Shown: in pieces, positions 1 to 64,000 of the stretch | How the letters are laid out: every line of letters starts with the position of its first letter | Position numbering within the stretch: position 1 is the first letter of the stretch | Source: Sphingomonas beigongshangi | GTDB lineage: Bacteria > Pseudomonadota > Alphaproteobacteria > Sphingomonadales > Sphingomonadaceae | NCBI RefSeq assembly: GCF_016820445.1 | Contig: NZ_JADHDT010000001.1 | Coordinates: 62,001 to 126,000 of the forward strand | Direction: 5' to 3' | DNA: 64,000 nucleotides | Program-made: the position numbers and the translations under genes | Notes under the pieces: generated by a model | Database searches by the model: none | What the model saw: the letters and a program-made list of their open reading frames with translations, nothing else | Told to the model about the DNA's origin: nothing

Positions 1-635
1 GCTCGGCGGTGATCAACGGCGGCTTCACGGTCGACAGCGCCAACCAGCTCGCGATCGCGCTGCGGTCGGGCAAATTGTCGATCAACCTCAAGGTCATCGA
101 GGAATCGACCGTGTCGGCCAGCCTCGGCAAGGATTCGATCCATGCCGGCATCATCGCCTGCGCGGTCGCGGTGGCGCTCGTCGTCGCCTTCATGTTCCTG
201 ACCTATGGCCGGTTCGGCCTCTACGCCAATCTCGCCGTCGTCATCAACGTGTTCGTCATCCTCGGCGTGCTCGCCGTGCTGCATGGCACGCTGACGCTGC
301 CGGGCATCGCCGGCTTCGTGCTCACCATCGGCACCGCGGTCGACGCCAACGTGCTGATCAACGAGCGCATCCGCGAGGAACGGCGGCGCGGGCGCAGCGT
401 CGTGCAGGCGGTGGAACTCGGCTACAAGGAAGCCAGCCGCACGATCTTCGAGGCGAATGTCACGCACGCCATCTCCGGCGTCATCATGTTCGTGCTCGGC
501 TCTGGCCCGGTGAAGGGATTCGCGGTCGTGCTGCTGATCGGCATCTGCACCTCGGTGTTCACCGCCGTCACCTTCACCCGCATGCTCGTCGCGCTGTGGA
601 TCCGGCGCAACAAGCCCAAGACGATCAACATATGA
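1..635 (+). CDS. secD: Protein translocase subunit SecD, C-terminal part (5' end outside window)
   Basis: This is the last third of SecD, the inner-membrane partner of SecF that helps SecYEG finish protein export using the proton gradient. The reading frame is already open at base 3, so the gene begins upstream of the window. The visible 210 or so residues contain the conserved end of the periplasmic domain (INGGF, then SIHAGIIA) and the terminal membrane bundle with the SecD signature GTAVDANVLINERIREE. The protein ends in a short basic tail (RRNKPK). secF follows 127 bases downstream in the same direction, the usual secDF arrangement, although here a palindromic repeat separates the two genes. 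Confidence 0.96.
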   Translation, partial: SAVINGGFTVDSANQLAIALRSGKLSINLKVIEESTVSASLGKDSIHAGIIACAVAVALVVAFMFLTYGRFGLYANLAVVINVFVILGVLAVLHGTLTLPGIAGFVLTIGTAVDANVLINERIREERRRGRSVVQAVELGYKEASRTIFEANVTHAISGVIMFVLGSGPVKGFAVVLLIGICTSVFTAVTFTRMLVALWIRRNKPKTINI

Positions 636-655
636 TCGCGCGGGCCATTCCCTCC

Positions 656-753
656 GTCGTCATCCCCGCGCATGCGGGGATCCAGACGCGCATCGCCTCG
701 GAAGAGTCGCAAACCTTCGCCAGAATGGATTCCCGCCTTCGCGGGAATGACGG
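656..753. repeat. REP-like pair of small palindromes between secD and secF
   Basis: Two short hairpins face each other in the secD-secF gap. The first (about 658-683) reads CGTCATCCCCGCG then CGGGGATCCA; the second (about 725-753) reads TGGATTCCCGC, CTTC, GCGGGAATGACGG. The outer ends CGTCATCCCCGC and GCGGGAATGACG are near reverse complements, so the whole unit can also fold as one long stem. This is the layout of proteobacterial REP/BIME elements. I saw no second copy of this exact family in the window. It may stabilise or attenuate the secDF transcript. Confidence 0.8.
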
Positions 754-762
754 ATTGCTGTC

Positions 763-1734
763 ATGAAACTCCTGAAGATCGTCCCCGACAACACCAACAT
801 CGACTTCGTGCGGCTGCGCGGCTGGGCGTTCGGGCTGACCCTGCTGCTCAGCGTACTCGCGGTCGGCGTCACGCTCGTGAAGGGCCTCAACTTCGGCGTC
901 GATTTCGCCGGGGGGCTCAGCATCGAGGAGCGTTTCGCGACGCCGCCGGCGGAGGACAAGGTGCGCAGCGTCGTCAACGGCCTGGGCGTGGGCGAGGCGT
1001 CGCTCCAGCAGCTCAGCGACCCGCGCTCGCTGACGATCCTGCTGCCGGTGCAGGAAAGCGCGGACGAAGGCGCGACCAATGCCGTCGTCAAGAAGGTCGA
1101 GGCCGCGCTGGCGCAGGCCTTCCCCGGCGCGACCTTCTCGCGCTACTCGACCGTGTCCGGCAAGGTGTCGGGCGAGCTGATCCGCCACGGCGTGCTCGCG
1201 GTCGTGCTCGCGATCATCGGCATCGGCCTGTTCGCGATCTTCCGCTTCGAATGGCAGTTCGGCGTCTCGACGATCGTCGCGATCGTCCACGACCTGCTGA
1301 TGACGCTGGGCTTCTTCGCGATCACGCGGTTCGAGTTCGACCTCAACATCGTCGCCGCCGTGCTGACCATCATCGGCTATTCGATCAACGACAAGATCGT
1401 CATCGACGACCGCATCCGCGAGAACATGCGCCGCTATCGCAAGATGGACATGCGCGAGATCATCAACCTGTCGGTCAACGAGACGCTGCCGCGCACGGTG
1501 ATGACCTCGGTGACGATCCTGCTCGCGCTGGTCGCGATGCTGCTGCTCGGCGGCCATGTGCTGCGCGGCTTCACCGCGGCGATGATCCTGGGCATCGTCG
1601 TCGGCACCTATTCGTCGATCTACGTATCCTCGTCGCTGCTCATCACGCTCGGCCTGCGCGCCGATCCGCGGGCGGAGAAGGTGTCGCAGAGCCCGATCGA
1701 CAATGCCGAGCGGGTCGCCCCGCGCGATCGCTGA
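763..1734 (+). CDS. secF: Protein translocase subunit SecF
   Basis: SecF, 323 residues, forms the SecDF complex that assists SecA/SecYEG-dependent export across the inner membrane. The sequence has an N-terminal membrane helix (about residues 19-40), the GVDFAGG motif that opens the periplasmic domain, and a five-helix C-terminal bundle with VLTIIGYSINDKIVIDDRIRE, the SecF counterpart of the SecD signature. Length fits the family (about 300-330). The ATG lies just after the second palindrome. A Mth938-like gene starts 4 bases after the stop, so secD, secF and that gene are probably one operon. Confidence 0.97.
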   Translation: MKLLKIVPDNTNIDFVRLRGWAFGLTLLLSVLAVGVTLVKGLNFGVDFAGGLSIEERFATPPAEDKVRSVVNGLGVGEASLQQLSDPRSLTILLPVQESADEGATNAVVKKVEAALAQAFPGATFSRYSTVSGKVSGELIRHGVLAVVLAIIGIGLFAIFRFEWQFGVSTIVAIVHDLLMTLGFFAITRFEFDLNIVAAVLTIIGYSINDKIVIDDRIRENMRRYRKMDMREIINLSVNETLPRTVMTSVTILLALVAMLLLGGHVLRGFTAAMILGIVVGTYSSIYVSSSLLITLGLRADPRAEKVSQSPIDNAERVAPRDR

Positions 1735-1738
1735 CGTC

Positions 1739-2110
1739 ATGCGGATGGAGCGCGAGAACCGGGCGGGCGGGCCGATCGTCCGCGGCTTCGCGGGGAACGG
1801 CTTCCGGGTCGAGGACACGGCCTATCGCGCCTTGCTGCTGACCGTCGATCGGGCGGCCGAATGGTCGCCCCCGCCGCTGGCCGATCTGGACGAGGCGGCG
1901 CTCGGGCCGCTGATCGCGGATCAGCCGGAGTTCGTGCTGATTGGTACCGGCGCCACGCTCGTCAGGCCGCCGCAAGCGCTCGTCGCCGCCCTGGAAGCCC
2001 GCGAGATCGGCGTCGAGGCGATGGACAGCCGGGCCGCGGCACGTGCCTGGGGCGTGCTGCGCAGCGAGGGTCGGCGCATCGCCGCCGCCCTCTACCCCCT
2101 CGACGCCTGA
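1739..2110 (+). CDS. Mth938-like (NDUFAF3/DUF498) domain protein
   Basis: A small soluble protein of 123 residues of the Mth938/NDUFAF3 fold. Visible family features are the start MRMERE-N-GGPIVRGFAGNGFRVED, the central acidic stretch, EFVLIGTGAT, and the C-terminal AARAWGVLRSEGRRIAAALYPL. The ATG at 1739 was preferred to an upstream in-frame GTG/ATG at 1703 because it leaves a 4-base gap after secF and matches the usual start of relatives. In Sphingomonadales this gene commonly follows secF. The mitochondrial homologue assists complex I assembly; the bacterial role is not established. Its 3' end overlaps the convergent glycosyltransferase gene by 19 bases. Confidence 0.9.
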   Translation: MRMERENRAGGPIVRGFAGNGFRVEDTAYRALLLTVDRAAEWSPPPLADLDEAALGPLIADQPEFVLIGTGATLVRPPQALVAALEAREIGVEAMDSRAAARAWGVLRSEGRRIAAALYPLDA

Positions 2111-3279
2111 GCCGCACGCGCGTCGACCAGCGCGCCGAGGTGCGCCGCGAGCGCCGCGCCGTTCGCTTCCCAACTGAACCCCGCCGCCATCGCTGCGACC
2201 GCGTCCTGCCGCGGCGGGTCCGCCAGCAGCGCCGCGATCGCCGCCGCGAAGGCGGAAGGATCGCGCGCGACGATCCGCCCCGCCGCCGGCGCGGTCACGA
2301 CCTCGCGCGCGCCGCCCGCGTCGGCAATGACGATCGGCGTGCCGCAAGCGAGCGCCTCGACCCAGGCATTGGCCAGCCCTTCCGACGTGGAGGCGAGCGC
2401 CATGATGTCGGCGGCGGCGAGCAGCTGAGGCATCGCGTCGTGCGGCACGCCGCCCAGTATCGTGACCCGGTCGGCGATACCCAGCCGCGCCGCCTGTGCC
2501 GCGAGGCGTGCCGCCTCCGGCCCCTGCCCCGCGATGTGCAGCCGCACGCCGGGCAGCCGGGCCACGGCATCGATCACGATGTCGTGCCCCTTGCGCGGGA
2601 TCAGCGCGCCGAGCGACACGACCAGCGGCCCCTCGACGCCCTGTTGAGCCCTCAACGTCGCGCGATCGGCCGGCCGGAAGCGCGCCTGATCGATGCCGGT
2701 GTGATGCACGCGGATGCGAGCCCTGGGCATGCCGATCGCCGACATGTCGTCGCGCATCGCGTCGCATACCGCCAGCAGGCCGTCCGCCGCCCGCCCCGCC
2801 GCGCGCACCTGCGCCGCCGTCGCGGTCGCGTGTCCCCAATGGTGGATATCCGCGCCACGTGCCTTGATCGACACGGGTACGCCATAGCGCCTTCCCAGCG
2901 CCACGGCGGCCGGTCCGTCTGGGAAGAAAAAGGATGCGTCGATCACGTCGAACGCGAAATCCGTGCGCAGCCGGTCCAGCAGCGGCACCAGCACGCGCGT
3001 CAGCGCGGCCACATGCCAGCGACCGCCCGTCCCCGGCAGCGTCACGAAGCGCGGGCGCAGCACGTCCAGACCCGCCCAGTCCTGACGGAATGGTAGGGCC
3101 GCCAGCGCGCGGTGGCCCGCTTGCCGCAGCGGCCAGGGCGGTAGGCCGATCGGCGCGACGACCCGCACCGCAACGCCCGGCTGCGCCGCCAGCGCCACGG
3201 TCTGCCTGGCGACGAACTGACCGAAATTGGGCCGGCTCGCGTCGGGAAACAGGGAGGACAGCGTCAGCACGCGAAGCAT
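2092..3279 (-). CDS. GT4-family glycosyltransferase
   Basis: A 395-residue glycosyltransferase with the GT-B two-domain fold of family GT4. The N-terminal domain carries SSLFPDASRPNFGQFVARQ; the C-terminal domain carries the retaining-GT signature SEGLANAWVEALACGTPIV, with the EX7E glutamates, around residues 310-330. No signal or membrane segment is evident, so it probably acts at the cytoplasmic face on lipid-linked or exopolysaccharide intermediates; donor and acceptor cannot be read from sequence. It is convergent with the Mth938 gene, ending in TAG inside it. The nearest upstream gene on the same strand is a mannose-6-phosphate isomerase, which could supply sugar precursors, but the 155-base gap does not prove an operon. 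Confidence 0.9.
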   Translation of the reverse strand: MLRVLTLSSLFPDASRPNFGQFVARQTVALAAQPGVAVRVVAPIGLPPWPLRQAGHRALAALPFRQDWAGLDVLRPRFVTLPGTGGRWHVAALTRVLVPLLDRLRTDFAFDVIDASFFFPDGPAAVALGRRYGVPVSIKARGADIHHWGHATATAAQVRAAGRAADGLLAVCDAMRDDMSAIGMPRARIRVHHTGIDQARFRPADRATLRAQQGVEGPLVVSLGALIPRKGHDIVIDAVARLPGVRLHIAGQGPEAARLAAQAARLGIADRVTILGGVPHDAMPQLLAAADIMALASTSEGLANAWVEALACGTPIVIADAGGAREVVTAPAAGRIVARDPSAFAAAIAALLADPPRQDAVAAMAAGFSWEANGAALAAHLGALVDARAAQASRG

Positions 3280-3434
3280 GGCGCTCTCCCTACCCGTGCG
3301 TTGTTAACCCTGCGTAAGTGACGGCCAGCGCATTCGCGCGAACGTCCCACCCCGCCAATGGCCGGAGCCCCGTCGGGCTGTTGGCGACGAGGGCCGGGCC
3401 GCCGTTGCGCATCGCCGCCCCAGCCCCGCCCCAC

Positions 3435-4256
3435 TCAGAGCCGCCGCGTGCCCGGATAGGCGAACAGCAGGTCCGCCTCGCCTTCCGCCGCGATCGTCTC
3501 GCTGCCGGTCACCGTGACGCATTCACCGGCCTTGAAGGCCACGCCGGCGACGACGCCCGACCCGGCGATCGGTACCAGCCAGCCGGTCGTGCCTTCGGGC
3601 AGGGCGACCGATCGCCCGCCGGTCCAGCGCTCCAGCACGAACTTCGGCCCCTCGACCAGGATGGTGCGACCCGGCTCCACCTCGCCCGGCGAGGTGATCG
3701 GCCGGTACGGCTCGAGATGCGCGACGTCGACGCCGTCCTTCAGGTGCAGCTCGCGGTCGCTGCCGTAATCGTACAGGCGATAGGTCGTCTCGGAATTCTG
3801 CTGCACCTCGATCAGCGTCAGCCCGCCGCCGATCGCGTGGATCGTGCCCGACGGCGCATAATAGAAATCGCCCGCCTTGACCGGCACCCAGTCGAGGTCC
3901 GATTCGATCGTGCCGTCGCGCGCGTCCGCGCGCAGCGTCTCCTTGTCGATCGGCGCCTTCGGCCCGAGCGCGATCGTCGAATCGGGCTTTGCCGCCAGGA
4001 TCGTCCAGCATTCGTCCTTGCCACGCGGCAGCCCGCGCGCATGCGCCTGCTCGTCGTCGGGATGCACCTGCACCGACAGTTTCTGCCCGGTGAACAAATA
4101 TTTGATCAGCAGTTCCGGCGTGCTGTCGCCCGGCTCCTGGAACCAGATCTCGCCGACCGGATCGCCGCCCTCGGGCGCATCCTCGAACCCGAAGCCAAGG
4201 TCGTGCCGTCCCCAAGGCTTTTCGACGCGATGGGTATGGAGCAACGTGGCAGGCAT
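3435..4256 (-). CDS. manA: Class I mannose-6-phosphate isomerase
   Basis: A 273-residue cupin-type isomerase that interconverts mannose-6-phosphate and fructose-6-phosphate, feeding GDP-mannose and polysaccharide synthesis. The zinc-binding pattern is visible: QVHPDDEQAH near residues 61-70 (Gln and His ligands), then SGTIHAIGGG for the last His, with TLIEVQQNSETTYRLYDYG as the conserved following strand. N-terminal KPWG and GEIWF also match the family. It is at the short end for class I enzymes. The gene is head-to-head with bamD (95-base gap). Substrate specificity within the family is inferred; other ketose/aldose phosphates are possible. Confidence 0.9.
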   Translation of the reverse strand: MPATLLHTHRVEKPWGRHDLGFGFEDAPEGGDPVGEIWFQEPGDSTPELLIKYLFTGQKLSVQVHPDDEQAHARGLPRGKDECWTILAAKPDSTIALGPKAPIDKETLRADARDGTIESDLDWVPVKAGDFYYAPSGTIHAIGGGLTLIEVQQNSETTYRLYDYGSDRELHLKDGVDVAHLEPYRPITSPGEVEPGRTILVEGPKFVLERWTGGRSVALPEGTTGWLVPIAGSGVVAGVAFKAGECVTVTGSETIAAEGEADLLFAYPGTRRL

Positions 4257-4351
4257 CTGGGGTCCTTTCGCAGGGCAGGAAAATCGCCGGCAGCAACGAA
4301 CGAGGAGGGGGATTGTTCGCTGGCTCCCGCTTACGCTAAGAGCCGTAGCCG

Positions 4352-5302
4352 ATGCGTATCCCCCAGTCCAAGGCGCTGACCGTCGCGCTGCTCGCCGCCC
4401 TTGCCCTGCCGATGGCCGGCTGTGCGCGCAATCGCGCGAAGAACGACCTGCCCTATGTCGCGCGCGACGTCGGCACGCTCTATTCGACCGCCAAGCGGCG
4501 GCTCGACCAGGGCCGCTACAAGGAGGCGGCGCAGCTTTTCGACGAGGTCGAGCGCCAGCATCCCTATTCGATCTGGGCCCGCCGCGCGCAGCTGATGAGC
4601 GCGTTCAGCTATTATCTCGACCGCGACTACACCAAGTCGATCCAGTCGGCGCAGCGCTTCATCTCGGTGCACCCGGGCAACCGCGACGCGCCCTACGCTT
4701 ATTACCTCGTCGCTCTGAGCTATTACGAACAGATCCGCGACGTCACGCGCGACCAGAAGATCACGCGCCAGGCGCTCGACGCGCTCGGCGAACTGACCCG
4801 CCGCTACCCCAACACGCGCTATGCGTCGGATGCGCGGCTCAAGATCGACCTCGTCAACGACCATCTCGCGGGCAAGGAGATGGAGATCGGCCGCTTCTAC
4901 GAGGTGCGCGGCCAGTGGCTCGCCGCGACTTTGCGCTTCCGCACCGTCGTCGACAAATACCAGACGACGACGCACGTACCCGAGGCGCTGATGCGCCTGA
5001 CCGAAAGCTATCTGGCGCTCGGCCTGCCGGGCGAGGCGCAGAAGGCGACCGCGGTGCTCGGCGCCAACTATCCCGGCACGGACTGGTACAACCACGCCTA
5101 CAAGCTGATGGAAGACCATCCGTACAAGCCCGCCGCGGCGGTCGCCGCCGGTCAGCCGATCGTGCCCGTCGGCACGCCGGGCGCCGCGCCGACGATGCCG
5201 GGCGAATCGCGCAAGGGCGGCTCCGCGCCGAGCGCGACCAGCGCCGGCCCCAGCCCCGTCGGCCCCGCCGGCAGCACCAGCGCCGGCCGCCCGACGAACT
5301 GA
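4352..5302 (+). CDS. bamD: Outer membrane protein assembly factor BamD
   Basis: BamD, 316 residues, is the essential lipoprotein of the BAM complex that folds outer-membrane barrels. The signal peptide ends in the lipobox LPMAGC with the lipidated Cys at 24. Five TPR-like helices follow, starting YSTAKRRLDQGRYKEAAQLFDEV, with the conserved HPYSIWARRAQLMSAFSYY and HPGNRDAPYAYYLVALSYY. The last 50 residues are a low-complexity Pro/Ala/Gly tail that is longer than in E. coli BamD and probably disordered. It lies upstream of recN and ligA, a gene order common in alphaproteobacteria. Confidence 0.96.
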   Translation: MRIPQSKALTVALLAALALPMAGCARNRAKNDLPYVARDVGTLYSTAKRRLDQGRYKEAAQLFDEVERQHPYSIWARRAQLMSAFSYYLDRDYTKSIQSAQRFISVHPGNRDAPYAYYLVALSYYEQIRDVTRDQKITRQALDALGELTRRYPNTRYASDARLKIDLVNDHLAGKEMEIGRFYEVRGQWLAATLRFRTVVDKYQTTTHVPEALMRLTESYLALGLPGEAQKATAVLGANYPGTDWYNHAYKLMEDHPYKPAAAVAAGQPIVPVGTPGAAPTMPGESRKGGSAPSATSAGPSPVGPAGSTSAGRPTN

Positions 5303-5555
5303 GGACAAGGGCGGCGGTGCGCGCCGGGCGATTGTTTCGCAACGCCGCCTTCGGAGCGCCTCTTAGAGTACCGCTCGAGCTGTTCACGCACGCCGGAGGG
5401 ATAGGCCTCGGCGCACTGAAAGCCAAAGAGCGCGCTCCAAGATTGCGCCTCAATGTCCGCGAAGTGAAGGGATGCGGTAGATATCGCCGGACGGGGTTTA
5501 GCATCCCAGACCAGTCCCGCTAGTCACACACGATCGCACATGGCAGCATCGCCCT

Positions 5556-5831
5556 ATGCGGATAGCGATGTGGATTACCGTTCTCCTGGCGATGATGATC
5601 TGGGGCGGCGTGATGATCTGGTCGGCATGGCGTGCAGCATGGCTCCGCGGCGCAGCAGGGGGTATTACAGCCATTGTGACGCTGCTCATCGTCTCGGCCG
5701 CAGCATTCGGGGCACACCCGATCGCATATGGCATTACACTCGCACTGACCCTGTTCTTTGGTGGCGCGATGGTCATAATGGGCTTGATCGCTTACGGCGT
5801 CCGGATGATCGTGCGGCTAGACGGCGAATAA
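5556..5831 (+). CDS. Small membrane protein, unknown
   Basis: A predicted protein of 91 residues with three hydrophobic segments (about 5-25, 32-52 and 58-80) separated by short basic or glycine-containing loops, ending RMIVRLDGE. I do not recognise a family. The ribosome binding site is weak, and an alternative start at Met5 is possible. Base composition here is less GC-rich than in the flanking bamD and recN. The 253-base stretch before it (5303-5555) shows nothing recognisable. It is supported by its membrane-protein pattern and by lying between two same-direction genes. Confidence 0.6.
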   Translation: MRIAMWITVLLAMMIWGGVMIWSAWRAAWLRGAAGGITAIVTLLIVSAAAFGAHPIAYGITLALTLFFGGAMVIMGLIAYGVRMIVRLDGE

Positions 5832-5929
5832 CCGAGACGTCCGATCCTGCGCATATCCCCACAGCTCCGCAAAAAAACAGAACATTTAAGGATCAACATC
5901 GCGTCCCGGCCGCGCTATATCCGCGCACG

Positions 5930-7588
5930 ATGCTGACTGCGCTCTCAATCCGCGACGTGGTGCTGATCGAGGCGCTCGACCTCGAATTCGGGTCCGGGCT
6001 CGACGTGCTGACCGGGGAGACCGGCGCGGGCAAGTCGATCCTGCTCGATGCGCTCGGTCTCGCGCTCGGCGCGCGGGGCGAGAGCGGCCTCGTCCGCCAC
6101 GGCGCCAGCCAGGCGACGGTGACGGCGACCTTCGATCCGCCCACCGGCCCGCTGCGCGCGTTGCTCGACGACAATGGCATCGACGTGGAGCCGGGCGAGC
6201 CGCTGCTCGTGCGCCGGCTGGTCAAGGCGGATGGCGGCAGCCGCGGCTTCGTCAACAACCAGCCCGCGGGCGCCGCGCTGCTGCGCGAGATGGCGCCGAT
6301 GCTGGTGGAGATCCACGGCCAGCACGACGATCGCGGCCTGCTCAATCCGCGCGGCCACCGCGCGCTGCTCGACGCCTTCGGGCGCGTCGAACCCGCCGAG
6401 GCCGCGCGCGCCTGGGCCGCGTATCGCGAGGCGGAAGGCAAGCTCGCGGCTGCCCGGGCGGAGATCGAGACCGCCGCGCGCGATCGCGAATGGCTGGAGC
6501 ATGCAGTCGCCGAACTCACCGCACTCGCCGCCGCGCCGGGCGAGGAGGAGGCGCTCGCCGACAAGCGGCGCGGCATGCAGCGTGCGGAGAAGATCGCCGA
6601 CGAGCTGGGCGCGATCGACGACTATCTCGATGGCTCCGATGGCGCGCTGTCGCGCCTGCGCCAGGCGGCGCGGGTGCTGGAACGGATCGCGGAGGACCAT
6701 CCCGCGCTCGCCGAGGCGCTGGCCGCGATCGACCGCGCGGTGATCGAGGCATCGGTAGCGGAGGATCGTCTGCGCGAGGCGCATGGCGCGCTCGCCTTCG
6801 ATCCGCGCGTGCTCGAGGAGGATGAGGCGCGGTTGTTCGACCTGCGCGGCATGGCGCGCAAGCATCGCGTCCAGCCGGACGATCTGCCCGCGCTCGCCAC
6901 CGAGCTGCGCGAGCGGCTCGACCGGCTGGAGGCGGGCGAAGGCGGCATCGCGCTGCTCGAGGCTGCCGTGGCTGCGGCGCGTGCGGACTATGACGCCGTG
7001 GCGGACGTGCTCTCCGCCCGGCGACACGCCGCCGCGGAGCGGCTGGACGCGGCGGTGGCGAGCGAACTCGCGCCGCTCAAGCTCGATGCGGCACGTTTCC
7101 GCACTGTCGTGCAGACGCTGGGCGCGGACGGCTGGTCGGCGCATGGCAAGGACCGCGTCGAATTCGAGATCGCGACCAACCCCGGCGCCCCCTTCGCGCC
7201 GCTGGCGAAGATCGCGTCGGGCGGCGAATTGTCGCGTTTCATCCTCGCGCTCAAGGTCGCGCTGGCGGAGGAAGGCGGCGCGGCGACGATGATCTTCGAC
7301 GAGATCGACCGCGGCGTCGGCGGCGCGGTGGCGAGCGCGATCGGCGAACGCCTCGCCCGCCTCGCCGAACGGACACAGCTGCTCGTCGTCACCCATTCGC
7401 CACAGGTCGCGGCGCGTGGCGCGGAGCATCTGCTTATCGCCAAGAGCCACGACGGCACGGTGACGCGGACCGGCGTGCGAGTGCTCGGCGAGGACGAGCG
7501 TCGCGAGGAGATCGCGCGGATGCTGTCCGGCGCGACCGTGACCGACGAGGCGCGCGCGCAGGCGGAGCGGCTGCTGGAAACGGCCTGA
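5930..7588 (+). CDS. recN: DNA repair protein RecN
   Basis: RecN, 552 residues, is an SMC-like ATPase that gathers broken DNA ends during recombinational repair. Walker A GETGAGKS is at residues 29-36. The Q-rich segment MLVEIHGQHDDRGLL, the central coiled coil, the ABC signature SGGELSRFILALK and the Walker B MIFDEIDRGVGG near the C-terminus are all present, with a final HSPQVA switch. The frame is open upstream to 5540, but the ATG at 5930 gives the canonical RecN start MLTALSIRDVVLIEALDL. ligA follows after two doubtful small genes. Confidence 0.97.
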   Translation: MLTALSIRDVVLIEALDLEFGSGLDVLTGETGAGKSILLDALGLALGARGESGLVRHGASQATVTATFDPPTGPLRALLDDNGIDVEPGEPLLVRRLVKADGGSRGFVNNQPAGAALLREMAPMLVEIHGQHDDRGLLNPRGHRALLDAFGRVEPAEAARAWAAYREAEGKLAAARAEIETAARDREWLEHAVAELTALAAAPGEEEALADKRRGMQRAEKIADELGAIDDYLDGSDGALSRLRQAARVLERIAEDHPALAEALAAIDRAVIEASVAEDRLREAHGALAFDPRVLEEDEARLFDLRGMARKHRVQPDDLPALATELRERLDRLEAGEGGIALLEAAVAAARADYDAVADVLSARRHAAAERLDAAVASELAPLKLDAARFRTVVQTLGADGWSAHGKDRVEFEIATNPGAPFAPLAKIASGGELSRFILALKVALAEEGGAATMIFDEIDRGVGGAVASAIGERLARLAERTQLLVVTHSPQVAARGAEHLLIAKSHDGTVTRTGVRVLGEDERREEIARMLSGATVTDEARAQAERLLETA

Positions 7589-7590
7589 CG

Positions 7591-7782
7591 CTACGCGCGA
7601 GACCGATCGACGGCCGACTTGGCCTCTCTTGCCCACAGGAATGCCACGTATGCCCGGATCTTGCGGAGACTGGCCTCGCTGACGGCCCACCCCAAACCCC
7701 TTTCGTAAGCGGATGAGAACGTGTCGTTCACATCGCTCGCCCCGGCATTGGCGCCGAAGACGCTACCGATCGTGAGGGACAC
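7591..7782 (-). CDS. Doubtful small ORF or gene remnant between recN and a membrane protein
   Basis: The 351 bases from 7589 to 7939 contain no convincing gene. The only candidate is this minus-strand frame of 63 residues with a GTG start; the same frame stays open upstream to about 7864 without a better start codon. It reads SEASLRKIRAYVAFLWAREA near the end, which looks protein-like, but no family is recognised. It may be the tail of a decayed gene or simply an open frame in GC-rich DNA. Confidence 0.2.
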   Translation of the reverse strand: MSLTIGSVFGANAGASDVNDTFSSAYERGLGWAVSEASLRKIRAYVAFLWAREAKSAVDRSRA

Positions 7783-7939
7783 CGTCAGATCGGCGAGCGG
7801 GGCGAAGCGCGCCGGCAGCTCTGCCGCCCTGCCCAGCGCGCCAAGCGGCGTTTCCCGGTCGCCTCACGCATCTTGGCCGCATAAGATTTTCGACCGGGTC
7901 CTCTTGCACCAGGCGGCGGCCGGCCCGACCAAGGCCACC

Positions 7940-8239
7940 ATGCCCATCCGGGACACCGAATCGCGCGTCGCGCTGGCGATGCTGCCGCTGGGCGCGCTGC
8001 TCAGCCTCGCCTCCGCGGGCGGGTTCGTCGCCGTCGTGGTGCTGGCGCTGGACATGGCGATCCGCCAGCCGGCGGATGCGCGGCTTTGGCTGCTCTGGTG
8101 CCTGCCCGCCGCCGCCGCCGCCGCCTGGAACACGCGCAAGGCTATCGAGGTGATGGCGACCTTCGACTGGCGGGTCGCGGTGCCCGTGGTCCTGCTCTCC
8201 GCCGCGATCCTCGCCGCCTACCCCGGCTGGTGGCTGTAG
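7940..8239 (+). CDS. Small membrane protein, unknown
   Basis: A predicted 99-residue protein with three hydrophobic segments (about 10-40, 50-65 and 75-95), beginning MPIRDTESRVALAMLPLG and ending AAYPGWWL. The frame is open further upstream, but the ATG at 7940 is where the membrane-protein-like composition starts. It ends 40 bases before ligA and runs in the same direction, so it may be cotranscribed with it. No family recognised. Confidence 0.6.
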   Translation: MPIRDTESRVALAMLPLGALLSLASAGGFVAVVVLALDMAIRQPADARLWLLWCLPAAAAAAWNTRKAIEVMATFDWRVAVPVVLLSAAILAAYPGWWL

Positions 8240-8270
8240 CGGCTTGCCCGATCGGGGGCGCCTCCCCTAG

Positions 8271-10412
<2,142 letters not shown>

Positions 10413-10459
10413 TCCGCCGCGTTTCATCATCCCCGTTCTGGTCCTGCTTCGGCACCAAA

Positions 10460-10479
10460 GCGTTGCGTTTTTGCAACGC
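10460..10479 (+). terminator. Hairpin after ligA
   Basis: A perfect 7-bp stem, GCGTTGC/GCAACGC, with the loop GTTTTT, lies 47 bases after the ligA stop. There is no T-run after the stem, so it is a weak intrinsic terminator at best; it could instead be an operator for the receptor gene downstream. The rest of the 206-base gap (10413-10618) is the presumed leader of the TonB-dependent receptor, and I could not assign its promoter. Confidence 0.4.
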
Positions 10480-10618
10480 AATACGGTCAACATGACAGGA
10501 ACGACACTCGCGACTCGCCATTGTCACATAACAGAAATATCCCCGGCGCAAGGGCGCGGGCGACGGCAAACATGCTGGCCGCGATTCCGAGCATAAAGCT
10601 CAAAGGGGACATTCTTCG

Positions 10619-13600
10619 ATGCGAAACAACCTTTTCCTGGGTGTGGCTGCGGTCGCGCTCATCGCCCCGGCGGCCGCGTCCGCACAGGAGACGACCTCGG
10701 TCATCCGCGGCACCGTGACGGCGAATGGCGCCCCGGTGGCCGGCGCGCAGATCACGATCATCAACGTGCCCACCAACACGCGTACGTCGACGCAGAGCGG
10801 CAGCGATGGTTCGTTTTCGCAGTCCGGCCTTCAGGCCGGTGGCCCCTACTCGGTCGAAGTGACCAGCCCGCAGGGCAACAAGACAATCACCGACGTCTAC
10901 ACCGTCGTGCAGCAGGCTTATACGCTGCCGATCGAACTGGCCGCCGCGAATGACGCGGAGGGCGGGGACATCGTAGTCACGGCGTCCTCGATCCGCGGCG
11001 CGGGCGTCACGTCCGATGGTCCGCAGACGGTCATTACCCAGGCGGACATTGCCAAGGTCGCGTCCGTCAATCGCGACATCCGTGACATCGAGCGCCGCGA
11101 CCCGTTCGCGTCGATCGACCTCGGCAACGCTGGCGATCGCGGTGGCGCGGTGAGTTTCGCCGGCGTCAATCCGCGTTTCAACCGCTTCACGATCAACGGC
11201 GTGACCGTCGGCGACAGCTTCGGCCTCAATCAGGACGCCAGCCCGACGAACCGTGGTCCGGTGCCGTTCGATGCGATTTCGCAGGTTTCGGTCTCGATCG
11301 CGCCCTATGATTTCCGCCAGTCCGGCTTCCAGGGCGGCGCGATCGACACCGTATTGCTGTCGGGCACCAACGAATTCCACGGCACCGGATTCTATTCGCA
11401 GAATACCGATGGCCTGACCGGCGACACGATCGGCAGCACCAAGCTGAATACGGCGAAGTTCAAGTCGGAAACCTATGGCGCGACGCTGCGCGGTCCGATC
11501 ATCGCCGACAAGCTGTTCTTCATGGTTTCGGCGGAGCGCAATACCGACCCCCGTCCGTTCGGTACCGTGATTGCGTCTTATGCCAATCCCGGTGCAATTA
11601 CGCAGGCGGTTAACGACGTGCTGGCCGTCGCCAACACCAAGAACCTCGGCACTGCCGCCGGCGGCATTCTCGGCCTCAATCCGCGCAAGGACGAAAAGAT
11701 CTCCGGTCGCATCGACTGGAACATCACGAGCGGCCAGCGCCTCTCGCTGTCCTACATCAATGCGTACGACTCACTGGTAAGCCAGAACAACACGTCGGCT
11801 TCGAACGCCAACGCGCCAACCTACGGCCTCAGCTCCAACGCCTATGCGCTGACCGAGCTGCTGCGTGCCGGTATCGTCCAGCTGAACTCCGACTGGACCG
11901 ATAACTTCTCGACCGAAGCGCGTGCGATCTACAAATATTACACCCGTGGCCAGGAGCCGCTGCAGGGTCGCTCGATCGGCCAGATCCAGGTTTGCGACGA
12001 TGCGACCTCGCAGGGCACGACGGGAAGCGCGCTGACCGGCTGCAGCAACGCCGTTCCGCGGATCACCTTCGGGCCGGACAACTTCCGCCAGACGAACCAG
12101 CTGTTCACCGACACCTGGGGCGGCCAGTTCGTCGGCCGCTACACGGCCGGCGCTCATCAGGTGCAGGCGCTCATCGACGTCGCGCAGAACCGCACGTTCA
12201 ACAACTTCGTCCCGAACAGCCAGGGCGCATATTACTTCGATTCGCTCGCCGACTTCCGTGCGGGCAACGCGAACCAGCTGCAGTTCGCCGCTCCGATCGC
12301 AGGCGTCAGCGCGGCAGCAGACTTCCGCTACACCACGATCTCGCTCGGCATGCAGGACGAGTGGCAAGTCAGCGATACGCTGTCGCTGACGTACGGTGCG
12401 CGCTATACTCTGTATGCGATGGGCGAGCGGCCGGTGTACAACCCGTACTTCAACCAGCGCTACGGCTTCCCCAACACCAACACCTATAACGGGCTCGATC
12501 AGTTCGAACCGCGTATCAGCTTCGACTGGAAGCCCACCGACATCCTCGGCGGCGGGCTGAAAATTCGTGGCGGTGCGGGCATCTTTGGCGGCGGCCTGCC
12601 CGACATCTTCATGTCGAACAGCTTCTCGAACACGATCACGACCAGCGCCATTACGATCAACCGCGCGGGCCAGGCCTCGCTGGGCGTCAACACCTGCACC
12701 AACGGTGTACCGGACGCGATCTGCCAGGCGGCGCTCAACGGCGTGACCGGAACCGTACCGGCGTCGGTGGCGCAATATGCTGCCAACACGACCAATCCGA
12801 CGAACCTGTCCCGTACGAATACGGGCGAGCTTGCTCCGAACTTCCACCTGCCGCGTTCGCTGAAGGCCACGCTGTCGGCGGACTATCGCCTGTTCGGTTT
12901 CAACGTCGGCGCCGACTATCTGTACACCAAGAATGTCGATGGCGTGATCTTCACCGATCTGCGCTCCGTCCCGGTCGGTGTTATGCCTGATGGTCGCATC
13001 CGTTACGGTAGCGCAACCGTCTTCACCGATCCGAACTACGACATCCTCGCATCGAACAGCTCCAAGGGCTATAGCCACGTCTTGGTCGCCCGCTTCGACA
13101 AGGAGTTCGACTGGGGTCTGCAGTTTGGTGGCAGCTTCACGCGTCAATGGGTGAAGGACGTCGGCAATGCGACCTCCTCGACGATCAACTCGAACTATCG
13201 CAATCAGTTCTTCGGCGCCGATCCGAACAATCCGGCGTATGGAACGTCGGCCGATCAGATCAAGTGGCAGTTCAAGTACAGCCTCGGCTACGATCACGCG
13301 TTCTTCGGAGACTACAAGACCCGTATCCAGTTGTTCGGTGAAACCCGCGCCGGACGCGCATACAGCTACACGTTCTTCGACAACTCGAACAACGTACGCT
13401 CGCCCGTTTTTGGCACGGTGCTCACCGGCAACAACAGCACCAACCTGTTGTACGTGCCGACGGGTCTGAACGATCCGCGGGTCAGCTATGCCGACACCAC
13501 GACGACCACCAACGGCGTAACCACCGTGACGCAGACCGCAGCACAGGCGGCACAGCAGCTCGATGCCTATATCAACGCCAACCCGGATCTGGCGCGTTAT

Positions 13601-13978
13601 CGCGGCATGATCGTCCCGAAGAACACGGCCCGCAACCGCGCGTTCACGCGCATCGACGTCCACCTCGAGCAGGAACTGCCGACCTTCATCGGCAAGTCGC
13701 GCATTTCGATATTCGCCGACATTAACAACCTGCCGAACCTGCTGAACAAGAACTGGGGCGGCCTGCGCCAGCTCGGCTTCCCGTATGGCGCATCGCCGGT
13801 AACGGTGCAGTGCCTCACTACCGCAGGCAATGCGAACAACGGCGGCACGGTAGCGACCAGCACGGCGCAGCCTTGCGCGCAGTATCGCTACACGTCGTTC
13901 ACCAACCCGAACACGCAGTCGCTCACGTTCAACCAATCGCTCTACCAGATCCGCCTGGGCGCCCGCTTCTCGTTCTAA
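10619..13978 (+). CDS. TonB-dependent receptor, Oar-like, with N-terminal carboxypeptidase-regulatory-like domain
   Basis: A 1119-residue outer-membrane protein. The signal peptide is MRNNLFLGVAAVALIAPAAASAQ. It is followed by a beta-sandwich resembling the carboxypeptidase regulatory domain (about 25-110; SVIRGTVTANGAPVAGAQITI), a plug (about 115-235; FNRFTINGVTVGDSFGLN), and a large 22-strand barrel ending in the aromatic terminal strand LYQIRLGARFSF. The plug-barrel order and length match Oar-like receptors of sphingomonads and myxobacteria, which take up large or polymeric substrates by TonB energy; the substrate here is unknown. Codon use is less GC-biased than in the neighbours, as is common for abundant surface proteins. 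A strong terminator follows, so it is probably monocistronic. Confidence 0.93.
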   Translation: MRNNLFLGVAAVALIAPAAASAQETTSVIRGTVTANGAPVAGAQITIINVPTNTRTSTQSGSDGSFSQSGLQAGGPYSVEVTSPQGNKTITDVYTVVQQAYTLPIELAAANDAEGGDIVVTASSIRGAGVTSDGPQTVITQADIAKVASVNRDIRDIERRDPFASIDLGNAGDRGGAVSFAGVNPRFNRFTINGVTVGDSFGLNQDASPTNRGPVPFDAISQVSVSIAPYDFRQSGFQGGAIDTVLLSGTNEFHGTGFYSQNTDGLTGDTIGSTKLNTAKFKSETYGATLRGPIIADKLFFMVSAERNTDPRPFGTVIASYANPGAITQAVNDVLAVANTKNLGTAAGGILGLNPRKDEKISGRIDWNITSGQRLSLSYINAYDSLVSQNNTSASNANAPTYGLSSNAYALTELLRAGIVQLNSDWTDNFSTEARAIYKYYTRGQEPLQGRSIGQIQVCDDATSQGTTGSALTGCSNAVPRITFGPDNFRQTNQLFTDTWGGQFVGRYTAGAHQVQALIDVAQNRTFNNFVPNSQGAYYFDSLADFRAGNANQLQFAAPIAGVSAAADFRYTTISLGMQDEWQVSDTLSLTYGARYTLYAMGERPVYNPYFNQRYGFPNTNTYNGLDQFEPRISFDWKPTDILGGGLKIRGGAGIFGGGLPDIFMSNSFSNTITTSAITINRAGQASLGVNTCTNGVPDAICQAALNGVTGTVPASVAQYAANTTNPTNLSRTNTGELAPNFHLPRSLKATLSADYRLFGFNVGADYLYTKNVDGVIFTDLRSVPVGVMPDGRIRYGSATVFTDPNYDILASNSSKGYSHVLVARFDKEFDWGLQFGGSFTRQWVKDVGNATSSTINSNYRNQFFGADPNNPAYGTSADQIKWQFKYSLGYDHAFFGDYKTRIQLFGETRAGRAYSYTFFDNSNNVRSPVFGTVLTGNNSTNLLYVPTGLNDPRVSYADTTTTTNGVTTVTQTAAQAAQQLDAYINANPDLARYRGMIVPKNTARNRAFTRIDVHLEQELPTFIGKSRISIFADINNLPNLLNKNWGGLRQLGFPYGASPVTVQCLTTAGNANNGGTVATSTAQPCAQYRYTSFTNPNTQSLTFNQSLYQIRLGARFSF

Positions 13979-14011
13979 GCGAAGCGCTCGACCGATCCGG
14001 TCGACCCTTCG

Positions 14012-14050
14012 GGGCCGCCGTTCCACCCGGAACGGCGGCCCTTCTGTTTT
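14012..14050 (+). terminator. Strong rho-independent terminator of the TonB receptor gene
   Basis: A perfect 13-bp stem, GGGCCGCCGTTCC (14012-14024) with GGAACGGCGGCCC (14029-14041), closes the tetraloop ACCC and is followed by TTCTGTTTT. It lies 33 bases after the receptor stop and 37 bases before the start of the histidine kinase, so it should separate the two units. Confidence 0.93.
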
Positions 14051-14087
14051 GCGAACCGGCTCGCTCCGGTGTAGAGGGCTGCGCGAC

Positions 14088-15200
14088 ATGGCGACCCTTC
14101 CCGCCCCGCAGCGCCCCGCGCTCAACGTACGCCCCTTCTTCGAGGACAAGGCCCGCGCCTTCTGGACGCTACAGGCGGTCGGGTGGACCGGCTATCTGCT
14201 GCTGCGCGGCGCCTCGACGCTGTCCAACCTGTCGGTGAAGGCGGTGATCCCCGCGATCGTCGAGGCGATCGTCGGCTATTGCATCACTTTGCTGCTCTCG
14301 ACGCTCTACGGCTATTACCGGTCGCTGCCGCGGCTCGGCGGCGTCTTGCTGACGGTCGTCACGTTGCTGGGCGCGGTGCTGTTCTACGCGCTGATCGTGT
14401 CGGTCGCCTTCTCGCTGGTCCGTGACGACCGCGCCGCGGTGACGATCGTCGGCATGTTCGGCGCCATCTACGTCGCCTTCATCGTCCTCACCGGCTGGTC
14501 CGCGCTGTACTTCGGCATCAATTTCTACCTGATCGTCGAACAGCAGATCGACGAGATGCAGGTGCTGGAGAACCAGGCCTCGTCGGCGCAGCTCGCGATG
14601 CTGCGCTACCAGCTCAATCCGCACTTCCTGTTCAACACGCTCAACTCCATCTCGACGCTGGTGCTGCTGAAGCAGACGGAGCGGGCCAATGCGATGTTGA
14701 GCCGTTTGTCCTCCTTCCTGCGTTACACGCTCGCCAACGAACCGACCGCCCATGTCACGGTCGCGCAGGAGGTGGAGACATTGAAGCTGTACCTCGAGAT
14801 CGAGAAGATGCGCTTCGAGGAGCGGTTGCGTCCGGTGTTCGACATCGATCCACGCGCCGAGCGTGCCCGCCTGCCTTCGCTGCTGCTCCAGCCGCTGGTC
14901 GAGAATGCGATCAAATATGCCGTCACGCCGCAGGAGGAAGGCGCCGAAATCTGCGTCCGCGTGCGGCTCGCCGGGGACCGGGTGCAGATCGGCGTTTCCG
15001 ATACCGGACCGGGCTTGAACGAAACGCGCGTGATGCCCAGCCTTTCAACCGGCGTGGGTCTCACCAATATCAGGGAGAGGCTGGTGCAGGCCTATGGCCC
15101 GGACCACCGATTCGAGACGCGTACCACGCCGGCTGGCGGGTTCTCGGTGGATATCGAGATACCCTTTCAGCTCGACGATGTCAGTAGAGAGGCCGCATGA
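14088..15200 (+). CDS. LytS/YehU-type sensor histidine kinase
   Basis: A 370-residue membrane kinase of the His_kinase (PF06580) class. Four hydrophobic segments (about 30-40, 50-75, 83-110 and 118-150) make up the input region, with no periplasmic sensor domain visible. The phosphorylation site is in LRYQLNPHFLFNTLNS (His179), and a compact HATPase domain follows with LVENAIKYAV and DTGPGLNE. The ATG at 14088 was chosen over an in-frame TTG at 14049. The stop overlaps the response regulator start by four bases (ATGA), so the two are coupled. Signal unknown; the adjacent receptor gene is a possible target. Confidence 0.93.
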   Translation: MATLPAPQRPALNVRPFFEDKARAFWTLQAVGWTGYLLLRGASTLSNLSVKAVIPAIVEAIVGYCITLLLSTLYGYYRSLPRLGGVLLTVVTLLGAVLFYALIVSVAFSLVRDDRAAVTIVGMFGAIYVAFIVLTGWSALYFGINFYLIVEQQIDEMQVLENQASSAQLAMLRYQLNPHFLFNTLNSISTLVLLKQTERANAMLSRLSSFLRYTLANEPTAHVTVAQEVETLKLYLEIEKMRFEERLRPVFDIDPRAERARLPSLLLQPLVENAIKYAVTPQEEGAEICVRVRLAGDRVQIGVSDTGPGLNETRVMPSLSTGVGLTNIRERLVQAYGPDHRFETRTTPAGGFSVDIEIPFQLDDVSREAA

Positions 15201-15997
15201 CGATCAGAACCATCCTGGTGGACGACGAACCGCTCGCAATCCAAGGATTGGAGCTTCGGCTCCAGGCGCACGATGACGTCGAGATCATCGAGAAATGTTC
15301 CAACGGGCGCGAGGCGATCCGGGCGATCAAGACGCACAAGCCCGATCTCGTCTTCCTCGACATCCAGATGCCCGGCTTCGACGGCTTCTCGGTGGTCCAG
15401 GGTCTGATGGAGGTGGAGCCGCCGTTGTTCGTCTTCGTCACCGCCTATTCCGACCATGCCCTGCGCGCCTTCGAGGCACAGGCGGTCGACTATCTGATGA
15501 AGCCCGTCGAGGAAGCGCGCCTTGCCGATACGCTCGACCGGGTACGGCAGCGGCTTTCGGAGAAGCGCGGCGTCGAGGAGGTCGAGAAGCTCAAGGAGGT
15601 GCTCGCCGAGCATGCGCCGGAGGCGGCCGCCGACATGGCCGACGGCGGCGACGCGGTCTCGTCCAACCGTTTCGAGAAGCTCATCAACATCAAGGATCGC
15701 GGCCAGATTTTCCGCGTCGATGTCGACACGATCGAGCGGATCGACGCCGCCGGCGACTATATGTGCATCTACACCGGCGACAATACGCTGATCCTGCGCG
15801 AGACGATGAAGGACCTGGAGAAGCGCCTCGATCCGCGACGGTTCCAGCGCGTGCATCGGTCGACGATCGTCAACCTCGACCTCGTCAAGCAGGTCAAGCC
15901 ACATACCAACGGCGAATGTTTCCTGGTGCTCGATTCGGGCGCGAGCGTGAAGGTCAGCCGCAGCTACCGCGACGTCGTGGCGCGATTCGTTCACTGA
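15197..15997 (+). CDS. LytTR-family response regulator
   Basis: A 266-residue two-domain regulator. The receiver has the acidic pocket VDDEP, the phospho-acceptor Asp55 in VFLDIQMPG, and the lysine in YLMKPVEEA. After a charged linker (about 120-155), the C-terminal LytTR DNA-binding domain reads DRGQIFRVDVDTIERIDAAGDYMCIY and FQRVHRSTIVNL. LytTR regulators usually bind direct repeats upstream of their targets. It is translationally coupled to the kinase by a 4-base overlap; together they are a complete two-component system. Confidence 0.95.
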   Translation: MTIRTILVDDEPLAIQGLELRLQAHDDVEIIEKCSNGREAIRAIKTHKPDLVFLDIQMPGFDGFSVVQGLMEVEPPLFVFVTAYSDHALRAFEAQAVDYLMKPVEEARLADTLDRVRQRLSEKRGVEEVEKLKEVLAEHAPEAAADMADGGDAVSSNRFEKLINIKDRGQIFRVDVDTIERIDAAGDYMCIYTGDNTLILRETMKDLEKRLDPRRFQRVHRSTIVNLDLVKQVKPHTNGECFLVLDSGASVKVSRSYRDVVARFVH

Positions 15998-16110
15998 TCG
16001 AGGGGACCTCGGTCGGATTTGGGGCTACGGCCGCCTTGCCGACGAGGTCCTAACCAGCCCGGAGGCGGTGCCTTGGGACGGAGCCCCGGGCGGTCCCATG
16101 CCCGTTCCGC

Positions 16111-16488
16111 TCAGGCGTCTTGCAGCGCGCGAGCGATTTCGGCGGCGGTATAGGGCTTTGCGACGAACACCCCGCCAGGGGGCAGCGCGTCCTTCTCCAC
16201 CTGCTCGGCGCCCGACGTGACGATCACCTTCAGATCGGGCCGGTCGGCATGGAGACGATGCGCCAGCGCAAGCCCATCGACGTCGCCAGGCATGCGAATG
16301 TCCGTGAATACGGCGGCGACGTCCGGGTCGGTGGCGAGCACCGCCAGCGCCTCCTCCGCGTCTCCGGCCTCGACAACGGTATAGCCGGCCTCTTCGAGGG
16401 CGAGATTGGCATGGACACGGAGCAGGGGTTGATCCTCCACGACGAGGATCCGGGGACGTCTGACGGTCGGCATGGCCGATATAACCAT
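16111..16488 (-). CDS. Stand-alone receiver-domain protein
   Basis: A 125-residue CheY-like protein with no output domain. It keeps ILVVEDQPLLR for the acidic pocket, the acceptor Asp in VFTDIRMPG, the switch Thr (VTSGAE) and the Lys in VAKPYTAAE. FTDIRMPGDVDGL is typical of the small receivers that pair with HWE or hybrid kinases in alphaproteobacteria, but no kinase partner is adjacent on this strand. A second ATG at 16473 is an equally possible start. The 113 bases between it and the LytTR regulator hold no feature I can name. Confidence 0.88.
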   Translation of the reverse strand: MVISAMPTVRRPRILVVEDQPLLRVHANLALEEAGYTVVEAGDAEEALAVLATDPDVAAVFTDIRMPGDVDGLALAHRLHADRPDLKVIVTSGAEQVEKDALPPGGVFVAKPYTAAEIARALQDA

Positions 16489-16586
16489 TTCGACTGTAAT
16501 GCTGTTCCGGTCCCGCAGTCGCTATCGCGGTAAACCCGGCGGCAACGACGACGATCCGACGGATCGGATCGTCGCGTGCCGGGGCA

Positions 16587-16733
16587 TCAGACCGCCCGTC
16601 GGCCGGTGAAGAGCTGGATCAGGCCGACGATGATCGCGATCACCAGCAGGATGTGGATCAGGCCACCCGCGATGTGCAGCGAGAAACCGAGCAGCCAGAG
16701 GATCAGCAGGATGACGGCGATCGTCCAAAGCAT
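16587..16733 (-). CDS. Lmo0937-type small membrane protein (DUF5670-like)
   Basis: A 48-residue hydrophobic protein, MLWTIAVILLILWLLGF followed by SLHIAGGLIHILLVIAII, ending LFTGRR. Two membrane helices joined by the glycine turn HIAGG are the hallmark of the small lmo0937 family, widespread in bacteria, often stress-induced and of unknown function. The frame is open to 16784, but the ATG at 16733 has an AAGGGA ribosome binding site about 6 bases upstream and matches the family start. Confidence 0.85.
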   Translation of the reverse strand: MLWTIAVILLILWLLGFSLHIAGGLIHILLVIAIIVGLIQLFTGRRAV

Positions 16734-16831
16734 GGTTGAGGTCCCTTCCAGACGATGACGCCAGCCGTCACCGTTTCGCAACAAAACGTTACGGAAGCGT
16801 GCCGTGTTCCGACCGTTCTACTAAACCTCGG

Positions 16832-17647
16832 TTAAGCGTCGCGATTTATGCCATTCGATGGAGGCTCGCCCAGGATAGAGCGCGCGCGGTCGGCCAGCCG
16901 TGCGATCGCCGCGTCGCGGATACCGGGTGCGCAGGCGAGCACGCCGAAGGCGCGCGCGTCCGGCTTGTTGAAATCGAGAGGGCGACCCAGCGCGTCACCC
17001 ACTGCAGCGCCCGACTCCGCTGCGATCAGCGCCGCCGCCGCGATGTCCCACTCGTTGCCCCAGCGCAGCGTGGCGACCAGATCCGCCTCGTCCGCAGCGA
17101 CCATCGCGATCCGCAACGCGATCGAATTGGGCTTGGCGACGGCGGTCAAATCCCGATCCGCCTTGGGCAGGGCATCCGTCGGCACACGCGCGCCGGGCAG
17201 GCGATCACGGCAGCCCGCCCGCAACCGTACCCCGTTACGCCACGCGCCGCACCCGACCGTGGCGCACCAGCGCTCACGCCGCGCCGGCGCATCGAGCACG
17301 CCGATCGTCACGTCGCCATGCTCGACGAGCGCGACCGAGACCGACCACCCCTCGCGTCCGCGTATATAGTCGCGCGTGCCGTCGATCGGGTCGACCACCC
17401 ACACGCGCGACCGCTGAAGCCGCTCCGGACTGTCGGCGCTTTCCTCGGAAAGCCAACCGGCGTCCGGCAGCAAGGCGCCCAGTCGCGCCCTCAGCATCGC
17501 GTCGACATCGAGATCGACCTCGCATACCGGGCTGCCAGGCGTCTTTTCCCAACGGCGAAAGTCCGTCCGCCAGCGCGTCAGCGCCATCTGCCCCGCCTCG
17601 GCAGCGGCGGCCGCGACCGCCCCGGCAAGAGCGGCGGGATCAGCCAC
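16832..17647 (-). CDS. Inositol-monophosphatase-family phosphatase (CysQ/HisN/SuhB type)
   Basis: A 271-residue Mg-dependent, Li-sensitive type phosphatase. The metal motifs are present: WLSEESAD (first Glu), WVVDPIDGTRDYIRG (the DPIDGT signature), and WDIAAAALIAAESGA near the C-terminus. The order and length fit 3'(2'),5'-bisphosphate nucleotidases and inositol phosphatases; sequence alone does not separate the substrates. Its start overlaps the end of the pmbA-like gene by 8 bases, so the two are cotranscribed. The same pairing of a TldD/PmbA protein with this phosphatase is common in sphingomonads. Confidence 0.9.
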   Translation of the reverse strand: MADPAALAGAVAAAAAEAGQMALTRWRTDFRRWEKTPGSPVCEVDLDVDAMLRARLGALLPDAGWLSEESADSPERLQRSRVWVVDPIDGTRDYIRGREGWSVSVALVEHGDVTIGVLDAPARRERWCATVGCGAWRNGVRLRAGCRDRLPGARVPTDALPKADRDLTAVAKPNSIALRIAMVAADEADLVATLRWGNEWDIAAAALIAAESGAAVGDALGRPLDFNKPDARAFGVLACAPGIRDAAIARLADRARSILGEPPSNGINRDA

Positions 17648-18989
17648 CGGCGACCATCATCCCTTCGATCCGCAAGGTCGGGGCATTCGTGCCGTACCGG
17701 AACGCCAGGTCGTTCGCGGGCGTGAGGTTGAGGAACATATCCTTGAGATTGCCCGCGATGGTGAATTCGGCGATCGGCGTGGTCAATGCGCCGCGCTCGA
17801 TCAGGAAGCCAGCGGCGCCGCGACTGTAATCGCCCGTCACCGGATTGACGCCCTGGCCGATCAATTCGGTGACATAGATGCCCGCCGCTATGTCCTCGAT
17901 CAGCGTCGCAGGGGGAATCGCACCCGCTTCCATGTACAGATTGCTGGGCGACACGCCCGGGCCACCGCCGATGCCGCGTGCCGCATGGCCGGTCGGCTCC
18001 AGCCCCAGCTGACGCGCGGATGCGCTATCCAGCAGCCAGGTCTCGAGCATCCCGTCCTCGACCAGCGCCACGGGAGAAACCGGCAGACCCTCCCCATCGA
18101 ACGGGCGCGACCGCAGGCCGTGCGGCCGGTGAGGATCGTCACGGATCGTCACGCCCCGCGCGAAGACGCGCTGACCCAGCGCGTCCAGCAGGAAACTGGT
18201 GCGCCGCGCGATCGCCTGTCCCGCGATCGCGCCGGAAAGATGGCCGACCAGCGACGCGGCGACGCGGGGGTCGAACACGACCGGCAACGCGCCGCTCGGC
18301 GCGCGGCCTGGGTTGACCCGCGCGACCACGCGGTCACCCGCAAGGCGGCCGATGTCGGCTGGCGGATCGAGGTGACGGCGATGACGGGTCGCGTGATGGG
18401 CATAATCGCGTGCCATGCCGCGCGCGACATCACCCGCAAGCACGCTTGCGGAAACGCTATAGGCAGTCGCCGAAAAGGACCCCGTGAAGCCGTGGCTGGT
18501 CGCCAACGCCCAGACCGAACGCGACGCGCTCGCCCCCGCACCTTCGCTGTTGGTGACGCCCGCGACGCCGCGCGCGGCGTCTTCGGCCTCCAGCGCCATA
18601 ACTTTCAAGGATGCAGGGTCCGCCTCCTCCCGGTCATCCAGATCGAGCAGCGGCGGCGCGCCGTGCATCAGACGGTCGGCCGGCGCGAGGCCCGCCCATC
18701 GGTCTTCCGGCGCTTCGCGCGCCATCGCTACGGCGCGATCGACCAGCGTCGCCAGTGCGTCCGTGGACAGGTCCGTCGTCGAAACGCTTGCCGAACGACG
18801 ACCGACGAACACGCGCAGGCCAAGCTCCTCGCTTTCCGATCGCCCGACATCCTCGAGCAGGCCGAGCCTGACCGATACGTCGAGGGAGGCGTCGGCCGCG
18901 AAGACAGCGTCGGCCGCATCGGCGCCGGCGGATTTGGCGCGGGAAGCGATATCGGCGGCGCGGTCGCGCGCCTGGTCGGAAGTCAGCAT
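17640..18989 (-). CDS. pmbA: PmbA/TldE-like modulator of DNA gyrase family protein
   Basis: A 449-residue protein of the TldD/PmbA family. In E. coli TldD and TldE form a heterodimeric metalloprotease that processes peptides such as microcin B17 precursors and CcdA. The sequence has the expected order: an N-terminal helical region (RVAKSAGADAADA-like), a middle beta domain (NPGRAPSGALPVVFDPRVAASLVGHL), and the C-terminal GDYSRGAAGFLIERG and FTIAGNLKDMFLNL. It lacks the HExxxH metal motif of TldD, as expected for the PmbA/TldE partner. No tldD is in the window. Confidence 0.93.
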   Translation of the reverse strand: MLTSDQARDRAADIASRAKSAGADAADAVFAADASLDVSVRLGLLEDVGRSESEELGLRVFVGRRSASVSTTDLSTDALATLVDRAVAMAREAPEDRWAGLAPADRLMHGAPPLLDLDDREEADPASLKVMALEAEDAARGVAGVTNSEGAGASASRSVWALATSHGFTGSFSATAYSVSASVLAGDVARGMARDYAHHATRHRRHLDPPADIGRLAGDRVVARVNPGRAPSGALPVVFDPRVAASLVGHLSGAIAGQAIARRTSFLLDALGQRVFARGVTIRDDPHRPHGLRSRPFDGEGLPVSPVALVEDGMLETWLLDSASARQLGLEPTGHAARGIGGGPGVSPSNLYMEAGAIPPATLIEDIAAGIYVTELIGQGVNPVTGDYSRGAAGFLIERGALTTPIAEFTIAGNLKDMFLNLTPANDLAFRYGTNAPTLRIEGMMVAGG

Positions 18990-19129
18990 GACGATCGACT
19001 TAGGAGGCGCGCGCAGCGGATGCTAGGCCGGTCATCTTGGGTACGGCGCAATCCGTTACGGCCGGCGGCTACCGGCCCGGGATCGTCGGGCGTCGGCCGC
19101 GCGCCATGACAAGCTGCTGCCACCGCCGC

Positions 19130-19483
19130 TCAGTCCTTCAGCGGGTCATGGCCCCAGTTCATCAGCGAATAGCGCCAGTCGCTATGCTCTGCGTCCTTCT
19201 TCGGACCACCTTGCGCCATATGGCGCCGGACATAGCCGACGACCTTCTTCATATGCGCATAATCGTCGTTGGTCAGGTCCGCCTTTTTCTTGTGCTTGAT
19301 CTCCACGATCCGGCGTCCGGACTTGTGGCCGACGCTTTCTCCGGCGCCATCGCCGTCCTCGCCCTTCCACCCGACCCGCTTGCTTTCATCGCTGTCGAGA
19401 AAATGTTCGAGCGCCGACGGCGTCATGTTCACCGCTTCCTTGAAGTCGCGATAGATCTGGTCCTGGTCGTCGCGCTCCGCCAT
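19130..19483 (-). CDS. DUF3140 family protein
   Basis: A 117-residue hydrophilic protein. The family pattern is clear: RDFKEAVNMTPSALEHFLDSD, RVGWKGE, SGRRIVEIKHKKKADLTNDDY and HMKKVVGYVRRH. The highly charged, Lys-rich middle suggests nucleic-acid or protein binding; function is unestablished. The ATG at 19483 was chosen over longer frames because the upstream sequence is not protein-like. The 140-base gap to pmbA holds no identifiable element. Confidence 0.87.
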   Translation of the reverse strand: MAERDDQDQIYRDFKEAVNMTPSALEHFLDSDESKRVGWKGEDGDGAGESVGHKSGRRIVEIKHKKKADLTNDDYAHMKKVVGYVRRHMAQGGPKKDAEHSDWRYSLMNWGHDPLKD

Positions 19484-19545
19484 CGCATTTCTCCTGTCGG
19501 CTGGGCCTGACGGAACGTCCGCAGCGGCGATGCGGTTGCCTCGCG

Positions 19546-20961
19546 TCAGCCGAGCATCCCGGCATAGGTTTGCGGCGGCGTCGGGAGCAGCAGGCGTGCG
19601 CCGATGCCTGCGATGATGACAAGCACGAGCAGGGCGACCCAGGGCAGTCGCCAGCGCCTGCGCCCGAGCAGCACGACGGCCGTTGCCGTCGCCACCATCG
19701 CCCAGAGATGGTAGCGCAGGTCCGAGGCGATGCTGAGCACCGCGAAACTGCTTTCCAGCGACAGGGCCGATACGAGCAGCGCCGCGGCGAGCTTGCCGCT
19801 GCCGTCGCGACGCGACGCCGCCGCGGATAGGTTGGCAAACGCGATGACGATCCAGACGATCGGCCAACCAACCGGCAGATCGGTCAGCGCCCCCGCCACG
19901 CGTTGCCATCGCGCCGCCGCCCTGGATGGTTCAAGCAGCCCCATCGTGTTCGGCTCGTTCGCCTCTGGCGGCTGCGCGCCCGGCCAGCGCGCGGGCACGA
20001 TCCAGCGATCGGTCGCGTTCAGGTGCGCAAGTCGGTGGCCGGCATAGGCGATCGGATGACGCAGCGCCGCCGATGCCCATGTTGCGTACACCGTCGCCAC
20101 CGGCATGGCGGCGAAAGTCGCCACGTCGCGCTGGCAACGACGCTCCTCACCCAGGGGGTCCCAGAAATAGGGGCGCACGCAGCGTTTTCGCCGCAGGACG
20201 GCGATCGCTGACGGCGGCAGGCCCGTATCGGTTGCGCCGCTGCGCACCGCGATCCCGGCGAGGTCGTAGGTCGGCTGCGTCCGCTCGACCCCGCTGCGCG
20301 ACGCACCGAGCAGATCGTGATTGATCACCGACGACAGACCGATGACGATCAGGATCGCGAGCAAAATTGCCGCGCCCCCGGCGATCGCCTGCCACGGCCT
20401 TGGCAATCCGCCTTGGCGCCGCGCCAGCATCGCGCCGAACGGCACCACCGCGAACACCGCGTTGGCGCGTACCAGCATGGCATAACCGAGCAGGATTCCC
20501 ACGACCGCCCATGCGATCGGTGGAACGGCGGCGCCGCGCACGCGCCACCACCCGATCGCCCCGGTCGCGGCCAGCAGCGCGGCGAGCATCTGCGTGTCCT
20601 TCAGCACGACCGGCTGCCATCCGAGCAGCGGCGGCCAGAGCGCCACAATGAGCAGCGCCAGTGCCGCGAGCCGCCGCCCCGAGAGGGCGAGGGCGACGAT
20701 CAGGGCACCAAATCCGGCCCAATAGCCCGCCAGTTGGACCAGCATCATCGGGGCCTGCCCCCGCGCGCCGAACAACGCCCACAGGCGCGCCATGACCGGC
20801 GGATGCCAGTCGTCATACGTACCGGACAGCGCCTGGCCGTATTGGGCCAGGCTGTCGTACTGGACATAGCCGGGCCAGAACAAAGCGACGCTGGCCAGGA
20901 AGAGCAGCGCGATGCCTGCGGCGAGACGGGGGGCGCCCGCAGAAAGCCGCGGAAAGCTCAT
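19546..20961 (-). CDS. Polytopic membrane protein, possibly a GT-C-type glycosyltransferase
   Basis: A 471-residue protein with about ten hydrophobic segments. The first loop reads FWPGYVQYDSLAQYGQALSGTYDDWHPPVMARL, an acidic loop after TM1, the position where GT-C transferases (PMT/ArnT-like) keep catalytic Asp/Glu. A long extracytoplasmic loop with Cys residues (RRKRCVRPYFWDPLGEERRCQRDV) lies around residues 250-285, then further membrane spans. This suggests a polyprenol-phosphate-sugar-using transferase, but no exact family is recognised. It lies between lpdA and the DUF3140 gene on the same strand, with a 140-base gap to lpdA. Confidence 0.7.
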   Translation of the reverse strand: MSFPRLSAGAPRLAAGIALLFLASVALFWPGYVQYDSLAQYGQALSGTYDDWHPPVMARLWALFGARGQAPMMLVQLAGYWAGFGALIVALALSGRRLAALALLIVALWPPLLGWQPVVLKDTQMLAALLAATGAIGWWRVRGAAVPPIAWAVVGILLGYAMLVRANAVFAVVPFGAMLARRQGGLPRPWQAIAGGAAILLAILIVIGLSSVINHDLLGASRSGVERTQPTYDLAGIAVRSGATDTGLPPSAIAVLRRKRCVRPYFWDPLGEERRCQRDVATFAAMPVATVYATWASAALRHPIAYAGHRLAHLNATDRWIVPARWPGAQPPEANEPNTMGLLEPSRAAARWQRVAGALTDLPVGWPIVWIVIAFANLSAAASRRDGSGKLAAALLVSALSLESSFAVLSIASDLRYHLWAMVATATAVVLLGRRRWRLPWVALLVLVIIAGIGARLLLPTPPQTYAGMLG

Positions 20962-21101
20962 GATGCAGCGCCCGTCACATGGCCCGGGTCATTTACCACC
21001 AGTGGTGAGGGCCATGCCCCCCTCCCCTCCGCACGCGACGAAGGGAACGCCGGGGCACCCGACAGGAGGAGGCAGCACGACACCCGCGACCCTGCCCCGC
21101 T

Positions 21102-22496
21102 CTAGAAATGCAGCGCGCGGCCGTAGGCGCTCAGGACGCTCTCGTGCATCATCTCGCTGAGCGTCGGATGCGCGAACACCGTCTCCATCAGCTCGTGTTC
21201 GGTGGTCTCCAGCTGACGCGCGACGACATAGCCCTGGATCAGCTCGGTCACCTCGGCGCCGACCATGTGCGCGCCGAGCAGTTCGCCCGTCTTGGCGTCG
21301 AACACGGTCTTGATGAAGCCTTCCGCCTCGCCCAACGCGATCGCCTTGCCGTTGCCGATGAAGGGGAACTTGCCGACCTTGACGTCGTGACCCGCCTCCT
21401 TCGCCTTGGCTTCGGTCAGACCGACGCTCGCCACCTGCGGGCGGCTGTAGGTGCAGCCGGGGATGTTCCAGGTCTCGAACGGATGCGGATTTTCCCCGGC
21501 GATCTTCTCGACGCAGACGATACCCTCGTGGCTCGCCTTGTGCGCGAGCCAGGGTGCGCCGGTGACGTCGCCGATCGCGTAAATGCCCTCGACGTTGGTA
21601 CGACCGAAGCCGTCGACCTTGATATGGCCGCGCTCCGTCTGCACCCCCAGCGCCTCCAGCCCGATATTCTCGGTGTTCGGCACGATCCCGATGGCGACGA
21701 TGACGTGGCTATAGTCCTGCGCGTCGACCTTGCCGTCGGCGCCCTTGATCGACGCCTTCACCCCATCCTTACCCGTCTCGATCTTTTCCAGTGCAGCGCC
21801 GGTGACGATCTTTATGCCCTGCTTTGTCAGGGCCTTGGTCATGAAGTCACTGACTTCTGCGTCTTCGACCGGCAGAATGCGCGGCAGCATTTCGACGATC
21901 GTCACGTCCGCGCCCATATCATTGTAGAAGCTCGCGAACTCGACGCCGATCGCGCCCGACCCGATGACCAGCAGCTTGGTCGGCATCACCTGCGGCACCA
22001 TGGCGTGGCGATAGGTCCAGATGCGCTCCCCGTCCGCCTTTGCGAACGGCAGGTCGCGCGCCCGCGCGCCCGTCGCGATCAGGATATGCTTGCCGGCGAG
22101 CTCGACCGTCTTGTCGCCCTGCTTGACCGACAGCTTGCCCTTGCCAGTGACCGTGCCGACGCCCTCGACCACGGTGACCTTGTTCTTCTTCATCAATCCC
22201 TTGACGCCGGCGTTGAGCTGGCCGGCGACCTTGCGGCTGCGATCGACGATCTTGCCCAGGTCGAAACCGACATTCCCCGCTTTCAGCCCATAGGCATCGG
22301 CATGGGTCATATAGTGATAGATTTCCGAGGTCCGCAGCAGCGCCTTCGTCGGGATACAGCCCCAGTTGAGGCAGATGCCGCCCAGCCGCTCACGCTCGAC
22401 GATCGCGACCTTCATGCCCAGCTGCGAGGCGCGGATCGCCGCGACATAGCCGCCGGGGCCGGAGCCGAGGACGATGAGATCGTAGGAGTCTGCCAC
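21102..22496 (-). CDS. lpdA: Dihydrolipoyl dehydrogenase (E3)
   Basis: A 464-residue FAD enzyme that reoxidises dihydrolipoyl groups of 2-oxoacid dehydrogenase complexes. Seen in order: the FAD-binding GSGPGGYVAAIRASQLG, the redox disulfide GGICLNWGCIPTK (Cys pair near 42/47), the NAD-binding VIGSGAIGVEFASFY, the second FAD motif YAIGDVTGAPWLAHKA, and the C-terminal catalytic His-Glu in HPTLSEMMHE. It is the last gene of a cluster with the E2 gene, so it most likely serves pyruvate dehydrogenase. E1 genes are not in the window. Confidence 0.97.
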   Translation of the reverse strand: MADSYDLIVLGSGPGGYVAAIRASQLGMKVAIVERERLGGICLNWGCIPTKALLRTSEIYHYMTHADAYGLKAGNVGFDLGKIVDRSRKVAGQLNAGVKGLMKKNKVTVVEGVGTVTGKGKLSVKQGDKTVELAGKHILIATGARARDLPFAKADGERIWTYRHAMVPQVMPTKLLVIGSGAIGVEFASFYNDMGADVTIVEMLPRILPVEDAEVSDFMTKALTKQGIKIVTGAALEKIETGKDGVKASIKGADGKVDAQDYSHVIVAIGIVPNTENIGLEALGVQTERGHIKVDGFGRTNVEGIYAIGDVTGAPWLAHKASHEGIVCVEKIAGENPHPFETWNIPGCTYSRPQVASVGLTEAKAKEAGHDVKVGKFPFIGNGKAIALGEAEGFIKTVFDAKTGELLGAHMVGAEVTELIQGYVVARQLETTEHELMETVFAHPTLSEMMHESVLSAYGRALHF

Positions 22497-22526
22497 GGGA
22501 AAGGTCCTTACCTGGGGAGAATGGGA

Positions 22527-22910
22527 TCAGGCCAGCGTCGGCACGGGGCGCGGCTGGCGGTGTTCATCGATGGCGACGAAGGTGAAACGCGCTTCCGTCA
22601 CCTTGCGGACCTCCTCGCCATGCCGGTCTCGCGACCAGCTTTCGACGGCGATCGTCATCGACGTGCGGCCGACACGGTCGAGGCGCGCATAGACGGACAC
22701 CTCGTCACCGACATGGACCGGCGCGTGGAACTGCATGCCATCCATCGCGATCGTGACGGCCCGTCCCTTCGCCCGGCGCGCGGCGACGAGTCCGGCGGCG
22801 GAATCCATCAGGCTCATCAGCCAGCCGCCGAAGATGTCGCCATAGGCATTCGCATCCGCAGGCATGGCGGTGACGCGGATCGTCGGATCGGCGTGGGGAA
22901 GATCTGTCAC
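22527..22910 (-). CDS. Acyl-CoA thioesterase (hotdog fold)
   Basis: A 127-residue hotdog protein of the YciA/BFIT type. The catalytic region ADANAYGDIFGGWLMSLMD holds the Asp expected in this family, and FHAPVHVGDEVSVYARL is the following strand. The GTG at 22910 is the best start: it comes 2 bases after the stop of the upstream small membrane gene and gives VTDLPHADPTIRVTAMP, the normal N-terminus. It hydrolyses acyl-CoAs; chain-length preference is unknown. Cotranscribed in the E2-E3 cluster. Confidence 0.88.
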   Translation of the reverse strand: MTDLPHADPTIRVTAMPADANAYGDIFGGWLMSLMDSAAGLVAARRAKGRAVTIAMDGMQFHAPVHVGDEVSVYARLDRVGRTSMTIAVESWSRDRHGEEVRKVTEARFTFVAIDEHRQPRPVPTLA

Positions 22911-22912
22911 GG

Positions 22913-23107
22913 TCAGCGTTTCCTGTCGGCGGCGCGCGCGCGGCGCAGTGGCTTCACACCCATGACGAGCGTCGCGAGCATCGCGCCCGCGCCGCACCAC
23001 CAGATCACATCCCGTCCCAGCGGATAGGCCCAGGCTGCCGCGGCGGAGATGAATGCCGCCGCGGTCAGCCCGACGAGGATATGAAGCAGTTCGATCAGCG
23101 TGCGCAT
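22913..23107 (-). CDS. Small two-helix membrane protein in the pdh cluster
   Basis: A 64-residue protein with two hydrophobic helices (MRTLIELLHILVGLTAAAF, then DVIWWCGAGAMLATLVMG) and a basic tail (KPLRRARAADRKR). No family recognised. It sits 19 bases after the E2 gene and 2 bases before the thioesterase start, so it is inside an operon and likely translated. Confidence 0.7.
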   Translation of the reverse strand: MRTLIELLHILVGLTAAAFISAAAAWAYPLGRDVIWWCGAGAMLATLVMGVKPLRRARAADRKR

Positions 23108-23126
23108 GCGCGCGGCGCTCCGCGCC

Positions 23127-24479
23127 TCAGGCGAGCATGCCGAGCGGACGCTCGACGAGCTCCTTGAACGCCTTCATAAGCGCGGCGCCGTCGGCACCGT
23201 CGATCGCGCGATGGTCGAAGCTGCCGGTCGCGGTCATCACCGTCGCCACGCCGAGCTGGCCATCGACGATATAGGGCCGCTTCTCGCCCGCACCGATCGC
23301 GAGGATCATGCCCTGCGGCGGATTGATGACGGCTTCGAACTGCTTGATGCCGAACATGCCCATGTTGCTGATCGACGCGGTGCCGCCCTGGAATTCCTCG
23401 GGCTTCAGCTTGTTGTCCTTGGCCCGCGCCGCCAGGTCCTTCACCTCGTTCGAGATCGTCGACAGGCTCTTGCTGTCCGCGCCCACGACGATGGGCGTGA
23501 TCAGGCCCGAGGGCGTCGATACGGCGACCGAGATATCGGCGCGCTTGAAGCTGATCAGCTGGTCGGGCGTGTACATGACGTTGCACTTGGGCACCGCGAT
23601 CAGCGCCTGCGCCAGCGCCTTGACCAGCATGTCGTTGACCGACAGCTTGACGCCGCGGCTTTCCAGCGAGGCGTTGAGCTCCGTACGGAGCTTGAGCAGC
23701 GCGTCGAGCTGCACGTCCACCGTCAGGTAGATGTGCGGCACCGTCTGCTTCGATTCGGTCAGGCGGCGCGCGATCGTCTTGCGCATGTTCGACAGCTTCG
23801 TCGCCTCGTGCGGAATGTCCGGCACGACCGCGGGCTTGGGGGCGGCGACCGGGGCGCTCGACTCGGCAGCGCGGGCGGGCGACGCCGCCTGTGCGGGGGC
23901 CGCGGCGCCGGGCTTCGCACCCTCGACGTCCGCCTTGACGATGCGACCGTTGGGACCCGAACCGGTCACGCTGCCCAGCTCGATGCCCTTGTCCGCGGCG
24001 ATGCGGCGCGCGAGCGGCGTCGCCTTGACGCGGCCGTCACCGCCCGTGGCGCCACCACGATCGTCCTGCGCCGCGGGACGGCCATGATCCTCGGCCTGCG
24101 TCACCGTGCGCTCGGCGGGCTTCGCCTCGCTGCCGGTCTTGTTGGGATCGGTCGGATCCGGGCGCCCCTTGAATTCCGGGTCGGCGGGCTCGGGCGTCTC
24201 GCTCTTGTTCGGCGCCTGCACCGAAGAGGCATCCTCGCCTTCTTCCGCCAGGATCGCGATCACCGCGCCCACCTTCACGTTGTCGGTACCCTCTGCGACG
24301 AGGATCTTGGCGATCGTGCCTTCGTCGACCGCCTCGAACTCCATGGTCGCCTTGTCGGTCTCGATCTCCGCCATGATGTCGCCGGACTTGACGGTGTCGC
24401 CTTCCTTGACGAGCCACTTGGCGAGCGTGCCCTCCTCCATCGTCGGCGACAGCGCGGGCATCTTGATCTCGATCGACAT
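23127..24479 (-). CDS. pdhC: Dihydrolipoamide acetyltransferase, E2 of pyruvate dehydrogenase
   Basis: A 450-residue E2 that forms the complex core and moves acetyl groups from E1 to CoA. One lipoyl domain is seen (residues 1-80), with the lipoylated lysine in [11 protein letters not shown]. An acidic Pro/Ala-rich linker follows, then the E1/E3-binding domain ([20 protein letters not shown]) and the catalytic core ending [13 protein letters not shown], whose His and Asp are catalytic. The N-terminal [21 protein letters not shown] is characteristic of pyruvate rather than 2-oxoglutarate E2. It heads the E2, small membrane protein, thioesterase, E3 series. Confidence 0.96.
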
Positions 24480-24587
24480 GCAGGTCCTCTTGCCTGGGGA
24501 GTGGAGGCTCCTTTGCGCCCCTGACGCACAGGGTCAACCCTTGCGCTCGTCCGAGCCACGCGTCACGTAACGGAAAAAGGGGACGCG

Positions 24588-25043
24588 ATGCGCATCTATC
24601 TGGTGGTGATCGACGACAGTCCGGAGGCGGAGATCGCGCTGCGCTTCGCCGCGCGGCGGGCCGTGAAGACCGGTGGCGGTGTCGAGATCCTGACCTTGAT
24701 CCCGCCGCAGGAATTCATCGCATTCGGCGGCGTGCAGGCGACGATCGAGGAAGAGGCGCGCCTTCACGCCGAAGGGCTGGTGACGAAGGCCGCAGGCACG
24801 TTGATGACGGAATCGGGCCTCAAGCCGGCGATCACCGTGCGCGAGGGTGAGGGTCCGAAGATCATCCGCGAGATCATCGCGACGAATCGCGACATCGCCG
24901 CACTGGTGCTGGGCGCGGCCGCGACGGGCGCGCCGGGCAAGTTGGTCAGTCACTTCGCCGGCACCGATGCCGGGACCCTGCCAGTTCCCGTCATGATCGT
25001 GCCAGGCTCCCTGACCCCTGATGCGATCGATCGATTGAGCTGA
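24588..25043 (+). CDS. Universal stress protein (UspA family)
   Basis: A 151-residue UspA-fold protein. It begins MRIYLVVIDDSPEAEIALRFA, has the long middle helix with ATIEEEARLHAEGL, and ends with PVPVMIVPGSL. The ATP-binding loop G-2x-G-9x-G(S/T) appears as GAAATGAPGKLVSHF, which is not a perfect match, so nucleotide binding is uncertain. It is divergent from pdhC with a 108-base gap. UspA proteins aid survival under stress and starvation; no direct substrate is known. Confidence 0.9.
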   Translation: MRIYLVVIDDSPEAEIALRFAARRAVKTGGGVEILTLIPPQEFIAFGGVQATIEEEARLHAEGLVTKAAGTLMTESGLKPAITVREGEGPKIIREIIATNRDIAALVLGAAATGAPGKLVSHFAGTDAGTLPVPVMIVPGSLTPDAIDRLS

Positions 25044-25124
25044 GGCTACAGCTATCGCTTTGCGATGGAAGCGGAATATCCGATCTGTTATACGTTATCC
25101 GCAATACGATTAGGCGGGAGAGCG

Positions 25125-25298
25125 ATGATGGGTCGACCATGCGGGCAGGCACCGCACCACGCCAAGGTGCTCGCCTTGTTGGCGGAGGCACTCGCGATCC
25201 TGGACAGGCTCGACGAAGGCATTCCCGCAGCACAGATTTCCGGCGTCATAGAGCAACTGGAGACCAAAACGCGGACCTCAGCCCATCGGCTGCACTGA
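25125..25298 (+). CDS. Small helical protein, unknown
   Basis: A predicted 57-residue protein, MMGRPCGQAPHHAKVLALLAEALAILDRLDEG followed by IPAAQISGVIEQLETK. It appears mostly alpha-helical, with leucines spaced as in small regulatory or antitoxin-like proteins. The ATG at 25125 has a good AGGCGGGAG ribosome binding site; the upstream in-frame start at 25065 is less likely. No family is assigned, and no partner toxin is visible next to it. Confidence 0.55.
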   Translation: MMGRPCGQAPHHAKVLALLAEALAILDRLDEGIPAAQISGVIEQLETKTRTSAHRLH

Positions 25299-25356
25299 TC
25301 CAGGCTGCAACGCCTTCTCCCTTGAGACCGTTGGGAAAAATCGTCATGCCTGGTGC

Positions 25357-26673
25357 ATGATCCCTGCTCTACTGCTTGCCGCCTCCGCCGCGTCGCTCGC
25401 CGCGCCTCCCCCGAACCCAGCGGCTGCCGCCAAGGTCGCCGCGCCCAGTGCTCAGCGTCTGAAGGCGAGCGTCGCGGCGCTCGTTGGTTTCGGCACACGC
25501 CACACATTGTCCTCCACGACCGATCCCAAGCGCGGCATCGGCGCCGCGCGCGATTGGGCGGCGCGCCAGTTCGAGGCGATCGGACGCGAATGCGGCGGCT
25601 GCATCAGCGTGGAGCGGATCGATCGGCGGTTCGACGGTCCGCGCGCGCCGCAGGGCGTCGTCGTACAGGACGTGCTTGGCATTCAGCGCGGTCGCGATCC
25701 CAATCGCGTGGTCATCGTCGGCGGCCATATCGACAGTCGCGTGACGGACGTGATGGATGCGACTCACGATGCCCCCGGGGCCAATGACGACGCGTCGGGC
25801 GTCGCGCTGGTGCTGGAGGCGGCACGACTGCTGTCCAAGCACCAATTCGACGCGACGATCGTCTACGTGGCCTTTTCCGCGGAGGAACAGGGCCTGTGGG
25901 GTGCGGAGCTTCTCGCCGACACCGCGCAGCAACGCGGATGGCAGGTGAGCGCGATGCTCAACAACGACATCGTGGGCAACACAATGGGCCAGGGCGGCGT
26001 CGTAGACGCCGATCGGGTGCGCGTCTTTTCGGAGGGGATCCGCGCGTCGGAAGACCTGCCGCAGCAGATGCGTCGCCGCGGCGACGGCGGGGAGGACGAC
26101 GGGCCGAGCCGTGCGCTCGCGAAGGCGATCGACGGTATAGCCCGCGGCATCCCGGGCGGCCTGGACGTCGTCATCGACCGCCGGCCGGACCGCTTCGGCC
26201 GGGGCGGCGATCACGAACCGTTTCTCAAGCGCGGCTATCCCGCGGTGCGCTTTTCGGTCGGTGCGGAAAATTGGGATGCGCAGCACCAGGACCTGCGGAC
26301 GGATAAGGGCGTCGTGTACGGCGACACCATCGACCGGATGGATTTCGCGTATCTCGCAAAGGTGACGGCGATCAACGTCGCGACGATCGCGCGACTCGCC
26401 GCCGCGCCCGCCGCTCCGGCCAGCGTCACGCTATCGGGCGACCTGTCGCGCGACACACAGGTATCATGGCCGGCGGTTCCGGGTGCCGTCCGCTATCGGG
26501 TGCACTGGCGGTCCAACGACACCGCCGACTGGGCGAAGTCGCGCGATGTCGCCGACACGCGAACCGTGCTGTCGCAGGTTCCCGTCGACGATACGTTCAT
26601 CGGCGTCTCGGCCATCGGTGCGGACGGCTCGGAAAGCTTGGTGACATTCGGCGGCCGTGCATCGCGCCGCTGA
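25357..26673 (+). CDS. Exported M28-family zinc aminopeptidase with C-terminal fibronectin-like domain
   Basis: A 438-residue peptidase. The signal peptide is short (MIPALLLAASAASLAAPP). The M28 catalytic domain carries the two-zinc ligands: GGHIDSR (His), GANDDASG (Asp), the catalytic Glu pair in FSAEEQGLWG, NNDIVG (Asp) and GGDHEPFLK (last His). A fibronectin type III-like domain, about residues 345-438 (VTLSGDLSRDTQVSWPAVPGA), closes the protein. Such enzymes remove N-terminal residues from peptides in the periplasm or outside the cell. The gene is monocistronic and convergent with a small exported-protein gene. Confidence 0.92.
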   Translation: MIPALLLAASAASLAAPPPNPAAAAKVAAPSAQRLKASVAALVGFGTRHTLSSTTDPKRGIGAARDWAARQFEAIGRECGGCISVERIDRRFDGPRAPQGVVVQDVLGIQRGRDPNRVVIVGGHIDSRVTDVMDATHDAPGANDDASGVALVLEAARLLSKHQFDATIVYVAFSAEEQGLWGAELLADTAQQRGWQVSAMLNNDIVGNTMGQGGVVDADRVRVFSEGIRASEDLPQQMRRRGDGGEDDGPSRALAKAIDGIARGIPGGLDVVIDRRPDRFGRGGDHEPFLKRGYPAVRFSVGAENWDAQHQDLRTDKGVVYGDTIDRMDFAYLAKVTAINVATIARLAAAPAAPASVTLSGDLSRDTQVSWPAVPGAVRYRVHWRSNDTADWAKSRDVADTRTVLSQVPVDDTFIGVSAIGADGSESLVTFGGRASRR

Positions 26674-26714
26674 GCCGCCCAGTCCGTGCGAAAGCGAATC
26701 GCGTGCGGCGCGAT

Positions 26715-27017
26715 TCAGCTGCGCAGATATCGGCTGAGCCGGCGCTGTATATAGGCGCGATGATCGGCGGAAAGCGTCCCGCCGTCCTGGGCCTGCAACG
26801 CCTCGGCCTGGGCCTTTAGCAGGCTGATCCAGACGATACGCTGGCGGCGGGTCGTCGGCGTATCGCGCGTGTCGCTCAACACCCCCGGCAGCCAGGGCTG
26901 GCTCAGGCGCGGGACGGCGTGGTCGCCGAGATCGACCGGCGGCCGTGGGGTCGGCAAAGCCTGCGCAGATAGCGACGCCGGCAGCGCCAGGAGCAGGCAG
27001 AGCAGTGGCATGCGCAT
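26715..27017 (-). CDS. Small exported protein, unknown
   Basis: A predicted 100-residue secreted protein. The signal peptide MRMPLLCLLLALPASLSAQ is followed by a mature part with DLGDHAVPRLSQPWLPGVLSD and a helical, Arg-rich C-terminus (RRQRIVWISLLKAQAEALQAQ, AYIQRRLSRYLRS). The ATG at 27017 was chosen over two nearby ATGs because a GGGAGA ribosome binding site lies 6 bases before it. No family recognised. It is convergent with the M28 peptidase gene, 41 bases away. Confidence 0.7.
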   Translation of the reverse strand: MRMPLLCLLLALPASLSAQALPTPRPPVDLGDHAVPRLSQPWLPGVLSDTRDTPTTRRQRIVWISLLKAQAEALQAQDGGTLSADHRAYIQRRLSRYLRS

Positions 27018-27166
27018 CGTCATTCTCCCGTTCGGCATCATACAAGCATCAGGGCACGACGCGCACAATCGGGGAAAGGTCCGAACCGAAGCTAGCCTGG
27101 TCGGACATCGCCCCGAGCGCACGGCACGGAGAGGCTATCCGGTAACCGCCCCGCACCGCCCCCGCG

Positions 27167-28240
27167 TCAGCGGCAGGCGCAGCGCGGTGCCGGGCGCCAG
27201 ACCCGCTTGGTCTTGATGTGAGCCACCGGACGCCGCGTATACGTCACCGCATCCTCGTAAATTTCCGTCGTGGTCGTGACGACGGGCTGGGTCTGCACCA
27301 CCACGGTCGTCGTACTCGCGCCGGGATAATAGTAACCGCCGCTCACATAACCGCCGGCCGTCGTGGTCGTCACCGTCGTCGTCCCGTCGGCGGATCGCCA
27401 TGCGGGGGACGGCAGGGGCTGAACGATCGGCGCGTGCGGGGCATAGGCGACGGGCGGCGGCGGAGCGTAGGGCGCCGGGCCGCGAGGCGGCGGCGGCGCA
27501 TAGTCGCCCGGCGGCGGCGGCGGATAATCCGGGGCCACGGGAATGCGCCCCGGCCGTCCGTAAGGGGCGCCATAATCGTCCACGCGGTGGCGATCCTGCG
27601 ACCGGTCGATAGCATAGCCTGCCGCGGCGCCTACACCCGCACCGATGAGGGTACCGCCCAGCCGGTTGCCGCGTCCCGCGATCACGTTGCCGGCGACGCC
27701 GCCGACCACCGCACCCGCGACGGCTCCACCCACGCCACTGCCACGCCGGTCGTAGTCGTGCTCGTAATAGCCGTCCGAAGGAGCGCCTTCGGCATAGGCG
27801 GCATCCTGCGCGACATAGCCGGCTTCATACCGGTCCCAGTCGAGTCCGCCCACGCTGTCGTAGACCGCGCCGCGGCCGTCCACGAGCACCGCATCGTCGT
27901 AATAGCGCACCCAGGTGTAGCCCTGCGGCGGCTGCGCGAGCCCGTAGGTCGACCAATCACTGACGTAGAAGCGCGGGGCATACCAATAGCTAGGCAGGGT
28001 CCACCCACGTGCGGGACGGCGATAGGCGCCCCAACCGCCGGGCGCGTTGACGCCGCCCCACCAGTGGCCGCCGACCTTGCTGCCCCATCGGCCCGTATAG
28101 CCCGTCCTGGGCGCCATGCCTGGCGTCGCCGGTCCAGGCACACCCATGCCGGGACCGCGCACGATGACACGCTGCTGTGCATCCGCGCCACCCGTCAACC
28201 CCATGGCGAGCACGGCGCCCGCAAGCATCACCCTGCGCAT
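27167..28240 (-). CDS. RcnB-like exported protein with glycine-zipper 2TM domain
   Basis: A 357-residue exported protein. The signal peptide (MRRVMLAGAVLAMGLTGGADA) precedes an RcnB-like segment ending WVRYYDDAVLVDGRGAVYD. Around residues 165-215 a glycine-zipper domain follows (GAVAGAVVGGVAGNVIAG, then GTLIGAGVGAAAGYAID), which usually inserts in or spans a membrane. The C-terminal half is Pro-, Tyr- and Thr-rich with the repeats YAPPPPRGPAP and TTTVTTTT. RcnB of E. coli is a periplasmic nickel/cobalt homeostasis protein; the metal role is not shown here. The ATG at 28240 follows a GGAGGAAA site. Confidence 0.85.
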   Translation of the reverse strand: MRRVMLAGAVLAMGLTGGADAQQRVIVRGPGMGVPGPATPGMAPRTGYTGRWGSKVGGHWWGGVNAPGGWGAYRRPARGWTLPSYWYAPRFYVSDWSTYGLAQPPQGYTWVRYYDDAVLVDGRGAVYDSVGGLDWDRYEAGYVAQDAAYAEGAPSDGYYEHDYDRRGSGVGGAVAGAVVGGVAGNVIAGRGNRLGGTLIGAGVGAAAGYAIDRSQDRHRVDDYGAPYGRPGRIPVAPDYPPPPPGDYAPPPPRGPAPYAPPPPVAYAPHAPIVQPLPSPAWRSADGTTTVTTTTAGGYVSGGYYYPGASTTTVVVQTQPVVTTTTEIYEDAVTYTRRPVAHIKTKRVWRPAPRCACR

Positions 28241-28398
28241 CCCTGTTTCCTCCCGTTCCACGGCCAACCGACGCCGACTCGACGTTACGGTTGCGCAACG
28301 CCGCTTTCCTTAACAGGTTGCTTACCGACACCGAAGAGGGGTCGAACGCGGACCCATTGTCCCGATCCGGGTCAGGTACGGCGGCCCGAAGCCGGGGG

Positions 28399-28881
28399 TC
28401 AGGCGATGCGGGGCGCCAGACGCCGCATCAGCGCCTCGCAACCTGCCGCGTCTTCCGCATCGAAGCGGCCGGCCTCGGGGCTGTCCAGGTCAAGGACGCC
28501 GAGCAGCCGTTCTTCATGAACGATCGCAACCACCAGTTCCGACCGGCTCGCCGCATCGCAGGCGATGTGCCCGGGAAAGGCATGGACATCGGCCACGACC
28601 TGCGTTTCCCGCGTCGCCGCGGCGGTGCCGCACACGCCCTTGCCGAACGGAATGCGGATACACGCCGCCTTGCCCTGGAACGGCCCGAGCACCAGCTCGT
28701 CCGCGACGTTGCGGTAGAATCCGGCCCAGTTGAGGTCGGGGAGATACTGCCAGATCAGCGCCGCCGCATTGGCCATGTTGGCGATGGGATCGGGCTCGTC
28801 GGCGGTCAGCGCATCGAGCGCCGCGGCCAGGTCATGGTAGAGTTCGGCCTTGGAGCCGGCGGCGATATCGAACTGGTACAT
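28399..28881 (-). CDS. msrC: Free methionine-(R)-sulfoxide reductase (GAF domain, MsrC type)
   Basis: A 160-residue GAF-domain reductase that repairs free methionine-R-sulfoxide using thioredoxin. The start MYQFDIAAGSKAELYHDL and the conserved stretch WAGFYRNVADELVLGPFQGKAACIRIPFGKGVCG, then FPGHIACDAASRSELVV, hold the three cysteines expected for catalysis and resolution. The ATG at 28881 fits the family; longer frames are not protein-like upstream. It reads toward the RcnB-like gene across a 158-base gap with no clear element. Confidence 0.94.
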   Translation of the reverse strand: MYQFDIAAGSKAELYHDLAAALDALTADEPDPIANMANAAALIWQYLPDLNWAGFYRNVADELVLGPFQGKAACIRIPFGKGVCGTAAATRETQVVADVHAFPGHIACDAASRSELVVAIVHEERLLGVLDLDSPEAGRFDAEDAAGCEALMRRLAPRIA

Positions 28882-28927
28882 GCGCCCCGATGTAGGCCGA
28901 CGCGGGCGCGAATCCCAGCCGGCGTCG

Positions 28928-29323
28928 TCAGTCGAGCCGGACCTTCGCCCTCGCCGCCTTGACCACGCCCCGGCCCTTCTTGGCATCGACGCGCTTTGCC
29001 CTGGCGCTCTTGGACGGTTTGGTCTTCACGCGGCGGGCCTCGCGTTCCTCCGCCTTGGCGAGCATCTCCATCAGCCGGTCGCGCGCGTCGGCTCGGTTCG
29101 CCTCCTGCGTCCGATAGCGGCGCGCGGTGATGATTAATTCGCCGCTGGTGCTGAGACGACTGCCCGCGATCACCTTCAACCGACGCCACGTCTCGGGGTG
29201 GAGCCCCAGCTTGAACACGTCGCAGCGCAGCTGGCACGCGGTGGCGACCTTGTTGACATTCTGCCCACCCGGTCCGGAGGCGGCGAGGAAGCGTTCCTCG
29301 ATCGCATCCTCGGGCACGTGCAT
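28928..29323 (-). CDS. arfB: Alternative ribosome-rescue factor ArfB
   Basis: A 131-residue peptidyl-tRNA hydrolase that frees ribosomes stalled without a stop codon. The catalytic GGQ is in the N-terminal part (LAASGPGGQNVNKVATACQLR), followed by the release-factor-like core (GELIITARRYRTQEANRADA). The C-terminal tail is strongly basic (RRVKTKPSKSARAKR), as needed to enter the empty mRNA channel. Its ATG overlaps the stop of the upstream pseudouridine synthase gene by one base (TGATG), so translation is coupled. Confidence 0.96.
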   Translation of the reverse strand: MHVPEDAIEERFLAASGPGGQNVNKVATACQLRCDVFKLGLHPETWRRLKVIAGSRLSTSGELIITARRYRTQEANRADARDRLMEMLAKAEEREARRVKTKPSKSARAKRVDAKKGRGVVKAARAKVRLD

Positions 29324-29970
29324 CACAGCGGCCAGACGCCGAACCGCTCGGGCATGGGGGCCTCCGCGCGGATCGGCTCCTTGGTCCCCCGCGGCACCAC
29401 CAGTCCGGCCGCGTGCAGCAGCATCCCGCCCTTGTCCGCCGTGCCGTAGACAGGGTCGCCGACCACGGCGACACCCAGACCCGTCGCGGCATGCACGCGG
29501 ATCTGGTGCGTCCGCCCGGTGGTGGGACGAAACTCCACCAGCGCGCGCCCCGCATCGTCCGTCGCGACGAGCCGCCAGTCGGTACGCGCATTTTTGCCCT
29601 TCGGATCGGCCACCATCCGCCATCCCTGTTCCCGCGTCGACACCTTGGCGAGCGCCAGGTCTATCGTCCCCGACTCGCCTTTCGGTACGCCAGCGAGCAC
29701 GGCGAGGTATCGCTTCTCGACCAATCCCTGCTCGAACGCCTGCTGGTACCGCGCATGCGCCTTCGGGTTGCGCGACAGGAGCAGGCAACCGCTGGTGTCG
29801 CGATCGAGCCGATGCACCGCCTGCGGCCAGCGCTGGAAGCCGAAGCGCAGGGATTCGAGGTGGTTTTCGAGGCTGAGGCCGCCGTCGCGCGGGCGATCGA
29901 CCGGCAGGCCGGCGGGCTTGTCGATGACCAACGCCTCGCCGTCGATGAATAGGACCCTGTCGCCATGCAT
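29323..29970 (-). CDS. RluA-family pseudouridine synthase
   Basis: A 215-residue RNA pseudouridine synthase with no S4 domain, so it is of the short RluA/YqcB type. The catalytic Asp is in AVHRLDRDTSGCLLLSRN, with KRYLAVLAGVP and TGRTHQIRVH also conserved. The target, tRNA or rRNA, cannot be told from sequence. The ATG at 29970 was chosen; longer upstream frames run into the divergent peptidase gene. It is coupled to arfB, pairing an RNA-modification enzyme with ribosome rescue. Confidence 0.92.
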   Translation of the reverse strand: MHGDRVLFIDGEALVIDKPAGLPVDRPRDGGLSLENHLESLRFGFQRWPQAVHRLDRDTSGCLLLSRNPKAHARYQQAFEQGLVEKRYLAVLAGVPKGESGTIDLALAKVSTREQGWRMVADPKGKNARTDWRLVATDDAGRALVEFRPTTGRTHQIRVHAATGLGVAVVGDPVYGTADKGGMLLHAAGLVVPRGTKEPIRAEAPMPERFGVWPL

Positions 29971-30019
29971 GCGACGGCCCTTGCCACCGGATGGCGCTTC
30001 GCGCCAGAGGCGCACCGCA

Positions 30020-30793
30020 ATGCGTGCGTTCCTCCCCTCCCTTCTCCTGTGCGGCCAGTTGCTCCAGGCGACACCCGCCGCGGCGGACATATGTCCCGCC
30101 GCCCGCGCCAGCATGAGCGATCCGGGCCGATCCTTCGGCCACCTCGCCTATGGCGATGCGCCGCCGGACGAACTCGTGCCCGCGCCTCCGGGCTTCGGCC
30201 TCGGCCGCTGCCTCGTCAGGCGCGACATGCTGCCCGACCTCGGCCGCCTGGTCGCGGCCGCCGCGGGCGATCCGGCGGTGGGCGGCACACTGCGCGGTCT
30301 GTCCTGCCATCGCTCCATCGTATCGCAGGCGGAGGTTTTCTGTCGTGGCGGGACGACCAGCGCCGCCGATCGCGCGATTTCCGTCGCGCCGCCGGGGCAT
30401 AGCGAACATGCGACGGGTTATGCCGTCGACTTCGCGGTGCGGCCGGCGAACGGATGTCGCGACGCGGAAGCGTGTATGGCGGCGACGCCGGCGGCGCGGT
30501 GGCTGCTTCGCAATGCGCCGCATTACGGCTTTGAACTGTCGTTCCCTGGCGGCAACCGGCAACAGGTGAAATGGGAACCCTGGCACTGGCGCTGGGTCGG
30601 CGCGACGGCATCGGCGCCGGGCGCGGCGCGCGCCCGCTTCGTCTTCGCCAAGGCGCGCGATCAATTTCCCGCCGATCCGGCCGTCGACGCGACGGTGACC
30701 ATCGCATCGGTCGTGCCGGTCGCGTTCGTCGCCCTCCCCGCCTGGGTAGCGCCCGCGGCCAAGGCCTCGAAGAAGGGCAAACGCGGCCTTTGA
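30020..30793 (+). CDS. Exported VanY-like D-alanyl-D-alanine carboxypeptidase
   Basis: A 257-residue secreted peptidase. The signal peptide (MRAFLPSLLLCGQLLQATPAAA) precedes an N-terminal segment with paired Cys, then the VanY/peptidase M15 core: SEHATGYAVDF supplies the first His and Asp, and VKWEPWHWRWVG supplies the last His. The substrate is probably peptidoglycan stem peptides. The C-terminus has an Ala/Lys-rich tail (AKASKKGKRGL). It starts 49 bases from the divergent pseudouridine synthase, and a 107-bp palindromic element begins 3 bases after its stop. Confidence 0.9.
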   Translation: MRAFLPSLLLCGQLLQATPAAADICPAARASMSDPGRSFGHLAYGDAPPDELVPAPPGFGLGRCLVRRDMLPDLGRLVAAAAGDPAVGGTLRGLSCHRSIVSQAEVFCRGGTTSAADRAISVAPPGHSEHATGYAVDFAVRPANGCRDAEACMAATPAARWLLRNAPHYGFELSFPGGNRQQVKWEPWHWRWVGATASAPGAARARFVFAKARDQFPADPAVDATVTIASVVPVAFVALPAWVAPAAKASKKGKRGL

Positions 30794-30796
30794 TGC

Positions 30797-30903
30797 GCGA
30801 TCCAGCAGGGCTGGGCTCGGGCAGTGCCATCCCTCGCCGCCACCCGGCCGCCCATTTAAGCTACGCTGTAAGGACGGCCGGGTTGGGGCAAGGGCCAGCA
30901 CCC
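30797..30903. repeat. Dispersed palindromic element, copy 1
   Basis: This stretch aligns along its whole length with the reverse complement of 51961-52067. Shared blocks are GCGATCCAGCA, the core CACCCGGCCGCCCA, GGCCGGGT and AGGGCC-G-CACC at the far end. The copy is a diverged palindrome: the arms around the centre pair imperfectly (GGCCGCCC with GGACGGCC). It sits directly after the VanY-like gene's stop codon and could fold in RNA as a terminator-like stem. Confidence 0.8.
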
Positions 30904-30938
30904 CGTCCGCGCACGTGGATCAGCCTCTAGCCAGAAGG

Positions 30939-30960
30939 CCCCTCCCGCGTGCGGGAGGGG
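30939..30960 (-). terminator. Hairpin at the 3' end of wrbA
   Basis: A 10-bp perfect stem, CCCCTCCCGC with GCGGGAGGGG and a 2-base loop, lies about 10 bases past the wrbA stop. On the wrbA strand it is followed by CCTTCT rather than a clear T-run, so it may work as an mRNA-stabilising hairpin or a weak bidirectional terminator between wrbA and the VanY-like gene. Confidence 0.55.
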
Positions 30961-30970
30961 ACGCGCCGTG

Positions 30971-31573
30971 TCAGCCCTTCAGCCTGGCTGCGGTCTCGGC
31001 GATACGCTTGCCCTGGTGCCGCGCGCCGTCCAGGTCGACCTGACTGGGCTGGCGGCTGCCATCGCCGTCGGCGAGCGTCGAGGCGCCGTAAGGCGTCCCG
31101 CCATGCACTTCCTTGACGCCCATCTGGCCCTGATAGCCATAGTCCAGGCCGACGATCGTCATGCCGTGATGGAGCAGGTTGGTGAGGATGGAGAAGAGCG
31201 TCGTCTCCTGCCCGCCGTGCTGGCTGGCGGTCGAGGTGAAGGCGCCCCCCACCTTGCCGACCAGCCCGCCGCGCATCCACACGCCGCCGGTCGTGTCCCA
31301 GAAGGCCGCCATCTGGCTCGGCATCCGGCCGTAACGGGTCGGGGCGCCGACGATGATCGCGTCATACTGGGTCAGGGCGTCGGGACCCTCGATCTCGGGA
31401 TGCGCGGTGTCGGTCTTGAAATGCGCCGCGGCGACGACCTCGGGCGGAGCGGTTTCCGCGACGCGGCGGATGTCCACCTCGGCGCCGCCGGCGCGCGCGC
31501 CTTCCGCCATGGCGTCCGCCATCTTCTCGATATGGCCGTAGGACGAATAATAGAGGACGAGGACCTTGGTCAT
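30971..31573 (-). CDS. wrbA: NAD(P)H:quinone oxidoreductase WrbA
   Basis: A 200-residue flavodoxin-like enzyme that reduces quinones by two electrons, limiting radical formation. The FMN-binding loops are seen: [22 protein letters not shown] near the start, [21 protein letters not shown], and the WrbA-specific [19 protein letters not shown]. Start chosen at 31573 (MTKVLVLYY). It lies 66 bases downstream of the pirin gene on the same strand, so the two probably form an operon opposite the LysR gene. Confidence 0.95.
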
Positions 31574-31639
31574 CGGATGTTGCTCCAGATCAATGGGAAA
31601 GGAACGTGCCCGGCGACAACCGGGCACGGCAGTGAAGGT

Positions 31640-32374
31640 TCAGTTCGCGTCGACCAGCACGATCTCGGCATCGTCGATCGCGGTTATGGTCACCGTCTGG
31701 CGGCCGGACAGCGCCGCACCGTCGCGCGCGTCGAAGCGCACGCTGTCGATGTCGATCGCGCCGGTCGCCGGCACCAGATAGACGTGCCGCCCCTCGCCGA
31801 TCGTGTGCGTCGCGCTCTGGCCTGCCTTCAACGTCGCAGCCATCACGCGTGCCTCGGCGCGGATCGGCAGCGCGTCGGTGTCTTGGGCAAAGCCGCTGGC
31901 GAGCGTCACGAACTGGCCGGACCGGTCACCTTTCGGAAAGGGCTTGGCGCCCCAGCTCGGCGCGCCGCCCGTCCGGGTCGGCTCGATCCAGATCTGGAAC
32001 AGCGTCGTCGTCTCGTTCTCCAGATTGTATTCGGCATGGCGCACGCCGGAGCCCGCGCTCATCACCTGCACGTCACCCGCTTCGGTACGGCCTTGATTGC
32101 CCATCGAATCCTGATGCGTGATCGCCCCGGTGCGGACATAGGTGACGATTTCCATGTCGCGGTGCGGATGCGGCGGGAAACCGGTCTGCGGCGCGATGGC
32201 GTCATCGTTCCACACCCGGATCGCGCCCCAGCTCATCCGGGCGGGATCATAATAATTGGCGAAGCTGAAATGATGCCGGGCATCGAGCCAGCCGTGATCG
32301 GCATGGCCCAGGCTGGCGAACGGCCTCCGTTCGATTCCGGCGTTTGCAGCGGTCTTGGTATCGGTAGCGAGCAT
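31640..32374 (-). CDS. Pirin family protein (YhhW-like)
   Basis: A 244-residue bicupin of the pirin family. The metal site of the N-terminal cupin is intact: FPPHPHRDMEIVTY supplies two His, THQDSMGNQG the region of the third, and GSGVRHAEYN the last His and Glu. Bacterial relatives such as E. coli YhhW have quercetin 2,3-dioxygenase activity, but many pirins act as redox or metal sensors. It pairs with wrbA downstream and is divergent from a LysR regulator across 113 bases that should hold both promoters. Confidence 0.93.
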   Translation of the reverse strand: MLATDTKTAANAGIERRPFASLGHADHGWLDARHHFSFANYYDPARMSWGAIRVWNDDAIAPQTGFPPHPHRDMEIVTYVRTGAITHQDSMGNQGRTEAGDVQVMSAGSGVRHAEYNLENETTTLFQIWIEPTRTGGAPSWGAKPFPKGDRSGQFVTLASGFAQDTDALPIRAEARVMAATLKAGQSATHTIGEGRHVYLVPATGAIDIDSVRFDARDGAALSGRQTVTITAIDDAEIVLVDAN

Positions 32375-32487
32375 GGCTGCCTCCTGTCTGTTGCAGCCAA
32401 GATGGGGCGGATCGGGCAGCGCGTAAACGGAAACGCTGGAAACCTATCGTTTCCCTGCTACGCCTGCGCGCTGAGGGAGAAAGACGG

Positions 32488-33411
32488 ATGCGGCTACCCG
32501 ATCTTGAGGCCTGGGCGATCTTCGCGGCGGTGGTCGAGCATCGCTCGTTCAGCGGCGCGGCCGATGCGATCGGCCTCAGCAAGGCGACGGTGAGCAAGGC
32601 GATCACCCGGCTGGAGGCGCATATCGGCCAGTCGCTCTTCCACCGCACCTCGCGCCGGCTCGCGCTGACGGAGGCGGGCAAGCCGCTCGCCGACTATGCC
32701 GCGCGCATCCTCGCCGAGGCCCGGGCGGCGGAGGAGACCGCGCGCGACGCGGCAAGCGCACCGACGGGGCGCGTCCGCCTCGCCGCACCGATGAGCTTCG
32801 GCATCGGCAGCGTCGCACCGCTGATCGCCGAATTCCTCAGCCTGCATCCGGGCATCGAAATCGACCTCCATTGCTCCGACGCGCGGATCGACATCGTCGC
32901 GGAGGGATTCGACGTCGCGCTGCGCATCGCCGACCTGCCCGATTCGAGCCTGCGCGCGCGACGGCTGTGCGGCATCCGCATGCACATGATCGCCGCCCCC
33001 GCCTATCTCGCGCGGCACGGCGAGCCGAAGCATCCCGGCCAGCTCGGCGAGCACCGGCTGCTCGGCTATGCCAACGTCCCCGGCCCGTGGCGCTTCCGCG
33101 GTCCGGGCGGCGCGGAGGTGTCGGTCAAGCCCGAAGGCCCACTCGTCGCCAATTCCGGCGAGGCGCTGGTGCCGGCGCTGATCGCGGGACTCGGCATCGC
33201 GCGGCTGCCGGGGTTCATCATTGGGCCGCACCTCGCGGCGGGCGATGTGGTCGAGATCCTCGCCGATTGGGCCCCCCCGCCGGTCGGCCTCCACCTCCTC
33301 ACCCCGCCCAGCCCGCTGCGCCCCGCGCGGGTCGAGGCGCTGATCACCTTCCTCGGTGCGCGGCTGCGGGACCCGTGCGAGGGCGGACATGGTCCTGGCT
33401 CTGGAAGCTGA
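32488..33411 (+). CDS. LysR-family transcriptional regulator
   Basis: A 307-residue LysR regulator. The winged helix-turn-helix occupies residues 1-60 (FAAVVEHRSFSGAADAIGLSKATVSKAITRLE). The periplasmic-binding-protein-like effector domain follows, with GRVRLAAPMSFG and VANSGEALVPALIAGLGIARLPGF. It is of the CrgA/DsdC-like short-linker subgroup often found near quinone or cupin genes. By its divergent position it probably controls the pirin-wrbA pair; this is inference, as no operator was proved. Confidence 0.92.
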   Translation: MRLPDLEAWAIFAAVVEHRSFSGAADAIGLSKATVSKAITRLEAHIGQSLFHRTSRRLALTEAGKPLADYAARILAEARAAEETARDAASAPTGRVRLAAPMSFGIGSVAPLIAEFLSLHPGIEIDLHCSDARIDIVAEGFDVALRIADLPDSSLRARRLCGIRMHMIAAPAYLARHGEPKHPGQLGEHRLLGYANVPGPWRFRGPGGAEVSVKPEGPLVANSGEALVPALIAGLGIARLPGFIIGPHLAAGDVVEILADWAPPPVGLHLLTPPSPLRPARVEALITFLGARLRDPCEGGHGPGSGS

Positions 33412-33753
33412 CCGCGCCGCTGCTGGGGCCAGCTTGAGGGAAATGGCGGATTGCGCCCAAACCTAGACGCTCGGGCACGCAATCTGTCTTCCCGAAATCG
33501 GCCATCGGTTCAGTCCGACCATTCCCGTTTCCCCGTCATCAAGGGGCAATTTCGGGAAAGAGTAAGTGGGAACATATTTCGGGAAACGCGATGCCTCCGA
33601 CGCCTCGCAACACGGTCAGAAAGTCCGCTTTCCCGCTACGGATTCGCTTTCGGGAATGGGCTGCATAATCGCTTTTCGTATCGTAGGGTCATTGCGTCCC
33701 ATAGCAAAGGCATGTCCCGCACCCCGCTGATAAGACCCGGATGCCTTGCTTGA
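33412..33753. other. Gene-free, less GC-rich stretch with repeated TTTCGGGAA words
   Basis: This 342-base stretch holds no convincing gene; a 100-residue plus-strand frame at 33451 has no protein-like pattern. The word TTTCGGGAA, or its complement TTCCCGAAA, occurs at 33489-33498 (complement), 33549-33558, 33576-33585 and 33647-33656, and again at 34984-34993 inside the small ORF further on. The composition is visibly richer in A and T than the surroundings. It may be the end of an acquired segment or a cluster of protein-binding sites. Confidence 0.6.
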
Positions 33754-34791
33754 TCAGCCGCCCCGCGACTGTATGACGGGAGAAAGTACAGTTGCGCTGC
33801 GGAGCCTAGTGACGAACCGTCTGATCGTGAAACTTGCGACGGGCGTTCGCTTGCCTTCGTCGTCGCGATAGAACGCAACCAGCATCGTCATCCCGCTACG
33901 CCAGCCCACGCCCTCATGACCATAGATGGCAAGCAAGGGATGTCCCGCCAAAGTCACATGAGCGGTAATACCGTCAACGTAGTTCCAGCTTGGTGGGAAG
34001 CGATTGCGCCCAAAGGTTGGAAACTCAATTCGTGCGATTTCACCCTTGTCGAGACCGGCTTGCGCATCACCAGCGCCCCGCGAGCCGCCTGCGTCACCCG
34101 CGTCTAGCGACCGCGCAAGCCCAAGCGCTGTGCGCCCACCCGCAGCAACTATCGCAGGATCGCCGAAGCTTTCCGAGATCCTATAGTCGGTGCTGAACCG
34201 CAGCGCGATGCGGCACGCGGGGCCAAAGTCCTGCCCGGACCACGGAGTGAGTTGGATGTCTTCGTCGGGTGACTCGGCTTCATTCTGACCGTGGTCGATC
34301 ACGAACAGGCTGTTGCCGACCGTGCCTAAATCTTCGACCGTCGTATAGCTGCCACCCCGCGCTGACCTCGGAGTGGCCAGAACCGATATCGCGCCGCTCG
34401 CGTCAGCCTGGACGAACGCACTTGCCTGCTCATGAAGCGTGCCCTGGAACGTGTAGACCTGATACAGTGTGGTTCCCATTAGATGCTCGACGAAAGTAGT
34501 GGTGCCTGGCCCGGCACCGATCGTCTCAATCACATCAGGATTTTGAGCTATTAGCTGCTCGGTGCGAGTAAATGGACGCTGAGGTGAGCCGTTCGCTTCC
34601 TGTGAAAGTCGCATTACACCTTGAAGCGGTGTCTTGGCGTGATCCCACGCTCTTGGCGGCAATACCCGTGCCCCACGCGCAACCGCTTCACATGGTGCAG
34701 CGGCGACCTCGCTGAGCGAACCGGCTGTTTTTGCTCCTGCCAGATTAGGTGCGGCCAACATGGCCGTTGCCAGCCCAATCGCAACCCTCAT
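33754..34791 (-). CDS. Exported protein of unknown function in a low-GC insert
   Basis: A predicted 345-residue protein. It begins with a probable signal peptide (MRVAIGLATAMLAAPNLAGA), then a mature part with YQVYTFQGTLHEQASAFVQAD, SLFVIDHGQNEAES, a Gly/Ala/Asp-rich spacer around residues 230-250 (LDAGDAGGSRGAGDAQAGL), and WNYVDGITAHVTLAGHPLLAIYGHEGVGW. I recognise no family. Codon use is less GC-biased than in flanking genes. The nearest same-strand neighbour is the small ORF starting at 35140; its other neighbours run the opposite way. It may have been acquired by transfer. Confidence 0.7.
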   Translation of the reverse strand: MRVAIGLATAMLAAPNLAGAKTAGSLSEVAAAPCEAVARGARVLPPRAWDHAKTPLQGVMRLSQEANGSPQRPFTRTEQLIAQNPDVIETIGAGPGTTTFVEHLMGTTLYQVYTFQGTLHEQASAFVQADASGAISVLATPRSARGGSYTTVEDLGTVGNSLFVIDHGQNEAESPDEDIQLTPWSGQDFGPACRIALRFSTDYRISESFGDPAIVAAGGRTALGLARSLDAGDAGGSRGAGDAQAGLDKGEIARIEFPTFGRNRFPPSWNYVDGITAHVTLAGHPLLAIYGHEGVGWRSGMTMLVAFYRDDEGKRTPVASFTIRRFVTRLRSATVLSPVIQSRGG

Positions 34792-34861
34792 CGTCCCATC
34801 CCATTATTTAGCGCCAGCCCCGGAACGTTTCAGATTGTATGCAACGTCGGCGTTCACAAGA

Positions 34862-35140
34862 CTACGCATAAAGCCGACAGCCACCTACCCGCAATCGGTC
34901 GCCGCCCCGGACGCCTTCCAGCTCCTTGAACGTCAGCGACAGGTGAGTTTTGAGAAACTGCCAGCGTTCCCGGTAGACCGCCGTTTTCGGGAAAAGGCAG
35001 TGCCGGGCGATTTCGGCTATCGTCCTCGGCGTTCCGGTAAGCAGACGTTCCGCTTCCTCCCAATAGCGGACGTTCCGGTCACCCACTGCGACCATCCCCC
35101 CCAATCCGGGGAGCAAAACCACTCGTCGCTCATTGAGCAC
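34862..35140 (-). CDS. Small protein with possible helix-turn-helix, unknown
   Basis: A predicted 92-residue protein whose middle (VRYWEEAERLLTGTPRTIAEIARHC, then FPKTAVYRERWQFLKTHL) looks like a helix-turn-helix: two helices around TPRTIAEIA and a recognition-like helix after KTAVY. No family is recognised. It is 70 bases upstream of the exported protein gene and runs in the same direction, so the two may be a unit. It starts only 26 bases from the divergent permease gene. It could instead be a chance open frame. Confidence 0.45.
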   Translation of the reverse strand: MLNERRVVLLPGLGGMVAVGDRNVRYWEEAERLLTGTPRTIAEIARHCLFPKTAVYRERWQFLKTHLSLTFKELEGVRGGDRLRVGGCRLYA

Positions 35141-35166
35141 GCCATGCCGACCCGTCCCGCCGCCGC

Positions 35167-36276
35167 ATGAACCGCCTCGCTCCCGACGAGGCCGATGCGC
35201 GCTTCATGCGCCGGGTGCTCTACGTGCTGGTCATCGTCGGCATCGCCGCCGCGCTGCTCAAGGCGGGCAATCTGCTCATCCTCGCCTTCGGGTCGATGCT
35301 CGGCGCGATCGCGATCCACGCCATCGCCGACCTGTGGCGCGACCATGTCCGCGTGCCCGAGCGCGCCGCGCTGCCGCTGGGCATGGCGACCGCGCTCGGC
35401 ATCGTCGTCTTCCTCGCCTGGCTGTTCGGCGTCCAGTTCCGCGAGCAGGTCAACGTCCTCGTCACCCGCCTGCCCGGCCTGCTCGACCAGCTCGCCGCCT
35501 GGGCATCGCAAAGCCCGGTCGGCGCGAAGATCGTCGACGCCGTCCGCCAGGCCTATGCCGGATCGCAGGCGGCGCGCGATGTCGGCGGGCTCGTCACCGG
35601 GGCGGGCGAACTGCTGCTCAATTGCATCCTGCTGCTCGTCGGCGCGCTGTTCTTCGCCGCCGACCCCGGCATCTACCAGCGCGGCTTCCTGTTCCTGATG
35701 CCGCCGTCGAAGCGACCCGCGATAGAGGACGCGCTGTTCGACGTCGGCTCGACGCTGCGGCTGTGGCTGCGCTCGTCGCTGATCCTGATGACCACCATGG
35801 GCGTGCTGATCGGCGTCGGCCTGTGGATTTCGGGCGTGCCGTCCGCCGCCGCGCTCGGCCTGCTCGCCGGCCTCAGCGAATTCATCCCCTATGTCGGCCC
35901 GACGGCGGCGATGGTCCCCGCGCTCGGCCTCGCCGCGACGCAGGGCAACGGGCCGCTGATCGGCGCGCTCGTCACCTATGCCGTGGTGCGCCTGATCCAG
36001 ACCAACTTCATCACCCCCTATGTCCAGGCACGCGTCGTCTCGATCCCGCCGGCGATCACCGTCTTCGCGATCATCGGCATCGGCGTGATCTTCGGCATCT
36101 TCGGGCTGTTCTTTTCCGCCGCGCTGCTCGTCGTCATCTTTACGCTGGTGCGCAGCCTGTACCTGAGGGAGGTATTGGGAGAGGACATTCCCCGCAGCCG
36201 CCACCAGACCTTGCTCGGCCCGGACCTCACGCCGGTCGACCCGGACGGGGACGAGTCGCCACGCGAATCGCGGTAA
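35167..36276 (+). CDS. AI-2E family transporter (PerM/TqsA-like permease)
   Basis: A 369-residue membrane protein of the AI-2E transporter family. About eight membrane segments are seen, with the family-typical long extracytoplasmic amphipathic stretch after TM3 (VNVLVTRLPGLLDQLAAWASQ) and the conserved motif GLSEFIPYVGPTAAMVPAL, then ITPYVQARVVSIPPAITVFAIIG. Members export autoinducer-2 or small ions; the substrate here is not known. The C-terminal tail is hydrophilic (RSRHQTLLGPDLTPVDPDGDE). It ends before the CtrA box and is not obviously coupled to ctrA. Confidence 0.92.
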   Translation: MNRLAPDEADARFMRRVLYVLVIVGIAAALLKAGNLLILAFGSMLGAIAIHAIADLWRDHVRVPERAALPLGMATALGIVVFLAWLFGVQFREQVNVLVTRLPGLLDQLAAWASQSPVGAKIVDAVRQAYAGSQAARDVGGLVTGAGELLLNCILLLVGALFFAADPGIYQRGFLFLMPPSKRPAIEDALFDVGSTLRLWLRSSLILMTTMGVLIGVGLWISGVPSAAALGLLAGLSEFIPYVGPTAAMVPALGLAATQGNGPLIGALVTYAVVRLIQTNFITPYVQARVVSIPPAITVFAIIGIGVIFGIFGLFFSAALLVVIFTLVRSLYLREVLGEDIPRSRHQTLLGPDLTPVDPDGDESPRESR

Positions 36277-36294
36277 TCGCGGGATTAATTCGCT

Positions 36295-36309
36295 TTAATC
36301 GCAAATTAA
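36295..36309 (+). promoter_or_regulatory. CtrA-binding box upstream of ctrA
   Basis: The sequence TTAATCGCAAATTAA (36295-36309), followed by C, is an exact TTAA-N7-TTAA site, the full consensus for CtrA. Additional TTAA half-sites lie at 36285-36288 and 36335-36338. The box ends 90 bases before the ctrA start codon, so it is well placed for autoregulation as known in Caulobacter. The match is seen in sequence; binding is inferred. Confidence 0.85.
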
Positions 36310-36399
36310 CCTTTGTCCTTCAGATGTCGTTTGGTTAATGAATCCGGGCCGTCCGGGCACGCCAGGGAGTGCCCGTCCGCGCCAACAGGGGACGACGCG

Positions 36400-37095
36400 A
36401 TGCGGGTGCTGCTGATCGAGGACGAGCCGACCACGGCCAAGGCCATCGAGCTTATGCTCGGGACCGAAGGCTTCAACGTCTACACGACCGACTTGGGCGA
36501 AGAGGGCTTGGACCTCGGCAAGCTCTACGACTACGACATCATCCTGCTCGACCTCAACCTGCCGGACATGCACGGCTATGACGTGCTGAAGAAGCTGCGC
36601 GTCGCCCGCGTGTCGACGCCGGTGCTGATCCTGTCGGGCATCAGCGAGATGGACAGCAAGGTGCGCAGCTTCGGCTTCGGCGCGGACGATTATGTCACCA
36701 AGCCGTTCCACCGCGAAGAGCTGATCGCGCGCATCCACGCGGTCGTCCGCCGGTCCAAGGGTCATTCGCAGTCGGTGATCCGCACCGGCAAGCTCGCCGT
36801 GAACCTCGACGCCAAGACCGTGGAGGTCGACGGCGCCCGCGTGCACCTGACGGGCAAGGAATATGCGATGCTCGAGCTGCTCAGCCTGCGCAAGGGCACC
36901 ACGCTGACCAAGGAGATGTTCCTCAACCATCTCTATGGCGGCATGGACGAGCCCGAGTTGAAGATCATCGACGTCTTTATCTGCAAGCTGCGCAAGAAGC
37001 TCAGCGTCGCCTGCGACGGCGAGAATTACATCGAGACCGTCTGGGGCCGCGGTTATGTGCTGCGCGAGCCGGAAGAGATCGTCGCGGTCGCCTGA
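36400..37095 (+). CDS. ctrA: Cell-cycle master regulator CtrA
   Basis: CtrA, 231 residues, is an OmpR-type response regulator that controls replication, flagellar and division genes in alphaproteobacteria. The receiver has [20 protein letters not shown], the phospho-acceptor Asp51 in [19 protein letters not shown], and [12 protein letters not shown]. The winged helix ends [16 protein letters not shown] and [17 protein letters not shown]. The C-terminus IVAVA ends in two small hydrophobic residues, as in CtrA proteins degraded by ClpXP. The ATG at 36400 has an AGGGGACG ribosome site; an upstream in-frame start at 36313 is unlikely. Confidence 0.97.
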
Positions 37096-37237
37096 TCGCG
37101 GATCGCGCCCGTCATCATGCGACGCCGCTGCGGCCCGGTGCGGCCGCTTTCACGCGCGGTGGTCGCACAGGCCGCAACCGCTAGCGGGTGCGACGTCGAC
37201 CTCTTGGACGATGTCGTCCTGACGGTCGCATAGTCGG

Positions 37238-37879
37238 GTGACCAACGCTCCGCCATCTGCGTCGAAGCCTGACATCGGGCAGGCCTTGTCGGCGGTGTAC
37301 GAGGCCTTCGCGTGCGTACCGCCCGCCACGATCGAAGGATGTCCCTGCTGTATCGCGACGCGCGGCATCGACGTGCTGTTGACGACGCCCTTGCGACAAA
37401 TCCCCGGTCGGGCGCTGCGGCGCTATGTGTCAGGCGCCTTTTTGACGGTCGGCGACACGCGGGATTTCCGCTACCTCCTCCCCCGGATTCTGGAGGTGTC
37501 CGTACGCGAGTCCGAGGATGCCAACGATCCGGAAATCGTGCTGGGAAAGCTGGCGCTCGCCGACTGGCGATCGTGGTCGCGGGAGGAGCAGCGCGTGATC
37601 GAGGATCTCGTCGACGCCTGGTTCGAGCAAAGGCTTGCGCGTGATCTGGCCGAGGCCGCAGAGGGATGGCTCACGTGCGAGGTCGAGCAAATCCTGTGCG
37701 GGGCGGCACGGGCAGGAATGTCCTTGCAGCCCTGGCTCCTTCGCCTGTCGGAGAGCGACGCAGCGCCTGTTCTTGCCGATCTGCGGGAGCGATTCCCGAA
37801 ACGCCTGTCGTCATTCTGGAAATATGCGCCCGCGGGTCTGTCCGAACTGGCGACGATAGTCACAATCGGCCGCGCGTAG
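37238..37879 (+). CDS. Unknown protein with CPCC motif, next to ctrA
   Basis: A predicted 213-residue soluble protein starting at GTG 37238. It has a CPCC motif near residue 35 (IEGCPCCIATRG), possibly metal-binding or redox-active, then acidic helices (VLGKLALADWRSWSREEQRVIEDLVDAWFEQ) and a C-terminal FPKRLSSFWKYAP. I recognise no family. It is 142 bases after ctrA and convergent with the amidohydrolase gene, 9 bases apart. A role linked to ctrA is not supported beyond position. Confidence 0.75.
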   Translation: MTNAPPSASKPDIGQALSAVYEAFACVPPATIEGCPCCIATRGIDVLLTTPLRQIPGRALRRYVSGAFLTVGDTRDFRYLLPRILEVSVRESEDANDPEIVLGKLALADWRSWSREEQRVIEDLVDAWFEQRLARDLAEAAEGWLTCEVEQILCGAARAGMSLQPWLLRLSESDAAPVLADLRERFPKRLSSFWKYAPAGLSELATIVTIGRA

Positions 37880-37888
37880 CCACGCCCC

Positions 37889-39571
37889 CTATTTCCGCTC
37901 CCAGACCTTCTGGCCGCCGATCCACGTTTCCAGCACCTTTGTCGCGCGCAGTTCCGTGGGGCTGGCGTTCAGCGGATCGCGATCAACGACGACGAAATCG
38001 GCCTTCTGCCCCGGCTCCAGCGATCCGAACTGCTTCTCCGCGAATCCGGCATAGGCCGCGCCGCCGGTATAGGCCCACCAGGCCTGTTCGCGCGTCACCA
38101 CCTCCTGCGGCTGCCAGCCGCCGAACGGCTGGCCGTCCGGCCCCTGCCGCGTCATCGCCGCGGCCCAGCCCGCCCAGGGATCAGGCCGTTCGACCGGATA
38201 GTCGGAGCCGAAGGCGAGATGCGCACCGTTCTTGAGCATCGACGCCCAGGCATAGGCCCCCGTCAGCCGTTGCGCGCCGAGCCGCGCTTCCGCCATCGAC
38301 CGGTCGCTCGTCTCGTGGACCGGCTGCATAGAGGCGACGATGCCGTTGCGGCCGAAGCGCGGCAGATCGGCAGGATCGACGATCTGCGCATGCTCGATCC
38401 GCCACCGCCGGTCGCCCTTGTAGGTGTCCGAAAGCTCCTCGATCGCGCCCAGGACCTGCGCATTCGCCCTGTCTCCGATCGCGTGAACGGCGATCTGGTA
38501 ATTGTCCATCGCCGCACGGCTCATCAGGTTGCGGATCAGCGTGTCGGACATGAAGCCCGCCCCCGACTGGCCCGGCGCGTCGGCGTAGGGTGCCTTCAGC
38601 CACGCCCCGCGCGATCCCAATGCGCCATCGGCGTACAGCTTGACGCCGACCAGGCGCAGACGGTCGCCGTAGAGCCACGGACTAGGCCCCGTCCCACCGA
38701 TCTGGATCGCCGTGTCGACGCCCATGCCATAGCTCATGATTCGCACGCGCAGGTCGCCGCGATCGGCGATCCGGCGATAGGTGAGCCAGTCGTCCAGGCT
38801 GGTGCCCATGTCAGCCGTCGCGGTGACGCCATAGGAGAGCAGGATGTCCTGTGCCCGGATGAAGGCCGCGTTGCGGTCCTTGCCGAGCGGCTGCGGCACG
38901 ACCTTGCGCACCAGGTCCATGGCGGCGTCGACGAACACACCCGACGGGCGGCCTCCCGCCTTCTCGATCCGGCCGCCCGCAGGCGTCGCGGTAGCGGCGG
39001 TGACCCCCGCCGCCTTCATCGCCGCGCTGTTCGCCCAGGCGGCATGGCCATCCGCACGCTCAAGCCATACGGGCAGGTCGCCCGTCACCGCATCCAGCTC
39101 CGCCGCGGTGGGAAAGCGACCGAGCCCCCAGGTCTCCTGATTCCAGCCGCCGCCCAGGATCCAGCGCCGCTCAGGGTTCGCCTTGATATAGGCGGCGATC
39201 TTCGCCTGCGCCTCGGCCAGACTCTTCGTGTCCGACAGATCGAGTTCGAGCGCCCGGAAGCCGAGTTCCATGACATGACCGTGCGCGTCGATCATGCCCG
39301 GCACGATCGTCCGCCCCTTCAGGTCCGCGCGCCAGTCGTAGCGCGGCCCCGGATTTTTGCGTGTCGGCTCCGGCGCCTTCTCCCCCACGGGGATGAGCCG
39401 CACGACACGGCCCTGGCCGTCGATCACCATCGCGCGGAAGCGGACGACGCGTTGATTCGAATCGAGTGTCACCCCGCTGACATTGTCGATCAGCGCATCC
39501 GCTTGGGCGGCGCAGGGCGCCAGGACGGCTGCCGAGGCCGCGAGCAGGGCATGGACGGTGCGTTTTGCCAT
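37889..39571 (-). CDS. Exported amidohydrolase (Amidohydrolase_3, YtcJ/LAF3-like)
   Basis: A 560-residue metal-dependent hydrolase. A signal peptide (MAKRTVHALLAASAAVLAPCAAQA) comes first. The TIM-barrel metal ligands follow: IDAHGHVMELG (HxH), the carboxylated-lysine strand region GVKLYADGALGSRGAW, QIAVHAIGDRANAQ, RIEHAQIVDP, and the Asp in LAFGSDYPVE. The reaction is hydrolysis of an amide or related bond in a small molecule; the substrate is unknown. The frame is open to 39631, but the ATG at 39571 begins the signal peptide. Confidence 0.92.
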   Translation of the reverse strand: MAKRTVHALLAASAAVLAPCAAQADALIDNVSGVTLDSNQRVVRFRAMVIDGQGRVVRLIPVGEKAPEPTRKNPGPRYDWRADLKGRTIVPGMIDAHGHVMELGFRALELDLSDTKSLAEAQAKIAAYIKANPERRWILGGGWNQETWGLGRFPTAAELDAVTGDLPVWLERADGHAAWANSAAMKAAGVTAATATPAGGRIEKAGGRPSGVFVDAAMDLVRKVVPQPLGKDRNAAFIRAQDILLSYGVTATADMGTSLDDWLTYRRIADRGDLRVRIMSYGMGVDTAIQIGGTGPSPWLYGDRLRLVGVKLYADGALGSRGAWLKAPYADAPGQSGAGFMSDTLIRNLMSRAAMDNYQIAVHAIGDRANAQVLGAIEELSDTYKGDRRWRIEHAQIVDPADLPRFGRNGIVASMQPVHETSDRSMAEARLGAQRLTGAYAWASMLKNGAHLAFGSDYPVERPDPWAGWAAAMTRQGPDGQPFGGWQPQEVVTREQAWWAYTGGAAYAGFAEKQFGSLEPGQKADFVVVDRDPLNASPTELRATKVLETWIGGQKVWERK

Positions 39572-39736
39572 TGGTCCGCCATATGGCGGGGACGACGGAT
39601 TGGCGAGAGTCCAGATAGGCTTGCGTGCCAAGTCGGCGCACGCCCTCGCCCAGATCCGTACCGTCGCCCCGGCTTTCGGACGGCGACGGCCGCCGCGGCG
39701 GTTCCCCCGGGTCGCCTAATCGTATAGCTGGACCTT

Positions 39737-40978
39737 ATGGCTACCCTGAGCGTCGACGCCGCCGTCCTTCCCGTTTCCATCGATGATGTTCACGCGGCGC
39801 ATGGGCGCATTCGCGATTCGATCGTCCGCACGCCGACGCTCGTCAGCCGGACCCTCTCCCAGATGACCGGGGCGAAGGTATATCTGAAGTTCGAAAATCT
39901 GCAGTTCACCGCCGCGTACAAGGAGCGCGGCGCGCTCAATACCCTGCTGCAGCTGTCCGACGCGGCGCGGGCCAAGGGCGTCATCGCGGCATCGGCCGGC
40001 AACCATGCCCAGGGCGTCGCCTATCACGCCAACCGGCTCGGCATTCCCGCCACGATCGTCATGCCCCGCACCACCCCGACGGTGAAGGTCGTGCAGACGG
40101 AGGGGCATGGCGCCACCGTCGTACTCGAAGGCGAGACGTTCGACGCCGCCTATGCGCATGCCCGCGTGCTGGAGGCGGAGCGCGGCTTCACCTTCGTCCA
40201 CCCGTTCGACGATCCCCGCGTCATCGCCGGCCAGGGAACCGTCGCGCTCGAGATGTTCGAGGACGTGCCGGAACTCGACACGCTGCTGACGCCGATCGGC
40301 GGCGGCGGGCTCATCTCCGGCATGGCGACGGTCGCGCGGGCGCAGCCGCATGACGTCGAGGTGATCGGCGTGCAGGCCGAACTGTTCCCCTCCATGTACA
40401 ATCGCATCCGTGGCACGCATTTGCCATGTGCGGGCGACACGCTGGCGGAAGGAATCGCGGTCAAGGAGCCCGGCGGCATCACCGCGGCGATGGTGGCCGC
40501 GCTGGTCGACGACATCGTACTGGTCGCCGAGCGCAATCTGGAGGAAGCGGTCAGCCTGCTGCTGCAGATCGAGAAGACGGTTGTCGAGGGTGCGGGCGCC
40601 GCGGGGCTCGCCGCGCTGCTCGCCTATCCCGAACGGTTCGCCGGGCGGTGCGTCGGGATCGTGCTGTGCGGCGGCAATATCGACACACGGCTTCTCGCCA
40701 ACGTGCTGCTCCGCGACCTCGCCCGGTCCGGCCGCCTCGCCCGCCTGCGCATTCGGCTGCAGGATCAACCCGGCGCGCTCTATCACGTCGCGCGCATCTT
40801 CGACGCGCAGCGCGTCAACATCATCGAGGTCTATCACCAGCGCATCTTCACGTCGCTGCCCGCGAAGGGCCTGATCACCGACATCGAATGCGAGGCGCGC
40901 GATCGCGACCATCTGAGCCGGCTGATCGCCGCGCTGCGCGAGGGCGGCTACGAGACGAGCCTCGTCGAGCAGGCCTGA
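39737..40978 (+). CDS. ilvA: Threonine ammonia-lyase (biosynthetic/catabolic threonine dehydratase)
   Basis: A 413-residue PLP enzyme that converts threonine to 2-oxobutyrate, the first step to isoleucine. The PLP lysine is in FTAAYKERGALNTL (about Lys63), with the phosphate-binding IGGGGLISGM and SAGNHAQGVAYHA. A C-terminal ACT-type domain starts around residue 335 (LARLRIRLQDQPGALYHVARIF), which suggests amino-acid control but is shorter than the tandem ACT of E. coli IlvA; TdcB-type enzymes of alphaproteobacteria have this form. The gene is alone, with a terminator-like hairpin after it. Confidence 0.93.
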   Translation: MATLSVDAAVLPVSIDDVHAAHGRIRDSIVRTPTLVSRTLSQMTGAKVYLKFENLQFTAAYKERGALNTLLQLSDAARAKGVIAASAGNHAQGVAYHANRLGIPATIVMPRTTPTVKVVQTEGHGATVVLEGETFDAAYAHARVLEAERGFTFVHPFDDPRVIAGQGTVALEMFEDVPELDTLLTPIGGGGLISGMATVARAQPHDVEVIGVQAELFPSMYNRIRGTHLPCAGDTLAEGIAVKEPGGITAAMVAALVDDIVLVAERNLEEAVSLLLQIEKTVVEGAGAAGLAALLAYPERFAGRCVGIVLCGGNIDTRLLANVLLRDLARSGRLARLRIRLQDQPGALYHVARIFDAQRVNIIEVYHQRIFTSLPAKGLITDIECEARDRDHLSRLIAALREGGYETSLVEQA

Positions 40979-41017
40979 AGGCCGCCGCTTTCAGGCCCCG
41001 GTCGGCCCGCGACGAGA

Positions 41018-41051
41018 AAGGGGCGCCGCGACCTTAGCCGCGACGCCCCTT
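41018..41051. terminator. Bidirectional terminator between ilvA and a small exported-protein gene
   Basis: An interrupted stem: AAGGGGCG (41018-41025) pairs with CGCCCCTT (41044-41051), and CGCG (41027-41030) with CGCG (41039-41042), around an 8-base loop and one mismatch. On the minus strand it is followed by TCTC, giving a short T-rich tail. It lies 39 bases after ilvA and 18 bases beyond the end of the convergent small gene, so it can stop both transcripts. Confidence 0.8.
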
Positions 41052-41069
41052 CCCGCTATGCAATGCCGA

Positions 41070-41315
41070 TCAGTTGCTGTCGGAGTTGCTGTCGTTGACG
41101 ATCGCCACGACACCGATCGCGACGACACCCGCCGCGATGATCGCGGCGAGCACGCCGCCACCGCCGCCGAGCTTGCTCTTGCCCGCGGTCGGCGCACCGG
41201 CGCGGACCGACGGGGAAATCGACAGCGACGCCGCCGGGTTCGCGGGCGCCGCGAAAGCGGGCGCCGACGCGAGGAGCGACAAAGCGGCGACGGAACCCGT
41301 TAGAAACTTGCTCAT
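41070..41315 (-). CDS. Small exported or membrane protein, unknown
   Basis: An 81-residue protein with a signal peptide (MSKFLTGSVAALSLLASAPAFAAP), a Ser/Pro/Ala-rich stretch, GKSKLGGGGG and then a hydrophobic helix (LAAIIAAGVVAIGVVAIV) before a polar tail with NDSNSDSN. It could be a periplasmic protein with a C-terminal anchor. No family is named. Similar short proteins with a Gly spacer and terminal helix are frequent in sphingomonads. The 221 bases after it (41316-41536) are A/T-richer than average and hold no gene. Confidence 0.75.
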   Translation of the reverse strand: MSKFLTGSVAALSLLASAPAFAAPANPAASLSISPSVRAGAPTAGKSKLGGGGGVLAAIIAAGVVAIGVVAIVNDSNSDSN

Positions 41316-41536
41316 GAATACACCTCTACAAAACCCTGGACCGGGTAAACCAGATCAATGACAGAAAGGTTCCCCTGTCGCGCGCAGTTTTTGCTGCGAT
41401 GCGCAAGAGAATGCTTCAGAACGGATTAACCCATTTTTATGGTAAAGGCGCTTTCCACCAGGTGTCGGGTTATACATATACGCTATCGGGCGGGTCGGGC
41501 CGTTCCGACACTTTCTCGGATGGGAGCTGACGGGCG

Positions 41537-42292
41537 GTGACCGCGCCATTTCGTTTTCCGCGCTTTTTCGTCACCAGCCCTGCACCCTGTCCGTACTTGC
41601 CGGGCAGGCAGGAGCGCAAGGTTTTCACCGAGCTGACCGGCCCCCATGCCGCGGAGTTGAACGACGCGCTCGGCCGCATCGGCTTCCGTCGGTCGCAGGG
41701 GGTCGCCTATCGCCCGTCTTGTGCCAATTGCGCAGCCTGTCTTTCGGTTCGCGTCGTCACGCAGCAGTTCGAGCCGAACAGCACGCAGCGCAAGTTGCTC
41801 AAGCGTCATGCCGGCCTGACCGTCACCGCCTGTCGTCCCTGGGCCACGGACGAGCAGTTCCAGCTGCTGCGGCGCTATCTCTCCGCCCGCCACCCCGGCG
41901 GGGGCATGGCGGGGATGGACGAGGACGATTATGCCGACATGGTCGAACATTCGCCCGTCAATTCGCTCGTGATCGAATATCGGCTGCCGGCGGCGGACGG
42001 CGGTCGCGGGCAGCTGGTGGGCGCATGCCTGACCGACCAGCAGGCGGACGGTCTTTCGATGATCTACAGCTTCTTCGATGCCGGCGACGATGCGCCGGCG
42101 GGGCTGGGCAATTTCATCATCATGGATCACATCCTGCGCGCACGCGACGCCGGGCTGCCCTATGTCTATCTCGGCTATTGGGTGAAAGGGTCGCAACGCA
42201 TGGCGTACAAGACGCGCTATCGCCCGATCGAGGTGCTTGGCCCCACCGGCTGGCGATTGATGGAAGACGGGCCGGATCAGGCGGCGGGCTGA
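41537..42292 (+). CDS. bpt: Aspartate/glutamate leucyltransferase Bpt (bacterial ATE)
   Basis: A 251-residue aminoacyl-tRNA-protein transferase of the N-degron pathway. It attaches leucine to N-terminal Asp or Glu so that ClpS-ClpAP can degrade the protein. The N-terminal cysteine cluster, [16 protein letters not shown] and then [13 protein letters not shown], and the C-terminal core [46 protein letters not shown] are diagnostic. The start is a GTG. It is convergent with the SleB-like gene, only 4 bases apart. No clpS or clpA is in the window. Confidence 0.95.
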
Positions 42293-42296
42293 CCGC

Positions 42297-43265
42297 TCAG
42301 ATCGGGTCGCTCTCCGCCTCGATCACGACGCCGTCCGCCGTGACCTCGCGCTCGGGCGCGCCGCGGCCGAAATGGACCCGCACGCCGCCGCTCGTCAGCA
42401 TCGACGGGCGCGGGGTCGCGGTCGCGTTGGCAGAGGCGGTCATCCTCCCACGATGGACGGTGACCCCCGTGTCGTCGGTCGCATCGGGGTAGAAGGCTGC
42501 GGTGGTCGCGCCCGGCGTCCCCGCCAGGCGCGGCGAGGCGATGCCCGGCTCGACACCGGCATAGTCCGCGCGGAAGCTCAGGGCCCGCTCCATCGCGCCG
42601 CGCCATCGGTAGAAGATGTGCGCACCGACCGAACCGATCCGCGTCAGGCTGCCTGCCCACCAGGGCAGCACGTAATTGGCATGGTAGAAGGTCGCCGAAC
42701 CGACCGGCGCATAGACCTGGCCGGACAAGGCGGCGGCGGCGACCTGCGCGGCGCGCGCCCAGGCGAGCGGATCGCGGCGGTAATTCATCGATCCATCGCA
42801 GGTGAAGGAGAACTGGCATCCCGTGCGCCGCTGCGAGCCCTGGTAGACCACGCCGCAGACGCTGTGCGGAAAGGCGCGGTCGCGCACGCGGTTGAGCACG
42901 ACCTGCGCCACCGCCCGTTGCCCGTCGATCGGTTCCGAGCGCGCCTCGTAATAGACGGCTGCGGTCAGACAGTCCGCGGCGCGGCGTGCATCCTCCTCGC
43001 TGCGAGCGCTCGCCAGGAACCCCGGCGCCGCCTGCACGAAGGCGGGGGCTGCATCGTCGGACGGGTCGAGACCCAGCGCGCGCGGCAGATCCGCAGTCGC
43101 CGACGCGTCGAGCGCGAGATCTCGAAGCAACTGGCGCGGGCTGGCCGGCGGCACCGCCTGCGCCACCGTGACCCGCTTCGCCTTGGGCGGCACGCACGAC
43201 GATGCGGCGAGCAATGTCAGGCCCAGCAGCGACTGGCCGAGGATCGAGATACGGAAACGCCCCAC
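42297..43265 (-). CDS. Cell wall hydrolase SleB-like (Hydrolase_2)
   Basis: A 322-residue exported protein. The N-terminus (MGRFRISILGQSLLGLTLLAASSC) has a signal with a Cys that could be a lipidation site (AASSC). The Hydrolase_2 domain, about residues 95-210, carries the catalytic Glu in CLTAAVYYEARSEP and the conserved VAQVVLNRVRDRAFPHSVCGVVYQ, QFSFTCDGS and FYHANYVLPWW. In spore formers SleB cleaves cortex; in Gram-negatives the family probably trims peptidoglycan. The last 90 residues are variable. Confidence 0.9.
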   Translation of the reverse strand: MGRFRISILGQSLLGLTLLAASSCVPPKAKRVTVAQAVPPASPRQLLRDLALDASATADLPRALGLDPSDDAAPAFVQAAPGFLASARSEEDARRAADCLTAAVYYEARSEPIDGQRAVAQVVLNRVRDRAFPHSVCGVVYQGSQRRTGCQFSFTCDGSMNYRRDPLAWARAAQVAAAALSGQVYAPVGSATFYHANYVLPWWAGSLTRIGSVGAHIFYRWRGAMERALSFRADYAGVEPGIASPRLAGTPGATTAAFYPDATDDTGVTVHRGRMTASANATATPRPSMLTSGGVRVHFGRGAPEREVTADGVVIEAESDPI

Positions 43266-43362
43266 GATGCGCGGGGCTAAGCCATCGCCCTTGCGATACG
43301 GTTAATTGCTTCGGGGCCGGCCCTATCCCCTCGCCTACGGCCGCAGCGGGGGACGGCCGGTA

Positions 43363-45414
43363 TCAATGGAGCGTCGCGAGCATCCCCGGCGTCAGCACCT
43401 GCGGCAGCACCTGCGGCGTGGCCGCGCCGGGCGCATAATAGAGGTACAGCGGCACCCCCGCGCGATTGTGCGCCTGGATGAACCGGCCGAGCACGGGATC
43501 GCCATCGGTCCAATCGCCGACGAGGACCTGCACCTTGTTGCGGGCGAACGCTGCGCGCGTCGCCTGGGTGTCGATCGCGGCACGCTCGTTGACCTTGCAC
43601 GTCAGGCACCAGTCAGCCGTGAAATAGGCGAACACCGGCTTGCCCTCCCGCCGCAGTTGCGCAAGCTTTGCTTCGCTGAACGCCGTGCCGTCGGTCTCGG
43701 CATGGACCGTGGCATTGCCCGTCACGACCAGCGCAAGTACCAGCGGTGCCCCGATGGCCGCGAACGCCAGTGGCAGACCGAAGCCCTCGCCGCGATGCTG
43801 ACGCCGCCCGCCCGCGACGAGGACGATCGCGACCAGCACGGCCGCCGCGATCCCGACGCCGAGCCCGAGCCAACCCGCCTGCCGCCACAGAAGCCACAGC
43901 AACGCCGCCGTCGTCAGCAGCATCGGTATCGCGAGGACGCGCCGCAGCCGCTCCATCCACGCACCCGGTCGCGGCAGGAAGCGGCGCAGTGCGGGCACGA
44001 ACCCGATGGCCAGGAACGGCAGCGCGAGCCCGAGCCCCAGGCCGGCGAACACCGCAAGCGCCGCCGGCCACGGCAGCACGAGCGCCGCGCCGAGCGCTGC
44101 CCCCATGAACGGCCCGGTACAGGGCGTCGCGACGAAGGCGGCCAGCGCGCCCGTGGCGACCGATCCCAGCGCGCCCCCGTGCGTCGCGAATTGCGGCGCG
44201 GGCACTTCGAACCGGCCCAGCAAATTGAGGCCGATCGCGAAGGTCAGCGCGACGAGCAGCACGATGACGCGGGGGTCCTGCAGCTGGAAGGCCCAGCCGA
44301 TCGCCGACCCGCCCGCCCGCAGCGCGAGGATCACACCGCCCAGCGCGACGCAGGTCAGCACCGCGCCCAGCGTATAACCGAGCGCATCGACGCGCGCCGT
44401 CCGCTCGTCGGCGCCGCCGCGCGCGAGATGCAATGCCTTCAGGCTGAGGATCGGAAAGACGCACGGCATGACGTTGAGGATCAGGCCGCCCAGCAGCGCA
44501 CCGGCAAACGCCGCGAGCACGGCCGCCAAGCCACCGCTCGCCGCGGCTTCCTGGCCGGACGTCGCCGCGACCGTTCCCGGCGCCGCCCGTACCGACAGGC
44601 CGAGATCGCGACCGATGCGGAGTACGCCCTCGATCCGCCCGCTCGGTGCGCCCTGCGTCGCGATCACCAGCCGGTCGCCGTCGCGCGTCACCGTCTGCGG
44701 GGCGGCATATTTCAGGCTGCCCGGCGTGCCGGCGAAGAAATAGGCCTGATCGACCTTCGCGGTGGCCGGCAGCGGCACCGCGATTGTCACCGTGTCGCCC
44801 TCGACCTGGTAGGTCGCCGCGGCATCCAGCGGCTTCGGGATCGCCGCCCGCCAGCGATCGAACGCAGCACCATTGGCTGGTGCCCCGTCGCCGACCGTCA
44901 ATTCGACCGCAAGATTCTGCTGCTCGGGAACGCAGATCGTGTCCGTGCAGACGAGATAGCTGGTGTGCAGCCGGATCGGCAGCTTCGTGCCTGCCGCCAG
45001 GCCTGCCGGCACGTGCACCGCGACCAGCGGCGCATAGGGCGTGTCGTAGACGAAATTCATCAGCCCCGCGACGACGAGCGTCGTCGGCACCGGCCATTGC
45101 GGTGCGTCGACCGACACGCCCTTCGGCAGCGTCCAGTCGAAGCTGGGGGGGAAACCCGCATCCCCCGGATTGCGCCAATAGCCGTGCCAGCCCTTCGCCG
45201 GCCGCGTATCGAGCGCCAGCGTCACCACCTGGCCGGCGCGTGGCGCGTCGCTGTCCGCGACCAGCGACATCGCCAGATGCGGCGCCCCGCCCGCTGGCGG
45301 GAGGCTGTCCGCCGCCGCCGGCGCGAGGCCCAGTCCAAGCCAGATCGCCGCCTGTGCGATCAGCGTCATCACGGCGCCACACAGTGCGCGCATTGCGGTC
45401 GTTGCCCGTCCCAT
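43363..45414 (-). CDS. dsbD: DsbD-like thiol:disulfide interchange protein
   Basis: A 683-residue inner-membrane reductant carrier. The periplasmic N-terminal domain has the reactive pair SYLVCTDTICVPE (Cys156/Cys161). A transmembrane domain of about eight helices contains NVMPCVFPIL and VATPCTGPFMG, the two intramembrane cysteines. The C-terminal thioredoxin domain has the active site DWCLTCKVNE. It passes electrons from cytoplasmic thioredoxin to periplasmic proteins. The start could be Met1 at 45414 or Met8 at 45393. It is divergent from phoK with 50 bases between them, so the promoters must overlap. Confidence 0.93.
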   Translation of the reverse strand: MGRATTAMRALCGAVMTLIAQAAIWLGLGLAPAAADSLPPAGGAPHLAMSLVADSDAPRAGQVVTLALDTRPAKGWHGYWRNPGDAGFPPSFDWTLPKGVSVDAPQWPVPTTLVVAGLMNFVYDTPYAPLVAVHVPAGLAAGTKLPIRLHTSYLVCTDTICVPEQQNLAVELTVGDGAPANGAAFDRWRAAIPKPLDAAATYQVEGDTVTIAVPLPATAKVDQAYFFAGTPGSLKYAAPQTVTRDGDRLVIATQGAPSGRIEGVLRIGRDLGLSVRAAPGTVAATSGQEAAASGGLAAVLAAFAGALLGGLILNVMPCVFPILSLKALHLARGGADERTARVDALGYTLGAVLTCVALGGVILALRAGGSAIGWAFQLQDPRVIVLLVALTFAIGLNLLGRFEVPAPQFATHGGALGSVATGALAAFVATPCTGPFMGAALGAALVLPWPAALAVFAGLGLGLALPFLAIGFVPALRRFLPRPGAWMERLRRVLAIPMLLTTAALLWLLWRQAGWLGLGVGIAAAVLVAIVLVAGGRRQHRGEGFGLPLAFAAIGAPLVLALVVTGNATVHAETDGTAFSEAKLAQLRREGKPVFAYFTADWCLTCKVNERAAIDTQATRAAFARNKVQVLVGDWTDGDPVLGRFIQAHNRAGVPLYLYYAPGAATPQVLPQVLTPGMLATLH

Positions 45415-45464
45415 TGATTGCGACCATAGCGGACTCGACGATCCAGTATAAGGTTATCTTCGCG

Positions 45465-47171
45465 ATGAAGGCCATGTTCGCCGCCGTCCTGTTCTCGACC
45501 GCCGCAACCCTGCTTCCGCTCGCCCCTGCCGCCGCGCAGCAGGCATCGCCCCCGCCGACGGTGACCGCGCCGCCCCCGCCCGCCGTCGCGCCGACGCCGA
45601 CCACGCCGCTGTTTCCGCGTACACCGCCCAAGCTGATCGTCGCGATTTCCGTGGATCAATTCTCCGCCGACCTGTTCCAGCAATATCGCAATCACTTCAC
45701 CGGCGGCTTCGCCCGCCTTCTGACCGGCGCGGTCTTTCCGTCCGGCTACCAAAGCCATGCCGCGACGGAGACGTGCCCTGGCCACTCGACGATCCTGACG
45801 GGCATGCGACCGGCGCATACCGGCATCGTCGCGAACAACTGGATCAACCAGTCCGCGCCGCGCGCCGACAAGATCGTCTATTGCGCCGAGGACGAAAGCG
45901 TCGCGGGCATGAACCACGACACCTACACCGTCTCGGACACGCATCTGAAGGTGCCGACGCTGGGCGAGATGATGAAGGCGGCGGATCCCCGCACGCGCGT
46001 CGTCTCGGTCGCGGGCAAGGACCGCGCCGCGGTGATGATGGGCGGCCACAAGGTCGACGAATTGTGGTGGTGGGACGGCAAGACCTATACCAGCTATGCG
46101 GGCCGCGCGGTGCCGCGCGCGGTACAACGCGGACGCGACGCGGTCGCCGCAATGATCGCGCGGCCGCAGGCGGCGCTGCCGCTGCCGGGCTTCTGCAAGC
46201 CGCTCGATCGCCCGATCACCGTCGCCGGCCGCGCCTACGGCCAGGGGCGCTTCGAACGCGCGGCGGGCGATCTGAAGGCGTTCCGCGCCTCCCCCGCAAG
46301 TGACGCGGCGGTCTTCGCGATCGCGGCGGGGCTCATCCAGGACATGGGGCTGGGCAAGGGGCCGCAGACCGACATCATCGACATCGGCGCGTCGGCGACC
46401 GACTATATCGGCCATTCGCTCGGCACCCAAGGCACCGAAATGTGCATCCAGATGGACCAGCTGGACCAGACGATCGGCAGCTTCCTCGACGCCCTGGACA
46501 GCTTCGGGATCGATTACGAGGTGATGCTGACCGCCGATCACGGCGCGCATGACATGACCGAGCGGCAGCAGCAGCGCGCGATGCCGATGGAGGAGCATGT
46601 CTCCGCGGATGCCTCGATCAAGACCGTGGATGCGGCGATCGTCAAGGCATTGGGCCTCAAGGGTCCCGCGCTGCTCGGCGCGGAGGGCGACGTCTACGTC
46701 GACCGCGATCTGCCGCCCGCGACACGCGCGCGCGTGCTGGCGGAGGCGCAGCGTCGCTTCGCCGCCCTGCCACAGGTCGCCGCCGCGCTCACGCGCGCGC
46801 AGATCGCCGCGACGCCTCTTGCCACCACCCCGCCGGAAACCTGGACGCTCGCCGAGCGGGCCCGCGCGTCCTTCGACCCGGATCGCTCCGGCGACCTGCT
46901 CGTCCTGCTCAAGCCGCGCGTCACCACGATCGAGACGCCCGCCACCGGTTATGTCGAGACTCACGGCAGCCCATGGGATTACGATCGGCGCGTGCCCATC
47001 CTGTTCTGGCGCCGCGGCATGACCGGCTTCGAACAGCCGCTTTCGGTGGAGACCGTCGACATCGCGCCGACGCTTGCGGCGACGATTGCCCTGCCCGTCC
47101 ATGGCCTCGACGGCCGCTGCCTCGACCTCGATCCGGGCGCGACCTCGACCTGTCCGAACGCGCCGCGATAG
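45465..47171 (+). CDS. phoK: Secreted PhoK/SPAP-type alkaline phosphatase
   Basis: A 568-residue exported phosphatase of the sphingomonad PhoK/SPAP type, which hydrolyses phosphate monoesters outside the cytoplasm using zinc. After a signal peptide (MKAMFAAVLFSTAATLLPLAPAAAQ) comes a short Pro-rich spacer, then KLIVAISVDQFSADLF (metal Asp), the nucleophile Thr in AATETCPGHSTILTG (Thr101 as counted here), ATDYIGHSLGTQG, TADHGAHD and THGSPWDYDRRVPILFW. The order and residues follow the Sphingomonas enzyme closely. Expression under low phosphate is expected, but I could not find a clear Pho box. Confidence 0.94.
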   Translation: MKAMFAAVLFSTAATLLPLAPAAAQQASPPPTVTAPPPPAVAPTPTTPLFPRTPPKLIVAISVDQFSADLFQQYRNHFTGGFARLLTGAVFPSGYQSHAATETCPGHSTILTGMRPAHTGIVANNWINQSAPRADKIVYCAEDESVAGMNHDTYTVSDTHLKVPTLGEMMKAADPRTRVVSVAGKDRAAVMMGGHKVDELWWWDGKTYTSYAGRAVPRAVQRGRDAVAAMIARPQAALPLPGFCKPLDRPITVAGRAYGQGRFERAAGDLKAFRASPASDAAVFAIAAGLIQDMGLGKGPQTDIIDIGASATDYIGHSLGTQGTEMCIQMDQLDQTIGSFLDALDSFGIDYEVMLTADHGAHDMTERQQQRAMPMEEHVSADASIKTVDAAIVKALGLKGPALLGAEGDVYVDRDLPPATRARVLAEAQRRFAALPQVAAALTRAQIAATPLATTPPETWTLAERARASFDPDRSGDLLVLLKPRVTTIETPATGYVETHGSPWDYDRRVPILFWRRGMTGFEQPLSVETVDIAPTLAATIALPVHGLDGRCLDLDPGATSTCPNAPR

Positions 47172-47350
47172 ACGTTACCGCACGTCCCGCACGGTCTCGC
47201 TCGGCCATAACCTGGCCGAGGCGCCCCAGCCCCTGCGCAGCATTCCGGCCGCCGTCCCAACCCACGGCGTGTCGCCAGCTTGGCGGGGCGCGCAGGGTGC
47301 GTGGTCCTGCGCCGCTTCCTTGTCGGTGGATCAGACCCTAGAACGATGCG

Positions 47351-47728
47351 ATGCGCGCCCTGCCCTTCGTCTGTTTGCTACTCCTAGCCGCCTGCAACCG
47401 CAGTCAGCCCGTGCCCGAACCGCGCGATGACGGCGCGCGCCAGGCGGCGGAGGCGGCCGAGCGGAAGGCGATCGACGGCATCGAGACGGACGTCCGCATC
47501 AAGACGCTGCAAAATCAGGTCGACCAACTGCAGGCGGAGGTGTCGGACCTGAGGGACGGCAAGCAGGCTCTCGATACCAAGCTTCTCGAACAGAGGCTCG
47601 CCACGCTGGAGGCGCGGACCTATGGCGGCGACGCGCCGCCGTCGGTCTCGCAGGCGCAGCCGGCGCCGCAGGCAAAGGCGACGCCGAAGGCGTCCTTGAC
47701 GCTGAAGCTGCCGCCGCCGGAGAAGTGA
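47351..47728 (+). CDS. Small lipoprotein with coiled coil, unknown
   Basis: A 125-residue protein with lipobox LLLLAAC (Cys15), then a coiled-coil stretch DVRIKTLQNQVDQLQAEVSDLRDG and LLEQRLATLEARTY, and a Pro/Lys-rich C-terminus (PKASLTLKLPPPEK). It resembles small periplasmic lipoproteins with a YbgF-type coil but is not that protein. It ends 49 bases from the convergent beta-helix gene. The 179-base gap from phoK contains no obvious terminator. Confidence 0.72.
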   Translation: MRALPFVCLLLLAACNRSQPVPEPRDDGARQAAEAAERKAIDGIETDVRIKTLQNQVDQLQAEVSDLRDGKQALDTKLLEQRLATLEARTYGGDAPPSVSQAQPAPQAKATPKASLTLKLPPPEK

Positions 47729-47777
47729 TGCGGCATCCGCCGCCGCCAAGGGTTTGGCGGCTTTGCACCTTCGCGGC

Positions 47778-48725
47778 TTACCGCGTCTCGAACGGCCGGA
47801 TCCCCGCGCCCAGCCGATTGGCGCCGATCGCGAGGCGCTGGTGCGTGAAATCCGCGACGAACGCGGGATTGCCCGGCGCACCGGGCGCCATGCGCGCGTC
47901 GTTGCCCTCGATGGCGAGGCCCGTCGCCGGGTAGGTCCGCGCTTCCGCCGCGACGACGATCAGCGCGGACGCATTCTCCTTGTTGCGCCCCTGCACGAAG
48001 ATGTTGCGCGCGATCGTGCCCGTGCCGCCTTCGGACAGGTCGATCATGTAATTGGTCTTCCGCCCCCCCGTGTCGTCGAAGCTGTTGTCGCTGATCGCCA
48101 CGTGCGGCACGCGCAGCTTGACGTAATGGCCGCCCGTGCCCCGCTCGAACCGCGAATGCGTCACCGTCACGCTGCCGCGATTGGCGAGATAGATGGCGTG
48201 CGAGCAATTGACCGTCTGGTCGCACTGGCCGAGGCCGGAAAAGGTGGAGCGGTCGATGACGATCCGCTGCCCCGTCGGCTCGCCACCCAGGATGCCCTCC
48301 TGACTGTCTAGGAACATGGCATTGGTGACGGTCAGGTCGCCCATCTCGGTCCGGATGCCCGCGCCATTGCCGTCGCTGACGCTGTAATTGCGAAAGACGA
48401 GGCCATCGACCACCGATCCCTGCCCGCGCAGCACCAGCGCGGCCTTGTCCTCACACGCCTGGCGCTCGAAGATCGCGGTGCCCGGCTGCATCGCCTTGAA
48501 CGTGATGCGGCCGCCCTGCTGCACCGCGCATTGCCGGTATACCCCGGGCCGGATCAGGATCGTCCCCGTCCCCATCCGGATCGACGACACCGCGTCCTGG
48601 AGGTTGGTGAACGTCTGCCCGGTTTCCGCGATCGTGAAGGGCGCACCGGCAGGGCCCGCGGGGGTGGCGGGGGCACCGATCGCGGGGGCAGCGCAGGCGA
48701 TCAGGGTGAGCAGGGCGGCACGCAT
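47778..48725 (-). CDS. Exported right-handed parallel beta-helix protein
   Basis: A 315-residue exported protein. After a signal peptide (MRAALLTLIACAAPAIGAP) the protein shows the repeat pattern of a parallel beta-helix: FTNLQDAVSSIRMGTGTILIRPGVYRQ at the start and then VVDGLVFRNYSVSDGNGAGI, LTVTNAMFLDSQEGILGG, VTVTHSRFERGTG and VAISDNSFDDTGG. Such folds bind or cut polysaccharides (pectate lyase-like), but no catalytic signature for a lyase is visible. The target is unknown. Confidence 0.82.
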   Translation of the reverse strand: MRAALLTLIACAAPAIGAPATPAGPAGAPFTIAETGQTFTNLQDAVSSIRMGTGTILIRPGVYRQCAVQQGGRITFKAMQPGTAIFERQACEDKAALVLRGQGSVVDGLVFRNYSVSDGNGAGIRTEMGDLTVTNAMFLDSQEGILGGEPTGQRIVIDRSTFSGLGQCDQTVNCSHAIYLANRGSVTVTHSRFERGTGGHYVKLRVPHVAISDNSFDDTGGRKTNYMIDLSEGGTGTIARNIFVQGRNKENASALIVVAAEARTYPATGLAIEGNDARMAPGAPGNPAFVADFTHQRLAIGANRLGAGIRPFETR

Positions 48726-48926
48726 CGGACAACTCCTTTGCGCTGTTTCTGCCCCGTGCCGGAGCGGGCGGAAAGCCGCATTCGCGGTTAACGCACCCCG
48801 CCATCGCCGAGGGAGCGGAAAGGCAGGGCGGACCGTCCTCTATCGGGACATCGCCGCCATGGGATTGCACCTGGCCTGACCGACGCGATAAGCCGCCTTT
48901 CGGGGTAGACGGGGGAGTGAATTGCG

Positions 48927-50132
48927 ATGCCTATGGCGCCGACGGAGGTGTTCCTCCTCGCCATCCTGATCATCTTCACGGGGCCCTATCTCGTCTGGCG
49001 GCTGGGGCGGACCGACTACTGGGCGCCCTTGGTCGTGGTGCAGATCGTCGGCGGCATCCTGCTCGGCCCCGGGATCCTGGGCGCGCTCTTTCCCAGTTAT
49101 TATGCATTCGTCTTCGGCGCGCCGACGCTGGGCGCGCTCAACGGTATCGCCTGGTGGTCGGTGATGCTGTTCGTCTGGGTCGCCGGACTGGAACTCGACG
49201 TCGGCGAAGCTTGGAAGCGGCGGCGCGAGACGGGCGTCACCGCGGGCCTGGCCCTCGGCGTCCCCCTGATCGCGGGCAGCCTCGCCGCGCTCGTCATGCT
49301 GCGCTTTCCGGGATGGCGCGGGCCCGAGGGGGCGCAATGGCAGGTGGTGCTCGGCATCGGCATGGCCTGCGCGGTCACCGCGCTGCCGATCCTCGTATTG
49401 TTCATGGAGAAACTGGCGATCCTGCGCGCGCCGCTCGGCCAGCGGGTCCTGCGCTACGCCAGCCTCGACGATATTGCGATCTGGGGCGTGCTGGCGCTCA
49501 TCCTGCTCGATTGGCAGCGTGTCGGGCGGCAGGGCGGCTTCCTGCTCGGCTTCGCGCTTGCCACCTGGGCGATCCGCCGGCTGTTGCGCGCGATTCCGGA
49601 GAACGACCGCTGGTACGTCGGGCTGATCTGGCTGGCGGCCTGCGGCTTCACCGCCGATTGGGCGGGGCTGCACTTCATGGTCGGCGCGTTTCTCGCCGGT
49701 GCGGTCCTCGATGCGCGTTGGTTCGGCGAGGCGCGGATGGACCGGTTCCGCCAGACGATCCTGCTCGGCGTGATGCCCGTCTACTTCCTGTCGACCGGAC
49801 TCAAGACGCAATGGGGCGTTGGCGGGCCGGCGGTGTTCGCCGCGGCGGCGCTGCTGCTCGTCGCCAGCGTCGGCGGCAAGTTGCTCGGCGTGGCGGTCGC
49901 CGGACGCGTCCTGCGCTGGCCGAAGGGCGATGCAAAGGCGATCGGCTGGCTGCTGCAGACCAAGGCGCTGATCATGATCATCTTCGTCAACATCCTGCTC
50001 GACAAGAAGATCATCACCAACGAGACGTTCACCGCGCTGCTGCTGATGGCGGTCGCGAGCACGATGCTGACCATCCCGATGGTCGCGCCGCTGCTGCGCC
50101 GCGATCCCGGCCTGGCCAAGCGGGGGTTCTAG
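48927..50132 (+). CDS. CPA2-type cation:proton antiporter
   Basis: A 401-residue membrane protein of the Kef/CPA2 superfamily. It has about twelve hydrophobic segments, with WAPLVVVQIVGGILLGPGIL in TM2, FVWVAGLELDV, and ITALP-like CAVTALPILVLFMEKLAIL and RYASLDDIAIWGVLA. The DD in ASLDDIAIW is the expected ion-binding Asp pair. There is no C-terminal regulatory TrkA-N domain, so it is a bare transporter. It may exchange Na+ or K+ for protons. It is convergent with the DUF6065-cupin ORF. Confidence 0.92.
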   Translation: MPMAPTEVFLLAILIIFTGPYLVWRLGRTDYWAPLVVVQIVGGILLGPGILGALFPSYYAFVFGAPTLGALNGIAWWSVMLFVWVAGLELDVGEAWKRRRETGVTAGLALGVPLIAGSLAALVMLRFPGWRGPEGAQWQVVLGIGMACAVTALPILVLFMEKLAILRAPLGQRVLRYASLDDIAIWGVLALILLDWQRVGRQGGFLLGFALATWAIRRLLRAIPENDRWYVGLIWLAACGFTADWAGLHFMVGAFLAGAVLDARWFGEARMDRFRQTILLGVMPVYFLSTGLKTQWGVGGPAVFAAAALLLVASVGGKLLGVAVAGRVLRWPKGDAKAIGWLLQTKALIMIIFVNILLDKKIITNETFTALLLMAVASTMLTIPMVAPLLRRDPGLAKRGF

Positions 50133-50148
50133 CCCCCGCCCGCCTGCA

Positions 50149-51771
50149 TCACTGGTCGGTCGGAAAATCCTTGTAGGCGTCGTTCGGCCACAGGAAATTG
50201 GTGTAGGTCAGCATCGTGTTGAACGACAGCGAGCGGACCTGGTGCCACCAGCCGACGGGGATGAACAATGCGTCGCCCGGCAGGATGTCGATCTCGTAGC
50301 AGACCGCCTGCCGCGCCGCCGGATATTGCGCCAGTTTCTCCTCGTCGAGGATGTCGTGGAGGTCGCTGAACACGTGCCGCGTGTTGGCGATCAGATGCGT
50401 CTCGCTGGGCGGGATCAGATGCAGTCGCTTGGCGCCGGTCACCTGCACGAGCAGATTGTTGGTCAGGTCGTGGTGGAGCGGCGTGAACGTGCCCTGCGGG
50501 CCGATCCACAGCATGCCCTCAGCCTCGTCGAGATAGGGTACCTGCCCCAGATCGGCCATCAGCGGCGCCAGCGCCGCCTTGTTGGCGGTGCTGTTATAGG
50601 CGGTGATATAGGCGTCGTTGCCCGTCTCCCCGCCGGTCACCGCGTCGATATAGGCGTCGAACGGCATGGTGCGGATGTGGCGATCCTTCGCCAGCTCGAA
50701 ATCCGCCGCGCCATTGCGTCCCCCCTGATAGGTGATCTCCGCATGACCGACCTTCTCGGCAAGATATTCCGGCGTCCATTGCCCGACGGCGGGCCAGTTG
50801 GCGGCAAGCCCCTCGATCAGCACCGGCACGCCCGGTGCGTAGAACAGGTCGAGGAAGGTCTCGGCCGGTATCGTCGGCAGGATCGGGATGGCCGTCAGCC
50901 CGTCGGCCAGCGCCGCCTGGCGCTTCTGCGTCCGCTCGCGCCACGCCTGGCGCTGCGCAGCGATGGGATGGGGATCGGAAACGGCGGCGACGACCGCCTT
51001 CGCCTGTGTGGCCATGGGACAACGTCCTTTCTCGGGTGCGTTCTGGAATGCAGGCGGCCGCAGCTTCGCCTGATGGTCCGCCGCGCCGGGTTCACCGTTC
51101 GGGCAGACGCCGCGATAATAGAGTTTCTGCCAGCGGTCGGACGGCGCTTCCGGCTGGGTGCGCGCGACATGCTCCTGAAAGGCATCGCGCGACGCGCTCC
51201 AGGCCATGAACGCCTCTTCCAACTCGGGCGCATCGGACAATGGCCGCATCCGGGCCTCGACCCGGTCGATCAACCCGCGCTCGACGGGGTAGAAGAAGCA
51301 GAAGGGCTCGTCCTCCTCGAACCGCACCCATTCGCCCGGCGCGGTGAAGCGCCAATTCATCGTGAAGGTATAGGGCGACCAGTCGGTCTCGATCACACCG
51401 GTCAGCGGCGCGATACCGTGCTTGGCGGCATTGGGCGGGCCACCGACCCACAGATTGTAGCCTGGCGACGTGCGGATCAGCCCCTCGATGTGAAAGGTGA
51501 TCGTGCCGCTGCCGAACAGCGAGACCGGGCGCTGGCTTTCGGGCACGTCGCCCTCGACCTCGATCTCGACCGCATCGACGCCCTGGCCGCCGTTCCAGCG
51601 CGCGCGGAAGGCGCAGGGACTGCCGACTTCCCAGCCATGGGCGTTGGCGATCGCCAGCGGCAGGCAGCGATAGGCGAAGCTTTCGGGCGTCGCGTCCATC
51701 CATTCGCGCTTCGACCCGGCCGGGCGGATCCGGGGGTGCCAGCTCGGATGAAGGTAGCAGGTCAATTCCAT
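50149..51771 (-). CDS. DUF6065 domain joined in frame to a JmjC-like cupin domain
   Basis: One 540-residue frame with two parts. Residues 1-242 match the DUF6065 type (SFAYRCLPLAIANAHGWEV, FHIEGLIRTSPGYNLWVGG, TFTMNWRFTAPGEWVRFE). From Met253 (base 51015) comes a cupin-like protein with the JmjC ligands PLHHDLTNN (HxD) and VGWWHQVRS. An AAAGGA site precedes the internal ATG at 51015. In sphingomonads I know these as neighbouring separate genes; here no stop codon lies between them. Either it is a real fusion, or both the long form and a cupin-only form are made. Cupin-like JmjC proteins are typically iron- and 2-oxoglutarate-dependent hydroxylases. Confidence 0.85.
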   Translation of the reverse strand: MELTCYLHPSWHPRIRPAGSKREWMDATPESFAYRCLPLAIANAHGWEVGSPCAFRARWNGGQGVDAVEIEVEGDVPESQRPVSLFGSGTITFHIEGLIRTSPGYNLWVGGPPNAAKHGIAPLTGVIETDWSPYTFTMNWRFTAPGEWVRFEEDEPFCFFYPVERGLIDRVEARMRPLSDAPELEEAFMAWSASRDAFQEHVARTQPEAPSDRWQKLYYRGVCPNGEPGAADHQAKLRPPAFQNAPEKGRCPMATQAKAVVAAVSDPHPIAAQRQAWRERTQKRQAALADGLTAIPILPTIPAETFLDLFYAPGVPVLIEGLAANWPAVGQWTPEYLAEKVGHAEITYQGGRNGAADFELAKDRHIRTMPFDAYIDAVTGGETGNDAYITAYNSTANKAALAPLMADLGQVPYLDEAEGMLWIGPQGTFTPLHHDLTNNLLVQVTGAKRLHLIPPSETHLIANTRHVFSDLHDILDEEKLAQYPAARQAVCYEIDILPGDALFIPVGWWHQVRSLSFNTMLTYTNFLWPNDAYKDFPTDQ

Positions 51772-51960
51772 CGTCGTGCCCAGGCGCGCAGGGAGGATCC
51801 GGATGATCCCCCTCGCGTCTCGTCCTAGGCAGAGATGGTTAACAAAGCGGTACGCGGGTCATCGTGCGCGACGACTCCTGCCGATCCGATCGCGCCACGC
51901 CGGAGGGAGCCCGCGTGACGTGTCGATCCGCCCGATGTCCTTGGGCTTAAAGGGTGAAGC

Positions 51961-52067
51961 GGTGCCGGCCCTCACCCCCACCCGGCCGCCCATCCAGGAT
52001 ATGCTGTGGGCGGCCGGGTGGGGGTGAGGGCCGGCACCGCCCCGATCCAGCCTTGCTGGATCGCACC
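51961..52067. repeat. Dispersed palindromic element, copy 2, immediately after metH
   Basis: A near-perfect inverted repeat: CACCCCCACCCGGCCGCCCA pairs with GGGCGGCCGGGTGGGGGTG, and the outer ends GGTGCCGGCCCT and AGGGCCGGCACC pair too, with TCCAGGATATGCTGT in the middle. A second, smaller hairpin (GATCCAGC, CTT, GCTGGATC) lies at its right end. The last base touches the metH stop codon. It is the reverse complement of 30797-30903 across the full length, so this is a repeat family; this copy has better-paired arms. The flanking 51772-51960 holds no gene. Confidence 0.85.
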
Positions 52068-54668
52068 TTAGTCCAGGTTGGGGCGCAGCCAGCGCGTCGC
52101 CTGCGCGATGTCGACGCCACGCCGCGCCGCATAGTCCGACACCTGGTCCTCGCCGATCCGCGCCACGCCGAAATATTCCGCCTGCGCATGGCCGAAATAG
52201 AAGCCGCTGACCGCAGCCGTCGGCAGCATCGCAAAGCTTTCCGTCAGCTCGATGCCGACCTTCGCCTCGGCGTCGAGCAGGTCGAACAAGGTCCGCTTGA
52301 GACTGTGCTCCGGACAGGCCGGATAGCCCGGCGCCGGACGGATGCCACGATATTGCTCGCGGATCAGCGCCTCGTTGGTCAGCTGCTCGCCTTGCGCATA
52401 GCCCCACAGATCGGTGCGGACATGCGCATGCAGCCGCTCGGCGAATGCCTCGGCGAGGCGGTCGGCGAGCGCCTTGAGCAGGATGTCGTTGTAATCGTCG
52501 TGCGACGCCTTGAACGTGGCGAGATGCGGCTCGATCCCGTGGATGCCGACCGCGAAGCCGCCGATCCAGTCTCCGGCCGGATCGATGAAATCGGCGAGGC
52601 ACATGTTCGCGCGCCCTTCGCGCTTGGCGATCTGCTGGCGCAGGAAGGGCAGCCGCGCGCCTTCGTCCAGCACCACATCGTCGCCGTCGCGGCGGCACGG
52701 CCACAGCGCGGCCACGCCCCTGGCGGTCAGCCACTTCTCCGCGACGATGCGATCGAGCATCGCCTGGGCATCGGCATAGAGCGAACGCGCGCTTTCGCCG
52801 ACGATCGCATCGTCCAGGATCGCGGGGAAATTGCCCGCCAGTTCCCAGGCGCGGAAGAATGGCGTCCAGTCGATGTAGTGCCGCAGGTCCTCGAGATCCC
52901 AGTCATCGAAGACGTGCACGCCGGGCCGGTTCGGCGCGGGCGCCTTCAGCATCATGTCGGCGACGAAACCCCGACCCCGCGCCTCGGCGAGCGGCAGCAG
53001 GTCGTTCTGCCCCTTGCCCGCGCGCGCATCGCGCACCTTCTGATATTCCGCCGCGATGTCGGCGACATAGGGATCGCGCTGCGTGTCGGAGACCAGGGTC
53101 GTCGCGACGCCGACCGCGCGGCTGGCGTCGAGCACATGCACCACCGGCCCGTCATAGGCCGGCGCGATGCGCAGCGCGGTATGCACCTTCGACGTCGTCG
53201 CCCCGCCGATCAGGAGCGGCATGCGCATCTCGGCGCGCTGCATTTCCTCGGCGACCGTCACCATCTCGTCGAGCGAGGGAGTGATCAGACCCGACAGGCC
53301 GATCATGTCGGCATCGTTCTCGTTCGCCGCCTCGATGATCTTCGCCCAAGGCACCATCACGCCCAGGTCCACGACCTCGAAACCGTTGCACTGCAGGACG
53401 ACGCCGACGATGTTCTTGCCGATATCGTGCACGTCGCCCTTGACCGTCGCCATGATGACGCGACCCTTGGCGCGCGACCCCGCCGCCTTCTCCGCCTCGA
53501 TGAACGGCAGCAGATGCGCGACCGCCTTCTTCATCACGCGCGCGGACTTGACGACCTGGGGCAGGAACATCTTGCCGCTGCCGAACAGGTCGCCGACGAC
53601 GTTCATGCCGTCCATCAGCGGACCTTCGATCACCTCGATCGGGCGGCCGCCGCGCGCGGCGATCGCGGCGCGCGCTTCCTCGGTGTCGTCGACGACATGC
53701 GCGTCGATGCCCTTGACCAGCGCATATTCCAGCCGCTTGGTGACATCCAGGCTGCGCCATTCCGCCGCCTGCTTCTCCGCGACGGCGTCGGTGCCACGGA
53801 ACTTCTCCGCCAGCGCGACGAGCCGGTCCCCTGCCTCCGGATCGCGGTTGAGGATCACGTCCTCGCAGGCGATCCGCAGTTCCGGATCGATCGTGTCGTA
53901 GACGTCGAGCTGGCCTGCGTTGACGATGCCCATGTCCATGCCGGCGGGAATGGCATGGTAGAGGAACACCGAGTGCATCGCGCGGCGCACCGGTTCGTTG
54001 CCGCGGAAGCTGAACGACAGGTTCGACAATCCGCCCGAGATATGGACGTGCGGGCAGCGCGCCTTGATCTCGCGACACGCCTCGATGAAGTCGACGCCGT
54101 AGTTGTTATGCTCCTCGATCCCCGTCGCGACCGCGAACACATTGGGGTCGAAGATGATGTCCTCCGGCGGGAAGCCGATCGTCATCAACAGCTTGTAGGC
54201 GCGCTCGCAGATCTCGACCTTGCGCGCCTTGGTATCGGCCTGCCCGACCTCGTCGAACGCCATGACGACCACCGCCGCGCCATAGGCCATGCACAGCCGC
54301 GCCTGTTCGAGGAACTGCGCCTCGCCCTCCTTCATGCTGATCGAGTTGACGATCGGCTTGCCCGACACGCACTTCAGCCCGGCCTCGATCACGCTCCACT
54401 TCGAGCTGTCGATCATGATCGGCACGCGCGCGATATCGGGCTCGGCGGCGATCAGCTTGAGGAAGGTCGTCATCGCATGGTGTGCGTCGAGCAGGCCTTC
54501 GTCCATGTTGACGTCGACCACCTGCGCCCCATTCTCCACCTGCTGGCGCGCGACCTCGACCGCACGGGCATAGTCGCCCGCCATGATCATCTTCTTGAAC
54601 GCCGCCGATCCGGTGACGTTGGTCCGCTCGCCGATGTTGACGAACTGGGTGGAGGAGCTGGTGGTCAT
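52068..54668 (-). CDS. metH: Methionine synthase, cobalamin/pterin/activation half
   Basis: An 866-residue enzyme that transfers the methyl group of methyltetrahydrofolate to homocysteine through cobalamin. Domains in order: pterin-binding (from [11 protein letters not shown]), the cobalamin cap, the B12-binding Rossmann domain with [11 protein letters not shown] (His414 is the lower axial ligand), and the SAM-dependent reactivation domain with [14 protein letters not shown] and [17 protein letters not shown]. The homocysteine-binding domain is missing and is made by the separate gene starting at 55829. Splitting of MetH is known in alphaproteobacteria. Confidence 0.97.
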
Positions 54669-54679
54669 CGCAACTTTCT

Positions 54680-54780
54680 TCCCCCCTCCCGCTTGCGGGA
54701 GGGGTCGGGGGTGGGCCTGAATTGAGGTTGCGTCGCCAGGGGCAGGCCCACCCCCAGCCCCTTCCGCAAGCGGGAGGGAG
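54680..54780. repeat. Inverted repeat between the two metH genes
   Basis: A long palindrome fills most of the 114-base gap. The left half holds a hairpin CCCTCCCGC/GCGGGAGGG and then GTCGGGGGTGGGCCTG; the right half reads CAGGCCCACCCCCAGCCC and ends CCGCAAGCGGGAGGGA. The two halves pair with each other, and each also folds on its own. Its CCCTCCCGC..GCGGGAGGG stem resembles the hairpin at 30939-30960. It may tune the relative amounts of the two enzyme halves. Confidence 0.8.
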
Positions 54781-54782
54781 TG

Positions 54783-55829
54783 CTACGCCGCCATCGTGAA
54801 CGGCTCCAAGCCGGCGAGCCGCGTGCGGACCGGCGGGGTCGGGATGACGCGGGGTGCCACGCCCTTCACCCGCTCCGCGATCGCCGCGATATGCGCGGGC
54901 GTCGAGCCGCAGCAGCCGCCGAGGACGTTCACCTGCCCCGCCCCCGCCCATTCGTAGACGAGCCCCGCCGTCGTGGCCGGTGCCTCGTCATAGGCGCCGA
55001 GTTCATTGGGAAGGCCGGCATTGGGATAGACCATGATCAGCGTATCGCAGATCTCGCTGAGCGTCCGGATGTGCGGCCGCAGCTGTTCCGCGCCGAACGA
55101 GCAGTTCAGCCCGATCGTCAGCGGCTTCGCGTGCCGCACCGCATGCCAGAATGCCTCGACCGTATGGCCCGACAGATTGCGCCCCGACAGGTCGGTCAGC
55201 GTCATCGAGAGCATGATCGGCACGTCGCGACCGCGATCCCGCCCCGCATCGAGGGCGGCCATGATCCCGGCCTTGGCGTTGAGCGTGTCGAACACCGTCT
55301 CGATCAGCACGAAATCCGCGCCGCCATCCAGCAGCGCGTCCGTCTGTTCGCGATAGACGCCCTTCAGATAATCGAAGTCGATCTCGCGAAACCCGGGATC
55401 GTTGACGTCGGGCGACAGCGACAGCGTCTTGTTGGTCGGGCCGATCGCACCCGCGACGAAGCGCGGGCGCCCGTCCCTCGCCTGGAACTCGTCCGCGATC
55501 GAACGCGCGAGCTTGGCGCTCTCGTAATTGATCTCGCGCACCAGATGTTCGGCGCCGTAATCGGCCTGGCTGATGCTGTTCGCGGAAAAGGTATTGGTTT
55601 CGGCTATGTCCGCCCCCGCCTCGAAATAGGCCCGGTGAATGGCGGCGGGCACGTCCGGCTTGGTCAGCGCGAGGATGTCGTTGTTGCCCTTCTGGTCGTG
55701 ACCGAGGCCCAAGTCGCCGGCATAATCGGCCTCGGAGAGCTTCCAGTTCTGGATCTCCGTGCCGAAGGCGCCATCGGTGATCAGGATGCGCTTGGCGGCT
55801 TCCGCCAGGAAGATGTCGCGTGTCGTCAT
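54783..55829 (-). CDS. metH: Methionine synthase, homocysteine-binding half
   Basis: A 348-residue zinc enzyme with the homocysteine S-methyltransferase fold. It holds the substrate while the partner protein delivers the methyl group. The zinc ligands are seen in GLNCSFGAEQ (Cys) and LGGCCGSTPAHI (Cys-Cys). N-terminal ILITDGAFGTEIQNW and ADIAETNTFSANSISQADY match MetH rather than MmuM. The start at 55829 (MTTRDIFLAEAAKR) was preferred to 55904, which lies inside an inverted repeat. The gene is between metF and the larger metH gene. Confidence 0.95.
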   Translation of the reverse strand: MTTRDIFLAEAAKRILITDGAFGTEIQNWKLSEADYAGDLGLGHDQKGNNDILALTKPDVPAAIHRAYFEAGADIAETNTFSANSISQADYGAEHLVREINYESAKLARSIADEFQARDGRPRFVAGAIGPTNKTLSLSPDVNDPGFREIDFDYLKGVYREQTDALLDGGADFVLIETVFDTLNAKAGIMAALDAGRDRGRDVPIMLSMTLTDLSGRNLSGHTVEAFWHAVRHAKPLTIGLNCSFGAEQLRPHIRTLSEICDTLIMVYPNAGLPNELGAYDEAPATTAGLVYEWAGAGQVNVLGGCCGSTPAHIAAIAERVKGVAPRVIPTPPVRTRLAGLEPFTMAA

Positions 55830-55842
55830 TGTCTCATCCTTC

Positions 55843-55953
55843 AAGCCCCTCCCCTTGATGGGAGGGGTTGGGGTGGGGCGCCGGCGTCTCACCGGGTCCG
55901 ACATTTTGCGGACGGGCCCCGCCCTCCACCCCTCCCCCGAAGGAGAGGGGCCT
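55843..55953. repeat. Inverted repeat between metF and the metH homocysteine half
   Basis: The left arm CCCCTCCCCTTGATGGGAGG, then GGTTGGGGTGGGG, pairs with the right arm CCCCGCCCTCCACCCCTCCC, then CCGAAGGAGAGGGGCC. The loop is GC-rich with a TCCGACATTTTGCGGA sub-hairpin. It occupies the whole gap between the two genes. It resembles the 54680-54780 element in layout but not in exact sequence. Confidence 0.75.
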
Positions 55954-55961
55954 GTTTCACG

Positions 55962-56903
55962 TCAAGCCGCCGCCACCGCGGCCCGGTCCTTCGCCCGCAC
56001 GCCCAGCAGGTGACAGATCGCGAAGGCGAGTTCCGCGCGGTTAAGCGTGTAGAAATGCAAGGCCTTGACCCCGCCCGCGTAGAGCTTGCGGCTGAGCTCC
56101 GCCGCGAGCGTCGCGGCGACCAGCTGCCGCGTCGCGGGATGGTCGTCGAGCCCTTCGAACAGACGGGCCATCCAGGCGGGCACGTCGGTCCCGCACATCG
56201 CGCTCATGCGCTGGACACTCGCGAAGTTCGCCACGGGCATGATCCCCGGAACGATCTCCGCATCGATGCCCGCCGCGGCCACGGCATCGCGATACCGGAA
56301 AAAGGTTTCCGGCTCGAAGAAGAATTGCGTGATCGCTCGCGTCGCGCCGGCATCGATCTTGCGTTTCAGATTGTCGAGGTCGGCGGCCGGGTTCGGCGAG
56401 TCCGGATGGCATTCGGGATAGGCCGCCACCGACACCTCGAACGGGTGCAGCCGCTTCAGTCCAGCGACCAGCGCGGCCGCATTCTCGTAGCCGCCCGGAT
56501 GGCTCTGGAAGCGCGTGCCCGCCGCGGGCGGATCGCCACGCAGCGCGACGATGTGGCGGACGCCCGCCGCCCAATATTCGTTGGCGACCTGATCGATCTC
56601 CTCACGCGTCGCCTCGACGCAGGTCAGATGCGCGGCCGCCGCGAGGCTCGTCTCGCGCTGGATGCGTGCCACCGTCGCATGCGTCCGCTCGCGCGTCGAC
56701 CCGCCCGCGCCGTAGGTGACGGAGACGAAGCTCGGCCCGAGCGGCTCGAGCGTGCGGATCGCGTCCCACAGTTGCGCGTCCATCTTCTCCGTCTTGGGCG
56801 GGAAGAATTCGAACGACACGTCCAGGTCGCCCGCCACGTCGGCATAGAGCGGCGCCTTGAGCGCGATCTGCGCTTCCTCGAGCTGGTTCACCGAAATCGT
56901 CAT
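55962..56903 (-). CDS. metF: Methylenetetrahydrofolate reductase
   Basis: A 313-residue FAD enzyme that makes methyltetrahydrofolate, the methyl donor for MetH. The conserved core is complete: DVSFEFFPPKTEKMD, FVSVTYGAGGSTRERTHA, HIVALRGDPP, VSVAAYPECHPDSP, ITQFFFEPETFFRY and VPGIMPV. Length fits the family (about 300). Its start overlaps the regulator gene's stop by 4 bases (ATGA), so they form one transcript that continues into the metH halves. Confidence 0.97.
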   Translation of the reverse strand: MTISVNQLEEAQIALKAPLYADVAGDLDVSFEFFPPKTEKMDAQLWDAIRTLEPLGPSFVSVTYGAGGSTRERTHATVARIQRETSLAAAAHLTCVEATREEIDQVANEYWAAGVRHIVALRGDPPAAGTRFQSHPGGYENAAALVAGLKRLHPFEVSVAAYPECHPDSPNPAADLDNLKRKIDAGATRAITQFFFEPETFFRYRDAVAAAGIDAEIVPGIMPVANFASVQRMSAMCGTDVPAWMARLFEGLDDHPATRQLVAATLAAELSRKLYAGGVKALHFYTLNRAELAFAICHLLGVRAKDRAAVAAA

Positions 56904-57868
56904 GCCACACCAACCCTTTTCCTAGGCACTTCACGTAGTCGCGCGCCGGGTCTCACGCCCAGCCACAAGGTGACCGTCAAATCGCCGCCTTCCAGCGTGC
57001 GTGTTTCCGCGAGGCCCAGCCCGGCCTTGCCGAACCAGCCCGCGATCTGCGCATCCGCAAACCCGAGCCGGGTGTGCGCGTCGCGCGTGCGCAGCTCCTC
57101 CCGGTCGTGGGGTGCGAAGTCGGCAATCAGCAGCCGCCCGCCCGGCCCCAGCACGCGCGCCGCCTCGGCGATCGCCGCCCCCGGCTGCTGTGCGAAGTGC
57201 AGGACATGGTGTAGGATGGCGACATCCGCCGCACCGTCGCCGAGGGGCAGCGCATAAAGGTCCGCCTGGCGCAATTCGGTGTTCGATCGGTCGTGCAGCT
57301 TCGCCCGCGCCAGCCGCAGCATTTCCGACGAACGGTCGATGCCCAATGCCGCGTCGGCCTGTCCTGCGAACAGCTCCAGCATGCGCCCGGTGCCCGTTCC
57401 GATATCGATCAGCTGGCCGATCGGTGCGGGACCGATCAGCGCTGCCATCGCCGCCTCGACCTGTTCCTCCGCCACGTACAGCGAGCGGATCGCATCCCAT
57501 TCGCCGGCATGTCCCTCGAACCACTGCGCCGCACTCGCCGCGCGATCCGCGCGCACCGCGGCGAGACGCGCGGCATCGGCCACCGCCCAGTGATCGGGCT
57601 GCTCGGCATGCCATTGGTCCAGCGCCGCCGCGACCGGCGCCGTGGAGGCCTGCCGCCCGAGGGCGACGAATACCCAGCTTCCCTCCTTGCGTCGCTCGGC
57701 AAGACCCGCGTCGCACAGGATCTTCACGTGCCGCGATACGCGCGGCTGGCTTTGGCCCAGCACCTGCGCCAGTTCCCCGACGGACAATTCCATCGACCGC
57801 AGCAGCGAGAAGATCCGCAGGCGGGTCGCGTCGGCAAGGGCGCGGAATATGTCGAGGGCTTGGCTCAC
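56900..57868 (-). CDS. ArsR-type regulator fused to a SAM-dependent methyltransferase domain
   Basis: A 322-residue two-domain protein. Residues 10-75 form an ArsR winged helix (LADATRLRIFSLLRSMELSVGELAQVLG, QPRVSRHVKIL). From about 115 a class I methyltransferase fold follows with the SAM-binding GQLIDIGTGTGRMLELF and DVAILHHVLHF. The methyltransferase part may sense SAM or SAH rather than catalyse. Proteins of this build next to met genes are known as SahR-like repressors. It starts 7 bases from a 24-bp palindrome and is the first gene of the met operon, consistent with self-repression. Confidence 0.93.
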   Translation of the reverse strand: MSQALDIFRALADATRLRIFSLLRSMELSVGELAQVLGQSQPRVSRHVKILCDAGLAERRKEGSWVFVALGRQASTAPVAAALDQWHAEQPDHWAVADAARLAAVRADRAASAAQWFEGHAGEWDAIRSLYVAEEQVEAAMAALIGPAPIGQLIDIGTGTGRMLELFAGQADAALGIDRSSEMLRLARAKLHDRSNTELRQADLYALPLGDGAADVAILHHVLHFAQQPGAAIAEAARVLGPGGRLLIADFAPHDREELRTRDAHTRLGFADAQIAGWFGKAGLGLAETRTLEGGDLTVTLWLGVRPGARLREVPRKRVGVA

Positions 57869-57875
57869 GGGATCA

Positions 57876-57899
57876 ACATATAAAGATATCTTTATATGT
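57876..57899. promoter_or_regulatory. 24-bp perfect palindromic operator for the met regulator
   Basis: A perfect 24-bp palindrome with the half-site ACATATAAAGAT, centred between 57887 and 57888. It ends 7 bases before the regulator start and 70 bases before the divergent lipoprotein gene, and it is the most A/T-rich spot in this stretch. ArsR dimers bind such symmetric A/T-rich sites, so this is probably the operator for the ArsR-methyltransferase gene, and perhaps for the lipoprotein gene. Confidence 0.85.
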
Positions 57900-57969
57900 G
57901 GTCAACGCGGAGCCGAAACGCGCGGGCAGCGTTGCACCACACCTGGATCAACTGAAAGGGAGACATAAA

Positions 57970-58320
57970 ATGAAGCGGATCGTCCTTCTCGCGGCCATCC
58001 CCGCGCTCGCACTCGGCGCATGCAGCCGGAACGCGCAGGAGCAGACCGAGCAGGCGGGCAACGCGATCGCCGCCGATGCGAGCGCGACCACCCGCAACGC
58101 CGCGAGCGACGTGTCCTCCGCCACGGACGAAGCGTTCGGCAAGGCCGAGCGTGGGCTGGACCGTGCCGGCGATCACATCGCCAACGCGACCGACCGCGCG
58201 GGCCGCGCGATCGACCGCGGCGCCGACGATGCCGGCCGCGCCATCAGCAACGGTGCCGATCGCGCCGCCGACGCCACCGGCAACACGCTGGAAAAGGCCG
58301 GCCGCGCGCTGAAGGACTGA
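57970..58320 (+). CDS. Small lipoprotein with helical repeats, unknown
   Basis: A 116-residue lipoprotein with lipobox LALGAC (Cys18). The mature part is a string of charged Ala-rich repeats (GKAERGLDRAGDHIANATDRAGRAIDRG) with a helical pattern like that of stress- and LEA-like proteins. No enzyme signature. The start at 57970 follows a GGGAGACAT ribosome site. It is divergent from the ArsR gene and may share its palindrome. Confidence 0.75.
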   Translation: MKRIVLLAAIPALALGACSRNAQEQTEQAGNAIAADASATTRNAASDVSSATDEAFGKAERGLDRAGDHIANATDRAGRAIDRGADDAGRAISNGADRAADATGNTLEKAGRALKD

Positions 58321-58444
58321 TAGTGACCGCCGTCATGCCGCCCGAACGCACCACGGCGGGGCGCGGCATGACGGTAGTCCGGCCGGCCGGCGGTCCGAGC
58401 ATTATCGCTTGTGCGGACACGCTATTGGATCGCACAGTCCGGTC

Positions 58445-58639
58445 ATGATGCGCCGCCTGATGTCAGCCGCCCTCCTCGGACTTTCCGCCACCGCCTGTCG
58501 CCAGGCGCCGGACGAGCCGGCCCGCGCCATCACCGCTGACGAGGCGCGACAGCTGAACGAGGCGGCGGACATGTTGGATGCCAACAGCGTCGACCTCAAC
58601 GCGATCGACCCCTACCAGAACGGAAGCGACCCCGCATGA
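58445..58639 (+). CDS. Very small lipoprotein upstream of the aldo/keto reductase
   Basis: A 64-residue lipoprotein: MMRRLMSAALLGLSATACRQ, with the lipobox Cys at 18, followed by a short acidic mature part (ITADEARQLNEAADMLDANSVDLNAID). No family recognised. Its stop overlaps the aldo/keto reductase start by four bases (ATGA), so it is coupled to that gene. A second in-frame ATG directly follows the first. Confidence 0.7.
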   Translation: MMRRLMSAALLGLSATACRQAPDEPARAITADEARQLNEAADMLDANSVDLNAIDPYQNGSDPA

Positions 58640-59589
58640 CCGTGCCCCTCCGACGCCTCGGCTCCACCGACCTGCGCATCGCCCCGCTGGTGCTCGGCGG
58701 CAACGTATTCGGCTGGACGGCCGACCGCGCGGCCAGCTTCGCGGTGCTCGACGCGTTCGTCGACGGCGGCGGGACGATGATCGACACCGCCGATGTCTAT
58801 TCCGCCTGGGTCGACGGCCATCAGGGCGGCGAATCCGAGACGATGATCGGCGAGTGGCTGAAGGCGAGCGGCAAGCGCGATGCGGTGCTGCTCGCGACCA
58901 AGGTCGGCATGCTGCCGGGGGAAGGCGGCGAGAAGCTCGCGCCCGCGCGCATCGCCGCGGCGGCCGAGGCCTCACTGAAGCGGCTCGGCACGGACCGCAT
59001 CGATCTCTACTACGCGCACCAGGACGATGAGAGCGTTCCGCAGGAAGCGGTGCTCGAAGCGTTCGGCAGGCTGGTCGACGCCGGCAAGGTCCGCGTCATC
59101 GGCGCCTCGAATTTCCACGCCGCGCGTCTCAAATCGGCCAACGATGCCGCGAAAGCGAACGGCCTGCCCCGCTATCATGTGCTCCAACCCGAATATAATC
59201 TGGTCAGCCGCCACAAGTTCGAGGGTGAGCTGGAGGATTATTGCATCGCCGAGAACATCGGGGTGCTGCCATATTACGGTCTCGCCTCCGGCTTCCTGAC
59301 GGGCAAATACCGCAGTCGTGACGATCTAGGTAAGAGCGTGCGCGGCAATCGCATGGGCGACCTGCTCGAAGGCAAGGGCGCGTCCGTGCTCGGCGTCATG
59401 GACGACATCGCCGCCGAGACCGGCGCGACGCTGGCGCAGATCGCGCTAGCCTGGCTGATCGCGCAGGAAGGCGTGACCGCACCGATCGCCAGCGCGACCA
59501 GTGTCGAACAATTGCGCGACCTGTTGCCCGCGATGACGCTGGACCTGACCAAGGAACAGGTCGGTCGGCTGGACGCGGCCGGCGCGTGA
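58636..59589 (+). CDS. Aldo/keto reductase
   Basis: A 317-residue NADPH-dependent reductase with a TIM barrel. The catalytic tetrad is visible: Asp in MIDTADVYSAW, Tyr in the same motif, Lys in VLLATKVGML and His in LYYAHQDDE. Late motifs VIGASNFHAARL and LPYYGLASGFLTGKYRS also fit. It probably reduces carbonyls in the cytoplasm; the substrate is unknown. It is coupled to the small lipoprotein upstream and is convergent with the isocitrate lyase gene. Confidence 0.93.
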   Translation: MTVPLRRLGSTDLRIAPLVLGGNVFGWTADRAASFAVLDAFVDGGGTMIDTADVYSAWVDGHQGGESETMIGEWLKASGKRDAVLLATKVGMLPGEGGEKLAPARIAAAAEASLKRLGTDRIDLYYAHQDDESVPQEAVLEAFGRLVDAGKVRVIGASNFHAARLKSANDAAKANGLPRYHVLQPEYNLVSRHKFEGELEDYCIAENIGVLPYYGLASGFLTGKYRSRDDLGKSVRGNRMGDLLEGKGASVLGVMDDIAAETGATLAQIALAWLIAQEGVTAPIASATSVEQLRDLLPAMTLDLTKEQVGRLDAAGA

Positions 59590-59596
59590 AGCGACA

Positions 59597-59624
59597 CGTC
59601 ACCCCGGCGCGCACCGGGGTGACG
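59597..59624. terminator. Hairpin between the aldo/keto reductase and aceA
   Basis: An 11-bp perfect stem, CGTCACCCCGG with CCGGGGTGACG, around the loop CGCGCA, centrally placed in the 45-base gap between two converging genes. There is no T-run on either side. It resembles the GTCACCCCGG palindromes repeated in sphingomonad genomes, so it may be a REP-like unit acting as a bidirectional barrier. Confidence 0.7.
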
Positions 59625-59634
59625 ATCCTTCCCG

Positions 59635-61227
59635 TCAGGCGGCGAACTGGTTCATCGTGTTGTGGGCGCCGCCGGCCTTGAGCGCGGCCTCGCCCGCGAA
59701 ATACTCCTTGTGGTCGTCGCCGATGTCGCTGCCCGACATGTTCTGGTGCTTGACGCAGGCGATGCCCTCACGGATCTCGCGGCGCTGGACGCCCTTGACG
59801 TAACCCAGCATCCCCGCCTCACCGAAATACTCGCGGGCGAGATTGTCGGTGCTCAACGCCGCCGTGTGATAGGTCGGCAGCGTGATGAGGTGGTGGAAGA
59901 TCCCCGCGCGTGCGCTGGCATCCTTCTGGAACGTGCGGATGCGTTCGTCCGCCTCCGCCGCCAGCGCCGTATCGTCATAATCGGCGCTCATCAGCCGCGC
60001 CCGGTCATAGGACGCGACGTCGCGCCCTTCCCCGGCCCAGTGGTCGTAGACCTGCTGGCGGAAATTGAGCGTCCAGTTGAAGCTCGGCGAATTGTTGTAG
60101 ACGAGCTTGGCATCCGGAACCACGGCGCGGATGCGGTCGACCATGCCCGCGATCTGCTCGATGTGCGGCTTCTCCGTCTCGATCCACAGCAGGTCCGCGC
60201 CGTTCTGCAGCGACGTGATGCAATCCAGCACGCAGCGATCCGCGCCCGTGCCCTCGCGGAACTGGAAGAGGTTGGACGGCAGCCGCTTGGGCCGCATCAG
60301 CTTGCCGTCCCGTTCGATGACGACGTCGCCGCGCAGCGTCGACAGGTCGGTCACCTCCTCGCAATCGAGGAAAGCGTTATACTGGTCGCCGAGATCGCCC
60401 GGCTCGCGCGAATAGGCGATCTGCTTGGTGAGGCCCGCACCCAGCGAATCGGTGCGCGCGACGATGATGCCGTCCTCGACGCCCAGCTCGAGGAAGGCGT
60501 AACGGATCGCGCGGATCTTCTGCAGGAAATCCTCGTGCGGCACGGTGACCTTGCCGTCCTGGTGGCCGCACTGCTTCTCGTCGCTGACCTGGTTCTCGAT
60601 CTGCAACGCGCAGGCGCCGGCCTCGATCATCTTGCGCGCCAGGAGATAGGTCGCCTCGGCGTTGCCGAAGCCGGCATCAATATCCGCGATGATCGGCACG
60701 ACGTGCGTCTCGTGATTGTCGATCGCCTGCTGCACGCGCTGGGCCTCAACGTCGTTCCCGGCCGCCCGCGCCTTGTCGAGGTCGCGGAACAGCAACGACA
60801 GTTCCCGCGCATCCGCCTGCCGGAGAAAGGTGTACAGCTCCTCGATCAGGGCCGGCACGCTGGTCTTCTCATGCATCGACTGGTCGGGCAGCGGGCCGAA
60901 TTCGCTCCGCAATGCGGCGATCATCCAGCCCGACAGATAGAGGTAGCGCCCCTTGGTCGACCCGAAATGCTTCTTGATCGCGATCAGCTTCTGCTGCCCG
61001 ATGAAGCCGTGCCAGCATCCCAGCGACTGCGTATAGGCGGCGGGATCGGCGTCATAGGCCGCCATGTCGCGGCGCATGATCGCGGCGGTATGGCGGGCGA
61101 TATCCAGCCCGGTGCGGAATCTGTTCTGCAGGCGCATCCGCGCCACGGCCTCCGCATCGATGCCGCCCCAGGCAGGTTGGGTTTCGATCGCCTGTCGCGC
61201 GTGTCCGATGGCTTGCTGGTAGGTCAT
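59635..61227 (-). CDS. aceA: Isocitrate lyase (long form)
   Basis: A 530-residue enzyme of the glyoxylate shunt that splits isocitrate into glyoxylate and succinate. The catalytic Cys220 is in the variant motif EKQCGHQDGK, in place of KKCGHxGGK of the E. coli enzyme, a form I know from long bacterial isocitrate lyases. IADIDAGFGNAEATYLLARKM gives the metal-binding part, and LLWIETEKPHIEQIAGM, NNSPSFNWTLNF complete the barrel. Needed for growth on acetate and fatty acids. The regulator gene upstream is a likely controller. Confidence 0.96.
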   Translation of the reverse strand: MTYQQAIGHARQAIETQPAWGGIDAEAVARMRLQNRFRTGLDIARHTAAIMRRDMAAYDADPAAYTQSLGCWHGFIGQQKLIAIKKHFGSTKGRYLYLSGWMIAALRSEFGPLPDQSMHEKTSVPALIEELYTFLRQADARELSLLFRDLDKARAAGNDVEAQRVQQAIDNHETHVVPIIADIDAGFGNAEATYLLARKMIEAGACALQIENQVSDEKQCGHQDGKVTVPHEDFLQKIRAIRYAFLELGVEDGIIVARTDSLGAGLTKQIAYSREPGDLGDQYNAFLDCEEVTDLSTLRGDVVIERDGKLMRPKRLPSNLFQFREGTGADRCVLDCITSLQNGADLLWIETEKPHIEQIAGMVDRIRAVVPDAKLVYNNSPSFNWTLNFRQQVYDHWAGEGRDVASYDRARLMSADYDDTALAAEADERIRTFQKDASARAGIFHHLITLPTYHTAALSTDNLAREYFGEAGMLGYVKGVQRREIREGIACVKHQNMSGSDIGDDHKEYFAGEAALKAGGAHNTMNQFAA

Positions 61228-61358
61228 GTCGCTGCCTCGCTGTGTAAGTGCAGCCTCTGTATGTCACTTCACAGCCGGATTACGAAAAAACTGCTCCAAT
61301 AGCGCGTTTCCAAGTCAACATCGGGCCGGGCCGTTTGTAATTTTGTAAATATTTTTCA
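61228..61358 (-). promoter_or_regulatory. aceA upstream region with direct TTACAAA repeats
   Basis: The 131 bases between aceA and the regulator gene include two TTACAAA words on the minus strand in an 8-base spacing (complements at 61334-61340 and 61342-61348), as well as TTACGAAA at 61280-61287 on the plus strand. This is the A/T-rich part of the gap. Regulators of the RamB/PrpR family bind sites with AAA-TTT-GCAAA-like repeats, so these are candidate operators; binding is inferred. Confidence 0.5.
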
Positions 61359-62750
61359 TCAATCGCCCGCGAAGGTGAACCCCGACACGCCCCGGTCCCG
61401 CTCGTTGATCAGGAGCGGCCTTCCGGCGGGTGGAGCAGAGCGCTGCGGACAATCACCGCGATGACAGGCCGCGCAGCCGAGACCGATTGGCGTCGCGTCG
61501 CCTTTGAGATCGATGCCGCGCGCGACCGCCAGCCCGCCCGCGACGTCCGCCGGCACGCCGAGCCCGACGGCGAATTCCGCGACCACCGCGCCGTACCGGC
61601 GACGTTGCGGCGTCACGGTGCGCGACACGGTGAGCCAGCGCGCGCCGTCCTCCAATTCGACCAACTGAACCGCGAGATCACCGGGCCGGTCGAAGGCGTG
61701 ATGCACGCGCCACAACGGGCATCGGCCTTTCGCCTCGGCCAGCGGTGAGGCGCTGGAGCCCGCGAACCGCTTCGAACATTGGCCGGCGCGATCGATCCGG
61801 ATCAGGAAGAACGGCAATCCCCGCGCGCCGACCCGGTGCAGCGTGGTCAGCCGGTGTGCGACCTGCTCGAACCCGGCGCCGAAGCGCCGTTGCAGCAGTT
61901 CGAAATCGTATCCGGTCGATTCGCATGCCCGCAGGAAGCGGGCGTAGGGCATCATCACGGCCGCGCCGAAATAGCTGGCGAGATGGCGCCGGAACAGCCG
62001 TTCGGAGGCCCGGTCCGCGAACCCCGCCCCCTTGGCGAGCGCGTCGATCTCCCCCCGCGCCTCGATCAGCGCCAGCTGATAGGCGGCCGCAAAGGTCCGC
62101 GACGCGGGATCGAGCGTCTCGCTCAGCTGCAGCTGGCGCGCGTGAAGATCGAGGCGGTGGAGCAGGTCGGGCATGACCTCGACCGGCAGGATACGGATCG
62201 TCAGCTGATGCTTGACGCGCAGACGCTCGGCGATGGCGCCATAGAGGTCGCCTGCCCCCAGGCGCAGCTCGTCGGCAAGATTCTCCGCCAGACCGTCCAG
62301 GTCGGGGAAATGTCCGCGCCAGCGCTCGATCTCCCGGCGGACTTCGCCGACGGGATCGACGCCCTCCGGCGCGACGCCGCTGCCGCCACCCGCGCCGAGC
62401 CGATCGTAGACCCGGGCGAACGCCTCCGCGCCACCCGGCGCGCCGGCGATCCATTCCGCCAGCTCGTTCCGATCGATTTCGAGGTCGGCGAAGATCGGAT
62501 CGGCCAGCCGCCGGCGGAGCGCCGACTCGCCGCCCCCCGGCTCCCCCGCGGTCAGCGCGCGCGGATCGAAGTCATAGGATTCGGCGAGCTTGACCAGCAA
62601 TGCCGCGGACAAGGGACGCTGGTTGCGCTCCACGAGATTGAGATAGCTGGGCGAGATGGCCATCGCCTCGGCCATGGCCGCCTGGGTCAGCCCTGCCTGC
62701 CGCCGCACCCGCCGCACGGCATGTCCCGCGAACAGCTTGCGTTCCGCCAT
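61359..62750 (-). CDS. ScfR/RamB/PrpR-like transcriptional regulator (HTH-XRE plus IrrE/DUF2083)
   Basis: A 463-residue regulator. An XRE helix-turn-helix lies at residues 10-65 (RQAGLTQAAMAEAMAISPSYLNLVERN). The middle belongs to the IrrE/ImmA (DUF955) group, without an obvious HExxH metal site, and the C-terminal part to the DUF2083 domain with the CAACHRGDCPQRS cysteine cluster near residues 432-440. In relatives such as PrpR of Mycobacterium these cysteines bind an iron-sulfur cluster and the protein senses acyl-CoA. It is directly upstream of aceA, fitting control of acetate or propionate metabolism. Confidence 0.9.
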   Translation of the reverse strand: MAERKLFAGHAVRRVRRQAGLTQAAMAEAMAISPSYLNLVERNQRPLSAALLVKLAESYDFDPRALTAGEPGGGESALRRRLADPIFADLEIDRNELAEWIAGAPGGAEAFARVYDRLGAGGGSGVAPEGVDPVGEVRREIERWRGHFPDLDGLAENLADELRLGAGDLYGAIAERLRVKHQLTIRILPVEVMPDLLHRLDLHARQLQLSETLDPASRTFAAAYQLALIEARGEIDALAKGAGFADRASERLFRRHLASYFGAAVMMPYARFLRACESTGYDFELLQRRFGAGFEQVAHRLTTLHRVGARGLPFFLIRIDRAGQCSKRFAGSSASPLAEAKGRCPLWRVHHAFDRPGDLAVQLVELEDGARWLTVSRTVTPQRRRYGAVVAEFAVGLGVPADVAGGLAVARGIDLKGDATPIGLGCAACHRGDCPQRSAPPAGRPLLINERDRGVSGFTFAGD

Positions 62751-63094
62751 GTTCCCTCCGTCCGATCGCGAGCGATTGACGCTAGGCGGACCAACTTGTC
62801 AATTCGTTACAGTCCCACTCGCTGTTCTACAAATGCGGTACACATCATGACCGCCAGCGCGCGTCCATCCCGGATGGCGTAGAGCGAAACGGGCGATATC
62901 AGCGTCTTCGAAAGTTTCCTGGGGAGGAAAGGTGCCCGCTGGTGGAGTCCACCGGCGGGCATTCCCATTCTTGGGCCAAGGCGGCGACGCCCGACAGCCC
63001 CGCAGCGACGGGTCGCCATGGCACCGCTGTCGGCGCGGGCAGCAACACCATGTCGTCACGGCACCGTCGGCGCCCCGGCCGCGTTAAGTCGCCT
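62751..63094. other. Gene-free stretch with a long hairpin
   Basis: A 344-base gap between the divergent regulator and cation transporter genes. An 86-residue minus-strand frame here has no protein-like pattern. A long hairpin lies at 62934-62962: TGCCCGC pairs with GCGGGCA and GGTGG with CCACC, around a very short loop, preceded by TGGGGAGGAAAGG. The rest shows no clear feature; both genes' promoters must be here. The hairpin is about 130 bases before the transporter start and may be part of its leader. Confidence 0.55.
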
Positions 63095-64000
63095 ATGACC
63101 CACGGCCTCGCGCAGCGCATCCGCGAAAACATCGTCCTCTACGGCGCGCTCGCCGCCAATCTCGGCATCGGCGTCGCGAAATTCGTCGCGGCCGCGATCA
63201 CCGGCTCCTCGTCCATGCTGACCGAGGGCGTGCACAGTTGCGTCGACAGCGGAAATCAGATCCTGCTGCTTTACGGCCAGCATCGCGCCAAGCGTCCCCC
63301 CGACGCCGTGCACCCGTTCGGTTATGGCAGGGAATTGTATTTTTGGGCGTTCGTGGTCGCGATCCTGATCTTCGCGGTTGGAGCCGGCGTGTCCGTCTAC
63401 GAAGGCTATCTGCATATCGTCGAGCCGGAAGAACTGACCGATCCGCTCGTCAATTACATCGTCCTTGCCATCGCGACCGTGCTGGAGGGATCGTCATGGT
63501 TTCTCGCGATGCGGGAATTCCGCGAATCGAAGGGGGACGCCGGTTGGTGGCAGGCGATCCGCCGGTCCAAGGACCCCGCCGGCTTCATCGTCTTGTTCGA
63601 GGATTCGGCGGCGCTGGCCGGCCTGGTCATCGCCGCGATCGGCGTCTGGGCGAGCCACGCTTTCGCCGACCCGCGGATCGACGGCATCGCGTCGATCGTG
63701 ATCGGGCTCATCCTGGGGCTCGTCGCGGTGCTCCTCGCGCGTGAGGCGAAGGGGCTGCTGATCGGCGAGCGCGCCGACCCGAAGGTGATAGAGACGGTGC
63801 GCGCCATCGTCGCCGCGCACCCGGCGGTGTCGGGCGTCAATCACGTCCGCACGATCCATACCGCGCCCGATGCGATCTTCGTCGCGGTCAGCGCGGACTT
63901 CGACGACGCCCTCACCATGGGCGAGGGCGAGACGTTGATCGAGGCGCTGGAGGAACAGCTGCGGGCGGCGGTCCCGGCGTTGAGTTCGATCTACATACGA
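63095..64000 (+). CDS. ZnT9-like cation diffusion facilitator (3' end outside window)
   Basis: An incomplete gene of which 302 codons are visible; the frame is still open at the window edge. It is a CDF transporter with about six membrane helices and a cytoplasmic C-terminal domain (VIETVRAIVAAHPAVSGVNHVRTIH). TM2 keeps the metal motif HxxxD (TEGVHSCVDSGNQ). In TM5 the usual second HxxxD is replaced by EDSAA (LFEDSAALAGLVIAA), the pattern of the SLC30A9/ZnT9 branch. Metal choice is therefore uncertain. Confidence 0.92.
   Translation, partial: MTHGLAQRIRENIVLYGALAANLGIGVAKFVAAAITGSSSMLTEGVHSCVDSGNQILLLYGQHRAKRPPDAVHPFGYGRELYFWAFVVAILIFAVGAGVSVYEGYLHIVEPEELTDPLVNYIVLAIATVLEGSSWFLAMREFRESKGDAGWWQAIRRSKDPAGFIVLFEDSAALAGLVIAAIGVWASHAFADPRIDGIASIVIGLILGLVAVLLAREAKGLLIGERADPKVIETVRAIVAAHPAVSGVNHVRTIHTAPDAIFVAVSADFDDALTMGEGETLIEALEEQLRAAVPALSSIYIR

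What the first reader, a model, noticed from the sequence alone, without database searches (positions are those of the whole stretch)
56900..57899. ArsR-methyltransferase fusion with a 24-bp perfect operator controlling a metF-metH operon
The sequence shows a 24-bp perfect palindrome 7 bases before the start of an ArsR-methyltransferase fusion, which overlaps metF, which in turn is followed by both halves of metH. SahR-like regulators of the SAM cycle are established in other proteobacteria. The inference is that this protein uses its methyltransferase-like domain to sense SAH or SAM and represses the whole operon and perhaps the divergent lipoprotein gene.
Basis: partly seen in the sequence, partly recalled or inferred. 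Interest (0 to 1): 0.72.

Follow-up and report, generated by a model that had tools for sequence, protein, structure and literature searches.

The report
SahR repressor of the methionine cycle
A Sphingomonas-type bacterium carries the already described SahR switch, a DNA-binding protein fused to a methyltransferase-like sensor that very probably turns on the enzymes that recycle a by-product of methylation; the regulator is ordinary, but its operator and promoter are packed neatly together, and at one target gene it is stacked with a vitamin B12 riboswitch.

Summary
A perfect 24-bp palindrome (57876-57899) ends 7 bases before the GTG of an ArsR-methyltransferase fusion; metF (4-bp overlap) and a split metH follow. 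In 59 family genomes, sites occur in 48 of 54 that have the regulator and in 1 of 5 without it, a draft whose contig breaks at the site. Of 62 family sites that I placed, 53 precede ahcY, metK, sahR or metE. This is SahR, whose regulon is published for 7 of 7 Sphingomonadales (PMC4239095): a new member of a known kind. SAH as effector comes from published Desulfovibrio work and was not tested here. Control of the lipoprotein is not supported: a TTGAC -35 abuts the operator on the sahR side in 70 of 77 loci, on the other side in 0 of 77. Two details that I did not find described: the operator fills the -35/-10 spacer and overlaps the -10, with the start codon where the transcript should begin; and 12 of 12 full metE genes in 61 genomes of the genus carry a SahR site, a -35 and a cobalamin riboswitch in series.

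The parts
56900..57868 (-). sahR: ArsR-type winged helix (res. 13-58) fused to a class I SAM/SAH-binding methyltransferase domain (res. about 150-255) with a conserved C-terminal extension
   Evidence: Pfam/NCBIfam; alignments A1 and A2 with invariant D155-x-G-T-G-T-G161, D178, D203; model with mean pLDDT 89.9
57876..57899 (.). operator: perfect 24-bp palindrome; 16-bp core ATAAAGATATCTTTAT
   Evidence: genome copies; conservation
57900..57905 (-). -35 element TTGACC, directly abutting the operator
   Evidence: TTGAC beginning 8-11 bases before the core in 70 of 77 loci. Not found by the general promoter scan, whose rule demands T as last base of the -10
57877..57882 (-). -10 element TATATG, inside the right half of the palindrome (17-bp spacer)
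   Evidence: column conservation; inferred, not mapped
55962..56903 (-). metF, methylenetetrahydrofolate reductase, overlapping the sahR stop by ATGA
   Evidence: PF02219, TIGR00676 over its cut-off; a metF match lies in the same locus in 81 of 81 loci
54783..55904 (-). metH part 1, homocysteine-binding domain (PF02574)
52068..54668 (-). metH part 2, pterin-binding, B12-binding and activation domains
57970..58320 (+). divergent small lipoprotein gene; neighbour, no evidence of SahR control
   Evidence: NF047840 below its cut-off

Best explanation
The gene is sahR and the palindrome is its operator. A SahR dimer binds the palindrome through its ArsR-type winged helices. At its own promoter it covers the space between the -35 (TTGACC) and the -10 (TATATG) and the -10 itself, so RNA polymerase cannot engage, and sahR-metF-metH1-metH2 is off. 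The same protein holds back ahcY, metK and metE through three further sites. When S-adenosylhomocysteine rises it binds the methyltransferase-like domain, SahR leaves the DNA, and the genes for SAH hydrolysis, homocysteine remethylation and SAM synthesis are made together, SahR included (negative feedback). Shown here: the sequences, the sites, their neighbours, the conservation and the promoter-like motifs. Taken from published SahR work: SAH as effector and repression by binding. Inferred from geometry: steric block and a leaderless operon transcript.
For: Four sites within 2 mismatches of the core in 3.6 Mb, before sahR, metE, ahcY and metK, where 0.012 are expected by chance (gene names). 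Site present in 48 of 54 family genomes with the protein and in 1 of 5 without it (G025, where the site sits at a contig end beside a gene that by eye resembles the window's lipoprotein). Neighbours of the 62 family sites placed: ahcY 26, metK 16, sahR 10, metE 1, none 9. Operator within 2 mismatches upstream of sahR in 77 of 81 loci (80 named loci and the window), with a metF match in the same locus in 81 of 81. TTGAC at the fitting place in 70 of 77 on the sahR strand, 0 of 77 on the other. Residues of the SAM/SAH motif invariant. Published: SAH-responsive SahR in Desulfovibrio; SahR regulons in 7 of 7 Sphingomonadales; core sahR, ahcY, metH, metH2, metF, metK (PMC4239095).
Against: No binding or expression was measured. 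6 of 54 family genomes with the protein have no site within 2 mismatches (G010, which has one at 3, and G030, G032, G038, G039, G045), so the operator drifts or the role differs there. 9 of the 62 placed sites have none of the expected genes. The general promoter scan finds no promoter at the sahR start, and 7 of 77 loci lack the TTGAC. The motif logo of the paper (Figure S1) is not held, so the match with the published alpha-proteobacterial SahR motif was not checked letter by letter. No experimentally studied SahR protein was aligned with this one.
Confidence: 0.93

Rival explanations
1. Same regulator and regulon, but the effector is SAM (as suggested for SamR of Xanthomonadales): SAM acts as co-repressor or inducer.
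For: The methyltransferase fold can bind both SAM and SAH (general knowledge), and metK is in the regulon. PMC4239095 leaves the effector of the distant homologue SamR open.
Against: ahcY, the SAH-removing gene, carries a site here and accounts for 26 of 62 placed family sites; the same paper argues for SAM in SamR because other SAM-cycle genes are missing from the SamR regulon. The Sphingomonadales regulators are counted there as SahR.
Confidence: 0.08
2. The protein is an active methyltransferase that also binds DNA, and its activity matters more than ligand sensing.
For: The cofactor motif is intact and invariant, and the C-terminal part has invariant H254, R260, H265, L268, G269, F270 that could line a substrate pocket.
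Against: Sites, operon and regulon fit a sensor. The published mechanism needs only SAH binding (abstract of the 2014 SahR paper recalled; summarised in passages of PMC8877191).
Confidence: 0.05
3. It is a metal- or arsenic-responsive ArsR regulator beside an ArsM-like domain.
For: NCBIfam's best hit is the metalloregulator ArsR/SmtB subfamily, over its cut-off; ArsM-type methyltransferase models score below their cut-offs.
Against: No cysteine is among the invariant or nearly invariant columns; the sites of the own genome are at SAM-cycle genes.
Confidence: 0.01
4. The palindrome controls the divergent lipoprotein gene as well.
For: It lies in the shared intergenic region, 70 bases before the lipoprotein start; a relative of the lipoprotein is divergent from sahR in 35 of 81 loci, 33 of them within 330 bases.
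Against: TTGAC abuts the operator on that strand in 0 of 77 loci. Most loci in which no lipoprotein was found keep the operator. The distance from operator to lipoprotein runs from 70 to 330 bases in 33 loci and over 1100 in 2. Promoters of another type further down were not excluded.
Confidence: 0.07

Closest known systems
SahR (ArsR family), Novichkov et al. 2014, Environ Microbiol 16:1-8 (not held; recalled); regulons in PMC4239095
   Same: ArsR family with a methylase-related domain (recalled from the abstract); palindromic operator; regulon sahR, metF, metH, metH2, ahcY, metK, sometimes metE; described for 7 of 7 Sphingomonadales genomes
   Different: Nothing essential. The palindrome here is perfect over 24 bp where the paper speaks of a 20-bp motif. 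The promoter geometry and the metE-riboswitch pairing are details that I did not see in the passages read.
SamR of Xanthomonadales (PMC4239095)
   Same: Distant homologue (about 30% identity to SahR by the paper), 24-bp palindrome, methionine genes
   Different: Its regulon lacks SAM-cycle genes other than metK, and its effector is unknown; the present regulon includes ahcY.
SahR of Ensifer aridi (PMC8877191)
   Same: Site upstream of sahR, ahcY, metH, bhmT, metK; the paper reports the highest sahR expression in the deletion strain, taken as autoregulation (passages)
   Different: A rhizobium; bhmT is named among the targets, metE is not.
Cobalamin riboswitch of metE (RF00174)
   Same: Present upstream of metE in the same genome and in 12 of 12 full metE loci of the genus sample; PMC5770649 lists a cobalamin element at Zymomonas metE (passage)
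   Different: Here it follows a SahR operator and a -35 on the same leader, giving two inputs.

Membership tests
SahR | N-terminal ArsR winged helix fused to a methyltransferase-like domain | tested here: met
   PF01022 and PF08241 over cut-off; order of helices and strands in the model fits both folds
SahR | Cofactor pocket able to hold SAH/SAM retained | tested here: met
   Invariant D-x-G-T-G-T-G (155-161), D178, D203 in alignments of 25 and 35 sequences, window included; that these are pocket residues is recalled from class I methyltransferases. Foldseek's list includes SAH-bound methyltransferases. Ligand binding itself not tested
SahR | Conserved palindromic operator upstream of sahR | tested here: met
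   77 of 81 loci within 2 mismatches of the core
SahR | Core regulon sahR, ahcY, metH, metF, metK | tested here: met
   Sites in own genome at the sahR-metF-metH operon, ahcY, metK and metE; 53 of 62 placed family sites at sahR, ahcY, metK or metE
SahR | Same operator letters as the published alpha-proteobacterial motif | not tested
   The motif logo is in Figure S1, which is not held
SahR | Sequence orthology with an experimentally studied SahR (Desulfovibrio alaskensis) | not tested
   No sequence of that protein was compared. The named relatives include Zymomonas and many Sphingomonadales, an order listed with SahR in PMC4239095
SahR | Represses targets; SAH releases it from DNA | not testable with these tools
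   needs protein and expression work
SamR | Regulon without SAM-cycle genes other than metK | tested here: not met
   ahcY carries a site here and accounts for 26 of 62 placed family sites

The most novel reading that the evidence does not exclude
In Sphingomonas, metE is a two-input gate on one leader: a SahR operator ends exactly 3 bases before a TTGAC -35, and a cobalamin riboswitch follows, in 12 of 12 full metE genes found in 61 genomes of the genus. The B12-independent enzyme, which PMC4239095 calls more than 100-fold slower than MetH, would then be made only when SAH is high and B12 is low, while the same SahR frees the B12-dependent MetH. In addition, the sahR operon would start as a leaderless transcript from a promoter whose spacer and -10 are the operator.
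Probability: 0.7. Interest if true: 0.4.

Novelty: new member of a known kind. Interest (0 to 1): 0.27.

Why it matters
It settles the finding as the published SahR system and gives a clean regulon (sahR-metF-metH, ahcY, metK, metE) for a Sphingomonas genome. For those who model methyl-cycle control it adds a conserved operator-promoter layout that seems to differ in a regular way from target to target, and a two-input arrangement at metE (SAH through a protein, B12 through RNA) that can be tested with a reporter.

Tried and rejected
The inverted-repeat search over 56500-57300 found nothing because the palindrome lies at 57876. The general promoter scan found no promoter at the sahR start: its rule demands T as last base of the -10, and the candidate is TATATG, so that promoter rests on conservation, not on the scan.

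One search used a metK query one base out of frame; one search repeats it corrected, and only its counts are used. Of the 137 family sites counted (own 4 included; recount) the listing shows 75. I placed 62: 28 listed loci, 2 loci from the unlisted part (L076, L077) and 32 that I fetched. The other 15 listed sites abut the sahR matches by position and were left out of the fetch, so sahR is under-counted in the 62; the remaining sites were not examined. The 9 placed sites without an expected gene: L067 (contig end; by eye a lipoprotein gene like the window's follows, so probably the sahR locus cut off), L103, L104, L106 (all from G040, whose control pattern also hits twice), and L080, L083, L086, L091, L097 (for L086 I looked at the frames and saw no methionine gene; the others were not looked into). 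The 3-mismatch site on contig C8 of the own genome (L017) has none of the queried genes nearby and is counted as chance.

SAH and SAM_alpha riboswitches were sought in 11 genomes (own, the 5 without SahR, and 5 with SahR but no site) and not found, but the controls did not ring either, so this says nothing. An EcfG-like motif (GGAGC-N16-CGTT) before the lipoprotein gene: the pattern matched in 2 of 33 loci, the window one of them, against 0.9% of shuffles: too weak to claim. No listed solved structure matched both domains by sequence; Foldseek's alignments that span both domains have rmsd of about 16-20 A and are not used. A search for leaderless transcripts in Sphingomonas listed no paper.

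Full report
What is there. On the minus strand, 56900-57868 encodes a 322-residue protein with an ArsR-type winged helix (PF01022, 43.9 bits) and a class I methyltransferase domain (PF08241, 79 bits). Its stop overlaps the start of metF by ATGA; metF (55962-56903) is followed after 57 bases by the homocysteine-binding part of metH and after a further 114 bases by the part with pterin, B12 and activation domains. Seven bases before the GTG start lies the palindrome ACATATAAAGATATCTTTATATGT, 57876-57899. It is the longest perfect even palindrome in the window, 6 bp longer than the next, in DNA of 67.6% G+C; 0.015 would be expected by chance.

The window lies in a 3.6-Mb genome held in 24 contigs. 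The full palindrome with up to 3 mismatches occurs at three places, and the 16-bp core ATAAAGATATCTTTAT with up to 3 mismatches at five; the mirror-image control gives none. Four of the five (0, 0, 0 and 2 mismatches) lie 11 bases before sahR, 383 before metE, 90 before ahcY and 17 before metK, counted from the core. ahcY and metK pass their NCBIfam cut-offs; metE passes the Pfam cut-off PF08267, while the 373-residue piece held in L010 scores below the whole-protein NCBIfam cut-offs. The fifth site (3 mismatches) has none of the queried genes near it. For a random sequence of about this composition 0.012 sites with up to 2 mismatches are expected. So each of the strong sites found marks a gene of the SAM cycle.

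Of 59 genomes of the family, one per genus and own included, 54 have a full relative of the protein (best match 160 bits or more; in G007 and G056 it is in two pieces) and 5 have only weak domain matches (G008, G014, G017, G025, G026). Sites within 2 mismatches, anywhere in the genome, occur in 48 of the 54 and in 1 of the 5 (Fisher p = 0.002). The exception, G025, is a draft of about 380 contigs; one of its two sites sits at base 4 of a contig that goes on with a gene that by eye resembles the window's lipoprotein (L067), and the other lies before ahcY (L101), so sahR is probably lost to a contig break; without G025 the table is 48 of 54 against 0 of 4 (p = 0.0005). The genomes are related, so these p-values are only a guide. 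Six genomes have the protein and no such site. The mirror-image control hits in 5 of the 59 genomes (6 hits). One search counts 137 sites in all, but its listing was cut at 75. I placed 62 sites (30 loci given by the search, 32 fetched): 26 precede ahcY, 16 metK, 10 sahR, 1 metE, and 9 none of these. Fifteen more listed sites abut sahR by position and were not fetched; the rest were not examined. Of the five genomes without SahR, four (G008, G014, G017, G025) also lack a close metF, as does one genome with SahR (G032); G026 has metF.

Relatives, named. A scan of public genomes kept the best 80 of at least 591 loci, mostly Sphingomonas, also Sphingobium, Sphingopyxis, Zymomonas and acetic acid bacteria. 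With the window that makes 81: a metF match lies in the same locus in 81, the first metH part in 70 and the second in 68 (flanks of 3 kb, some cut short), the lipoprotein in 35. The best core match between 250 bases upstream and 30 bases into the gene has 0 mismatches in 45, 1 in 18, 2 in 14, and 3 or 4 in 4, these last all in acetic acid bacteria. In the earlier set of 29 unnamed relatives' loci, 25 have a site within 2 mismatches, one more at 3, and 3 none; 27 of the 29 have metF.

Promoter layout. Aligned on the operator, the 77 loci with up to 2 mismatches show TTGAC beginning 8 to 11 bases before the core in 70, and in none on the opposite strand. In the window TTGACC (57905-57900) abuts the palindrome, a 17-base spacer runs through it, and TATATG (57882-57877) in its right half is the -10. 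The operator thus occupies spacer and -10. Eight bases separate the -10 from the GTG, about where the transcript should start, so the operon mRNA is probably leaderless; this is inference. Zymomonas differs, with the site 168 bases before the start. At ahcY the operator seems to abut a -35 that follows it: TTTGC or TTTGA comes within 10 bases after the core in 16 of 27 loci (1 of 27 on the other side). At metK a -10-like YTAR lies 7-22 bases before the core in 12 of 17 loci (1 of 17 on the other side), so there the operator would lie over the start of transcription. These motifs were chosen after looking at the loci. All are fitting places for a repressor.

metE. In the own genome a cobalamin riboswitch (RF00174, 109.5 bits) lies between site and metE. 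Of 61 genomes of the genus, 13 match the MetE N-terminal family, 12 of them with a full match; the thirteenth, G069, has one weak match below the cut-off and was set aside. All 12 have the operator (0 mismatches in 5, 1 in 4, 2 in 2, 3 in 1) with TTGAC exactly 3 bases after the 24-mer, and the riboswitch. This is a two-input layout: SAH through SahR at the promoter, B12 through RNA in the leader. I found no description of the pair: the search with SahR, cobalamin riboswitch and metE (first 20 of 1,794 papers listed, most unrelated), the search with cobalamin riboswitch, metE and Sphingomonas (one paper, PMC8123684, whose passages do not name SahR), and passages of PMC4239095. Supplements and subscription journals were not seen, and PMC4239095 does count metE in some SahR regulons, so the pairing may be implicit in its tables.

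Protein. In alignments of 25 and 35 sequences (window included) the SAM/SAH-binding motif D155-x-G-T-G-T-G161, D178 and D203 are invariant; no cysteine is. The AlphaFold2 model has mean pLDDT 89.9 and pTM 0.82; the order of its elements reads as a winged helix, a long helix (93-128) and a Rossmann-type domain. No listed solved chain matches both domains by sequence.

What is known. PMC4239095 (outline, first part of Results, and passages read) reports SahR as an SAH-responsive ArsR regulator, a palindromic operator of 20 bp, a core regulon sahR, ahcY, metH, metH2, metF, metK, metE regulated in 29% of genomes within its groups, and SahR regulons in 7 of 7 Sphingomonadales. PMC8877191 (passages) summarises the Desulfovibrio result, that DNA binding depends on the SAH level, and takes its own data as autoregulation in Ensifer aridi. 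PMC7950407 (passages) calls PA0547 of Pseudomonas aeruginosa an orthologue of SahR. PMC5343134 (passages) counts SahR regulons in 62 genomes. The original SahR paper is not held; its abstract is recalled.

Limits. No binding or expression data; the motif logo and the Desulfovibrio protein were not compared; the named loci are the closest 80 and lean towards Sphingomonas; mismatch counts use the core of the window's own operator as reference.

Noticed in passing
G000:C10:604631-604654 (L010 1501-1524) to metE: SahR operator, TTGACG -35 and cobalamin riboswitch in series before metE; the same in 12 of 12 full metE loci of 61 genomes of the genus.
   Followed up: yes
window 57868-57905: sahR promoter with 8 bases between -10 and start codon: probably a leaderless operon transcript, with similar spacing in most of the 81 loci.
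   Followed up: partly
window 57970-58640: Divergent lipoprotein of the Ag473-like kind (below cut-off), followed by a second small lipoprotein-like frame (by eye); by eye a similar pair follows the operator at a contig end in L067. A weak EcfG-like GGAGC-N16-CGTT lies before the first.
   Followed up: partly
L154, L167, L168, L172, L177: Acetic acid bacteria carry a relative of this sahR (58-64% identity) with metF in the locus but an altered operator, 2 to 4 mismatches to the core; vertical or horizontal descent not examined.
   Followed up: no
G008, G014, G017, G026: Family members without SahR and without sites within 2 mismatches; the first three also lack a close metF. What controls the SAM cycle there is unknown.
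   Followed up: partly
window 59635-62750: A frame that looks like isocitrate lyase (59635-61227, -) beside a helix-turn-helix regulator of about 460 residues (61359-62750, -); names by eye, no family search run.
   Followed up: no
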